A DNA stretch of 64,000 nt, taken from NCBI RefSeq assembly GCF_036785885.1, contig NC_092329.1, positions 7,998,001 through 8,062,000 on the forward strand, written 5' to 3'. Shown one piece after another: positions 1 to 64,000 of the stretch. Under the pieces are notes generated by a model that saw only the letters and a list, made by a program, of their open reading frames with translations, ran no database searches and was not told the origin of the DNA. Source of the stretch: Coffea arabica (lineage: Eukaryota > Streptophyta > Magnoliopsida > Gentianales > Rubiaceae). A program made the translations under genes and the position numbers. Each line of letters opens with the position of its first letter. Position 1 is the first letter of the stretch.

Positions 1-3000
1 GGTGGAGGTACAATCGTAGTTGCAAACAGAACATCTGCTTCTGGATGGGAAACGTTCAAAGTATGTAACCATTTACTTACATATTAGCTTCATTATTTGA
101 TAAAAAACATTTTGATAACGATATCTAATGTGGTGGTGTATCTTCTGATTGTACAAAAATTGGCTTTTTGGATAGTTGTGGAGGATTAACGAGACCACAT
201 TTAATTTCCGGGTTTTTAACAAACAATTCGTGGGATTAGACAAGGCCGGCAATGGAATTAATATCGTAGCCGTTGCAAGTACACCAGGAATATGGGAGAC
301 ATTTCAGATCGTCAGAAAATCGGATGATGTAAACCGTGTCCGGATTCAAGCATCAAATGGATTTTTCTTGCAGGTCTGTGCTGGAATCTTATCTTTTTCA
401 ATCAATACAAGAGGTCAATTGTAGACTTATGACAGCTACTATTACATCGCAGAAGCATTTATTTATTTATTAAGCATGCATTTATAGTTGTTGCTTACAA
501 TCATTACTTTGCTTAACGTGGCGTTGTTGCTCATAATCATTACTTTCCTTAACACTATATATCAGATTATTAGTCAGCTAAAAAAATTTTTTTTTTTGTC
601 CCTTGGCGTATATCAGTCAAGCTTGTTCTTCTAAATTATGGACAAAGCTGCAATTCTAGGTTATCCATAGCCTGTATTTTGTCATTAGCATGTCCTTGGA
701 GATTAAGGCGTGCACGAGTGGAAAGGGTAATGTAGAATAAGAATATAAGCTTTATCTCAAGGAATAAGATATAATAACAATTAAGAATGAGTCCCTAGTG
801 ATCAGACGATTATCCAAGACTCTCAACCAACCATATTTTTAACTTGTGTCGAGCTGTCCATAAATTAGGAATCTGTTTATATCTTGTGTTTGCTTTTTTG
901 AAAAAAAAAAAAAGAATCATTCGTGTTTGCAGTACAAGAGGAATTCAGTTGTTTATCATCCCATAACATGAAAGAAAAGAGATAAAATATGTACAACATA
1001 TGCTGCATAACTTTCTTGGCTTGCTGTAATGGCGTATCAGTATGTGGTTCCGTGAATATCTTTTTCCATACACGACATAAAATTGAAATCTCTTCAATAT
1101 TCCGTTCGTCACCAGAAAAATGTTAGTTGTTCTAAGAGTCACACGTCAGTTTTTATTTTATTTTTGTCCAACCGCAACATCTACTCTACACCTACTTTGA
1201 TTTTAACGGAGGGATACTCAACTGAACTAATTGATAAATCGATAGAAACTGAACAACCATCGAACTCGTATGAATGTTGGAGAAATCAAATGTAGTGACC
1301 TAACTAATAATAAAAGACAAGATTTAAATCCCAACCTCCCACCTACCCGAGAATTAAAAAGTCTTCGGCAGTGGTATGTCAATTTTTAATTGAAATCGAT
1401 GTTTTTGCATGTGAAAACATGCCTCTATTCCTTCGGGAAAAAAAAAAACCATGCCTCTAGAATAGCGGCTAGTGCTTTAGACTTTGTAGGATTTTTTGAA
1501 GTGGCGTGCTGGTGCTGGATACATTAATGGATCACTACCTCGTTGATAATATGCCATTTACTTGGTCAAAAGATTGTTTAAACTCAAAAACATCTCATGC
1601 CACCTCTTAATCTACTTTAGTTTGATTAGACTTAATCTTTCAGTAAAAACTCCTGTGCTTGTGGGTGCGCCGTTTTTGCACGGTCATAAACTATTAATTA
1701 CTTAGGCGTGAAAAATGACTTTTCTTAGTATGTTATTTCACACTTTTTTTTTGGGGTCATGTTCTATGCTAATTGAATCCTGTTAAATTTGTAGGTAAAG
1801 ACAGAGGAACTTGTTACTGCTGATTTTCAAGGAAATGGCACATGGGCAGACGATGATCCCTCAGTTTTCTTGATTACATCCGCTGGAGGATACCAGGGTG
1901 AATTTCAAGTAACCAACGGCTATGGCCCAGTCAAGGCACCACTAGTCATGGGGGTAAATTTTGTAACATCAAATAAATTTCTTATTGCTTTTTTAACTGA
2001 GACGACGAACCAATAATTTTGTGCTTTTGGCTGTTTATTCATGTTTATCATAATAGGAACACTGGAGGACATTTATAGTGGAGGATGACTTCAAATTCGT
2101 AGCAGGGAATGGATTGAATGCTGTGAGAATTCCAGTTGGGTGGTGGATTGCCTGTGGCCCCAATCCCCCTAAACCTTTTGTGGCTGGAGCCTTGCGCGCC
2201 TTAGACAACGCCTTCTTCTGGGCTCGGTATGTAAACATTCTTATTAGTTTTATCTTCTAGATTATACAATTGAAGATACACCCAATTCTAAGTCTTGGGA
2301 TAATAATTCATCTACAAGATAACACTAGACTTTGATTTCTATTAAGGACGAATTACTAATACTGAGAAGCAACTTATGGTGTGACATATACTTCCTAAAG
2401 GAGGCTAATATGATTTTGGAAAAATAATCATGCTACTATTTTTTACAGATATTCTAATCCACAATGTCAATTTTAAATGTTTTCATATTCTTTAGAAGCT
2501 CGGAGGTAAGGCAAAATGTTTCGCCACAGCACAAATTTTAGCTCCACGGCATAATCCTTTTGAAATAACAATTATGCCCTTCGCTATTCGGACGTTCTAT
2601 TTTATTTTGAAAGGGTAAAATTAACATTTTACAAACAGTATGCTTTCGAACTGAAGTTGGTGTCACTGCAGCATCATTAGCCCAAACGTAATATGACACT
2701 AGAAATTATTAAAGTGTAAGGGATTATATGCAGAAGATCTTAACGAAATTTGAAGAATTTAGATAAAACAACTGTCTATAGTCCAAAATCTATGACTATG
2801 AGGTTATTGCCACTCAATACAAGTACGACTATTCCCCTAGGTAAGTAAGAATTAAGCGAGACTTGTTTACTTGCAGGAAATATGGCCTTAACGTCATAAT
2901 TGATCTACATGCCGCACCGGGCTCTCAAAATCCCTGGGAACACAGTGGCACTAGAGATGGTTCTCAAGAATGGGGATTGACCGAGGACAGCATTAACCAG

Positions 3001-3799
3001 ACAGTGGCCGTCATAGACTTCCTAACTGCTAGGTAAATCACTACCTCAATAATCCAAGATTCTTTTTTTTTTTTGTCCCCCTTAATTTTTGCTATGTTAT
3101 TAAATATGTTGTTTTTTGGTTTTTTCCCTTTTTCCACACAAAAATTTCTAGATATGCAAAGAGCCCAAGTCTATTAGCAGTTGAGCTACTGAATGAGCCT
3201 CTTTCACCGGGGGTTTCTCTGGACACCCTTTCCAAGTACTATAAGGCTGGTTATGATGCAGTCCGCAGGCACTCTTCCACTGCTTATGTAATATTGTCCA
3301 ACCGATTAGGCCCTGCTGATAGCACGGAGCTGATTCCTTTCGCCAGCGGGGTCACAAGATCTGTTATTGATGTTCATTACTACAATCTTTTTTCCGATGT
3401 ATACAGCAATTTGACTGTTCAACAGAACATTGATATTATACAAACCAATAGGACAGCTCAATTGGCCAGAATCACATCAGCAAATGGACCTCTTGTTTTT
3501 GTTGGTATGCCACTAATAATAATATATTGCTCCAGGAATTCACCAAATTTCAAATTCAGTATTACTATTAAATTGGTAGCTGAATTGGTATTTCTACTTT
3601 TGACTTGCTTTTTTCAGGTGAATGGGTAGCTGAATGGGAAGTTAGTGGCGCCGCTAAAGAAGATTACCAAAGGTTTGCAGCAGCACAATTACAAGTGTAT
3701 GGGCGAGCAACATTTGGATGGGCTTATTGGACTCTTAAAAATGTTGTTAACCACTGGAGTTTGGAGTGGATGATCAAAAATGGTTACATCAAGCTTTAA
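1..3799 (+). CDS. GH5 glucan 1,3-beta-glucosidase-like, copy 1 (5' end outside window)
   Basis: Secreted-type glycoside hydrolase family 5 enzyme of the plant group related to exo-beta-1,3-glucanases, in which a fascin-like beta-trefoil is inserted in the barrel. It is predicted to act on beta-glucans in the wall or apoplast. Exons read in one frame: <1-60, 176-373, 1795-1953, 2057-2226, 2877-3032, 3152-3504 and 3618-3799 (TAA), all with GT-AG introns. The first three exons give the fascin-like part ([34 protein letters not shown]). The later ones give the GH5 core: [18 protein letters not shown], the acid/base Glu in LLNEPL, VHYYNLF, and the nucleophile Glu in GEWVAEW, which sits at the last exon junction. 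The signal peptide and first exons lie before base 1. Exon lengths match copy 2 almost exactly, so this is a tandem duplicate. Substrate specificity is inferred from the family only. Confidence 0.9.
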
Positions 3800-5173
3800 G
3801 CTCTTACCAATTTCTCCTTTATTTATTTATTGGGCTCTATTTGCCAAAGCATACATGCAGCCATAGTTACATCTTGAATTTCCACTCAAAGGAAGCAAGA
3901 AAGAATTATGTAGACATTTCTTTGGGAGTATTGTTGAATACATGTGAAGAATTGTAACCCTTCAAAGTTATTTAATTTACCTTTGAACAGGAATTTCCAT
4001 TGTCAATTGGATTTGTTTTTCCAACTTTGCTTAGTAACGTTGGCCTGTTTGAATTCTACAATAAGAAGTGAAGAAAGGACTTGGTATTCTGCCTAGTTTT
4101 TGTAATAGATTATTACTTTAAGCATACCTAGTTTATAAGGTATTCAATTGTCGACCAGACTTTAATTGCCATCGAGACAAAGGAAACAACATTCCATTAA
4201 GAGGTGTTTGGTAAGTGGGTTTTAAAAAAAGGGAATGAAATTCAATTTTAATCATACTAATACAAAAGGTTTTGCTTAAGGTCAATTAGAATTAATTAAT
4301 GGGTTTCATAAATCTTTTTTGATGGATTTAAATAGTAGGATTCACTTATCCATTTATTTTTTATTACTAAAATTCATTACTGTGAAATTACCAAACATTT
4401 TATGGATTTTTGTTTAAACTCATTGCTATTCCCCAATTTATCATACCTATAGTACGTGATAGTAATTTTGGAATTTGATCTAAACGGCTTCTTAGTTTCT
4501 TTTGCTTATTATACAAAGAACTTAATTGGGTAAAACCACGATAGAGTACTGTTTGTTCTCAATGCATTAAAAATATTATGATCCACCACACAACTTTTCT
4601 ATATAAAAAAAAAAAATTAAGGCTCATATAAATTTACCACCTTGATACCATTCTGTTCCAATAAGACATCAGTCAAATAATTAAAGACCAATGCGAGAAA
4701 TTTATGTTGGATGCTTCATATACGGATTGGATGATGTTGGGTCAATCCTATGAAAGCAGCGAAGTATCGGCAGGAGAAGCAGCACTGCCATAGCTGTTGC
4801 GCCTGCTCCAGCTCCTACCTTAGACTTGCTTACAGGTTGGCTACCAGCAGACTAGTTTGATCCAACATCTGTGGAGCCTTGACCCAGGAACCTTCTAAAC
4901 TAGTTAAACTAGCTACTGGCTTCTCGCCGCTTCGGACAAAAAAAGGAAAGAAAGAGCTAGGGAGATAGAGGTGCGGCAGCATTTTCGGCTGAGATTTATT
5001 AGGATGAGCTGTCATGAATCAAACAAGAATTAATTGGATAAGTTCCCTCACATAAATTTCAAAAAAGTCATGAATGGTTGTGAACAAATCCTTATCGGCA
5101 GTCAAAAGTTTCTAGAGTGTGAGTGAGAGCCATCTGATCATCAAATCCCGTCCCCTGTTCGGGACGAGGAGTG
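3800..5173. other. intergenic spacer between GH5 copies 1 and 2
   Basis: AT-rich spacer with the 3' flank of copy 1 and the upstream region of copy 2. The only coding-like trace is a minus-strand fragment near 4710-4850, listed separately. Confidence 0.6.
4705..4852 (-). pseudogene. possible relic of a GPI-anchored protein C-terminus
   Basis: On the minus strand one frame reads a small-residue, Ser/Lys-containing stretch (SQPVSKSKVGAGAGA) followed by a hydrophobic tail (TAMAVLLLLPIL). This resembles the omega-site region and hydrophobic tail of plant GPI-anchored proteins. A stop lies immediately upstream in that frame and no further domain is visible, so at best it is a gene fragment. It could also be chance. 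Confidence 0.25.
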
Positions 5174-5174
5174 C

Positions 5175-5182
5175 TATATATA
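5175..5182 (+). promoter_or_regulatory. TATA box of GH5 copy 2
   Basis: TATATATA lies 88 bases before the ATG at 5270, giving a predicted 5' leader of about 60 bases. This is a usual plant spacing. Confidence 0.55.
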
Positions 5183-5269
5183 GATGTACATTTTGATTAG
5201 AGAACCCCAACACATTGGGCTTTAGCTTGCAAAGTAAAATTAAACTACAAGTCAAGAAAGTTCAAATTA

Positions 5270-8200
5270 ATGGCTACTATAAAATGTTTCTTCATCCTTC
5301 TTTCTTGCTTCTTTTCAATTTCAAATGGAAGGGTCCCCCCAGCTGAGTTTCGAGTTAAAGCTGTAAATCTTGGAGGTTGGCTGGTCACAGAAGGCTGGAT
5401 CAAACCATCCCTTTTCGACGGCATTCATAACAAAGATCTCTTGGTATATACATGCATATGTAGATATTAGTTATTATTTTTGCCAACCTTTTGTCTATGT
5501 TGATCGATCATGCTCTCCACATACCTAGGAATTGTCCATGCGACCTCAATTTTCTTTGTCCTAAATGATTCTTAGGATGGAACCGGGATCCAATTCAAGT
5601 CAGCAAAGTCTGGAAAATATCTTTCGGCGGAAACATTTAAAATAGGCGGAAGTGCCAAAATCGTTGCCAAGAAAACATCTGCTGCTGAATGGGAAACATT
5701 TAAAGTACGTAACCATGCACCGGTACCTTCTAATGAGCTTCATAATTTGATAAACAATTTTTTGGCAATATATGCTGACATTCAACGTGGTGTTTTTTTC
5801 CTGGACACTGTGAAAAGTTGTGGAGAGTCGATTCGAGCAATTATAATTTTCGGGCTGCCAACACTCAATTCGTGGCACTTGGCTTGGACGGCAAGCAATT
5901 TCAATCACTAATAACCGTGGCAAAAGATCCAACTATTTGGGAGACGTTTGAGATTATCAGAAAAGCTGATGATTTAAACCGTGTCCGAATTAAAGGACCA
6001 AATGGATTTTTCTGGCAGGTTTGTGTTGGAAATTTTCTTTTTCTATCAAGAGAATAGGTCAATCATAGATCCATAGCTAGTTTACATATTATTTACAATC
6101 CTTCTTTTGCCTCCCCCTTTTTTGTTGTTGAATTATGCATTTTAAGTAGTACAAGAACCTCATAGAAGCATGCATTTTTGTTTGTTGCTTGCAATTATCA
6201 CTTTCCTAACTTGGCCATAGCAGTCAAGGCTATTCTTCTAATTAAATCACAATTGAAGCAGCAAGTCTTTTGGTTATTCATAGTTCTCGTCATCATTTTC
6301 TTGGAAACTAAGATGTGCATGAGAGTGAAAGGATTATTATTATTTTTTTTTTTTACCATTTTAGTGTTTTGGACTTTGAAGGATTTTTTTTTTTTTTGAA
6401 ATTTGTTACTGTTGCTGGACACATATATACACCATTAACTCAATGTTTTCTTTTTCTTGAGGACCTAACTCATTGATTTTCGATTCATTTGGTTAAAAGA
6501 AATCAGCTCGCCATTGCATTTAACCTGTTAATTGCTCTTTAGTTTGACATAAAATAAAAAGAAGTTACTTGAGTTTGGTTAGACTTAAACACCAATAAAG
6601 CAATCCAGCGTTTGTGGAACTTTTTTGCATGATCATGCATGAACAAGAAGCAGCATTGCTAATTCAATCTTATAAAATTTGTAGGTAAAATCAGAGGGGG
6701 CTGTTACTGCTGATTGGGATCGATTCAATACTACATGGGGAGACGATGATCCCTCAGTTTTCTTGATCACAACTGTGGGAGGATACCAGGGTGAATACCA
6801 AGTGACCAACGGATATGGTCCACTCACAGCACCACAAGTGATGAAGGTAAGTTTGGAAAATCCCATCAAAATTCAAGAGTTAGTTTTCAGATTTTCCAGC
6901 TTCTCATTAATTTGTAATCATATTACATTTAATTATCCCGCATTTAATTTCATTGTTTAAACTTAATATAATAAAAATCCACGTCTCCCTTTCTTTATCA
7001 CCCAGACACATTCACAAATTTCATGTGTTACAGGAACACTGGAATACTTATATCGTGGAGAATGACTTCAAATTCATAGCAGAGAATGGATTGAATGCTG
7101 TGAGAATCCCAGTTGGGTGGTGGATAGCCAGTGACCCCAACCCCCCTAAGCCTTTTGTTGGTGGATCCTTGCAGGCCTTAGACAACGCCTTCTTGTGGGC
7201 TCAGTACGTATACTTTCTTTGTTTCGTTCTTCTACATGGCATAATTGAAGACAAACTCAATTCTTTAGGGTCTAGAGAAACGAAAACATCCTTCACATTT
7301 ACTATATTTCTTCACATAATAAGATTATAATGTGCTTTCTAAGAATGAAGAACTTCAAGAGAGGTTTTTGGCATTTAAAAACCTATATTTATCTAGAGTA
7401 ATTTGGGAGGAACGTTACTTGCAGGAAATATGGCCTTAAGGTTATAATTGACCTACATGCTGCACCGGGTTCACAGAATGGTATGGAACACAGTGCCACC
7501 AGAGATGGTTCTCTAGAATGGGGGCTGACTGATGAAAGCATTCAACAAACAGTAGCCGTCATCGACTTCCTAGCTGCCAGGCAAACCCCAACCTAAATAA
7601 TTTTGTCAATTTTTTCATAGATTTATGTTGCTGGTGTTGTACTTGATTTTTTTTCTCATTTCTTCTTTCCAACACAATCTTGTATAGGTATGCAAAGAAC
7701 CCAAGCCTGTTAGCAGTTGAACTGCTGAATGAGCCTCTTGCACCGGGTGTTGCTTTGGACACCCTCACCCGCTACTATAGGGATGCTTATGATGCTGTCC
7801 GGAAGCACTCATCCACTGCTTACGTAATTCTGTCCAACCGACTTGGCCCTGCTGATCACACTGAGTTGTTTGCCCTCGCCAGCGTGCTCACCAAACCAGT
7901 TATTGACGTCCATTACTACAATCTCTTCTCTACCATCTTCACTAATATGACTGTTCAACAACACATCGATTATGTCAAAACCAATCGGACAGCTGAATTG
8001 GCCAGTATCACATCACCAAATGGACCTAAAATCTTTGTGGGTAAGCAACTACTAGCAATAATTTTAGCGACGTGAAATTTGCTTAAAAGAATATATTAAT
8101 CTTTTCTACTGACAGTGTATACATTATTATCAAAAGTAAATGCGTGTCTCTCATATGCAAATCTGCTGGTGTATTTTCTTTAGATATACCAAACATTATA

Positions 8201-8462
8201 CCTAAAAGAATTTACCAAAATTGCAGGATAAAAATTACAACTGAATTGATATTTTCAATTTTTACTTGTTTGACTTTTAGGTGAATGGGTAGCTGAATGG
8301 GATGTCAAGGGTGCAACAAGACAGGATTACCAAGCATTTGCGAGAGCCCAATTGCATGCGTTTGAGAAAGCAACATTTGGATGGGCTTATTGGACTCTCA
8401 AGAACGTGAATGAACACTGGAGTTTGGAATGGATGATCAACAATGGCTACCTCAAGGCTTGA
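5270..8462 (+). CDS. GH5 glucan 1,3-beta-glucosidase-like, copy 2 (complete, 508 aa)
   Basis: Complete paralogue of the flanking genes. Exons: 5270-5443, 5576-5704, 5818-6018, 6685-6846, 7034-7203, 7425-7580, 7688-8040 and 8281-8462 (TGA), 1527 nt in frame. Residues 1-20 form a signal peptide (MATIKCFFILLSCFFSISNG), so the enzyme should enter the secretory pathway. The GH5 start (VNLGGWLVTEGW) is followed by the fascin-like insertion (about 58-222) and then the rest of the barrel. Likely catalytic residues are Glu346 in LLNEPL (acid/base) and Glu450 in GEWVAEW (nucleophile). One oddity: the intron after 7580 begins with GC (CCAG|GCAAAC) where copy 1 has GT. Exon lengths on both sides equal copy 1 (156 and 353 nt), which supports a GC-AG intron over a different splice. 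Exact substrate is unknown; beta-1,3-glucan oligomers are the family expectation. Confidence 0.92.
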
Positions 8463-9907
8463 GCTAGTTGAGCAGCAATGTGGCTACTACTCCCCGTTTT
8501 TGTCTTATTTTGTTGTGCTCTATTTTATGTATTGGTGGCAATATCTACCTAAGAGCGTAAATTACATCTTGAATAATTTTATGTGATTGTAACTATTTGC
8601 GTAAATAAAGATAAAGAATTGTGACCCTTTCCAAGTTTTTTCATTGACTTCTCATGTTCTCTTGCAATTTTACAATGGATTTCCACAATTAATTAAAATT
8701 CTTTTTCCATCTGATAACAAATAGAGATAATTGGCACCAGATAATTGATATTCTAAAATAAATCAATGCGTTCAAAAATTAAGAATCAAGGAAAAAAAAA
8801 TGCTTTATACCTGCCCCGTTTAAAGATTAGAAGAAAATTTAAAAAAATGCTTTATAGATGCCTCGTTTTTAGCCTAGACTTTTGCAAGGGAGACGAAGGG
8901 AAAGAGGAAGAGGAATTTAAAAAAGAAAGAGATGCGCCTAGGCAATTTCGGTGTGAACTGAAGCAAAGGAAGAGAATCGATGCTTGAAATCCCAATTTTG
9001 ACCCATCATTTCATGCAGTTGACCAGGTCAATCACCAGCCTGTCACGTCCGACAAAAAGTGGTAGCATGCATTTGACTACGTAAATCACCAGCTAATCGC
9101 CTCCGACAAAATTTTGGAAATATAATATTTATTGAGTTCATAATTCATGATAAAAGAGTCAAAGTTTTGTCTTTTATTTTTTTAAGTTACTAGAAGAAAC
9201 TCAGCAATCCTGAGTTGTGTACAAAGAGTACTTTTGAGTTTAAAACCCTACTCTTCTTACATTGATTAATAATGCTTACCAAAAACCAAAAATGCCTTTT
9301 TATCACATAAAAGTATTTTTTTTGAACAAAAACATTGCACCCTCAAACAGGCTCAGATATGGATGCATTTATTTTTAAAAAAGAAAAGTTAAAAGTTGTT
9401 AGAAGAGACGTAAACCACAACAAAAATTAATATGTGAAAATATTAAATCGGTAAAATCCAACTTAATCATTAATGTCCTATCAATCTATTCAATTAGATC
9501 TTTCACATAGGAAATAAAGAACAATTTAATTGAAAACTTATACTTTTATATACATACTAGTTGTGAAAACTGCGTAAGGCATTTATGTAGTATGAATAAT
9601 TTAATAAAAAAAAATCTCTTAATAATTAATATATTCATATTACTCTGCAAGAAATTTACCCGTATTTTAAATTGTTAAAAAAATGTTGCACATCAATGTG
9701 CACGGACAACCCACGGAGGCAGAAAATTTGAAGTCCGCTCTCTCGGACAACCCACGGAGGCTACAGTTTGTGGGAAACCTGGAAATAACGCGTACCAATT
9801 TGGGACTTGGAACCTTTTTTTTTATTGACTTGGTTACAGGTCTTACACGGATGTATTGGGACTTTGCTGTATAAAATCTTGCCAACTTTTTGTTTGTTCT
9901 TCAGAAA
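8463..9907. other. intergenic/promoter region of GH5 copy 3
   Basis: No gene. Around 9015-9115 a degenerate repeat of about 50 bases occurs twice, each unit ending in TCCGACAAAA and containing AATCACCAGC. Around 9703-9761 an 18-base unit (CGGACAACCCACGGAGGC) occurs twice, 41 bases apart. A possible TATA box (TATAAAA, 9870-9876) is only 32 bases from the first ATG of copy 3. Confidence 0.55.
9019..9031. promoter_or_regulatory. palindromic double W-box TTGACC-A-GGTCAA
   Basis: Two W-box cores (TTGAC) in inverted orientation one base apart, about 880 bases upstream of GH5 copy 3. WRKY factors are known to bind TTGAC cores. Function here is inference. Confidence 0.35.
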
Positions 9908-12900
9908 ATGGCGAACAATCTTGAAATGAAGAAACTAGTTGCCATCTCTTGCTTGTCATGGCTATTCTTGGTTTCTTGTAGCGCTGTTGCAGGCCAAGAT
10001 GTGCCATTCAAAGCAGCAAATTTAGGTGGTTGGCTGGTAGCTGAGGGATGGATGACTCCAGACCTCTTTGATGGCATTCCCAATAAAGACCTCCTGGTAC
10101 ACTACACCAATTTAATTTCTCTCCATAAACTCTGCCTTTGGTGACTTGTCAAATTGTTACAAATCAAAATAACTTCCCTTTTATGGTATGAAACTGGTGG
10201 CAGTAATATCATTCTTGGACAATTTCAAGTTTCTATACAGTAATATCTTATGGAACATTAATTACACATTGGAATTGCATGATTCTTACGTTCATCTAGG
10301 ATGGAACACAAGTGCAACTGAAGTCGACAATGCTCAACAAGTATCTGACAGCAGAGAACGGTGGTGGATCAAATTTAGTTGCTAACCGCGATAGTGCCTC
10401 TGGCTGGGAAACTTTCTGGGTGGGTAGTTCTATGACGTCCCCTGATCGTCTATTATGAAGAATTTCTGGTGTTAACTCTGCGTATATACACTTCATTCGT
10501 GCTGAAATATGCCTTTTTTTTTATTCTGTTTCTTATACTTCTATGCACATGCAGTTATGGAGGATTAATGAGAATACCTTCAACCTCAGGGTGTTCAATA
10601 AGCAGTTTGTGGGACTGGACAATCAAGGTCAGGGAAAGAATATAAATGCAATATCTACTACACCTGGAAATGCTGAAACGTTTCAGATTGTAAGGAAACA
10701 AGATGATCCATCCAGAATACGCCTTAGAGCCTCGAACGGGCTCTTTGTTCAGGTATATTTTGCTCTTTATTCTGAAACGGTACTACTAGCTTTTTTCTCA
10801 GTCAGAAGTAACATATCATTTGCAGATTGTTCATAAAAAGGAAAAGGTACCTGCCATACGATTTTCAAATCATTTGAGAAGGGAAAATTGATTTATCTGA
10901 TTCTGGTTCGAAAAATGGATGTAACCCTACTTATTTTTACCATATAGGACCCTGAAATGGACTAGTTAGAGACATATATGATTGGAATGTATTAACTAGC
11001 AACATTATGCAAGCCAATGCAAGCCAAAGTGGTTTTACTGAGTTTTTCTGACTTCTATTTGGCTATTTGCCTTGTGAAAGGCTCCCAGTGGATCCTCAGT
11101 GGTGGCAGATTATGGAGACACTTCAGATTGGGGGGATCAAAATCCATGTGTTTTCCAATTGAATATTGTCAACACATTAAGGGGCGAATACCAACTTACA
11201 AACGGATATGGGCGGGATAAAGCTCCTCAAGTGTTGAAGGTAAAACTAGTAACACACCTAATCTAATTTAATGGGGATTTGGCCATATATATCAACTTAC
11301 GAAGAAATCATTTGCACTAAAAAAAAAAAAATTCAAACTGCAGGATCACTGGAATAATTACATTGTGGAAGACGATTTCAAGTTTATGTCCGATAATGGT
11401 CTGAATGCTGTTAGAATTCCAGTTGGGTGGTGGATCCAGTATGATCAGACACCACCAGCACCATTTGTTGGAGGTTCCTTACAAGCGTTAGACAATGCTT
11501 TCTCATGGGCACAGTAAGCAGCCTTAGAAGAAAATCACGCTTAAACATTGTTCATTTGACTTGAGTATATGGAGCGAACAATGAAATCTTAGTACACAAA
11601 AACTCAGAACTGAATGCTGAACAGTTAACATGTTGTATAGGTACTATTTGTTATTAATCCACTCATTACTGATTTTTCCGGGTAACTATTGTCACAGGAA
11701 GTACAATATGAAGGTGATAGTGGACCTCCATGCAGTTCCAGGATCACAAAATGGGAATGAGCATAGTGGAACTAGAGATGGATTTGCAGAATGGGGAGAT
11801 TCTTATGTACAGAGAACTGTGGAAGTCATAGACTTCCTTGCAAAAAGGTTATCCAAAGAATTCCCCTTTCACATCATATTAATTTCATCATTCTAAAATT
11901 TTCATGGAAAAATGTTCTCTGCATCTGCACAGACCACAGTATCCAAGATCTAGATGTCCTTTTTGTAGCCGAATTTTAATCCACTAAGGGAGGAATATGG
12001 ACTTGCATTTCTAGCTGATACATTAGTTTCCTCTACTTCCTGTTATAAAATCTGAATCTCAGACATGGTTCTTGATGCATCAAAAGCACTTAAACCAAGT
12101 TTCCATCCATGCTAATCTGGTACAGTAACGTAATAGTATCAGGTATCCAGAGATCCCTAGTTCCTCAAGGTGTGACCTTCGAGAAATGTTTTATGTCTAT
12201 GACCTGTTGCTTGATAGATGCTTGTATTTTCAGGTATGCTAATCGTCCAAGTCTTGGAGCGATAGAGTTAATGAACGAACCTAATGCAGCAATTGTCCAA
12301 TTTTCTGCTTTAAGCGACTACTACAAGAAAGGTTATGACGCTGTAAGGAAGTATACTTCCACAGCTTATGTCATATTGTCAGCTAGATTGGGAGATGCTT
12401 CCGACAAGGAGTTCCTTTCTCTTGCTGGTGGCCTTGATCGCTCCGTCATAGACGTTCATTACTATAACCTCTTTTCAGACCAGTTCAACAACATGGATGA
12501 ACAACAGAATATTGATTATATTCGCAATGATAGGGCTGCACAACTGCAGGAAGTGACTCAAAGCAATGGTCGTCCTTTAAGCTTTGTTGGTAAGTCATAT
12601 TACCGCAGCCAATACTCCACTTCAAAGATGTTGCCATGAGAAATGGATTGATGGTTTTGGTCTTCCAAATTTCTGCTCTGCTTTAGTAAGGTGTGGGATT
12701 GAAAAGATCGTTTGAACTCCCAAGTTTTGGATATTGCATCAAGATGTTACTTAATTTGACAACATAAATAGGGAGTATGTTGAAAAAGTATGACATAACA
12801 AAACTACTCGAGAATTACATGATTTTTTTTACAATCGCAAGGTTCAAATTTCTTACCTTTCTTGTGTGAATCACAAATTTCAGAGTTTCTAGTGAACTAG

Positions 12901-13112
12901 ACTTTGATATTTAACCAAAACCTGCAGGGGAATGGACAGCAGCAATGGCAAAAGACAATCAAGACATGGAAGCCTACAGGAGATATGCACAAGCTCAGCT
13001 AGATGTTTATGGAAAAGCCACATTTGGGTGGGCTTACTGGTCATACAAATGCGAACCCTGTGGGATGTGGAGCCTTCAACGCATGATTCTAAGAGGCCTT
13101 ATTAAACTGTAA
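9908..13112 (+). CDS. GH5 glucan 1,3-beta-glucosidase-like, copy 3 (complete, 508 aa)
   Basis: Third and most divergent member of the array. Exons: 9908-10096, 10300-10419, 10555-10752, 11081-11239, 11344-11513, 11698-11847, 12234-12589 and 12928-13112 (TAA), 1527 nt, all GT-AG. A signal peptide follows the start (MKKLVAISCLSWLFLVSCSA from Met7). Met1 (9908) and Met7 (9926) are both possible starts, and Met7 would give a cleaner signal sequence. The GH5 start is AANLGGWLVAEGW, then comes the fascin-like part and the barrel. Likely catalytic Glu344 lies in LMNEPN and Glu449 in GEWTAAM. Compared with copies 1-2 it lacks two residues after HSGTRDG, gains one before the GEW motif, and ends with a Cys-containing tail (CEPCGMW). 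Its GEWTAA form resembles other plant family members more than the GEWVAEW of copies 1-2. Confidence 0.92.
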
Positions 13113-13748
13113 TACCGATGAAGATGATCCCTTGGCTCCAATCCACCCAAGCCCCTGGAGCCTAATATACTCTTTGCCCATATTTATGTTCGCTTTAAAT
13201 TTTGTCAAAGCTGAAGGCCCAATAACTATATAAACACATTCACGTCGCTAAATGTATGTGGATGGTTTCTTTAAGAGAGATTTGCAGTTCAAATGTTTAA
13301 TATCCGATTCATGGACCATCGGCCCACATACTAAATTTTTCTAGGGGAAGGGCTACCACTGTAGCTTGATACGGCTCCTTCGAGCGTCGCTCATGCGTTT
13401 GAAAAAAAAAAAAAGAATTGCAGTTTTGATCTCAAATGTTTGGGGTATGAATGCCTTTAATCGTTTAAGTTTGGATGAAAGCAAATGTAATTTTAAATGT
13501 TTAAATTTCTGTACACATTCAGTTCTAATGACTGATTTTTTTTTCCAATTATTACTGGAATCAAATCACATGCAAACTAATTTTTTAAAAAATTAAAAAT
13601 TGATAAAATATTGTTAGTCATAATCTATAATAAAAAATGATTCATTACTCACATGCTAATTACAAATGTAATTAATATTTAACCTAATTTTTTATGTCAA
13701 CTAATTTTTCGTATTTCTAGGCTAAATACTAATTACCCACCTGATAGG
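13113..13748. other. intergenic, no recognisable feature
   Basis: 3' flank of GH5 copy 3, then AT-rich DNA. Nothing supportable seen. Confidence 0.6.
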
Positions 13749-13756
13749 CATGCGAG

Positions 13757-14491
13757 TAGACATGTCAATTGGTACGTTTTGGATTGGATCCCTTTGATCC
13801 AAATCCAGATCTATTAAATTTAAGTTGGACCCAAACCCAAACTCTTATGGGTCTACAAAAATAAGTCCAAACTCAAACCCTTTTAGATTTGGGTACCTAA
13901 TGGGTACCCGTTGTATTTTTCTAAATACACTAAAGTAAACATGTACTAAAAATATATATATTTCAAAAAATGTAAACACCATCCAATTTTTATTTTCCAA
14001 TAACAAAATTAATATCTAAGAAGTTGAATGCAATATTATGAACTCAAAAAATAACTATTATCGATTGTTTCAATTTATATTTAAAACTTCAACTGTATCT
14101 ACGTCCAATCATTCATTTATTTGCCTTTACTTTTTCTCCTTTTTTCTGAAAAAGTTTGTACTAATTATAATGACAACTAGAATTAACTTCAAAAAAGAAA
14201 ACAATCATGAAGTCTTGCTCTATTTGATCCAATGACCATAGAATATTATAATATTTTATAAATTTACTAATTAATATATATTAATTATATATACATGGGT
14301 CTGAGTAGGGTCTAGTATAGATTTAGATTTGGATATGAACCATAGAAAATCAAATCATACCCAGACCCATAACTCTTTTATAGGGTTTGAGTCTAGATAA
14401 AGTTTGAATTTGAGAAATTAAATCTAAACCCTATCCAAGTACATTGGGTCTAGGTTGGATCTGAATAAGACTCGATCTATTGACATATGTA
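13757..14491. mobile_element. non-autonomous hAT element, 735 bp
   Basis: Bounded by an exact 8-bp duplication CATGCGAG (13749-13756 and 14492-14499). The ends are inverted and hAT-like: TAGACATGTCAAT on the left, TACATATGTCAAT on the right read inward. Subterminal GGGT/ACCC-rich repeats on both arms are typical of plant hAT MITEs. No transposase is present. Confidence 0.8.
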
Positions 14492-14499
14492 CATGCGAG

Positions 14500-17400
14500 T
14501 CATCAGTCCTTATTTACAACAAATTATGGCTAATAATTATTTTTCATTTTTGTATTTTTTTAAAAAATTAATTGATGTCACATAATAGCATATGATCTAA
14601 TTCTGGTAATAATTGGCAAAAATCAATCAATAGGACTAAATGTGCTGAGTGATTGAAACAGTTGGAACTACATTTGCTTTGATTAAACTTTAAAAACTAG
14701 AAGCACTCATACCTCAAATATTTTGAATCAAAACTACAATTCTCTCTTATTTAAATGTGTCAACATCTTTTTTTGCTTTATCTTTGCAGATTGGAATATC
14801 TCACATCAATTAAGACAATAAATAATGTTCTCTTTCAAAATTATCATAAAAAACTATTTGTCACAAGTATTTAAAGAATATATGTCTAACATTGTTTTAA
14901 AAAGTCTTCTTAAAATTTTTTTTTTTCAGTAAGAAAGGGATGGGATTTAAAAAATAATGAGATGTAGGGAAATTTGAAGCTCAATAGATATCTATTGCTT
15001 TACACAATAGATATTTAAGCTCAACTAGTTATAGCTCAATATGGGTCTTTGCTTAAAAAAACGAAGAAAGAGTGACATCCTACGAGTTTAATGATATTGT
15101 CTTATTGAGTTTGTAGTGAATTTTATCATTGAGGACTCAAAAAGCCACTTTGCATCCCACGTATTTTTGTTATCTAGACGAATATGCACTCATATTTATT
15201 TATACTCGATTCTGACTACAAAATAGGAGAAATAACTAATTCTTTGGTCTCAAAATGATGCTCAATACGGTGATTTTTTTCCCTTAATTTCTTGTAAAGC
15301 TTTAAAAAAACAATTATTCAACAATCCAATTTTACCTAAAAACTTTCCTCTCATAAATTCTTAAGGACACTACTCTAGATGCTTCAAATAAAGTTGACTT
15401 TCAATATTATCCTCTTTGGTTATTCTTAAATTTCACACTTCTACTAAAGTTGACTTTCAATAATATACTCTTATTTTTCTTCTTTCTCTCCCTCTTCCAT
15501 AGTAATGGGAAACCTAGTACACGTAGCTATCCCCGGTATCTGTCGAAAGAAATTTATTCCACAAGCTTGTTTCTCAAATTACTTATTTCTAGAAATAATA
15601 GGCTTTTAAATAAGATAAGATATATGTCGGCAAAATGGGAAAATAAAATTTAGCGATGCGTCGGCAAATTAATAAAGATGACGCAATTTTTGTCCGCTTA
15701 TTATTAAGGGCAACAATCCCACTGAGGTACATTCAATATATAAATCGGCGTTTGTTCTAAAAATATATATATAAATGCACAAGTGAAAAAAAGTGTACCA
15801 TGATTTATTTTTAGAGAAATTTGAATCGAGTTAATTTAATTTTGGATGAGGTAATACGAAATCAAGCAATTTTGATGAATCAGAACTAATTAATTATATT
15901 GTTGTTAGCTAGCCATGAAGATTACTAGAGAATGTGATTAAATTAGAGAATCTAGATTGCAAATGTCTTTTGATAGCTATAACAGAAATGTTATCATACA
16001 TGTAAATTTTCATTTATAATTGGGTGAAGTTATGGAAATAAATTTCTACCATTAATTTTCTTGCAGCTAAAATGCTAGAAAAGATATTTATAAGATACAA
16101 AATTTGAATAAATGAGTAAGTATATTTAATTTTTTTCTCTAACATATATGCCAATCTTTAGTTATATAACATACGTATGAGCTCCGAAAGTCAAATGAAT
16201 TGTTGCACAAAATTTTACATTTAAATTTGGAGGCTTTAAATGCATATCTAATTATATTTAACAACTCTTTGTTTTTTACTCTATATTTCGAATTCTAAGG
16301 GGATTTCAAATACATGAGCTCAAAATTATAGTATTTGTCAGGTCCTACCTGTATTTCAATTAAACCACGCTTTCACCAGCGACCATGCACTTGAGCTTCG
16401 CTACCCCTCTCACTAGGCTCCGTCTCCAATTTTTCCACCTCTTCTTCTCTTCATTTTATACCAGACTTTGGCTTTCCTACACATCTTTCGCTTCTCCCCT
16501 AACCTGCAAAATCCTAAATTCATAATTCAGAGCTATCCCTCCAGCCATTTCTCTCTCCCTCTTTCATTTTCAGATCCTCATTTTTTATTTATTGCAAAAA
16601 AAAAAAGAGAAATTGACTAAAAGACTATAAGGAGAAAGGTAGAGACGAGGGGCAATTGCGTGCATCACATAGAAATACAGGATGATGGACGACGACAGGT
16701 TGTAACTAAATTTACTTTTCTTTCTTTATTTGTTGATAGTATGATTTGTGGCTTGTTTTCGTAGTTCTTTTCCTGTTTTTCTTTAATTCAACTCATTGGA
16801 AAAACAAGAAAGATTAGATGAAGACAATCAATTAGGGGTGCATTGTCCATTTAAAAAAAAGAAGAAGAAGAAGAAAAGAGACATAGTAGGCATTTTGCAC
16901 TAGATTATGAATTGTCTATTTTCCTAACATGTAAAAACTCCAAAACACGATCAACCTAGAAATTGCCCCCATCTTGAGATGATGGTGAAGCGTTTTCGGT
17001 GGTGGTAATTTGGTTCTTCATAGGAAGCAAAAGGGTTGTTAAGAGCAATGAGGGAAAAGAGAGTCTGTTGATGGAAGCAGGCAGTAATTGTCACAAATTG
17101 TGAATGACAAATGCAGGGGAAAAAAAAAAGGAAGAAGAAGAAGGGGGAAGTGGAGGACAAGGAGACTTGACATTGCAAAATAAAGGTGGTAATTAAGATG
17201 ATGCGAAAGCATAATAAAAATACATTTGGCCTTCGACCAAGTCTTGAGCAGCGTGACCATCTAATATGATTGCTTTAATTTACATGTCAATTGGGAAACT
17301 AATTTAGTGTATTTAGTGTAGGTTTCCAAAATTTGTTTAGATAGGAAAGTGATTTTGTAAATGTAGTTTCAAAACAGGAATGCAGTAATCTTTTTTTTTT

Positions 17401-17591
17401 AAAAAACTTTGAGCATAGTCTTCGATTTTGTTCTTGCATGCCTCTATTATATCGAATTCCACAGTATCCGTGTATGGAATTACGATAATCACAGCACGCA
17501 CTCGCACAGTATAGGTTCCATACCATTACAACATGTTTAAGTTGATCAATTAAGTTTGCCAGTGCTGCTTAAATAAATTTTTTTTTTTTTA

Positions 17592-17624
<33 letters not shown>

Positions 17625-18073
17625 TAGAAGTTTGGGGGTTCTCTAATTTTAATCATAGGATTTCAGATGCCTATAAAACCGACCTAAGTCTTAGGGTGAT
17701 CTCCACTGTGTATTTGTGTAGAACAGGTGAAGTTCTTATATATCGAGCCATTGACCATATCTTTAATGGTGTAAATGTTTAGATTAGACAAATTTCTAAC
17801 CTTTTGGAAATTTTAGAATCGTGTTTGCCATATGGAAAATCTTCCTTTAAAATGAAAACAACATATTCGTGTATTTTCATTTTCTAATATTTGAATTGCT
17901 TATAATTTGTACACCAATCTTGAGATAAGTTGAATAACATCATCTATGTATGAAACGTTGTAAAGGAGTTAATTCTTGAAAACTGCATCCATGCAATGCA
18001 CCCCTCAACGAACAGTCTTGTCTCAATATGTTGCATCCCTTCATAAGAGTCACCAACCAAGCATATGTATATG
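14500..18073. other. AT-rich intergenic region
   Basis: No gene recognised. A pyrimidine-rich, leader-like stretch lies at about 16370-16600, followed by ATGATGGACGACGACAG and a GT at about 16682. This could be an orphan first exon but leads to nothing recognisable. A (GA)n run is at about 17600-17624. Confidence 0.5.
17600..17624. repeat. (GA)n microsatellite
   Basis: About 12 GA units preceded by a T-run and an A-run. Confidence 0.8.
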
Positions 18074-18083
18074 TATATATAAG
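18074..18083 (+). promoter_or_regulatory. TATA box of the OSR/ARGOS-like gene
   Basis: TATATATAAG lies about 145 bases before the ATG at 18227, predicting a leader of roughly 115 bases. Confidence 0.5.
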
Positions 18084-18226
18084 ATTTATTTATATATGGC
18101 AGGCATTCTCTCATAAGTTGCATGCATGTTTAGCAGAAACATAGTACTGCTACATTCAAGACAGGTTATTTAACGCAAGTTCTTCGCATCTTTGATCTTC
18201 TGATTAGCAGTGATCTATTTGCCGCC

Positions 18227-18424
18227 ATGAGGAGAATTGAGCAGCAGACTGGTTGGGGTTTGGGTTCATACGTGACGTTCATCGTGGTGGCGCTGTGTGT
18301 GCTCTTCCTGCCGTTAGTGATTGGTCCCGGTTCGCTGCCGCCGCCTCCTCCGTATCTTCTTCTCACCATCCCTGTCGTCTTGGTTTTCATTTGTCTTTAC
18401 CTTTCTTATGCAACTAATCATTGA
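18227..18424 (+). CDS. OSR/ARGOS-like small membrane protein, 65 aa
   Basis: Single-exon gene with an excellent start context (GCCGCCATGA). Two hydrophobic segments, about 15-33 (YVTFIVVALCVLFLPLVIG) and 43-60 (YLLLTIPVVLVFICLYLS), flank a proline run (GSLPPPPP, 36-42). This layout of two helices around a Pro-rich loop is the OSR domain of plant ARGOS, ARGOS-LIKE and OSR1 proteins. Those are ER/endomembrane proteins that promote organ growth and dampen ethylene signalling. The protein lacks the long N-terminal region of ARGOS, like the short OSR members. The usual PPLPPPP loop is here GSLPPPPP, so membership rests on architecture and loop position rather than an exact motif. The gene stands alone, 5 kb from the GH5 array. 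Confidence 0.65.
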   Translation: MRRIEQQTGWGLGSYVTFIVVALCVLFLPLVIGPGSLPPPPPYLLLTIPVVLVFICLYLSYATNH

Positions 18425-19388
18425 ATAAATGGCATTAGCCATTTAACATCTGCTCGTACTATGTTGTAGTAGTAGCATCTTAAATGCCATCTATATTGTG
18501 AGAACTCATGTATTTTTTTTCTTTTTCTTTTTCCTTTTGTTTTGTGTGTTGTAATTTACATTACATTGATTCCAATGTAATGTACATTATATTGGGTCTT
18601 TCTTTGAAAAACTGAAACTGTATAAGTTTGTGGATCAATGTAATATATACATATACACATATATAGTTGTGTTGTTTTTGAATTTTGATTTTTTGATTTT
18701 ACCTCCATTGAATGGTCCTATTAGTGCATGGTAATTTGCTAGAATCTTTTAATGAACGTCATCTTTTTTTTTTTTTTTAAGAACTGCAGTGGCTTTCATC
18801 TAGATGAAACTGAACTAGGTATTTACTGCCTTAGAGAGAGGCGGGCGTGATTCTAGGGTATCACGAATTCTCTCCAGTTAATGTGTAGGAGGCGTGGTTT
18901 TTCATATTATCTTGTACCAGTACATTATGATGCCTTGGTAAAGGTTACATTACACACGTTTGTTCTAGTTTTATAACATCTCTAACTTTCCCTGGAGAAA
19001 AGGTAATTAACAGCAACGCAAAAACATTTAAAGAATTGAAAGTTGAAACTAGTATTTATATAAGACAGTAGACGAAATTCAGACCTTTCCCTTGAAATCG
19101 ATTACCTGTTAGAACTGGAAATATTTGTTGAGTACCTCAGGTATTCGAAGACATGTGGGCGCTATGAGAAGTAAAATAGGGATTACTGTGTATAGATCAA
19201 TGGATAGAGGCCTAATAAGCAATCAGTAGACCCTTTGGAAAATCCCTTAAATGTATTATTGCGTAAAGGTACATTGGGAACCACGCCTTCCTGCTCATAG
19301 CGAGGTATTTGGAAACCTGCAAAGCGGAAAGCGTGGTAATTTTACCGTCAACAATGATGACGCTTCTTTTTTTTTTTTGAGAATTGGA
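18425..19388. other. intergenic, 3' flank of the OSR-like gene
   Basis: AT-rich, with no supportable gene or element. Confidence 0.5.
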
Positions 19389-19618
19389 GAGCTTTATATA
19401 ACAAAAGAAAAATTTACACTCTAACCATCAATTTTCCCCTCTTATTTTCCTCTACAATTCTAAGAAGATCAAGGGGGAAATTTGACTCAAAAATAACTTT
19501 ATCCACCTTATTGAGATAACTAGCCATAAAGTCGGCAGTTTGATTACATTGGCAATATATAAAATATATAGTCAGCTCTTTGAAGTATGAGATTAAATCC
19601 TTATATCAGAATATACAA
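19389..19618 (-). pseudogene. LINE-type RNase H remnant (3' part), split by a hAT insertion
   Basis: On the minus strand one frame reads LISYFKELTIYFIYCQCNQT followed by ADFMASYLNKVDKVIF and runs to a stop at about 19424. The pattern (hydrophobic strand, then CNQTADFMA) matches the end of the RNase H domain of plant non-LTR retrotransposons, where REANQVADxxA is usual. The domain's preceding part (minus-strand KIDCPWRV) lies beyond the hAT element, at 26727-26760. One frameshift separates the two parts, so the copy is dead. Family assignment is from motif shape alone. Confidence 0.5.
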
Positions 19619-19626
19619 CTAGAACC
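19619..19626. repeat. left target-site duplication of the hAT (CTAGAACC)
   Basis: Exact match to 26719-26726 at the other end of the element. Confidence 0.85.
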
Positions 19627-19786
19627 TAGGGTTGTCAACGGACCCGGACCCGCCAACATTTTTCGGATACGGATAGGTATATAGATTCGAGACCCGGATC
19701 CATTTTATCTAACAGAAAAGCGGGTCGGATACGGAATATACCATTTCGACCCGTATTAGACCCGAATCCGTTTTAATTAATTAATA

Positions 19787-20199
19787 CTCCCTCCGTCCCG
19801 TTTTGTTAGTCTTGATTTTTTTTTCACACAGATTAAGAAAGTGTAATTAATTTGGTTGGAAACATAAATTTAGATTAATAATTTCCTAAAATACCCTTAT
19901 GCTAATCACGAAGAGTGCCAATTAATATCAAAGAATGATGGCATTATTTGTTTCCCTCCTGATATAAATAAATTTTAAAGAATAATAAAGATAGACTTTT
20001 CATTTATCTATGTATTGGAAAAGCTCAATGTATTCAATGTAGTGGGTTAGTATTTAATAACAATGTATTAATAACAAGATATTTAATAAGGGTATTTTAG
20101 ACAATTTGAAAGATTACTACATTCTTTAATGGGAAAGTGGACTACAATTTGGGACAGATGAAAAAGGAAAATAAGACTAACAAAACGGGACGGAGGGAG
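19787..20199. mobile_element. Stowaway (Tc1/mariner-type) MITE, 413 bp
   Basis: Starts CTCCCTCCGTCCCGTTTTGT and ends with the exact inverse (ACAAAACGGGACGGAGGGAG), flanked by TA on both sides. CTCCCTCCGT with a TA target site is the hallmark Stowaway end. It is inserted in the left arm of the hAT element and has no coding capacity. Confidence 0.9.
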
Positions 20200-20301
20200 T
20201 AATTAAAAAATATACCAATCTATCAGAAATAACCAAAAGGCATACACGTTCTTTCATTCCCAAATTTTTCCAACCCTAATACCCCCACCGCCGCACATCC
20301 C

Positions 20302-20506
20302 TTATTTCCTCTCACTCTCTTTTCTAGCAGCCCAGGTCACGTTCTTCATTCTCTTCAAGAAGTCTGTAGCACCACTCTTTTTTGTATTCGCAATTGCTTC
20401 AGACTTCTTTTTATCCCCTTCTGCTGCCTCTGCTTTATCTCTTTTATCCTTTGAACCCGGTTGCTGGGAGCTTGAGCTCTTGTTGTTGCTACTATTAGCA
20501 GTATGC
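20302..20506 (-). pseudogene. coding-like cargo of the hAT element, part 1
   Basis: Minus-strand frame rich in Ser, Lys and Glu (KDKRDKAEAAEGDKKKSEA, then GATDFLKRMKNVTWAARK and a stop at 20302). It is unlike the transposase of any hAT I know and looks like the tail of a basic, disordered nuclear-type protein. Its upstream neighbour is at 26293-26535, across the LTR insertion. Source gene not recognised. Confidence 0.4.
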
Positions 20507-21075
20507 TGTAATGAAGTGAGTAAACTAACTAAGATCAAAACATGACTTAGGAAGCAGGAATCATGAAGGCGTGAATATTAAGAAGATGAAGGCGTGGGTA
20601 TTAGACTGAGAGGTTGTCAAAAGCGTGACCAACGGATCACGCTTTTCCTGGGTTTCAGTTGCTATAACAGAACACTCAGGAGCAGCAACTTGCAAATGCA
20701 ACTTGCAGATATAATCCAACACGTGTATTGTTTCTAGTGGCTCAGTTAGTATTCGGTTAGGATTTATTAGCTTTATAAGCAGGCTTCTCTGCTCAAGTAA
20801 GGTAGCTTTTTGAATTCATTTTGTCCAGATTCATCTGAATTTGTAAAGAGGAGCAATCCTCATTTTTCCCTCCCAATTTCCTTCGATTCTTTCCCCTACT
20901 CAGCTAGAACCATCTTTTCTGTTCTTATATTTGGTCACCAAATTATGTCAATAAAGCATCAGATTCATATGATTACTGTTACATTGATTCATTGATTAAT
21001 CAGTTCATTACTTGAGCTTGTCCCTTTTCTATTTCCTGCAATAGTTCTGGCTTCTCTGGTTCCTGTATCATAACA
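20507..21075 (+). repeat. 5' LTR of the chromovirus
   Basis: 569 bp, equal in length to the 3' LTR. It carries a perfect 10-bp stem (AAAAGCGTGA / TCACGCTTTT) with an 8-base loop at about 20617-20644 and a TATA-like TTTATAAGC near 20772. Confidence 0.95.
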
Positions 21076-24000
21076 GTGGTATCAGAGCTAGCTACGAGCC
21101 ATTGGGTATATATACACATATATAAAAATGACTAAAAATCAGGACGAAATAAGGAAGGAGATCACTGAGCTAGGAAGTGTGGTTAGGACTTTTGCTAACA
21201 GGAGTGATGGTCTGGAGCAGGCTGTCAGGATCATGGAGCACAGGCAGGAGAGTACTGAAAAAACACTCAAAAACCTGGATCAGAAGTATGAAGGTATGAT
21301 GAACATGATGGCACAAATGTTAGCAAGGTTAAATGACAAGGGAAAAGAGGTAGAAGGCAACAGCTCAGACTCCAGTTTGATGCAGAAAGAGGACAACAGA
21401 AGGAAGGAGGAGCAGAAAGGAGCCAGGGATAGATCTGAATCTCAGGGTCCTAGGTCTTTCACTAGGTTACCTAAGGTGGACCTGCCATCATTCACTGGGG
21501 AAAATCCCAGGGAATGGATCAGGAAGGCCAATAAGTACTTCAAAATCAATGGAGTGGAGGAGGAAATGAAGCCTGAAGTTGCAGAACTCTACTTCAGAGA
21601 TAAGGCAGATATCTGGTTTCATGGTGTATTCGGTGGAAGGGAGGATATTCCTTGGAGTGAGCTCTGCAATGCACTATGTGAGAGGTTTGGAGACGGGACC
21701 CCTGAGGAAGCTATAGAGGAGTTCAACAAACTAATGCAGACAGGATCAGTAGCTGACTACTTGGAGAAATTTGAAATGCTCAAAGCCCAGGTAATGCCTT
21801 CCCTCCCTCATCAGCAGGATTGCTATTATAAAACATGTTTCCTAAGTGGATTAAAAGAAGAAATAGTGACTATGGTAAAACTAGCCAAACCAAAAACACT
21901 GGCAGAGGCTGTGGAAGCTGCCAAACTACAGGAGAGGAACCTGAGAGCATTGCAGAGAATTCACAAGACCCCTACCTACAACCCCAGCTACCAGAAACCT
22001 CAGCCTAAAGTCCCATACCAGCCAAAATTCCCTGACAAAACCCCAAGCTACCCCAAACTACCTGACAAACAGATTTCCAAAACATACAGTAACCACCCCA
22101 ATCCCCAGAGCCAATTCAAAAAACTCACCCCAGCAGAACTCAATTACAGGAGGGAAAGGGGGCTTTGCTTCAAATGTTCTGAACCATATACATTGGGGCA
22201 TGTATGTAGACAGTCTCATTTGAACTTGCTAATATTGGAGGAGGAGGAGACACCAGGAAAGGTTGAAGAGGAAGAAAAGAAGGATGAGACTGATATATTC
22301 TGTGACTGTATTGGAGGGGAGTTGGAGAATGAACTCATGGAAGTATCTATCCATGCCCTGGCTGGAGGAGGTAAACATAAGACCATCAGGATCAAAGGGT
22401 TAGTTCAGGGAAGGGCCATTACTGCACTAGTTGACAGTGGCAGTACTCATTGCTTTGTTGATGAACAGTTGGCTAAAAGCTTGAAATTGGCAACACAGGG
22501 AGAGACTCTGACAGTTAGAGTGGCAAATGGGGAGAAACTTCAATCCAGAAACATTACCAAGCCTGTAGTATGGAAGATGCAGGGATATGAATTCTCACAC
22601 CAGTTCAATACTCTAAGGCTGGGAGGGTGTGATATGATACTAGGAGTAGACTGGCTAGCCAGGAACAGCCCTATGGAGTTTGATTTCAGAAAATTAAGCA
22701 TGAAATTTAGGAAAGGGAAACAACAGGTGGAGCTAAAGGGAGAGGACAGTACCATACAACTAAAACTCATAAGAGGAAGTAGGCTGCACAAGTGGACCAG
22801 GAAGCATACATATGGAATTATGGCACAGGTGTGTGCAGTGGAGGACAGGGAATCAGTACAAGGGCCATACCCACCAGTTATGGAGAAGCTACTGCAGGAC
22901 TTTGCAGATGTTTTCCAGGAACCACAGGGACTTCCCCCTACTAGGAGCCAGGATCACTGCATTACTCTCAAGGAGGGAGCAAAGCCATTCCAGATCAGGC
23001 CATACAGGTGTCCCTATATTCAGAAGACAGAAATTGAGACACTGGTGCAGGAGATGCTACACTCTGGAATCATACAACTCAGCAGCAGCCCCTTTGCCTC
23101 ACCAGTGTTGCTAGTCAAGAAAAAAGATGGATCATGGAGGTTTTGTGTGGATTACAGACAGCTGAATGACCTGACAGTGAAAAACAAGTTCCCCATGCCA
23201 CTTATTGATGAACTGCTGGATGAGTTGCATGGCTCCAAGTATTTCACCAAAATCGACCTCAGAGCTGGATACTTCCAGATAAGAGTAAGGGAGGAGGACA
23301 TTCCAAAAACAGCTTTCAGAACACACTAGGGACTGTACGAATTCAAAGTCATGCCATTTGGCCTGACCAATGCACCAGCAACTTTCCAAGGATTGATGAA
23401 CCAGGTATTCCAGAAACAACTAAGAAAGCATGTATTAGTGTTTTTTGATGACATATTAATCTACAGCCCTACACTAGAGGAACATATCCAGCATGTCACT
23501 GAAGTCTTTGAAATTCTAAGGCAACACCAGCTCTATGCTAAGGAGAGCAAGTGCTCCTTTGCTCAAAAGCAGGTAGAATACCTAGGCCATATTATCTCAG
23601 CAGATGGAGTAAGAGCTGACCCTAACAAGATTAACAGCATGATGGAATGGCCAAGGCCAGGGAACACCAAGCAACTAAAGGGATTCTTGGGACTGACAGG
23701 CTACTACAGGAAATTTGTCAAGGGATATGGTGCTATTGCCAAACCACTGACCACCCTCCTCAAGAAAGATGGCTTCCACTGGGGAGAGGAGGCTGAGGAT
23801 GCCTTCCAGAAACTCAAGTTAGCTATGTGCAGCACCCCTGTACTAGCTCTCCCTGACTTCACTCAACCCTTTATAGTAGAAACTGATGCCTGCTATGGGG
23901 GAATAGGAGCTGTACTAATGCAGAATAGGAGGCCATTGGCTTTTCTTAGTCAAAGCTTGGGACAGAGGAACCTGGGATTGTCAATTTATGAAAAAGAACT

Positions 24001-25718
24001 TCTGGCCTTAGTCACAGCAGTCACTAAATGGAGGCACTACCTTGAAGGCCATCACTTTATTATCAACACTGACCACCAAAGTCTGAAATACCTACTGGAG
24101 CAGAGGATCACCACCCCCCTGCAACAGAAATGGCTGACTAAGCTGATGGGGCTAAGCTATGAAATTTGCTACAAAAAGGGGAAGGAGAATGTGGTAGCTG
24201 ATGCCCTCTCCAGAATAGGCAAAGGAGAAGCTGAGAATGCCATGACTACCATCATTATACCAGAATGGATGAAAGAAGTAATGGAGAGCTATCAGGGAGA
24301 TGACTGGGCTCAGGACCTCATCAGGGGACTCCTAGCATTTCCAGGACAGGCCTCAGATTATAGCTATCAGAGTGGAATTCTGAGGTATAAGGGAAGAGTG
24401 GTGGTTGGAAAAGGGGGGGAGATAAGGAAGACACTCATCACTACCCTCCATGACTCACAACTAGGAGGACATTCAGGCATCCAAGCCAGCTGGCTGAGAG
24501 CTAAACAGTTATTCTACTGGCCAGGTATGTTCAAAGAAATCAAGACAGTAGTATTGCAATGTGACACCTGCAGGAAATGTAAAGATGAACGTGCAGCTTA
24601 TCCAGGCCTACTCCAACCACTCCCTATTCCACAGCATTCCTGGAGTCATGTTACCATGGACTTTATAGAGGGGTTACCAAAGTCTGAGGGAAGGGATACT
24701 ATACTGGTAGTAGTAGACAGATTTACTAAGTATGCTCACTTCATGAGTTTGGCCCACCCCTTTGAAGCTACAAAGATAGCTAGGGTCTTCCTGGACCATA
24801 TCTGTAAGCTACACGGTATCCCTCAGAGCATGATTTCAGATAGAGACAAGATATTCACCAGCCAATTCTGGACAGAGCTGTTCACACTGCTGGGGGTAGG
24901 ATTGAACCTGAGTACAGCCTACCATCCTCAAACAGATGGCCAGACAGAGAGAGTCAACCAGGTATTAGAAATGTATCTCAGGTGTATGACACACCTGGAA
25001 CCTAAGAGGTGGAACACATGGCTTTCCTTAGCTGAGTGGTGGTACAACACTACCTACCACACTGCTATACAGATGACCCCCTTTGAAGCTTTGTACGGAT
25101 CTAAACCTCCACAGTTAGCTCTTGGCCCCTATGAACAAGCCAAAGTGGCCACTGTGGGTGACTATATAAGGGACAGGAGACAGATGGATGAGCTATTGCA
25201 GCATAATCTGAAGACTGCTCAGGAGAGGATGAAGAAATATGCTGATGTACACAGGAGTGAGAGGGAATTCCAAGTTGGTGAGTGGGTGTACCTAAGGTTA
25301 CAGCCTTATAGACAATCCACTGTGATGATCAGAAACAACACCAAGTTATCTGCCAAGTATTTTGGTCCCTTCCTCATAGAGAAGAAGATTGGAAAGGTTG
25401 CTTACAGGCTTAAGCTACCTTCTCAGTCCAGGATACACCCTGTCTTTCATGTATCCTTGCTGAAGAAGAAACTAGGGGATAAGACTGCCCCTATACTACA
25501 ACTGCCAGACACTGATGACAGAGGACTCATTCGAGTGGAACCAGAATCCTTACTAAGCAGAAGAACGATCAAGAGGGGAAACACTGCTATCACACAATGG
25601 TTAATTCAATGGTGGGGAACTGAACCAGCAGATGCAACCTGGGAGGATGCTGTGCAAATTAGGGAGAAATTTCCTCAATTCCAACCTTGAGGACAAGGTT
25701 GTTGCAAGGGGGAGGTAT

Positions 25719-26287
25719 TGTAATGAAGTGAGTAAACTAACTAAGATCAAAACATGACTTAGGAAGCAGGAATCATGAAGGCGTGAATATTAAGAAGATG
25801 AAGGCGTGGGCATTAGACTGAGAGGTTGTCAAAAGCGTGACCAACGGATCACGCTTTTCCTGGGTTTCAGTTGCTATAACAGAACACTCAGGAGCAGCAA
25901 CTTGCAAATGCAACTTGCAGATATAATCCAACACGTGTATTGTTTCTAGTGGCTCAGTTAGTATTCGGTTAGGATTTATTAGCTTTATAAGCAGGCTTCT
26001 CTGCTCAAGTAAGGTAGCTTTTTGAATTCATTTTGTCCAGATTCATCTGAATTTGTAAAGAGGAGCAATCCTCATTTTTCCCTCCCAATTTTCTTCGATT
26101 CTTTCCCCTACTCAGCTAGAACCATCTTTTCTGTTCTTATATTTGGTCACCAAATTATGTCAATAAAGCATCAGATTCATATGATTACTGTTACATTGAT
26201 TCATTGATTAATCAGTTCATTACTTGAGCTTGTCCCTTTTCTATTTCCTGCAATAGTTCTGGCTTCTCTGGTTCCTGTATCATAACA
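25719..26287 (+). repeat. 3' LTR of the chromovirus
   Basis: 569 bp, differing from the 5' LTR at about two positions, and followed directly by the TATGC target duplication. Confidence 0.95.
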
Positions 26288-26292
26288 TATGC

Positions 26293-26535
26293 TCTGGCTT
26301 GCTCACATTAGGCTGCCCTTAATTAGCTGCTCCTTCTCATGCTTCTCGCGCCGGTCACCGGCTTTTCTTTTAGCTTTAGCTTTGATGAATCCTCTTCATC
26401 ATTTGTTGATGTACTTAAAGGAGACTTAATAAGAGTTTTCGAATTGATAACCGCTTTTTCGTTGGTCCGCTGCTTTTCTGCATTGTTGGCTGATGAGGAA
26501 GAAGCTTTGGCTGAAATTGAGCTTCTCTTGCGATT
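26293..26535 (-). pseudogene. coding-like cargo of the hAT element, part 2
   Basis: Minus-strand open frame of about 70 codons ending at TAA (26323-26325). It is rich in Ser, Lys and acidic residues (RKRSSISAKASSSSANNAEK, later STNDEEDSSKLKLKEKPVTG). It reads toward part 1 but in a different frame, with stops between, so the cargo is either spliced or decayed. Not recognised. Confidence 0.35.
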
Positions 26536-26726
26536 GAAGATAATGGGGTTTGTGGATTTATGCTTCGCGATTGGGACCTGTCGGGTGCGGTTCCGGGAGA
26601 AAGATTAAGAAACTCATCGGGTATTTGGGGCGGATCTGAAATTAATACAGTATGACGGGTTCGGATCCGGGTCTGAATTTATTAATTTTGGTCCGGACCT
26701 GACCCATTGACGGGCCTACTAGAACC

Positions 26727-26760
26727 CTCCAAGGACAGTCAATTTTGTTCTTGGAAAAAA
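26727..26760 (-). pseudogene. LINE-type RNase H remnant, upstream part
   Basis: Minus-strand reading KNKIDCPWRV directly abuts the hAT duplication. CPWR is a conserved turn in plant LINE RNase H domains and precedes the part at 19389-19618. An A/T run truncates it upstream. Confidence 0.4.
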
Positions 26761-28202
26761 AAAAAATTTTTTTGGGGTAAGAGTGAAAAATGAAACTAGA
26801 CGGTGAAGAAATGGGATAGAGGAAAAGAACGCTCAATTTGAAGAAATGATGGACCAAACGTCCAAACCTTCTAACGGTTGGGCTAATGAGTTTCGGCAGG
26901 GAGACCGCTAGGAAATTTAATGGTTAAACTTATGGGCCAAAAGTTAAAAAGCCCACATCTATTTTTTTTTTTTAAATTGAAAAAGAGAAGAAATAAGGAG
27001 ATAAAAGAACATAGTATTAATTTCAGTTGGTGTAACTCCGCTTTCAATTAGTTAGAATATTTGGTGACAAAAATAGTTGTAGGCCATCAACAGGTTCCTA
27101 CCACTTTTGCGTTCGATAAACACTAAAAGTTACTAAGCCTTTTCACCCACAAATGGAGATTCAAGAAACTGAGACGGCAGACTTAATTGACATGTTATCA
27201 AAAGGAAATTACTAACCTCCTAGCAACATTATAGTATTCACCGTATCATAAGCTAGTAAAACTAAAATAATAATAATAATAAGTTTATTACTCAGTGAAA
27301 ACCAAATGGAGACCGTCAAGTTTGGGATAATTTTTTTCCCCTTTATCTAGATTGTGTGCAACTCATGTCAGAAAATGCATTAATCTAATGCCATTAAAAA
27401 GAACAAAAATGAAAGAATGAATAATAGTGAGAATAAGGGATGAAAATGTGGGAGTAGAGATTAACATTAGAAGTCCATGTGGCACCAATTGCATTACAAA
27501 TTTATTTCAATTTATGTTAGAATAACATTAATGGGAATGTTTGGATCTCATTATTTGAAGTAATTATTTGACTTACATCATATACACATACACGTTTTGT
27601 AATCACTTTTTTTTATCTCATATACATTACGTTACATTACAAAAAGTGTTACGGTGCCAAACTAAATAATTTTTCCAAATAATAGGTCATGCTTAAGAAG
27701 CCTTTTGGAAATAAAGTCTCCGCAGGCCGAGTACTTTTCATGCACAAAAAGATTGGAAAGTTGAAGGCTAATGAATCGGTATAAAAATTCATGATTCACT
27801 ATCTTCTATACATGTTGAGAATTGCATCATTCATTTCAGTTTATGAAATTTGTTGCTGTGGAATGAAACTGCTTGCTATTTCATTCAGAGTTTCAACGAG
27901 AAAACATTAGCTCCCGCGAAAGGGTACAAAAGTATACGTGTTGAATAAAGACAGTAATTGTTCTTACGTTGTTACAGAACTTGAGTATTTGTTCAACAAA
28001 TAACTACAGCCCCTTTCACCGCCTTCCTATCCTTTTCCCACCCCACCAAAACAAAATGACAAGCCAACTGGCAATATGATTCTCCACAAAATCAGATGAA
28101 ATTAGAAAGGCAAAAGATAGTGCACAGGACAAAAATAGTATAGGATTTCAATACACAATTTGTTTGGATAGTTGTCATAGTACACATCTCATTTCCTACT
28201 TG
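26761..28202. other. intergenic, upstream of SOFL gene
   Basis: AT-rich, no gene. It contains a degraded MITE copy (about 27536-27685). Confidence 0.5.
27536..27685. mobile_element. degraded copy of the TTTGGAT-type MITE family
   Basis: Shares the core (CACTTTTTTTTATCTCATATACATTACG, inverse of the GTATGTGAGATAAAAA core) and the spacing of the better copies at 40.3, 43.1, 45.3 and 60.9 kb. Ends are eroded. Confidence 0.4.
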
Positions 28203-28210
28203 TATAAATA
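28203..28210 (+). promoter_or_regulatory. TATA box of SOFL gene
   Basis: TATAAATA, followed directly by a (TA)n run to about 28229, lies 147 bases before the ATG. Confidence 0.5.
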
Positions 28211-28349
28211 TATATATATATATATATATGTGCAAGCAACAAAGATAAAAACAGGGCGACTTATAATTGTTTTTTCATTTGCTCTTCTTAGTCACAAAAT
28301 ATAAGAAGGCGACGTCAAAGAATCTGTTATTCTCAAGAATTGCTTAAGA

Positions 28350-29078
28350 ATGAATGCATCAACTTCTGAATACAGCGGTGGATGCGAGTCTGGCTGGACC
28401 ATGTATTTTGATCAACTTTCAACCTCTGCTGATCAATGCAACAGAAGCATGCCACTTGGCTTTGATTGCAGAAGCAAAGGAGTGTATGTCAATGAGGATG
28501 ATGAAGACGAGAATTCCTCCATGCTGTCTGATGCATCATCTGGCCCTCCACATTTCCATCAGGATGAAGACAGTTCTGAAGAAACCAGATACAATTCCAC
28601 TATTTCGGCCTCAGAGGTAAACAAGGGCAAGCACAAAAAGAAAGCAAAAGAGCACAGGAAGACCCAACAGAATTTCCATCTTGACGATACTGCTAGCTCC
28701 CCTGCCCAGAGCTTCTCCAAGGCAAGTCAATTGTCAGCCTGGCGTGCACGATTAATTTTCTCGTTGAATATTCTCTAACAGCATTACAGTACTTTCATCT
28801 TTCAGAACAATGCCCTTCTTACAGATGATAAATATCTAATCGAGCACGGTTCAGGCATCTCTCGAGGCTTTTCTGCAACACAATCCAAGGTTCTCACATA
28901 TCTGCTTTCAGAAAATTTCAATCTTTATCATTTCCTGCTTTATTCTCTGAATCTTTTTCCCTTTATGTGATAGTCCTGCGTCCAAGTATTCACGCAAATT
29001 TGTGTGTTCATTCAGGAAAAGTCTGTACTGAGGAAGCATTTTGGATTTCTGAAGCCTTCGCATGACAGGAAAAGCTGA
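28350..29078 (+). CDS. SOFL: SOB FIVE-LIKE (SOFL) protein, 172 aa
   Basis: Plant-specific regulator of the SOB5/SOFL family; members raise cytokinin levels and affect growth. Exons: 28350-28721, 28806-28889 and 29016-29078 (TGA), 519 nt in frame. The two diagnostic family motifs are present: motif A GCESGWTMYFDQ (residues 11-22) and motif B EDENSSMLSDASSGPPHFHQ (about 52-71). A Lys-rich stretch (KGKHKKKAKEHRK) may act as a nuclear signal, and the C-terminus has the family-type ISRGFSATQSK and HFGFLKPS. The first intron uses a GC donor (AAG|GCAAGT, 28722), a perfect consensus for the minor GC-AG class. Reading through instead stops at 28778 and loses the conserved C-terminus. Downstream lies an exact 475-bp duplication starting in its 3' flank. 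Confidence 0.88.
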
Positions 29079-29121
29079 TTGAGAGAGACCAGGTCGAGTT
29101 TCATCCTATACATTAATGTCG

Positions 29122-29596
29122 CCGTAGTTTTCAGGGACCTATTAACCCTTACACCTTGTGTGCTCTGTGATTAGCAGGAGGAGGTTTAATTGGGGAAAAG
29201 AATATCAATAAGAAGTTGCAGACCATGTTCTCTCTTTATGCAGCAGCAGTTAGGTAGACAGCATTCGCACTTGTCAAAAGGAAAAGATACAATATATCTG
29301 AAGGAAATTGTTTTTCCCATTGTTTATTACTGTTTCTTTATGTATGTTTCTGGCTGTCTATGCAGTGCAGAACAACCTGAGAACGTAAATACTAAAAATC
29401 TTCCTTTTTCTACTATTACAATTGTTTTGGGGTTGCCTTATTTGTTTGCGCATTCTCTTTTTATCACCTTCAGGACCGCTTCACAACCGAAAACCTGCTA
29501 GGTAGCTAGCAACTTCACAGCATTCATTCTTTAAGGAATTCATCTGAAACTAGAGATTATCCTCAGCCGTAATTACCGTAACCGTAAGAAAGCATA
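29122..29596. repeat. 475-bp exact direct duplication, copy A
   Basis: Identical by eye to 29768-30242 (offset 646). It begins 43 bases after the SOFL stop, so it contains SOFL 3' UTR or 3' flank. An open frame of 103 codons is present in both copies but looks like UTR. No terminal TG/CA, no target duplication and no inverted ends. Confidence 0.85.
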
Positions 29597-29767
29597 TACA
29601 GGAATCATAGATTCGAAACCTCTGGTAAAATGCCCGCCCGTAACGTAACCCAGCAGATAAAGTACATTACATAGTCCAGGGATTGGCGACTTACCCATTC
29701 AGTGACTTTGGCACTGGACATTCCCAAAATGGGTACTATCGGGTCGGGTGAATTAAATAATAGACGC
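29597..29767. other. 171-bp spacer between the duplicated blocks
   Basis: More GC-rich than its surroundings, ending CGGGTCGGGTGAATTAAATA and 8 more bases. No feature recognised. A foreign insert carried with the duplication is possible but not shown. Confidence 0.4.
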
Positions 29768-30242
29768 CCGTAGTTTTCAGGGACCTATTAACCCTTACAC
29801 CTTGTGTGCTCTGTGATTAGCAGGAGGAGGTTTAATTGGGGAAAAGAATATCAATAAGAAGTTGCAGACCATGTTCTCTCTTTATGCAGCAGCAGTTAGG
29901 TAGACAGCATTCGCACTTGTCAAAAGGAAAAGATACAATATATCTGAAGGAAATTGTTTTTCCCATTGTTTATTACTGTTTCTTTATGTATGTTTCTGGC
30001 TGTCTATGCAGTGCAGAACAACCTGAGAACGTAAATACTAAAAATCTTCCTTTTTCTACTATTACAATTGTTTTGGGGTTGCCTTATTTGTTTGCGCATT
30101 CTCTTTTTATCACCTTCAGGACCGCTTCACAACCGAAAACCTGCTAGGTAGCTAGCAACTTCACAGCATTCATTCTTTAAGGAATTCATCTGAAACTAGA
30201 GATTATCCTCAGCCGTAATTACCGTAACCGTAAGAAAGCATA
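29768..30242. repeat. 475-bp exact direct duplication, copy B
   Basis: Second copy of 29122-29596 with no visible difference, so it is either very recent or an assembly artefact. Confidence 0.85.
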
Positions 30243-31779
30243 AAATTTCAAATTTAGATTGTATTTAATCGCTTTGCGATGTAACCATTACATTTACAAG
30301 AAATGAATCGTTCAGTATGATACACGATAGAAGTTTCTCGATAGATAGACTAAGCGAGAATGCTATATTGCTACGACTGTAGAGTGCGACATTGAGAAGA
30401 AATAACGGAACCAGAACGTTATCCTGTTATTGATAAAAACATGTGATGCACAAATGTTTAGTACATCTGTGGGATCACACTTGGACATAATTAGATAACT
30501 AATCTAAGCTGTGTACAGAACATAGACAAACAACAGAGAGGAAGAGGGCCAGTGGAGGGCCATGATCAAACGCAGACCAAGTGTAAGGCCAAGAACTGAA
30601 CCACATTCTCCCATTCTTGGAGGATTGCCAGCCTGAGAGAGAACTCATGAGGTGGATTGGAATGGGCAGATTTGGTAATAAATCCCTCTAAAACTCGATG
30701 AAGACAATACCTGTGAGGAATCTTGAACCACTTAAGTCTCATTTTCCAGTAAACGGGACCAAAAACGGAACCCCACTTCTTATATATGACAGCCACTCAC
30801 TGGAAAATGTGATCCATATGATACGCTACAGGTACAATAATTGAATTTTTGTTTTTCGGGGATTTCTTCCAAATCTTAATCGAAGGTATTACCATCCTCA
30901 GCATGAACCCGTTTCTTGGAGAATGATCCTGATTATAAGAAAAAGACAACATCCCCCAGCTATGTGTACTGTATAGTGACATTTCTTTCATGGTACTCTA
31001 ATAAATAATGGTTCTCCAAGTCCCAGAAGTAAAATTCCTTTACTGTTTTCCAAGAGTAGAATTTTAGGTTGTGCAAGTTATCTATTTGGAAGGCATGTAA
31101 CGGATTGTCAAATCAATATGCGCAAACAAGTAAAAGTTGGCAGACACTACCATAATCTGAGATCTGTTATTAATAGCTATTTGGAAATGATATCTTCTTT
31201 CTAATTTTAGATATCCCATTGAAAATCAGTGCCAACTTACTACCTCAACCTTTTCTAAAGCAGTGATGATAGATGTTACAACTACTGAACTTCACAAGGA
31301 TTTATAGACCAATTCTATCTTAGGCTACCTACCTCGCGCCTAATTTTGTTGTATGTCCTGGTTTTTCCTGCTTTCCAGCTTGTATTAACTATTGACACAA
31401 TTATTGTCATCTAAACACTGAGCAACTAATCTATTGATGTCCTCCTTTTAAGTCAAACTTTCTTCCCACATGCTGACTGAAATCTTTGTCCTCATTGTGT
31501 TTTAAAAAAAAATGATAATAATAAATAATAAGAGTTACTACCTCGTCGTTGTTTCCAATCATTCTTTTTTCCGTGCACACACGTGCACTTACATTGTAAT
31601 CACACAAAGGCAGGCACTAAGAAAGAGAGCAAGGACTATAGATTATGCTAAATAACTACTATGTTAATGTTAAGGATACACAACAGACTAATATATATTT
31701 CTATGTTTCACATGTCTTGGCATTCTTAAGCAATACACTAAATTCAGAGAGGAAGGTGAACTCAGAATGTATACCAAAC
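30243..31779. other. intergenic, no supportable gene
   Basis: Minus-strand open frames of 76 and 64 codons (30566-30991) have no recognisable domain or splice context. Confidence 0.45.
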
Positions 31780-32113
31780 ATGGTTCAAAGCCGAGTTGTC
31801 ACTAGAACGGACCTCTCCGATATGATACCGGAACGAGATGATTCCGAGATACTTGACTAGTCGAAAACTCGGTCGAATTACTGAGAACTCGGCCGAGAAG
31901 TCTCCGATACGGATAGTCTCTGTCAAATCAGCCCGAATCAACTCGCAAATTTACATTTCACAGATTTTCTTTTTCCAATTTTTTTATTATTTTTGTTTAG
32001 CATTTTTTTAATATTATTCACATTTTTAGAATATTAAATGCTTTAAAATATGCTGAGATCGATGTGGAACAGTCCGAGCCGCTACCACAACCCTGACCGC
32101 GACTTTGAACCAT
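31780..32113. mobile_element. small inverted-end element, 334 bp (class unclear)
   Basis: Ends are ATGGTTCAAAG and, inverted, CTTTGAACCAT, with similar flanks (TATACCAAAC left, AATTACCAAAC right) that may be an imperfect target duplication. The arms are rich in CTCGG/CCGAG. No coding capacity. Confidence 0.5.
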
Positions 32114-34049
32114 GAATTACCAAACAGTCACGCAACGCAGCAAACCACTAAATTAACCAGATAAGCATCAAAATTAGTCTTGCATCTGAGCCATAAAATT
32201 ACGTACTACTAATTTCAGACTTTGCATTCGCTTTATAGGGCGGTTTTGGAGACTCCATGGAGATTGGAGAAGGAATTTTCTTGACTGCGACTGTGCCATT
32301 TGGTGGCAAATCACAATGTATGGTGTAAGACCATTAAGGGCTAATAGTAGTATTCATCAACACATCCCGGTTTACAGTTGATTTGTCATCCTGCAAAAGT
32401 ACAAATCCATGTCTAAGCTCACAGTTACGTGCCGAGTCCATATTATTAAAATCTTGAAACTCCTAACTCAAAACTGTCATGTTCTATAAATTCCAATGCA
32501 ACTTCCACAGGCGTAAACCTTTTGCGCCATGATGTTGAGCTCTTTCCAGATGGAAACACAACCAGACTTGCTGCTCATCATGTATTCATGTGCTTAATAA
32601 TGAAAAATAATAAAACAAAAAAGAAGAAGACAAGCAGTAACAGCAGGTACATAGCTGTCATCTTGTTAATTGATTCTGCAGCCAAAGAAGGAGGTGCAGT
32701 AAAAAAATTGTGTTTGCTCCTGAAGTTGCTAGTTCATGCACTACTACACAAACACTCGCAAACTCAGGCATTTTTTCCTATTAATGGTGAGACAGCAATG
32801 AAAAGCTCGAAAATTACCCCATGGAATACCATACACATTTGATATCTCTCAATCCCTTGGTTAATGTTTTTGTCATCCTTATTGACATTTCTGCATGGTT
32901 CGCCACCACGTATCCACTCCAGTCCATCAGGTCACATCTCGTTATTAAGCCCTCTTCTTTGTATGTTTTCGTTGTAAACAAATGAATGAAAAACCCACTC
33001 AATAATATATGCATACTTCGGCAAGCTTTAATCTCCATCAGCCCACTCAGGTCACATCTCTTCATTATCCTACTTCTGCATGTATTCATTGTAATCAAAT
33101 CATTGAAAAGTCACTCAAGACTAACACCCGAAGATGACAGACGAAAACAGAGTCGAGATGTTGACTGTCACATAATCAAGATGAATTACATCAAACAAAA
33201 GCATGTATCACAGTATCAGTAGGATTTTTCAAGATTTCTAGGCTCCAGCAGCTCTTAAAAATCTATATCACCAACAGAAGGTCTTCAACTGCACAGTTTA
33301 TGGATGGCTTTGAATCTTTGATCTCATCAATCATCTTTTAGGAATTTGCCATTGACATAACAATTAGTGTCTTGACTGAGATTATTCGGATACATTTAAG
33401 CAACCCCTACAAAAGTGACCAGTGTGGACCTCGTCGATGTCCCACAAAAATGGGAGCCAAACAAAGATCCGAAACTTGTCAACTATTCCGTGAAAGAACA
33501 GCACTAGAAGCCCAAAAAAAACCATCCGTGGTATATTTATAAAAGTCCTTCACAATGATAGTCATCGGTAACCACATGTGGGAAGTCGTCCATCAGAAAG
33601 CAAGATGACCATCATCTCCTGGAAGCTAAAGAGTTTTGGTGATGCGAATCCAACATATAGAACCTTACCAAAAGTTCCTTACTCATGTCATTTATGATTT
33701 CAAGAAATTGGCATTTGGCGGTGGCAGATTACATATTGCGGGCCACATAAAACTTTCAATAGAGCTCTGGTTATATGTTTTGGAAAATATTTAGTTTTTG
33801 CTGCGTTTAAGTAGTAAAATAGATTCAACATATTTGACTGAAATTTACTACTAAACAGTTATCTTGCTTCCATCATCGTGTAGTTGTTCTTTAACTCATC
33901 ATCAAAAGAAAGCTTGAAAACAATAAACAATTTTTAATCACTCACTGTAATTGGATGTCACTAACTACCTATGTAATATCTTTCCTCATCCCTAAACTAC
34001 CGATGCAATAATTTTCCTCATCCTTGGATTTTAGGTATGTGGACGCTTA
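32114..34049. other. intergenic, no supportable gene
   Basis: Contains an imperfect tandem repeat of about 78 bases (about 32922-33001 and 33042-33118; shared AGGTCACATCTC and CACTCAA). Open frames of about 100 codons near 32.5-33.1 kb lack family motifs. Confidence 0.45.
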
Positions 34050-34309
34050 TTTTTAAAAGGGCAAATTATCCATTTGGCCCTTGAACTTTTAGTTTAAGTA
34101 AAATTAAGCCCTCTAACTATTTATAGTCAACTTTTAGCCCTTAAACTTGTAAAATTGGAAACCCGTGGCCCTTTTACCTGGTTTATCCGGTTTTGCAACT
34201 GAAAAATTAAATCACACGAATGGCAATATGCTTTAAAGGAGGGCATTTTTGTCCGTATATTCTAAGCAAAAAGTGAACAGCTCTATCTTCTTCCCTTTCC
34301 CTAACCCAA

Positions 34310-34642
34310 CCTGCCATCGACGGAAGATCAGCCTCCAAGAACCCCAAGACTTACAAATACTACAGTAATGCCATCATTCAAAGATTCAGGGACAACCCCT
34401 CCTTCCCCCCCTCCCCCAACAAAAAAAATCACTTTTTCTGAAGTCCGCAAGACCATCGTTGGAGACGTCGGCTCCATTCGCGGGGGTTTTTGATTTCTTG
34501 CAGGTCTGGGGTTTGATTAATTACTCTCCCTTTTCTTCTTCTTCTTCTTCTAATAAAGCTGCCGCTGCCCCCCAACAACTCTCCCACAATGACAGCAAGG
34601 ACTCCTCCTCCTCCTCCGCCACCAAATCTGCTAAATTCAAGG
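34310..34642 (+). pseudogene. captured SWI3-type SWIRM domain fragment
   Basis: Reads GRSASKNPKTYKYYSNAIIQ then RFRDNP, and in the adjoining frames ITFSEVRKTIVGDVGSIR and VFDFLQVWGLINYSP. This is the SWIRM core of plant SWI3 subunits (SWI3B-like) of SWI/SNF remodellers, where the order SKNP..YKYYRN, RKI.F..VR, SIRRVFDFL..WGLINY is conserved. At least two frameshifts, one at an A-run and one at a G-run, separate the pieces, so no intact SWIRM protein can be made. A Ser-rich linker follows to the junction with the phosphatase fragment. No intron is visible, though the fragment is short. Confidence 0.8.
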
Positions 34643-35200
34643 AGGAAGCATACTCCTCAATTCCAGCTGTGAACACCACAATCTCAAATTTATTACTCAG
34701 GAACTCCAAAAATTCTTCCATAAATGGCCTCTTTAACACGAAGAAATTCACTCTTTCTCCATCTATCACCAGCCTAACTATGAAATCATACTTTTCTAGA
34801 GCAGGGCCCGGCTGGGAATGCACTAGAGTCTTGTCCAAATCAAGAAAGACAGTGTTTTTCTCTGGCGAAACCAGTGGTGGAAGTGCAGAACTTTTTTCGT
34901 CATCAAACAGAGCTCTTCTGATGCTACTTTTGGGATCTTCAGAACCCTTTTGAAGTAACTGATACCCCTATTTTCTTGGGCTCTTCTTCTTAATTGGAGT
35001 TGAAATGCGCGCTAATTTGGAAAAAATCTTGATGAGGCGGTGGTGGCAAGTGTAAATGGACTTGTTAATCGACGCAAGCACCACTAAAGCAGCGGCGGAG
35101 GCATTCTTTACGGGGGATTTTTTCGGTGTTGGTGGCTGTGGTGATGGTGGCGCGAATTTTTTATGGACTTTGTTGGGGTTTTCTTCACAATCTTGGACAT
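34643..35200 (-). pseudogene. captured FCP1/SCP-like CTD phosphatase fragment
   Basis: From an ATG at 35200 the minus strand reads MSKIVKKTPTKSIKNSRHHH, a region with NASAAALVVLASINKSI, then SPEKNTVFLDLDKTLVHSQP, FFVLKRPFMEEFLEFLSNKF and EIVVFTAGIEEYASSL, where it stops matching. DLDKTLV is the DxDx(T/V) catalytic motif of the NIF/FCP1 phosphatase domain, and FTAG is its second motif. The C-terminal third (the acidic metal-binding DD motif) is absent. A frameshift in the N-terminal part and an in-frame stop before the catalytic domain mark it as decayed. However, an internal open frame of 105 codons still covers DKTLV to FTAG. Confidence 0.85.
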
Positions 35201-35641
35201 AATTTTTGTTGGATTTCGTGGAGAAGATCGAGAAATCAAGACGAAAGGGGAAAGGAAGAGTGGTTAATTGATGCGATTTTTAGTGGGGGAAAGGAGTATA
35301 TGAGGAAACCAGGAGAGAATAGAGTGGGCAGTTTTAAAAATTTTGCTTAGAGTCGGACTCAGTTCTCCCCAATTTGCAGAAGCTTAAGAACTCTAGAAAT
35401 CTGTGCCTATTTGGTTGGGTTAGGGAAAGGAAAGAAGATGGAGTTGTTCATTTTTGTTTAAAAGATGCGGACAAAAATGCCCTTCTTTCCGGTTGCAAAA
35501 CCGGATAAACCAGGTAAAAGGGCCACGGGTTTCCAATTTTACAAGTTTAAGGGCTAAAAGTTGACTATAAATAGTTAGAGGGCTTAATTTTACTTAAACT
35601 AAAAGTTCAAGGGCCAAATGGATAATTTGCCCTTTTTAAAA

Positions 35642-38600
35642 TAGTTAGGCGGTTTCTAAAATCTCAAGCATTATTAGAAGGTGACAATTTTCAATATTTG
35701 TACATGTTTGAGGCTAAAAATCAAAGCGTCTATAATATTACCAAAAGACTCCTAAGAATAAAAGTAAAAATATTGCATCATGGTCCAAGAAAGGTCCATT
35801 ACCCAATACATTATCTTCTAATCTAATGTTTTCATTGTTTTTTTTTTTATGTGCAAATCAACTCCCAATCTGCAAGAAAAAATGCAATTGCTTTCCATCT
35901 CATTCACTGTTGTAAAATTTCGTGTTCAAGTTTTTGAAACTAGTAAATGTTGACTTGATCGCTCTCATCCAAATTTTAGATTCTTCAAGTAGTTTGTTTT
36001 TTTCTTCTTCTCATGATTTTCCAATAAACTTTGAAGATTTGACAACCATTGACACGCATTTTTTTTAAGTAGATTTAACAGTCATACAATGTGGAAATGT
36101 ATTTTGTTATTCATCTCTAAAATTCTACTTTCTGGAAAGCAAGAGATGGCAAGTATTGTTCCAAATTCTGCCTAACTTTTATCATATATAATACATAAGA
36201 TACATGTATTTATTTCAATTTATTTATTCACAATTGCTATTTGAAAAAACGAAGAAGATTTTTGTGACGTTATCTTTGGATTCTTCGCCCCTTGAAAATT
36301 GATTCAGACTTCGCCATTGTTTGATTCTCCTCCAATAATTACAACTTGACAAAAAAAATTTGCAAAAGTATGCCATGTCTTACTTAGTAAACTCCCAAGA
36401 AAAAAAAAGGACCATAGGTTGACTTTGGTTCAATTCTATAGAACTCTAATTGATTCATGAATGTTGCGCTCAATACGTATACATTTCAATTGATGCATAG
36501 ATTTTACACATTGTTGAAAAAATATAAACTAAACCATGTATGTTACGCGGCAACACGCTAATACCAATCAAAACATTTTTTGTATGATATTTCTCCTAGA
36601 TAAGAAACGGTTCATCACTATTATTTGATGATGAATAATTGATACTAGTATATCACGATAACATGTCATACGGTGAATCCTCATGTCAATGCCTTCTTAA
36701 TTCTAAGCCTTCAACCGTGCGAACTAATATCAGCATAGGAAAGATGGTCCAAACCAGATGTTTTTTCCTTTTGAAGTTACCGCCCCAGCCAAGAGTGGGC
36801 ATCTTCTGAGATTTTTTTTTTTTTGGGTAGTTGATGACACCTTCTAAGCTGTCAAGTTCATGCAAAGAAAAGTCCAAAAATGTTTTACTCTTCCTTGGCT
36901 AAAGGTGACGGAAAATTGTACCTTCCTCTCAATCACTGACCTGGCCAATCACATCGATTTGGTTTTGTTTCAACTTTTAGGGAAAACCACCAAAAAAATG
37001 TTCCTCCAATGTACTGAGTCCAATATTCTCTCTAAAGTTAAGACTCCAGATCATGGGGAGGAAGGGCCGATATGATCACACCTACTGGCTTGGGGCAGCT
37101 TGTCTTAACTCCTACTGGTCCCTTATATCAGGTACTATGGTTTTCAAGGAAACCAAAAAAAAAAAAAACAAAAAAAGTTCTATGGAATTAATAAGTGATC
37201 CATATAATTCGGCGAAATGTCTTTTCTTGAGCTATGTCCATTGTTAGAGGCTTAGAGCAATTGCTTTGCTGCTGAAAAATTCGGATGGTATAAAACAATT
37301 CGGGTTATCACCGCGACCCTGCAAGCAGTTCTTCGGCAGTTCAAATTGAATACATGATGTTTATATAGGAAATTATTTGTCCATACCAATTGAAGTAACA
37401 TAAACTGGTAGAGCACCATTTTGCCTCTTTTTTTTTTTTCCAAAGACGATAAATCACATCCTGACAATGATGGGTCAAATTCCATCAGCACAAGATTCGT
37501 CGTAATAATAGACTTTGAAACCAATAAACACGCCCATCTTAAAAATTCATTTTTATCTACGTTCAATATGTTTTTAAAACTAAATTCTGCTTAAATTTTG
37601 CAATGAAAATTACTTTTAAATTGACATTCATATTTAACTTTTGATAGGCCTAATATTCTCGTGAAGGGTAATGATTATGAATTTTTAATAATTTAGGGGG
37701 GCAATGTATGATAGAAAAGAGACTTCTAAAATTTTATAGAAGGCAAATAAGGAACAATTTTAAAAATTTCTAAACTTTTTAAGCCTAAAACATAATTTTC
37801 TCAAAATTGAGCTCCGGCGCTGCATCCTAGGGTCCGTGCCAAAAGGACAAAATATAAGATGAAAAAGGCGAAAATGTAGACAATTAACACAGGCTACAGA
37901 ACATTACTTTTTTTTTTTCGTTTTTACCTGAACAAATACATAGCATAGCTAGTTTGAGAACAAGGGTATCAAATTTTCGAGTGAATTTCAACAAAGGGGC
38001 TCATATGTTGTTCTTCTTTTTTTTTTTACTCATTAAAAAAATCTATAATCACAATGCAAAAGTAAACAAGAACATCACATAAATGAATTATCTAAAATCA
38101 GAGTTTATTTCTGAGACTTTTGGGCAATCATCAACTGATAATCGGTGAACCAGAAGAAGCTGCATTTTGTTTGCTGCTTGATTGGTTGTGAAATTTTCTC
38201 CTCTTTAATTAAAGCGAGCTAAGTCTTAACATGAGGGCTTGAACTGAGAAAGGCTCCTGGCCCGTATTTCGGAAGACAAAGCCCAGTTGGGCTTCTACAG
38301 TACTATGGTCCATACTCATTCTGGTTCGTGGACCTTACGGATTATTGGAGGAATATTGAAGATCAATTAAAGCAGGCCCAGTTTGTTCATTAACAAAAAA
38401 ATATTTTTCCTACTTAAGAGTTAAGATGATCATCTGATTGTATTATTTCTACTGATTTTTATTTTTTTTTTCAGTGGGGTATCCGGGATTCACCCCGACT
38501 AATCCCCACTGCACCCCGAAACCCCGCTCCCCAAGAGCCTCGAAGCGGTAGTGAGCAAGATTCGACCACACGACCCAGGCCCCAACTGGGATTGTCCCGA

Positions 38601-40304
38601 AGCCAGCCGATCTATGCCCAGGGGGCTTCTACTAATTAATGATGACAATCGAATTGACGAAATAACAACATCATCTCATCTTGTATCACAAATATGTTTT
38701 TTATATATTTTTAATTATAAATTTATTTTTTATATATTATATTATAAAAAAATAAAATTATAATAATTATTTTATTCAAATGCATCCAATTGATTCAGCT
38801 TTCAACGCACTCGTCCATTCATGAGTGTCAATTCAGAGCGCACACTTTCAACACTGGCAAGGAGTCAAATGTGTGCTCGTGTCCATGTGTTTATGTTTGT
38901 CGATTTGGAAGACAAAAGAATTCAATTATTGCTACGTTTTCTTTGACTGCCGGATCAAGGCTTCGCCTGTAATTATTTAATATCCTCAAAATGATTAAGG
39001 AATTTAAAGTATATAATCTTAGGCAGCCTCAGAGACAAATGAATCTAATAGGACAATTCCCTAACTCAGTGGCGAAAGCCACGTATGATTAGCCCACCTT
39101 CAAATTTAATAAAATTATATAATGGCCTTAAAAGTTTTCAAGAATTCTAGTTTTGCACCATATTTGCACCCCTTGAATTTCATAAAATTCTCTCTTTTAG
39201 TTGTATTGCCCCCCTTAAATTTAAGAAATTCCTTTCTCTATATGGATTATCCTTTGAGCTTTTATATTTCTACATTTAACTCCTAAACAAGTAAAATATT
39301 TTATTGATTACCTCTAACAAAAATCTTGGATTTATTTCATATTAAACATTAACGACGCTCTAATAGGAGAAAATAATTTAGTTTTTTAAATCCAAAAACA
39401 TAATATATTTCTTAAATAATTCTAAGAGTACGTTTTATACAAAAATCGACCGTTGCACCCTCTCATCATAGTATGATTCTTAACTCCATCACTGCCCTAA
39501 CTCATTGCCTCTTTTCATTCTTTTTTTTTTTTGTCATTCGTCACTATTTTATTTATATCCTACTTTATTCTAATCTATTTGTCGCTATTGCCTCTTTTCA
39601 TTCTGATATACACAAAATCTGCATTCAAGACTAAAAGAAACTTATTGGGAATAATTATGCACAATCTCCCCCCCACTAAAGCTCTCTACCTTTTCGATCC
39701 TCATTTTTATATTTTATTTTTTTTATTTTTACCTATCAATTTCAACAACTATAATACATATTTGGAAATCTCATGCAGGTACTAAAATAGAGCCTTATCC
39801 AACAAATAAAGGGAGAAAAAGGGAAATTGGAATGATGCTCCAATTCTTCCATCCATGGTGGGGTTTTATTTATTTCGAAGTCCAGCAAACCGGAATCGGA
39901 ATGCCCAATTCCCATGGTCATCATCTAATCTAGTAGTATGTTTGCTTCCCCAGTTGATCAAGAGACCCGTCAAAGATGATCGCAGAAATTCTGCCCCAAT
40001 TGTGACGTCAAGTGACCAATTTGCATTGATGTGTGGATTCTAATTATCCAACTGCAGTGACACGGACAATCGAAAGATACTCAATGACAACTGAGACACA
40101 CTGAATAATCCTTATATTTGACCCACAAACAAACGGAAAGTTCTTTTCCTTTTTATATGGGCCAGAATCCCTCTTGACATCCTTACTATTTGCTGAAAAG
40201 AAAATCATATACAGCGACCTCCTTCTTGGCAGTACATATTCTTATTTTCGTGCGCCACCATCCCAACTTCAATGTCGTAATTGACTAATCAAATATTATT
40301 AATG
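35642..40304. other. AT-rich intergenic region
   Basis: About 4.7 kb without a supportable gene. It contains long A/T runs and a GC-rich patch (about 38475-38630, GGGGTATCCGGGATTCACCC and similar). That patch looks like part of a dispersed repeat, but I cannot class it. Confidence 0.5.
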
Positions 40305-40450
40305 AGTTTGTTTGGATAGGAGCGTATCTGGATGATTTATTTGAGATAATTACTGTAGTACTTTTTGTAATGTAATGTATGTGAGATAAAAAGATGATTG
40401 AAATTTACGAAACAAATTATTTTATTTCAAAGCATCTCAATCCAAATACA
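40305..40450. mobile_element. TTTGGAT-type MITE copy
   Basis: Starts near GAGTTTGTTTGGATAGG and ends near CAATCCAAATACAC, with the shared core ATTACTGTAGTACTTTTTGT and TATGTGAGATAAAAA. Ends are not exact. Confidence 0.5.
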
Positions 40451-40887
40451 CTTTTTATTATGTTTTACTCAAGAAATTCTTGGCGTCCATAAACCATAAT
40501 ACATGCCAGTAATAATAATAATAATAATAAATCCACGTGCTCGTTCATTATCGTTTTACACCTTTAAAAAAATGATTAACATTTTATGTACTAACAGTGT
40601 GATAATTTTTTTTTTATACTAATACTTATAGATGCATATCACATGTATATGACTTAAATTTCAAAATTAAATTCGTATTATGTGATATAATCTAAATCTG
40701 CTAATGTTAAAAAAAATTTACATTAATAGTGTTTAAAAGACTCCCTTGAAAAAGAATGACGCGGTTGATGAAATACATGATTTATTCATTCATCATTAAC
40801 ACAAAGGAGACGTCCGTAGATGCTAAAAACGCTTCTTTATTTTGGGCTACAATGGTAAGCTAGACGGAACCTTGTGCTGCTCAAAAA

Positions 40888-41368
40888 GGGAAAATCGTTC
40901 AAAACGTCCATCACATTTTATAAAATGACTTTTTTCGTCCCTTACTTATCAAAGTGTACTTTTACGTCCCTTACAAATTCACATTTGTCAAATTTGGTCC
41001 CTATCTAGGTTTCCGATTAGTTTTTGGCCGGAATTCATCACATGCCTTGCATGCAATCATTTTTTAGGGGCAAAATTGTCAAATTAAAATTTATATAATC
41101 TATCTATAGTCCCTTACATTTCACAAAATAAATCGTTTTGTCTCTTACATTTCACAAAATAAATTTTTTCATCCCTCAAATTTCTCAAAATGAATTTTTT
41201 TATCTCTCATTGACCACGTGTACGAATAGTTTTTATTTTTTTAAATTCATGAATATATCTATTTGATTTCATCTAAACAGTACAAATAATATGTAATATA
41301 TCTCTATTTGATTTCACCTAAACAGATCGATATATACATGGGTTTAAATCTTATAATTTTGTTTTTAA

Positions 41369-41404
<36 letters not shown>

Positions 41405-42260
41405 TTTACCATGTGAATCTATTCAATATTTGTAGTCTTTTCTATTTTAGTAATAATTCATTTATTGAGTTGTTTAATAAGAGTATCTAATTAATCGATG
41501 TTAATTCGAATTCTATAGTCATGCTAACAAATTGCTGTTTAAATCTGAAATTTTTACTCGCTACCTTTAAGACCAACAGTTGAATTTCTTACCTTATGAT
41601 TATTTTAAAATTTGAAAGTGTCAATTACTTACTTCTTTTTGTCATACTTTTCCTTTGTTTATTTTTTCTGTCTAAATTTAATTCGATATAAATACTTGAT
41701 AATGTTTAGAATTAAATGTCTTCTTTGTTTTCAATTTTCGAGTAAAAGGAATGAACATGAGTGAAAAACTAACAATTTTTTTGAAACCCCGGTATATATC
41801 TTTTTTAATTTCACATAAACAGTATGTTTAGGCGAAAATTAAATAGAGATATATTATATGCTATTCGTATTGTCCAAGTGAGATCAAATAGATATATAAA
41901 TTAGTTTTAAAAAAAAATTATTCATACACATGAACAATGAAAAATGAAAAAAATTATTTTATAAAATATGAGGGATGAAAAAATTCATTTTGTGAAATGT
42001 GAGGGACGAAACAATTCATTTTGTGAAATGTGAGAGACTATGGATTGAATTATGTAAATTTTGATTTGACAATTTTGCCCTTAAAAAATGATCACGTGCA
42101 AGGCACGTGGTGGAATCCGACAAAAAATTAGTCGAAAATCTAGATAGGGACTAAATTTAATCAATATGAATTTGTAAGGGACGTAAAAGTACACTTTTAA
42201 AAGTAAGGGATGAAAAAAGTCATTTTACAAAATGTGATGGACGTTTTGAACGATTTTCCC
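40888..42260. mobile_element. long-inverted-repeat element, 1373 bp (MULE-type MITE)
   Basis: Begins GGGAAAATCGTTCAAAACGT and ends with its inverse. The two arms match for at least 290 bp with roughly 85-90% identity and shorter matches further in. Flanks GCTCAAAAA (40879-40887) and ACTCAAAAA (42261-42269) fit a 9-bp duplication with one change. The interior is AT-rich with a (TA)n run at about 41370-41401 and no coding sequence. A 9-bp duplication suggests Mutator mobilisation. Confidence 0.75.
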
Positions 42261-42269
42261 ACTCAAAAA

Positions 42270-43086
42270 TGATTAATGCTTTTGGTAAGATATTGGTGAC
42301 TAGCTCATGTGAAGAATTGAATGGAGTCAAAATTGTGTTGTTTGGATTTGGTTAGGTTTCTTTAATGATCTTAAATTTTGTATTAAAGGCTTGAATTGAT
42401 TAGTGTACTAGACAAATTTTTGTCTAATACCATTGAGTTGAAATCTTTTTTGCGTGTTGCAAAAAGAAAAAAATAAGGAACTTGAAATTTGTTTTAGTAA
42501 ATTAAGCTGAAGAACTTTCATTTCTGTGTGTAGACGTCGAATTTAGTTTCTAGATCAAAACTCAACTCCATAAATTATGTTAACAAACACTAAGCTCGAT
42601 TCAAGTTAATATGATTAGCTACTAATCAAATTTTTCAAAAAAAATTAATTTACTCGAAGTATTGGTTGTATTGAGTAGCTCTTTAAACATTTTTTTTTTT
42701 TTGGTAATGGGTAGTGACACAATAATTTAGATAAGGTATACATATTTACATCAAGATTAGTCCAACCATTTCAACAACAACAATTCATGGGGGCAAATGT
42801 TAAACCAAAATCTTCCACACTCTATTCTTCACGTTTACCTACTTTCTAACAAAAAAGATAGTCAAGAAAAAAAACTCATAACTCCACTCCTCGACTCACC
42901 CAACAAAAAAAAAAAAAAAAAAAAAAATCTTTCCAAGATCAGAAAGAGAAATTAAAATAGGATTAGAAATTATTTGAAATAATTACTGTAACACTTTTAT
43001 GATATAATGTGTGTGAGATAAAAAATATATTTATAATATAAGTAAATAATTTTTGATCAAATAATAACTATTCAAACACAATGACA
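42270..43086. other. intergenic with a partial MITE
   Basis: No gene. A half-copy of the TTTGGAT-type MITE lies at about 42957-43078 (ATTACTGTAACACTTTTATG, GTGTGAGATAAAAA). Confidence 0.45.
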
Positions 43087-43256
43087 GGGTTTGTTTGGAT
43101 TGTGAATTATTAGAGATATTTTTACTGTAGCACTTTTTGTGATGTGATGTATGTGAGATAAAAAGGTAATTGGGAAGATAAAAAGGTGCGTTGGAAATTG
43201 TAATGATGATGTAAGCAAATATATTTTGACAAATAAACCGCAATCCAAACAAACCC
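43087..43256. mobile_element. TTTGGAT-type MITE, 170 bp, PIF/Harbinger-like
   Basis: Perfect 16-bp inverted ends (GGGTTTGTTTGGATTG / CAATCCAAACAAACCC) and a 3-bp direct duplication ACA. The 3-bp target site fits Tourist/PIF-Harbinger. Confidence 0.7.
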
Positions 43257-44567
43257 ACAGTTTGTTGGTTTCGAGGCCCCCCAACCAATAATGGACAACC
43301 AAACCTTTAAGACCAAACAAAAAAATTGGGTAGGGCGTGTAACACTAAAATAGTACTGTATTCAATTTGCATTAGGTCTGGATAAAGGAAGAATAAAACA
43401 TATATTACTAATAGTAGTAGTGGTCAAATCTCAACTTCCCACAACTCTGATCCCTCATTAATTGAATCGGAGTACGTACAATTACAAAAAGATGCTTTAA
43501 TTAAATATAACTAAAATGAGAATTAAAGAAAAGACGTGAGAGACGAGGATTGAATTGATTCAGGAATGGTGCCAGAAGAGCCAAAACAGACCAGACCACA
43601 CGCTTCCCACCGCCACGTGTCAATTGCTTTCAGTGTTGGCTTCGACGGGGCCCACGCACCCGCACACAGTCACACACTCCCACGTACAGAATAAAATTTG
43701 GTCAGTCAAACCTTTTGACTGGAACACCACAATCCCTAACTCCCTAGTCCCTCCCCCCAACAAAAAAAAAAACAAAAAAAGTCCCAAATCGAGGCATAGT
43801 ATATATATTTTTTTTTGCTCTAATAAATTATAGTAGTACTAGTAGATAATAAAAGTGATAATTTTGTTTAGTAGAAAATTAAACAAAACTGAAAACGGCA
43901 TGCCAATGGTGTAGTTTCATAGTCTGTGGCTATGGTCAAACGCTTTGACCGGTCAATCCGCTGAGCTGGCACTTTAGCAAAGGTACACTCCCCAACACTG
44001 TACGGGACCCACAGGATGTGGCCTCCACCTTCCACCATTTGTTTTTCTTTTTGTGAATTGGTTAGCTACCCATGTTTAGTTTTAAATTTTTTTTTTATTA
44101 ATTCTGGTGTATATTTTGTCATTAGATACCATTCAATTTGATTGAGATTTGAAACTACTAAAGTTATCGTAAAAGATTACTACTCACAACCAGGTAATTG
44201 ATGTATACTATGCATCTTTACTAGTAGCTAATATTTAACAGACTAACAAAGCAATTTACCCGATATTTGCAAAATACTCAATTATTTGCGGGTATCATGA
44301 ACATATTTTTTAATTAATTTTTTTTATTTCACATACATGACATTAAAAAAACAAGCACTGCATTAATTATTCCAAATTAAATTTTAAATAATCTCTTATC
44401 TAAACACACACAATTTTTTCGAGACTACATCAATTTGAGTTTAGTCCCAAAACTAGTTTTTCTTTTTCAAAAAATTTTGTTGATATTATTATTTTTTTTG
44501 TTAAGTAACTCGAAAACTTGGTTTGACATGCATTTTCTTCTATTTGGGTAAGATTTCATTTGCAACA
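43257..44567. other. intergenic with cis-element-like clusters
   Basis: No gene. A GC-richer stretch (about 43600-43690) contains CCACGTGTC (G-box type). A perfect palindromic double W-box TTGACCGGTCAA lies at about 43944-43955. No adjacent coding sequence. Confidence 0.4.
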
Positions 44568-44715
44568 AAAATTTGTTTGGATTGTATTTTTCTGAACTTT
44601 TTGTAGAAAAAATACTATAGCGATTTGATATATATGAGGTAAAAAGGTGATTGAAAAATGTGTCCACAGAAAACATAACAATTTTTTTTAAAAAAAGAGG
44701 CAATCCAAACGCACC
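44568..44715. mobile_element. TTTGGAT-type MITE copy
   Basis: TTTGTTTGGATTG at the left and GCAATCCAAACGCACC at the right, with the GCGATTTGATATATATGAGG core. Target duplication not clear. Confidence 0.55.
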
Positions 44716-45096
44716 GTAAGACTTTAAGTGGATTAACCACTAGCTTTCTTTGAAAATGCAAAAGACACTCCATTGGCTTCTCTCGTCAAGCATATTATTG
44801 CATTTACATTCCATGAGTATTTTTTTTGTTCATTTTTTTTTATGGAGGAATGGATTCAAGAAAGTGAATTGCATTCAAGATACAAAAGTACTATTTATTC
44901 TTTTAGAGGGACCATAACTGAACGAATACGATTGAAACAAAAAAATCTAAAAGCAAAGCATTTCAAAATTTTGAGGAGGTCCCTCCATGTGTCTTCCCTG
45001 ATAAATGACTGTTTCCTATGAAATGCAGAATATTTATTTTTCAAAACATCGTTGTCAAAAATAGGAAGGGCAAATTGATGGTACTTTTTGTTATTG

Positions 45097-45100
<4 letters not shown>

Positions 45101-45135
<35 letters not shown>
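45101..45135. repeat. (TA)n microsatellite
   Basis: About 17 TA units. Confidence 0.85.
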
Positions 45136-45138
<3 letters not shown>

Positions 45139-45321
45139 AGCCTTGTAAAACAGATAAGCATATCTTTAAAGTATTTGCTCACTTCGAAAGCTTCCAAATG
45201 GAAAATGCTAAAGGTACTACTGTTTACTGTAAAGCCTTTCCAACGTATTGAAAAACAAGTGGAATACAGTAGTAGAAGACAGCCCCCTGTTTTAAAAAAT
45301 TAAAAAGCAGTAAAAGACTAA

Positions 45322-45468
45322 GGTCCCGTTTGGATTGCATTTTCCGTCATTTTTCATGGAAAAATTACTGTAGCGATTTGATGTATGTGAGGAAAAAAGG
45401 TAATAGGGAAATGTGTTCACGGAAAATGACGAAATTTTTCTACGGAAAACAGCAATCCAAGCAAGGCC
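45322..45468. mobile_element. TTTGGAT-type MITE, 147 bp, PIF/Harbinger-like
   Basis: Left end GGTCCCGTTTGGATTGC, right end GCAATCCAAGCAAGGCC, with target duplication TAA (45319-45321 and 45469-45471). Same length as the copy at 60850-60996, with the shared core TTACTGTAGCGATTTGATGT. Confidence 0.82.
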
Positions 45469-45471
45469 TAA

Positions 45472-47105
45472 ACGTCCTAGCATAAAAAAGGAGATGAAGA
45501 CCGGATGTCAAAACATATTTGAAATGACAGTTCTAATTTTTTATTCTTTATTTTTACAAATACAAATGAAAACAGCACGAAGAAAATGCTAAATGATGGC
45601 TTAGCAAAATGGACAAATTAAAAGGGGAATAATAACCAATTTCCCTCACTGAATTTTGTGAACTTAGCAAAATTTTTTCATACATTATTATTAATGTAAA
45701 AAAAATTTAGTGTAAAAAAATTTATACTAATAATGTATAAAAAGTTAATCCTCAAAATTAATGTTAATTAAAATGGGAATAATAAGAGAAAGGAAGAGAT
45801 GTACCAGAAAAAAAAAAAAAAAAGAAGAGATGAATGGTAAATCAAAGGAATGGACCCCATCCGTTTCATCCCATAAGTTGACCATCTGACCAAAATGACG
45901 TTGCGTCTTTTTGGGGCTCCGATTATCCGTGAGTTTCAAGGTTTCCTCCCCTCTTGAAAAAAAGCAGCTACTTTTATCCTAAACTCTCAAAAAATCACCC
46001 CTACACTACTTATTTTATCCCAAAATGTGAAAAATAGGAATTCTTAAAATAAAAAAAAAACCGGATATCTCGGTGACTTTGGAGTGCGCGCTCTAGTGCA
46101 CGTGTGGTGCTCAAGCCCCAAGAGTCAAAGTTACCTCCTATAACCCGTATCCTTCCGGTAATCCATCTTTACATTTAATAACCTTTCACACAGTAGAGTA
46201 AAATAATAGAGTACTACACAGAGTACTTAGAAATAATAAAAAAAAAAAATTGCTTCAACAAAAAAGAGAAAATTTTATAGGTTTTTTTTTTCTTTAGCAC
46301 CTGCCCCATGACCCATAAGCAGAGAGCAGTAGACGAGGAGGGTCATGTACAGAGAAGATTGCTTTTTCTCTGTCTGGTTATCTCTCTCTCTCTCTCTCTC
46401 TCTAATTTTCTCTCTCTAGAAATTGGTAAGATTTCTGAGTTCTACTCCTGGTTCATCATTTACATTGTCTATCTTGATTTAAATCTTGAGGGAATAAGTA
46501 AAAGCTGGGATTTTTCTTCATTTTTAGTGTACTGAGATTTAGTGGGAACTGTTTGATTTTTTTTGCTTTGTTTTTGGGGTACTGATTACCTTTTTTTCTG
46601 ATCTGGGTTGTTGAATGATTTCAATCTTTTTGAGCTTGAAGAGGGTAAGTGTAGCTAAAAGGGGAGTAACTAGAGCATTGGTATTAGGGAAGGGGGATTA
46701 TTGCACATTTTATTTGTCATCATTTTCATCATCAAAAATCATACAAGTAGTGTTTGTTAATATTTGATGATGATAATGATGGTGAAAATGAAGTATAGGG
46801 CTTTTTTGACCAGAGTAAAAGAGTTCAGATAAAGCACAAGGAAAAGAAAAGATGTCCCCTTTGATACCAATTCTTGATTGTTTTGGTCAATAAGGAAGGG
46901 AGAGAGGAAAAAAGAAAAGGAGTGTAAAACTCTTTGCTACTTTCTTTATCTTCTCTCTTTTTTCATCCACACGCTTCATCTCTCATTCTTGGTCTTCAGA
47001 TGTGATGTTCCTTGAACAACAACACAGCCTCTTGGTAAAAAGGGTTTCTGTATTTAAGTGATTTTAATAGGTGTGTTTTTTCGGGTGCAAAAGGGGGTTG
47101 TGAAG
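45472..47105 (+). other. upstream region and 5' leader of the U-box gene
   Basis: No coding gene. A (CT)n leader-like run at about 46381-46403 is followed by a donor (TTG|GTAAG, 46426). An acceptor (TTCAG at 46999) suggests a 5' UTR intron of about 570 bases. Between it and the main ATG there is a short upstream frame (ATG 47004, about 18 codons, starting MFLEQQHSLL). No TATA box can be chosen with confidence. Confidence 0.45.
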
Positions 47106-48452
47106 ATGCCTATGTACCAGCCATCTAGTAGGGGGAGGGAGGGGTTTGAGGTGAGTGGGGGTGGGCAGGTATTGGATCTGGAAACTGCAGTCAAAGATGG
47201 GATCTTGGGTGGTGGTGGTGGGGTGGTTCATAGTTGTGCTACTGGGGAAAAATTTGATCTGAAGAAGATGATTGAGGAGCTGGATTCAATTGAAATTCCA
47301 TCAGTTTTCATTTGTCCCATCTCTCTAGAGCCAATGCAAGATCCTGTGACCCTTTGCACAGGGCAAACTTATGAGAGATCCAACATCCTCAAGTGGTTCT
47401 CTTTGGGGCACTTCACTTGCCCCACCACAATGCAGGAGCTTTGGGATGACTCAATAACCCCAAATAGTACCCTTTACCAGCTCATTTACAGCTGGTTTAC
47501 TCAGAAGTACCTTGCTATGAAGAAGAGGTCTGAGGATGTGCAAGGAAGGGCTTTGGAGCTCTTGGAGACTCTGAAGAAAGTTAAAGGTCAAGCTAGAGTT
47601 CAAGCTTTGAAAGAGTTGAGGCAAGTTGTTTCTGCTCATGATTCAGCCAAGAAAACAGTTGTGGATAATGGTGGGGTTGCTCTGCTTTCTTCACTATTAG
47701 GCCCTTTTACCACACATGCTGTTGGGTCAGAGGCGATTGGGATTTTGGTGAATTTGGATTTTAGTTCAGATGCGAAGACGAACTTGAGACAACCAGCTAA
47801 GGTTTCGTTAATGGTAGACATATTGAATGAGGGTTCGATTGATACGAAAATCAATTGCACTAAATTGATTGAAACACTGATCGACGGGGAGGATTTTGAG
47901 TCCGAAATCGTGTCAAGCTTGAGTCTTTTGGTGGGAGTACTTAGATTAGTTAAGGATAAGAGACATCCGAATGGGGTGTTGGCTGGCCTTAGATTGCTGA
48001 AAATGATTTGCTCACATGAATCCGTGAGGAACTCGGTGGTAAGCATTGGGGCTGTTCCTCAATTGGTGGAGTTGTTACCCACTTTGAATCCCGAGTGCTT
48101 AGAATTGGCACTCTATGTTCTCGAAGCGTTATGTACCCTTCCAGAGGGTGGTCTGGCTCTAAAGAATTGTCCTAGTGCTATCCCCGCCATTGTGAAGCTA
48201 TTGATGAAGGTGTCAGAGAGCTGTACTCACTTTGCCTTGTCGATTTTGTGGGCAGTTTGCAAGCTTGCTCCAGAGGAATGTGCTGCACTTGCTGTTGATG
48301 CAGGTCTAGCGGCAAAGTTGCTTCTTGTCATTCAGAGCGGTTGCAATCCAGTTCTGAAGCAACGCTCGGCAGAGCTCTTGAAGCTATGTAGTCTAAATTA
48401 TACAGCTACCCTTTTCATTTCAAAATGTAAACTTACAAGAACAATACAATGA
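47106..48452 (+). CDS. U-box/ARM E3 ubiquitin ligase, PUB30/31-like, 448 aa
   Basis: Intronless coding region. The start MPMYQPSSRG is chosen because it matches the N-terminus typical of this subgroup; upstream in-frame sequence lacks another good ATG. The U-box is at residues 65-138 (VFICPISLEPMQDPVTLCTG, then TYERSNILKWF, TCPTTMQEL, STLYQLIYSWF) and would recruit an E2 enzyme. From about 150 to 440 are Armadillo-type helical repeats (for example VVDNGGVALLSSLLG, VVSIGAVPQLVELLPTLNPE) that bind substrates. A Gly-rich linker (GGGGGVV) precedes the U-box. Length and architecture fit PUB30/31, which in Arabidopsis act in stress responses. Targets here are unknown. The gene may be controlled by a leader intron and a short upstream frame. 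Confidence 0.93.
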   Translation: MPMYQPSSRGREGFEVSGGGQVLDLETAVKDGILGGGGGVVHSCATGEKFDLKKMIEELDSIEIPSVFICPISLEPMQDPVTLCTGQTYERSNILKWFSLGHFTCPTTMQELWDDSITPNSTLYQLIYSWFTQKYLAMKKRSEDVQGRALELLETLKKVKGQARVQALKELRQVVSAHDSAKKTVVDNGGVALLSSLLGPFTTHAVGSEAIGILVNLDFSSDAKTNLRQPAKVSLMVDILNEGSIDTKINCTKLIETLIDGEDFESEIVSSLSLLVGVLRLVKDKRHPNGVLAGLRLLKMICSHESVRNSVVSIGAVPQLVELLPTLNPECLELALYVLEALCTLPEGGLALKNCPSAIPAIVKLLMKVSESCTHFALSILWAVCKLAPEECAALAVDAGLAAKLLLVIQSGCNPVLKQRSAELLKLCSLNYTATLFISKCKLTRTIQ

Positions 48453-50740
48453 TTGGAGGAAGTAGTGATTTGTTCATATAAATCTTGTCACATTTCTTCC
48501 ATCCAGAGGAGAAAGAAACTGAGCAGGCCGGAGAGGTTAAAGATTTTCACACAGAAAGTTTCATTGAGCTTCAAGGTACCTGTTTCTCCCTGTACATGTT
48601 GATAAAAGGATTTGGTCTTCCAAGAGGCCTCATAATGTGGATCTATGGCTAAATGAGAATGACCACTGGACAAGAATTATCTGCTCTAGGTCCTCCAAAT
48701 TGTATTTTACAATAATCCAGGCAAGCCTCTCATCCAAACTCGCGCACAAATGTTACGGCAAGTGGTGCCATGCGGTAATCGGCTGCGTAGTTACTACATT
48801 ATGTAAAAGAATGCCGCAAACACCTTGTGGATTACTGTCAGTTGGGAATGTAAACACTCATAAACTGGTACGGAAAGAGAATTTTACCAGCCCTGTATTT
48901 ACAATTGTAATAGTGGTTTATTGGATTTGCATTCCATTAATCCAAATTATTGAGTTTATCGCATCTTTCTTGAAGGTCCGTGAGGACCTTCATGATCAGT
49001 TTTGTCTATTGTTCTAACTAGAGGTTTTTAATTGAAGAATTGCCTTTTGTAGAGTATTTCAACCAGTTCAAATTTCAAAGAAATTGCAGATACTTGTTAT
49101 TGGAGAGTCATCTATGTTCCAATTACTTTACCATTCGTCTACCGGTTTCATTGCTATAGTTGAATCTTATTGAATGTACACCATCTTTTAATTGTCAATC
49201 TTGCTATTCTTCAATGCTGTTTTCCTGTTGCCAGTATTAATTTCTTAAACTATTACATCTCTTGTCAAATTTAAACTTAGATGGTATGCAGTCTATTGTA
49301 TGGTTGGAACAGAATTACATTAAACCTGAGTACATCTGCTGGGAGATCTTCACTGAACCACAAATAATTTTATAGTTTTCTGTTTTTTCAAGCAGTGATA
49401 GCTGCAAACCAGAACAACATCTGTTTGGAGTATAGTTCCAACTTCCCATGCAGTGAATAGTTCTATGGATCTTTGCATTTACGTTCTTTTTTTGGAGTTT
49501 ATCTCCCTGAACAGCTTAGTATTTCTTGATGAGGCGCTGGGGCAACTAATTCTTCAGGTATTTTGCCGAATACAACCATCACATTCGAGGTCGAAGGGAA
49601 AAGGGACGGGGAGCAAGCGCTAGTCTCCGATTCATAACAGCAGGGTAGGACAGCCAATTGGTCTATTGGTGAAGTCTTCAACTGTTACTGTTTCAAAGGT
49701 TGCCTGACCACTTTGGTATATGAACTTTTGCATGTCTAATGTAGCAATGCTTCACAGTTTTTTTTTTTTTTTTTTTTGAAAGATATGAGAGTATATTCTC
49801 AATGTTGAAGATTGAATGATGGGATGAAAAGAGCTGGCTTCAACTTTCTTGTTCTCTTAACAGACGCCCCACCCCCACGTACTGCTTCCTTCTTGGCCTT
49901 AATCTTGGCCCAGGGAAAAAAAAAAAGGAACTTCCTGGAGGATAAAAAAGAAGGTTGGAAAGCACACGAGACCTTGCCTTGCCTTTGCCTTTGCCTTTGC
50001 CTTTGCCTCAAAAGGAGAGCGAGAAACAAGTATTTGTTGGCATTGGCAATTTGGGATCTTTGACTGAGAAAAAGTTATGAAATTGCCAAAAAAAAGTTGC
50101 AACCTTGGAGGTGAAGCCTATTAAAAGTTTTTATAACGTTGAATGGTGTGTGTGTTTTCTAAGTGTCCTTCTCTAAAGTTGAATACGAGATCTGCCAACT
50201 TTTCCCTCATTCCCAGTATGCTGTTCCTTGTGAAATGCAAAAAGAAATCAAACTGTGGCTTCTTGCTAGTGTCATAACTTGGATTTCGTTATAATTTGAA
50301 TACCTTTCTTGTCTATTGAAAGTTGAATTGGTTGAAGCACTCTATTCGAAATTCACAATAAAAGGCTGTTGAAAAAGTTGATTATAACTATTAACCTTCT
50401 TTTCTTGCCTGAGTTATTAAAATTTAATCTACCACTTGAGCTTCGAATGTAATTTGGCATTTCTTTTTATCTTGAATTCGTTAGGCAGGAATGGTTAATT
50501 CTTCTATCCCCCTTTTTACCCTACTTGCCATTCACCTCTCTAATGATGTTGAAATGTGTATTTTGATTAGAATCAAATTAACTTATATGCTTCTCCTAAG
50601 CGTCAAGAGTCCCCCAATGCAACAGATAGTTAACAAACTAAAACAAATGTAATCTTTTACCCAGTTAAAACATATTGCATTTGTGACAAAAGTTCCAAGT
50701 AGTTACCATGGCCATTTAACACCCAATTCCGTTTCAAAGG
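48453..50740. other. 3' flank of the U-box gene and intergenic DNA
   Basis: No supportable gene. A hexamer repeat (TTTGCC/TTGCC)n lies at about 49972-50008, which explains the Leu-Cys and Lys-Ala repeat frames there. A long T-run is at about 49761-49777. Confidence 0.5.
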
Positions 50741-50870
50741 TCCGTTTGTATTGCTAATTTTAGAAGTTTTTGTAGAAAAATGTACCGTAGCGAATAGCGA
50801 TTTAATATATGTGAGATAAAAAAGCTAATTGAAAAATGTGTTCATGAAAAATTTTTATTCCTTCACATTT
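50741..50870. mobile_element. TTTGGAT-type MITE, partial copy
   Basis: GGTCCGTTTGTATTGC start, GCGATTTAATATATGTGAGA core. The right end is lost. Confidence 0.4.
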
Positions 50871-50913
50871 TTATTTGCTAACACCTTACATTACGAACTT
50901 GATGTTTAAATAA

Positions 50914-51701
50914 GGGATAATTTCAGAAACCTCCCTTGAGGTTTTTAACAATTTCATTCATCTCTCTCTCGAGATTTTAAAAATTATGCATACCTCCCTT
51001 GTCATTTGAAATGATAATATCGCCCTTAACTATTTTAATGAAATTCTCTTGTTTTGTATGGTTATACTTAGAATGACTTTTAAAATTATTTTTTCATTCT
51101 TTTTCCTTTTTTTGCCAATAAAACTATAAAATTACCATTATTACCTCTAGTTTCTATTTTAACCAAATGTCGAACTATTAATTTTTTTTATGAGTTAATT
51201 TTATATGCAATCTAATGTTTTTGCTGACCTTTGTTTTCTATTTTTTGGTATTAAAATTATAAATAAATCAAAAAATGGCCCAAAACCACTAGTAAATTAT
51301 GATAATCCTACTACTCAAAAAATTCATAAATTCTAAATGAATTATTTCAACATTTTCTTTTCTATCTTATAAATCTAAATCCATAATAAAAAAGTATCCT
51401 ATCATAGTGATAAATTTATTATTATAGTTGTTTATCAAATAATAGGTATGAACATGAAAATTTTGGCACATTTTTCTTATAATTATACTAGATGATCTTA
51501 TAATTGTATAGAGAAGTAAATTAAAAGTCATTACACTAGGGCATTTTTGCGTATTCATTTAAAAATTTGACCATGTCAATGTTATTTTAATGTTTTGTTA
51601 CTAAAACTATTACATCAAGGGAGGTAGATGTAATTTTTTAAATTTTAGGGGAGCTCAATGAAATTGTCAGAAATCTCAGGAGAGGTTTCTAAAATTATCC
51701 C
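50914..51701. mobile_element. MULE-type MITE, 788 bp
   Basis: Exact 9-bp duplication TTTAAATAA (50905-50913 and 51702-51710). Inverted ends start GGGATAATTTCAGAAACCTC (left) and GGGATAATTTTAGAAACCTC (right, read inward), matching imperfectly for about 95 bp. The interior is AT-rich with no coding sequence. Confidence 0.85.
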
Positions 51702-51710
51702 TTTAAATAA

Positions 51711-52078
51711 AGCCTAACTTATAAGTCTTCACTAGAGTGACATCTATCTTTGGCATCATAGATAGAGAATGGGATAGGAAAGTGCACTAAAGATTCCTAA
51801 GGGAGAGAATAAGAACAAACCTTGCATATTTTGCTCTTGACTTAACTGCATTACAGAATTTTCCTGGCATGTGATACCTTGCTGATATAACTAAGGCGTC
51901 TAGACGTCAACAAAGATGGGTATGATTTTCTTACATCACTCAATATTCCCCACTTTGGATTGCGCTTGGATAGCATGAGAGTCCGAAGTTTCCTGTTATG
52001 GTTAAAAGTCCCATTCCCCCTATTGCTTATTGGCACGTCGTAACATTTGTACTGAATTTCATGAATGATGTGAAAAAT
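51711..52078. other. short intergenic stretch, no feature seen
   Basis: No gene or clear repeat. Confidence 0.5.
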
Positions 52079-52822
52079 GGACTCGTTTGGATGGCGAGTT
52101 TTTCTGGGCGTTTATTATAAATTTTATTGTAACTTTTGTAGAAATGGTAGAAAAATCTTGTGTATTTGAAAATTGGAGAAAAAAATGTTCCTTTTCTTTT
52201 TCTTTTTTTCTTTCTTCTTCTTCCTCCCCACATCACCATTGCTTTTCCTCCTCCTTCCCTCCCTATCATTGACCGCCACCACCACCTCACCCCTCATTTT
52301 TCCTCTCTCGCTCTCCCTCCCTCCCTCCTCTTTCTCCTCTCCCTTTGCTATGAGACCAGAAGGGGGAGGGCCGAGAAGAGGAGGGAGAGGAGAGGAGAAT
52401 GGAGAAAGAAGGGAAGAGGGGAGGGAGAGAATAGGGACGGAAAGAAGGGGAAGAAAAGAATTGGAGAGAAAAATAGGGGAAGGGGCAGCCGCTGGCACAC
52501 TAGTCTATAGTGGATTGAGGTGGGGAGGAGAAGGAAAGAAATAAAAAAAAATTTGTATGTTTTTAGATATGTTGGATGTGTATATTGCCTTGTTTGGATT
52601 GCCAGTTTCTGTCGAAAAATTACATCGTTTTCCGTGATCACATTTCCCTATTACCTTTTTTCCTCACATACATCAAATCGCTACAATAATTTTTCCATGA
52701 AAAATCACGGAAAATGCAATCCAAAAATTTTGGGATGTTTTTAAAGGGTTACTGTAGATAAAGTTATTATAAAAAAATTATGTATTAAAATAGGGCAAAA
52801 AAACTTGACATCCAAACAGGCC
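52079..52822. mobile_element. inverted-end MITE with pyrimidine/purine core and a nested MITE
   Basis: Left end CTCGTTTGGATGGCGAGTTT and right end (inward) CTGTTTGGATGTCAAGTTTT are inverted, and inner arms share ATTATAA(AT)TTT-type sequence. The middle (about 52190-52510) is a nearly pure pyrimidine run followed by a nearly pure purine run. A TTTGGAT-type MITE (about 52587-52730) is nested in the right half. No clear target duplication, so boundaries are approximate. Confidence 0.55.
52587..52730. mobile_element. TTTGGAT-type MITE copy, nested
   Basis: GCCTTGTTTGGATTGCC at the left and GCAATCCAAAA at the right, with core TACATCAAATCGCTACA in the same orientation as the copy at 60850-60996. 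Confidence 0.6.
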
Positions 52823-55592
52823 ATTTTGCATATTAAATCAAGTAGTGTAGCATGTATTCGTACCATAAGTGGTGGAAGGTCCGTGCAGACAAGCTCGAAT
52901 TCGAGATGAGAGTGATTTCCAGGCCTTAATCGTCCGAACATGCAAACTACAACGTATGGCTTGGTAAATGGTAACGTTTCCAGTTCAGCTTCTCATCCAT
53001 GTTGGGCCAGTGGACTAGCTCCACTGGGCGACGATAGACCATGCGTCAATTTTTTTTCATCACTGGATTGGCGGGCGGGTGAGTATATCCATATTCTATT
53101 TCCGGTCCCGCTATTCGTTAAAAAAATTAATAAAAAAATATATGTATATATATTATTTAATTTAATTAGTTATAAATTTATAATAATAAATATTATTATT
53201 TATATGTAGTATATAATATATATTAGTATATGTAATATAATTGATACTATCAATTATATTAATAATTATACATATCTACTAATAGAAATTATTAATTAGT
53301 TATACTAAATTTACTAATACATTTATACTAAATTTCTAATTACACTTAACAGAAAACACTTTTTTTTCTCAAAAGAAAACACAATAATGACTTGGTAAAT
53401 GTATTTGTGCCAAAAGTGAAACTTGATTATTTTAGTTATATTTGTTTCATCATGTTGGATTGTATTCAGGTAACTTTTGTTTAATTATTTTTATGAATTT
53501 CATTTATGAAATTAAAATAGATAATAATTTGATGATGTGTTGATATTTTAATATTTAATTATTTACTAATATTTGACTGTAATAAAGTTAGGGTGAAGGG
53601 AATTAGTGAGCAAGGGGCGGGGGCGGGGGCGGGGGCTGGGGCGGCGGCAGGGGAGGGGCCTCCAGTCCCAACTCCTCCCGTTGCCATTCTTGCACCTTGA
53701 AGGCTTGGATGACGGAAATACAGTTATATATTTATTTATTTGTATAGCCCTAATGAACCTTCTTCCTTTTTTATTCGGGATAATGATCCTTCTTCTACTT
53801 ATCGACTTATCGTTCAATTTCCACATTAACAACCATGGAATTGGAAGTAAGCCGATCACACATTCACACGTGCCCATGTCCACCCAATAAACGAGAACTA
53901 GATGGCGGCTACTACCTGCCGTTTCGACCAAAAAAAAAAAAAAAAGTTGGCGGCCCCTAAATTGCTGGAGTTATTTCATTAAGGGCCTTCAACAATCACT
54001 GATTTCTAATTCTCTCTAAATTCTGCATTATTGTGTTTTAGCCCCATGCTACACATTAATCTTTGGCATATTGCTCAAATTACTTAAACAAGGTCAAATG
54101 AAATTGTTAGGATGTTTGAATGAAAAGATTTCTAGTACTCTTTAAATAAGTAACATTTTTTTAAAAAGTGACTTTTATTTGACCGGATACTATACTAGAA
54201 CTAGAACTAGAACTTATAAGCATGTAAGCATGCTTTCAACTATTTCTAACACACGTGGCATTACCTTTGAATATTAAGTTGTTAACTTTTTTGTTTTCAA
54301 CTACTTTCAAAACTTACTTTTAGGTTTTTATTAAGTAACAAAAAAAAAACTTAAGAAGTGGCAAAATAAATGTTTCGAAATCTGATAATGCTTGTAGGAA
54401 TCAAGAATATGGTGAAGAAGCCCTATAAACAATAGGAGATGCGTAACTATAAGATACTATAGAAAATAACTTTCACTTAAGAGACATATATATATCTCAA
54501 AAATAAAAAAAATTTACAATAGAAAATAATAAAAAGAAAAGATTGTCAGTAGCATATTGCAAGATGGTCTTAACTCTTTATTTCATATGCTTTCAACTCA
54601 TTGACATGTATACTGTAAAGACATTCAAGTGGTCACAATTGATATACTAATATATAGTTTATTTAGTTTTAAGAGAAAATTTCCAACTCAATAGAATTCA
54701 CATGAAATTTCATGGAAAAACATTTAACGGCTTATCAAAAGCAAACAAATCCAACTTTGAAGACATTATTGATTAACTAGCTCCAATTATCACATGGCTA
54801 ATGCCAATCCCACCGATCATGTTTGACGCCAATTAACAGATCAAAAATTTGGCTTAACTCTAGCATTTGACCCTCTACGGTTAAGAACTAAGATTAACAA
54901 AAATGATGAAACCATTGCAAATTACTTAGAGATTAGGGGGCATATTGCCATTGAACTAAATTTCCAGTTGACCCAATGGAGATATTGGGTTTTTTCTTCC
55001 GTGACGGAAACAAAATGATGAAACCCGACGAATTTTATTTCGTAGTTACAATTCTTCAGCCGTCCTCCCATCCACGAATCAAATTCAATTCCCAATAATA
55101 TTTTCCAGGTAATTTCGGCCGAGTCAGAAATAAACTAACCAATAAAAAAACCGAAGAAAACCAAATCAAAAACACAAATAAAAAGCATTTGCTTGGTCCG
55201 ATGGCTATTGCCAAACAGACCCCCTGTCTTCCTCTCTCTACAACGGCACGCCTCGTCGTCTCTGGTTCGTTACCTCAACTGTTTCTCTCTCTCTATGAAT
55301 ACTAGCAGTTGTACTATGTAGCAATAACTCTTCAATCAATTTGTCAAAACTAATCCCTAGGCTCCTCGATTTTGGCAATCCGTATCCACAATTCTCGATC
55401 GTCGAAATTTTCCTTGTAATTTCTCTGTTTCTTCCTAGGGTTTCATCAAATTTGAGCTGCAGGACTCATTTTGTTGTATTTTCCTTTGTGCTTGCTAGTA
55501 TTTCCGACTCTTGAATACATTGAAGACAGAATATTCTGAAGTTCAATGGAAAAATTCTAGTAGGTGCTTGGTTTCTTTGTTTTCAGTTGAAT
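52823..55592. other. intergenic and 5' leader of the PP2-A10-like gene
   Basis: No gene. Very AT-rich at 53.1-53.4 kb. A G-rich run of GGGGGC units at about 53613-53660. Near 55.2-55.59 kb a CT-rich leader-like region ends with an acceptor-like TTTTCAG (55585), suggesting a 5' UTR intron just before the start codon. Confidence 0.45.
53613..53660. repeat. G-rich GGGGGC repeat tract
   Basis: At least four G-runs of three or more within about 45 bases in otherwise AT-rich DNA, so it could form a G-quadruplex. Confidence 0.6.
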
Positions 55593-56879
55593 ATGGATCT
55601 TGACTTGATGAAAAGGGGCTTGCATTATACTAAGGAAAAGAAGAAGTGGTTAATCATATTGGGGTTGGTTGGTTTCTCGAGTTATGGGGCTTATAAAGTG
55701 TATCACTTGCCTGGTGTTGCCAAGAAAAGGAGGAGACTTTTGAAGTTATTGGAAGCTTTGTTTGCAGTTGCTGAAATGGTATCCAAATCCTCGGATACCA
55801 TCAGTATTGTGTGCAAGGATTTTAAGGAGTTCTTGCAGTCTGATTCTGATGAAATTCCCACTAGCTTGAAGCAGCTATCAAAAATTGCTCGATCTGATCA
55901 GCTTTCCGGGTCATTGACTAAGGTTAGCGAGGCTATTGCAATTGGGGTTTTAAGGGCTTATAGGTCTGAAAACAGGGGTGAGACTGAGGAAGTTGGCAAA
56001 TCTGATTTTTCAGATAGGTTTATGGATAAATTGACGTCCAGTGCCGGGACTGGATTTGTTTCGGTTGTTGTTGGCAGTTTCGCAAGGAATTTGGTTATGG
56101 GGTTTCACTCGAATGGTGAATTAAATCAAGGATTGAATGGAGATGGGCATAATGGTATGTTGAACGTGAATTCGAGTTCACTGTCAACGCCTGGGTGGGT
56201 AAATGTGGTTTGTGATGATAGATGTAAGGTCCTTATAGCTGATTGTATAAAAACTTTCGTGAGCACTGCTGTTGCTGTGTATCTTGATAAAACAATGGAC
56301 ATCAACATTTGTGATGAACTTTTCTCTGGTTTGACTAATCCTAAGCATCAGAATCAAGTTGGAGACATTCTGGTTTCAGTCTTTAATGGGGCTGTGGAAA
56401 CATTTGTTAAGACATCTCACCAGGTGCTGACAGCTTCAAAACCTGATCTTGGGTCGAATTCAAATTCTTCTTGTTCCCCAGTTGATCAGAATGAAGCAGC
56501 TAGTTTGGGAAGCAGTAAACTTCAGGACCAAGAAGTGGCATTGAGTAAGATTCAAGAAGGAAGCAGATCTATCAACACTCAGAATAATGGATGGGTGAGC
56601 AGTGTTTCATCAACCTTGGCAGTGCCAAGCAATAGGAAATTCGTTCTCGATGTGACTGGAAGGGTGACATTTGAAACCATCAGATCGCTTGTGGAGTTTT
56701 TCTTTTGGAAGATTTCAGAGGTGCTAAAGAGAAGCTTTGCTGTAATCCGTGAAGACATTATTGATCGCGGATTGGAAGTCATCAGATATGTTGGTGCTAA
56801 GTCAGCTGTTATTCTTACCATATGCCTTGCATTGCTCTTGCATGTGTTGGGCAGTGGTCGTGTTCTGTTGCCTGCATAA
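55593..56879 (+). CDS. PHLOEM PROTEIN 2-LIKE A10-type membrane protein, 428 aa
   Basis: Single-exon gene starting at ATG 55593 (MDLDLMKRGLHYTKEKKKWL). Despite the name, this plant family is not a lectin of the PP2 fold; its biochemical role is unknown. Visible features are a short N-terminal hydrophobic segment (about 19-37, WLIILGLVGFSSYGAYKVY) next to a basic patch (KKRRRLLKLL), a long helical middle, and a second hydrophobic segment at the C-terminus (about 405-425, AVILTICLALLLHVLGSG). Conserved-looking blocks include TGFVSVVVGSFARNLVMGF and GDILVSVFNGAVETFVKT. A Ser/Asn-rich insert (about 285-330) looks disordered. Two end anchors suggest a membrane-tethered protein. Family assignment rests on the N-terminal SSYGAYKVYHLP..AKKR pattern and overall length. 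Confidence 0.8.
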   Translation: MDLDLMKRGLHYTKEKKKWLIILGLVGFSSYGAYKVYHLPGVAKKRRRLLKLLEALFAVAEMVSKSSDTISIVCKDFKEFLQSDSDEIPTSLKQLSKIARSDQLSGSLTKVSEAIAIGVLRAYRSENRGETEEVGKSDFSDRFMDKLTSSAGTGFVSVVVGSFARNLVMGFHSNGELNQGLNGDGHNGMLNVNSSSLSTPGWVNVVCDDRCKVLIADCIKTFVSTAVAVYLDKTMDINICDELFSGLTNPKHQNQVGDILVSVFNGAVETFVKTSHQVLTASKPDLGSNSNSSCSPVDQNEAASLGSSKLQDQEVALSKIQEGSRSINTQNNGWVSSVSSTLAVPSNRKFVLDVTGRVTFETIRSLVEFFFWKISEVLKRSFAVIREDIIDRGLEVIRYVGAKSAVILTICLALLLHVLGSGRVLLPA

Positions 56880-59800
56880 ATGAATTGGTCTCTTTCTTTT
56901 GTAACGTGTAAAAATAGTTAGAACACAGATCGACAAGCATCTTGGTATCCAAGTTAGTTGAATATACTAATTAATGAATGATAGGTTCTCAAAATGCAAA
57001 CAGTATCGGTTCATTGTTGAACTTAATGAAGATGAGAATCTAGTTCATCTATGAATTTTTGTACCAGTGGAATATATTTATGTAGCTATGAATATAATAC
57101 AATTAAATGCAAAATTCTCTTTTATTTTTGAGAGTTGGTTTTAATTCTATTTGGATGATAAAGTTTTTGAGCTGTGGCGCACATTTCTTGCCTTTTTGAA
57201 GAAAGCCAGTGGCTTGAATCATGAAAGACTTGAGTGTTAGGAACAAAGGTAGGAAACTCTATCTGAGAAAATCATGTGCATCTGGTAAATTTTGGGCAAC
57301 GTATATAGTGTTAGTGTGTCTGCTGCTTTATATTAGCTGGCGTTGTCTTTTTTAACTTTGTGATGTTAGAATCATGTAATACTAGCTGGCTCCTGTATGT
57401 AATGGAATCACAATATAGTCAATTATCATCTATGGTTATCTTAGTGAACAAAGCAATATTTGTGGCATAGACAACTGAAGAGATTAGGTATTATGAGATA
57501 AACAGCTGTGTCAATTCAAGTTGATTGCAGCGTCAAATATATAATCAATATGTCTTGTCTGAATTTTGTTTTCTAGTGATTGTGATCCCAAGCTTGGGAA
57601 CAAAAATCTGAAGATTTGTTATCTTAAAGTCTCGTCAAACTGATTGTCAAATTTTCTTACTTCAGGGTCTCTCATCCAAGTTTGTCTTTCTGCTAAGCGA
57701 AGATACTAGTTAAGATACTCATTAGAAAAATGCATGTAGTCTGTATCTTGGACATCTGTATGTATTTTGAGGTTCTGCACGTTTGACTATTGGATATTTT
57801 TTCCAGTCATGCTTAAAGTTGAGTCCTAAGCGAGGACAATAAGGTTTAGCTCTTAAAGTACCAAGATAAAGCTTGGTGTTTTATGGCTTGATCTTGTGTT
57901 TTTACCCTTGTGAAGTTAATAATACCATGTTATGCTCCTTTGTGGATTGAAGTTTTGCACTTTTACTGATGCAATCATCTAGGTTGTTTTATCTAGGTTG
58001 CAATCATCTAGGTTGTTTGATAACCTTTTATGATACTTTTACTTTAAAGTATTAATTCATGTTTACAATCTTTTCTTCTGTCTGTGTGGCCAAATACCAA
58101 TCTGCTGATTTCATATAAGAACCATGTCAACTGGGAAAATGTTTAATCCATCAGACATTGAGACTTAAGGAGATTTCCTACGAGATGAATCAGAGATAAT
58201 TCGGCTGGTGCAAAGATTCATCACTAGCAGCATTTGAGGAATGTAAAACGTGTTAGACAAAATTTGGATAAGACTTTCAGATGTCATCATATTGTCTTAA
58301 AGTATTTTGTATGTGATGCATTGCTGTGTCATTTTTATATAGTTATACCCCTTTGTCACTTCATTTGTGAATTGCCTAAAAGTTTGATTTTCCTTTTAAT
58401 TACTGTATTTTTTCATCCTGTGCCAACGATGCTGATTTGGTGCTTTGAGCACAGATAACCATTCTGCATTGGTTTTTTACAATAAAATTATATATTTTAT
58501 CAAAGAGAAGTCTTTGAACAAAATCTGTGCCTACTTTCCTGTTTTATCTTTCCCTTTTGATTCAGTTGATCATCAAAATACATTAGACATGAACAAGTAA
58601 ATGGTGGAGACTAACTGAAGGTAATGATTTCTTAGATTCCACTGCTCTACTTCAGGTGATTCTGTTCTCCTGTGAAAGACATGTTATGAGTGTTAGAAAA
58701 TAGGAAAGTAATCTATGAGATTTCATGTTTTACGAAGAAACACATCACCTGAGACTAATGTTTGTCCAATATCACTTGTGTGGTTTTTGAGGTTTCAAAT
58801 TTGCTGAAGAAGGAAGAGTTCTTGCACTGACTCATCTCTCCATTTACTCGTCTCCTTCATGCTAGCAAGTGAGAAGACAAGCTTTAATCCAGTGGTGCGT
58901 ATGAAAGCTTATGGTTATTTTGGACTGAAATTGCAGTTCATGCAGTCCAGTGTTGAAACTGATGTCATTGCCGAAGGTTCATTCCAAGGTTCTTTTTTCC
59001 CCTTTCTGGTCTGTTCCATCATTCAGTGCACTTCAGTCTCTTGTCTGAATTGGAAATTCACACGACACCTGGTCCTAGCAACAGCCAAGTTTTGATTACT
59101 GTTGAGAGCCCTAACCTGGAGGTAAACGTTGTTAGTATATAGTTATACTAATGTGTTACCTGGAAAAATGGAATCATTAATTATTAAAGCAAGACAAAAT
59201 CTCGATCTTGTGATGGTCAGAGAACAGGACTTGGTTAGAAATTCAGAACTAAGTGAAAACGCCTTCTATCTACAGAACTTGTCTACGTGGAGTAGTAGCT
59301 GCAACTATTCTTCTTGACTCAATACTTTATTAGCTTGAAAGAAACAGCATGCCACATCTTTCCTCTGTTTGCCATGACAAGTAATCGATTAATGGCATAT
59401 TTGGCTGTTTTCTCCTGTTTTGCAGGACAAATGGGCTTTGCTAAGGAGAGAAGCTCCTCCTCTAGTCCTGGGTGGGGGGGGGGGGGGACCTGGTGGTAGA
59501 AATTAAGATGTGAAAGGAAGAAGGAAAAATGGTGATGTTCTATTGTCATTTTATTGCATTTCTCTGGTGTGTCAACTTTTAAAACAAAGATGTGACATTT
59601 GCTATTAAGATGTATGCTAATTTTCTTTGTGGGTACAAGAAACCACTCAATTCTGTCTTGATTGGGCAATTCGCAACTTAATTGTCGTTCAACGTGTTCC
59701 TCACGATCATAGACTGTGTGTAGCAGATGAGATGAAATATCTGTTCAAATTGATTTTAGCTTATTGGTTGGGCTATTGATGAACAATTTCTGTCCGACCA

Positions 59801-60212
59801 CTGGAGAAAGAATCATGCTCTTGGCAAAGCAAGTCGTCATTATACACGGAATGTGAGGCAGATTTTGGCACTTCTAGAATTTGGACCAAAAGGTTTAGTG
59901 GCTTTTTTTCTTTCTCCATGTTGTCTCTTTTTGGTCGTGTCTAAATCGCTTGATGAAGCTTTGAATTCTCGGACATGATTACTCCATACGAAGTGTACTC
60001 CACTCCCCACTCCAAGGCTTTTTGACGGATGAATGTGAAGCTGCATAACGATGACCTCATCAGATCAAATGGTGCATGTATCCCTAAGAAATTTCCATGC
60101 GAGTCTTCCAACTGTTTAATATCTAGAAGCGGTATGAGCAAACAATATTCTTTTCTTGTCAAAAGCAGTGGAACATTTGACGTGCTCTCTCATTTATCAT
60201 CAACTCGAAAAG
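56880..60212. other. intergenic region, no recognised gene
   Basis: 3.3 kb with several open frames of 60-116 codons but no domain, signal peptide or splice chain I can support. A near-perfect 19-base direct repeat GCAATCATCTAGGTTGTTT is at 57971-57989 and 58000-58018. A G-run of about 13 lies at about 59476-59488. An unspliced non-coding transcript cannot be excluded. Confidence 0.4.
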
Positions 60213-60627
60213 TAGGACTGTCAACGGTGCTGGCCAACTCGAGCTCAGCTCATTCGACTAGAAAAAAGTTCATTGAACTTAAATTTTAATTAGGTCAAAT
60301 AGAGTTTGAGTCTAATTATTTAATCCGAACTAAATGTGAGTCAAATTTGAAGTATATTAGGCTAGGCCCACATATAAGTGTAATTGTATGTGCGTGTCTC
60401 TCGATATATATATATATATTATAATTATAAATATTATGATATAAAATGTTAATAATTTACATATAAATTATAGTGATTCATAATTATAAATTATATTTAA
60501 TTATGAGTTAGATCAAACTTAATTTAAATTCGAAACTCAAAAGTTTGAAATTCAAAAACTCATATAATTTATGAGTCGAATTTGAACTTATCAAAATCCG
60601 ACTCATAAATCCCAATTGACACCCCGA
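60213..60627. mobile_element. hAT-type MITE, about 415 bp
   Basis: Left end TAGGACTGTCAACGG, right end (inward) TCGGGGTGTCAATTGGG, with flanks CTCGAAAAG and CTCTAAAG as an eroded 8-bp duplication. The arms carry inverted GAGTTT/AAACTC repeats. No coding capacity. Confidence 0.6.
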
Positions 60628-60849
60628 CTCTAAAGTCTCAAACCACATCATAGGACTCCTGCTCTTCTTTTTTTTTTTTTTTGGGTTCTTCTGTTAGATT
60701 GGAAATCAAAACTTTGATTCAAGTAGTGGTGATGTAAATGGACAATCAAATCTGAGACAGGCAACATTGGAGTCGGTTGAACTCCTCTTCATAAGCCCAC
60801 CAACATCCAGTTCGTGACATATTTACTATCTCATTTTTTGGACAACTAA

Positions 60850-60996
60850 GGCCTTGTTTGGATTGCGGTTTTCCGTCGGAAAATTACGTCGTTTTCCGTA
60901 ATCACATTTCTCTATTATCTTTTTTCCTCACATACATCAAATCGCTACAGTAATTTTTTCATGAAAAATCATGAAAAATGCAATCCAAACACAACC
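60850..60996. mobile_element. TTTGGAT-type MITE, 147 bp, PIF/Harbinger-like
   Basis: Left end GGCCTTGTTTGGATTGC, right end GCAATCCAAACACAACC, target duplication TAA on both sides (60847-60849 and 60997-60999). Inverted orientation relative to the copy at 45322-45468, but of equal length. Confidence 0.85.
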
Positions 60997-60999
60997 TAA

Positions 61000-61503
61000 A
61001 ATTTGATTCTTTTGCCTTTCTAGTCCAATTATTAGCTCCTCCTCCTCCATAACCTCTCTTTATAAAGTATTCAAAATCGACAGGCAACGAATTATTGAAT
61101 GAAGTCTTATTTAGTGGAAACTGATTGAAAATGGTAGTACTATAAATTGCATATGCAATTCAGTACTATAAGCTGCTGAATATTCTTTAATGAAATTATT
61201 GCTAGGATTTAGTACATAGTAAACACAATTTATATATCAAAAAAAAAAAAAAAAGGGAGAAGCACACCAAGATGGAACACGTCTGACATACTTGGCACTA
61301 AGTGCAATACATAGCAGTACAGTTTTGTATAGGTTGAAAATCATTATTTATGGACATTACATCATAAAATTCACAACATGAATAATGCAACTACTAGCCC
61401 TTTTGTCCCATTCTTGGATGATTGATTTCAACTACTAAGCCCTTTTTTGATATACGTGCGGTCTATTCAAATTATACAGAAAAATTAATTTAGAAGCTTT
61501 AGT
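61000..61503. other. intergenic, 3' flank of PSK gene 1
   Basis: AT-rich with an A-run (about 61240-61254). No gene seen. Confidence 0.5.
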
Positions 61504-61956
61504 TCACGGATTGTGGTTCTGAGTGTAGATATAGTCCGTATGAGCCACCAGCGTCCTCCGCATCAAACACTCGTCTTTGTCCACTTCTTGACAGCTTACT
61601 TCTTCAGTCCCAAAATTATTCTTCTTCTCCTCTCTCTCAGCATCCTATGTGTGCATATTTAAATGTTTTAGAACCCCAAAAAAACAAGGGAAATTATTTT
61701 AGGGAAAAGAAAACTGAAAGAGAAAGGAGAAAAAACCACGAAAAGAATTTAGTTAGTTTATGGATGAAACAGGAGGAGGACAAAAGTGAAGCAAACAATA
61801 GAGGCCTTGAGAAATGAAACAGAGTTAGAAAATGAAAAGAATTCGACTTGCCTTGTACTGGGTTTTCATCAGAGAAGGTTCAGTACGAGCAAGACTTGTA
61901 GTAACTAGCATGGAGAAGAACAGGACGGCCACCATGAAAAGACTGTTGAACTTCAT
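61504..61956 (-). CDS. PSK: phytosulfokine precursor, YIYTQ form, 81 aa
   Basis: Two exons on the minus strand: 61956-61852 (35 codons) and 61644-61504 (47 codons, TGA). Residues 1-23 form a signal peptide ([20 protein letters not shown], then SLA). The C-terminal part has the phytosulfokine signature: SCQ...DEC, then [17 protein letters not shown] is the mature pentapeptide, which in plants is sulfated on both Tyr by TPST in the Golgi, cut out by subtilases and sensed by PSKR receptor kinases to promote cell growth. The Asp before the first Tyr is the conserved sulfation cue. The intron uses a GC donor (CAAG|GCAAGT) and an AG acceptor (CATAG). An upstream in-frame ATG at 62052 would add 32 residues and mask the signal peptide, so 61956 is preferred. 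Confidence 0.9.
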
Positions 61957-63072
61957 CCTCCCCCTTTTTTTTTTTGTTTGGGGGGCTCTCCTCTGGGACG
62001 AGAATGGTGAGCTAATAATTCTTGGTTCGTGGGAAGCCACCACTATTTTCATAGGACATGAAATGCAAGAGATGTTTGTTTAATGGAGTGAGGGACATAT
62101 ATATAGAGGATTTCTGAGGGAACATGTGGAGAAATTATTGGGTTGAGATGGATAGAATCTAAGGCGATCAGTTGTTGACGGGTGGTCAGGCTCTCTAATC
62201 TTTTTGATTGCTTGCTCACTTTTTTGACTGTTGCTCGTCAATGGAACATTAAATTATTACTTAGAATTAGTAAATTCACTGAGACACATCCAAACAGAGA
62301 AGTGTTTGCTTTAGACTTCTTCTTTACTGCTTACTAGGTGCATACCCACATTTGGTTCATTTTAATTTGATCCAACATACCATATATTTGGATCCATTAT
62401 TGTTTTTAATTGAGACCCTTTTACATCTTTTTATCAACCGAATTGGGTACGAGCCCTATTTAATAATTCAATTTAGTATTTAAATTTAATGGATTTAGAT
62501 TTTAATATGTTTGGTTGCATTTGATAACAAAAAATAGAACATCTGAAGTAATTAAACGGTATTAAATTTTTTAGATAAAACTTGGTCTAAAAAATAAGTG
62601 ATAAGCTATTAATTTATCACTTAATGTGACATATACTCAAATGCATCAAATTTAGTATTTAAATATGGATTAATTTTTCCTACACTGACAGTGTATACAC
62701 TATCAGCGTTGGATAAATGATAACTATGCAAAATTTGAATTTGCACACATGTCATGAATCAAATGATGATAGTGTATACACTGTCAGACTTCGAATTTCA
62801 GTTTTTAAACTTCAATTTTATCTTTTACTGATAGTGCAAATAAATTCTTGTTCAGAGTTCGTTTCAAGTGGCAAATTAAGTCCGGTATTCTTGTTTGTGG
62901 AATAATTACACAAGTCCAAAAGGTTGGTAGTTGGTAGCACAAAGCGAATGAATTTGATTTGTAACACAATTCCAACTCGCAAAAGTAAGTAAATGAAAAC
63001 GTTTTTCATATATAACCCGTTTCCATAGTTTATTTTGCACCTAGATACATTGAGGCATGGAAAAGGAGTATG
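61957..63072. other. spacer between the two PSK genes
   Basis: AT-rich. Contains an imperfect inverted pair (ACTGACAGTGTATACACT near 62685 and AGTGTATACACTGTCAGA near 62770) resembling the ends of a small MITE. No gene. Confidence 0.45.
62096..62106 (-). promoter_or_regulatory. TATA box of PSK gene 1
   Basis: TATATATA read on the minus strand, about 140 bases before the ATG at 61956. It predicts a start site near 62070, so the upstream ATGs would lie in the leader. Confidence 0.5.
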
Positions 63073-63435
63073 CTAACGGCCATTTCCGCCCTGGCTGTCA
63101 TTTGTGTAAATGTAATCGAGATGAGCCACAAAACTTTTCTGCATCAAGCACTCTTCTTCATCCTCCGCTCCTTGGCAGCTTGCTCCTTCAACCCCCACGA
63201 ATTTCTCCGCCTCAGGATTCTACAACAGAGTTATTAAACAATAAAAAAAATCAAAATAATAAAACGAAAAAATAAACCCCAGAAAAAGGGGAAGGAATCA
63301 AGCATAGTTATTAATCTGCAGGATGGCCAGTACCTCTTTAAGGGCTTTCAGCAGAGAAGGATCACCGCGAGCCGTACATGTAACGGTGAGTAACAGCAGA
63401 ATGGCTACAATGAAGATGGCATTTTGCTTTGACAT
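63073..63435 (-). CDS. PSK: phytosulfokine precursor, variant YIYTN form, 82 aa
   Basis: Two exons on the minus strand: 63435-63334 (34 codons) and 63219-63073 (49 codons, TAG), with a GT-AG intron of 114 bases at the same position and phase as in PSK gene 1. The signal peptide is MSKQNAIFIVAILLLLTVTC, then TA. The prodomain shares ARGDPSLLK with ARTEPSLMK of the neighbour. The C-terminus reads SCQ...EEEC, then SFVAHLDYIYTN and a short Gly-rich tail. The cysteine pair, the Asp-Tyr sulfation context and the intron position place it in the PSK family, but the last peptide residue is Asn where Gln is canonical. YIYTN forms have been reported for some plant PSKs (termed PSK-delta in legumes, from memory). 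Whether it is processed to a pentapeptide is unknown. Likely a tandem duplicate. Confidence 0.87.
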
Positions 63436-64000
63436 TTTTATTTTGGGGGGTAAAATAACCAGATCAAATATTAGTAATTCTGATTGATTTGGGTCGGAAG
63501 GAAGGAAATATCTTTTACGGGAAAGAAGGGAGGAAATTAAACGGAAATGAGATTGCCAGCCTAAGACAAAGCTGTCGTGTACAAAGCATTTTATCGAATT
63601 GGTCTAAATGCTGAGAATTAGATTTGGGCCATTTGGAAGAGTCAAACTTTCCGACCTTAAAGATCATTATAATGGGCCATCCTTTACTCTGTTTGATATT
63701 CACTAGACCCAAAAAAAAAGGGGAGATGTACTATCATTTCTCAATGCTAGATACTTGATCTCGTGAATCATGTCGCACGCAACTTAGTATGTTGTTGATC
63801 AAAGCATACAACTCATTTAATTTTGGTGAACCAATTGAATGATACTTCAAACTCTTATTTCCTGTTATGGTGAATCTATTTTTGTTTCTAAAGGATACTC
63901 AAAGACTTTTGGATGGGAAGTGAGAAAATAGACGAGACGAGATTCAAACTAAAAGCTTCACGATTACTTGACTAATATTTTCATAGGGAGGGACGATTTG
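63436..64000. other. upstream region of PSK gene 2
   Basis: No gene. No confident TATA box on the minus strand. A short purine-rich stretch is at about 63500-63545. Confidence 0.45.

Follow-up and report, generated by a model that had tools for sequence, protein, structure and literature searches.

A gene-capturing Mutator-like element (Pack-MULE) of 1,574 bp, with an exact 9-bp target duplication, was identified at positions 34059-35632 of the window, the 64,000-nucleotide stretch of Coffea arabica DNA that was analysed. It carries pieces of a SWI3-type gene and of an SCP/NIF-type phosphatase gene in opposite orientation, and the same chimera was found at no fewer than 11 places in the genome, nearly all with a 9-bp duplication of their own, so that it represents more than a chance juxtaposition. 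We are confident of the overall explanation, which is that of a non-autonomous MULE family in which host-gene capture was followed by amplification in trans, a recent burst, and decay of the passengers.

According to this explanation, the window element would be a non-autonomous member of a Mutator-like family, other members of which bear a transposase. Gap repair with template switching is the most likely route by which an ancestral copy gained both its SWI3 exon piece and its 5' piece of the phosphatase gene. The family transposase would then have carried the chimera to its present sites, in part during a recent burst that includes the window copy.

Structure and Classification of the Element

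The 9-bp duplication and the identical outer inverted ends (141 of 141 bp) of the preliminary description were both recovered exactly (Table 1). Family-wide, the ends reached over element positions 1-253 and 1355-1574, and their inner parts (177-253 versus 1355-1430) were about 85-91% alike.

Table 1. Features of the Pack-MULE and its insertion site, in window positions.
Feature	Positions	Strand	Remarks
Left target-site duplication, TTTTTAAAA	34050-34058	.	exact 9 bp; single copy at the empty site on the homeologous chromosome
Whole Pack-MULE	34059-35632	.	1,574 bp; one among at least 11 copies
Left terminal inverted repeat	34059-34311	+	253 bp across the family; its outer 141 bp equal those of the right end
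SWI3-type exon piece (SWIRM domain)	34317-34632	+	parents C20:1744247, C19:262924
Filler between captured pieces	34633-34643	.	11 bp
SCP/NIF-type phosphatase 5' flank/UTR and first part of CDS	34644-35346	-	parents C3:14466219, C4:14544295; frame broken
Stretch from phosphatase piece to right terminal repeat	35347-35412	.	66 bp
Right terminal inverted repeat	35413-35632	-	220 bp
Right target-site duplication, TTTTTAAAA	35633-35641	.	exact 9 bp

MULEs are recognised by target-site duplications of 9-11 bp, long terminal inverted repeats (100-500 bp), and a related element with a MuDR/MULE transposase. The duplication was 9 bp and exact in eight of the 11 copies (C14 and C19a have one mismatch each, and C15b lacks the right end), the repeats were 253 and 220 bp, and transposase domains were found in related elements on contigs C15 and C2. 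As expected of a Pack-MULE, the element contains host-gene pieces with parents elsewhere in the genome, and it has no transposase of its own, judging from the accounting of pieces and ends, which leaves 82 bp outside the ends and the two gene pieces, and from the frame lengths of the window copy, where the longest ATG frame is 68 aa. Distinct duplications and homeologous empty sites indicate that it transposed as a unit after capture. Helitrons make no target-site duplication, CACTA elements one of 3 bp and hAT elements one of 8 bp, and a gene-capturing element of these types was ruled out by the 9-bp duplication together with the long inverted ends. A source sequence for the 11-bp filler was looked for and not found, and the 66 bp before the right terminal repeat had no match in the parent loci.

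Elsewhere in the window were a Ty3-type LTR retrotransposon (21092-25690), whose two long adjoining frames matched gag, protease, RT, RNase H, integrase, and chromo-like sequences, a plant U-box/ARM-repeat gene with a 464-aa frame (47058-48452), and two frames of the cellulase family (GH5), separated by about 9 kb (3033-3629 and 12094-12639), which are perhaps a tandem pair.

Related Elements and the Transposase Partner

The ends were shared by 23 other loci (L023-L045), 13 of which had two inverted ends, spaced 581-6,403 bp apart. A perfect 9-bp duplication was present in nine of these 13, in six of the nine without sliding the ends. An element of 6.1 kb on C15 had the duplication AAATATTTA on both sides (read by eye), ends 78-80% like those of the window element, and frames of at least 653 and at least 362 aa; its MuDR (PF03108) and SWIM domains scored above the cut-off, and the MULE domain (PF10551) just under it (27.5 versus 27.6). 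A second element, at C2:1815510-1821912, combined a perfect duplication with PF03108. At least seven family elements had a transposase match within 2.2-3.7 kb of their ends, the transposase places being taken from six contigs. The transposase loci L059-L067 also contained short internal stretches similar to positions ~19-90 of the terminal repeat (for example L060:2031-2101), which in L060 and L062 lay between the two coding frames.

Captured Segments and Their Parent Genes

Element positions 259-574 matched a SWI3-type gene on C20 and C19 (91-92% BLAST identity), and positions 586-1288, reversed, an SCP/NIF phosphatase gene on C3 and C4 (92-94%). The preliminary description had proposed a Pack-MULE with a plus-strand SWIRM piece opposed to a minus-strand phosphatase piece, and had called for a search for the parents; this arrangement was confirmed, the pieces meeting at the 11-bp filler, and both parents were found elsewhere in the genome as homeolog pairs, named by Pfam as SWIRM (E 3.7e-25) and NIF phosphatase (E 5.5e-55). 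The SWI3 parent exons encode SWIRM plus Myb-like domains, and the phosphatase parent exons a NIF domain; their solved structural relatives are RSC8/SMARCC/SWI3 and CTD small phosphatases, respectively. The SWI3 piece lies within one open frame, and the phosphatase piece begins upstream of the coding sequence. Since the captured pieces differ from their parents by 5.7-9.5%, capture is older than the window insertion.

At sites that distinguish the two phosphatase homeologs, the window copy agreed with C3 at 13, with C4 at 10, and with neither at one; for the SWI3 piece the counts, from a small sample, were four for C20, zero for C19, and two for neither. Capture from one homeolog after the split was less fitting, given the mixed matches of the phosphatase piece and of the plastocyanin piece described below, and capture at or before homeolog separation therefore fits better. 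The SWI3 piece has too few sites to decide and leans, if anything, towards capture from the C20 side.

The copy on C11 carries a third gene. In place of element positions 415-630 it has 634 bp (L016:1958-2591; C11:6555757-6556390) with 98% identity to C20:2316591 and C19:857012, and a genome search found no further matching place beyond these three. The piece comprises a complete plastocyanin/azurin-family precursor with flanking untranslated bases (Pfam Copper-bind, E 4.5e-29); its 167-aa frame is open, with two nearby single-base indels that scramble a short stretch. Against the two source genes it showed 10 and 11 differences over 639 sites, and where these homeologs differ it agreed with C19 at five and with C20 at six. 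Its fewer differences from the source genes fit a capture later than the other two. At the right junction, 7 bp (TTTATTA) are common to the plastocyanin and phosphatase sequences, while CGCAAGACC, a sequence of the SWI3 piece just upstream, recurs at the left junction, both as template switching would produce. Breakpoint microhomology has been reported for Pack-TIRs in animals (PMC8277862).

Copies, Insertion Sites, and Age

Copies were searched for in the 1.198-Gb assembly of 131 contigs, and 40 of 412 candidates were scored, which makes 11 copies a minimum. In a nine-copy tree, from which the rearranged C11 and C14 were omitted, the window copy, C6, C15a, C2, and C15b formed a young clade (support 100/99) with members 0.3-1.1% apart, within which the window copy paired with C6 (96/93) and C2 with C15b (99/98; 0.4% apart). 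The terminal branch of the window copy was zero: it has no private substitution within the young set, except for a 3-bp difference in a CTC repeat, and 0 changes in 1,574 sites correspond to a 95% upper limit of about three changes (0.19%). Homeologs of the parent loci differed at 370 of 15,319 aligned sites (stretches below 85% identity dropped), or about 1.2% per lineage. If the element changes no slower than the parent loci, the window insertion would be less than about one sixth the age of the homeolog split. The C14 copy differed from the window copy by 3.7% over element positions 1-757. Copy C19b (L007, C19:3735545-3737119) retains an open frame of 226 aa, in which the phosphatase piece is followed by the SWI3 piece in antisense, with an acidic tail as the result.

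Insertion sites were compared by matching 480 bp of joined flanks to the homeologous chromosome across the insertion point. An empty site was found across the whole joined flank for the window copy (473 of 478 aligned bases), C15a (470/478), C3 (467/474), C6 (461/472), and C19b (433/446), and a partial match crossing the junction for C11 (287/305). No copy was seen at both homeologous positions among the six copies with known position. As six of the 11 insertions are absent at the homeologous position, they are most likely later than the divergence of the two chromosome sets, loss or old polymorphism also being possible. The flank pieces of the C2 copy lie 13 bp apart on C1, without the element and with most of the left flank missing, so that a deletion is possible there. 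Only the right flank of C14 was matched, the flanks of C15b are repetitive, and no homeologous flank match was found for C21. The junction-crossing match of C19a lies on the same chromosome, 38 kb away (C19:9068476-9068857, 93%), and this element-free version of the flank suggests a local duplication. Earlier, the element had been described as young, which holds for the window insertion, with its empty homeologous site and lack of private substitutions, but not for the chimera, with its many copies and its distance from the parents.

The terminal repeats were also considered as a clock. The left end of the window copy differed from the left and right ends of older copies by 9 and 2 changes in C14, 12 and 5 in C19a, 6 and 6 in C21, 7 and 6 in C3, 10 and 12 in C19b, and 9 and 9 in C11. 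Judged against C14 and C19a, this suggests that the left end of the young clade was overwritten by a right end; the other four comparisons are neutral or lean slightly the other way. Homogenisation, and not age, is probably what the identical ends reflect, and given the C14 and C19a comparison, terminal-repeat identity was set aside as an age clock. A MULE with identical terminal repeats is, by way of caution, not necessarily datable by them.

Fate of the Captured Sequences

Changed codons of the phosphatase frame in the window copy were 5 synonymous and 15 non-synonymous (15 of 20), with a non-synonymous fraction of 0.70 expected from a simulation without selection; purifying selection on this piece was not seen in the window copy, and the changes look neutral. 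Between the homeologs of the phosphatase parents themselves, 12 codon differences are synonymous and 21 non-synonymous, which means that the parents are not strongly constrained either, and that the neutral ratio is weak as an argument.

Distinct C-to-T changes, counted over nine copies (without C11 and C14), were 16/65 in CG, 24/79 in CHG, and 41/321 in CHH contexts, with A-to-G at 15/520, and CHG exceeded CHH by an odds ratio of 2.98 (p 0.0005). Between homeologs of the parent loci, an unpolarised control from two loci, the values were 53/662, 25/931, and 136/4295, a CHG/CHH ratio of 0.84. Element and control differed in CHG (z 3.4, p 0.0006) and were alike in their CG excess (z -0.5), so the CHG excess is special to the element and the CG excess is not. 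CHG methylation is a mark of silenced plant transposons, and the CHG-biased changes suggest transposon-type silencing of the element. On this reading the captured pieces are passengers, whose coding frame is broken, whose changes look neutral, and whose mutations fit the pattern of CHG-methylated transposon DNA.

Captured gene pieces can serve as reservoirs of siRNAs directed against their donors, an idea already in print (as stated in the review PMC13317346), and trans-silencing of the parents by siRNAs of the element is a reasonable possibility. That the element is a functional regulator, with transcripts from its ends giving rise to siRNAs that reduce the expression of both parents, nevertheless seems unlikely. 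Because the pieces are opposed, one transcript begun at either end would match one parent in sense and the other in antisense, which is simpler than the convergent transcription suggested at first. Exact 21-mers, out of 1,554, are shared with the SWI3 parents (84 with C20, 74 with C19) and the phosphatase parents (171 with C3, 144 with C4), and the CHG-type decay suggests that the family has been a silencing target. However, a silencing footprint within the element does not demonstrate action in trans, and the captured coding sequence shows no sign of constraint. For captured pieces that are passengers, any small RNA would most likely silence the element itself, with silencing of the parents a possible, secondary effect.

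A new protein, either a truncated phosphatase or a fusion, is very improbable. The 226-aa frame of C19b does count against a passenger-only reading, as an older copy could give a product, and the plastocyanin frame of C11 likewise favours a protein. Yet the window copy has no ATG frame longer than 68 aa, the phosphatase frame is shifted by the same 1-nt deletion in all 10 copies, of 11, that cover the site, codon 79 is moreover a stop in each of the five young copies, and the change ratio looks neutral. Least credible of all is an assembly artefact or ordinary segmental duplication, which would account for the near identity of some copies (0.3-0.4%) but is mostly excluded already by the different flanks and distinct 9-bp duplications of the copies, and by homeologous empty sites that align at the insertion point.

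Subgenomes and Timing

Coffea arabica is the allotetraploid of its genus, with 22 chromosomes. Its origin is dated to 350-610 thousand years ago in PMC11018527. Subgenomes were typed for C17/C18 and C1/C2 only, by way of caffeine-pathway exons, and the other odd-numbered contigs were presumed, from contig order, to be of the same subgenome. A C17 exon equals the xanthosine methyltransferase structure 2EG5 at 141/141 residues and a C1 exon equals 2EFJ (dimethylxanthine methyltransferase) at 140/140, both structures presumably coming from Coffea canephora; the counterparts on C18 and C2 differ. By its caffeine gene C1, the pair of C2, types as canephora-like. The five copies within 1.1% of one another lie on C2, C6, C20, and C15 (two copies) and include the supported sister pair of C2 and C15b, with C15 placed by contig order in the other subgenome than C2, C6, and C20. 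Tentatively, and with some doubt on our part, the chimera may predate the separation of the progenitor lineages, have burst again after these joined, and have crossed between subgenomes, its genes being gathered stepwise. The C14 copy, on an even-numbered contig, argues against a simple one-way subgenome spread. If this history is true, the insertions are direct markers of transposition after allopolyploidy.

This one family displays much of the course of MULE gene capture: two genes, amplification, a third gene, likely end homogenisation, and methylation-type decay. Empty homeologous sites allow insertions to be placed in time, and in an allotetraploid crop the family offers ready presence/absence markers for Pack-MULE movement after hybridisation.

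Comparison with Known Pack-MULEs

A literature search on Coffea MULEs, judged by titles, found no paper titled for coffee Pack-MULEs, and no description of this chimera family was found in the literature searched, mostly at title level. Multi-copy, chimeric, and siRNA-linked Pack-MULEs have already been described in the sources cited here, and the coffee family is of a known kind, not a new regulatory device. In rice, 481 of 1,337 Pack-MULEs are multi-copy, as quoted in PMC8277862, and from that account they share with the coffee family the MULE ends, repeated transposition evident from distinct duplications, and pieces from other chromosomes, whereas the coffee host has homeologous chromosome pairs, and its element has two opposed pieces, with a third in one copy. 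The tomato PM-ZIBP family (13 + 1 copies), as outlined in PMC3310237, is likewise a captured-gene element of a dicot, similar in copy number and about 0.9-1.4 kb long, but has tandem terminal repeats in 13 copies and one captured gene, whereas in coffee the long repeats are single and the captured genes number two or three. Chimeric MULE-derived genes of Oryza with two or more parents (5-10%, as reported in PMC4858842) resemble the coffee family in drawing on more than one parent gene per element; what sets the coffee family apart from them, as portrayed there, is the opposed orientation of its pieces and the lack, in the window copy, of a long open frame shared between these.
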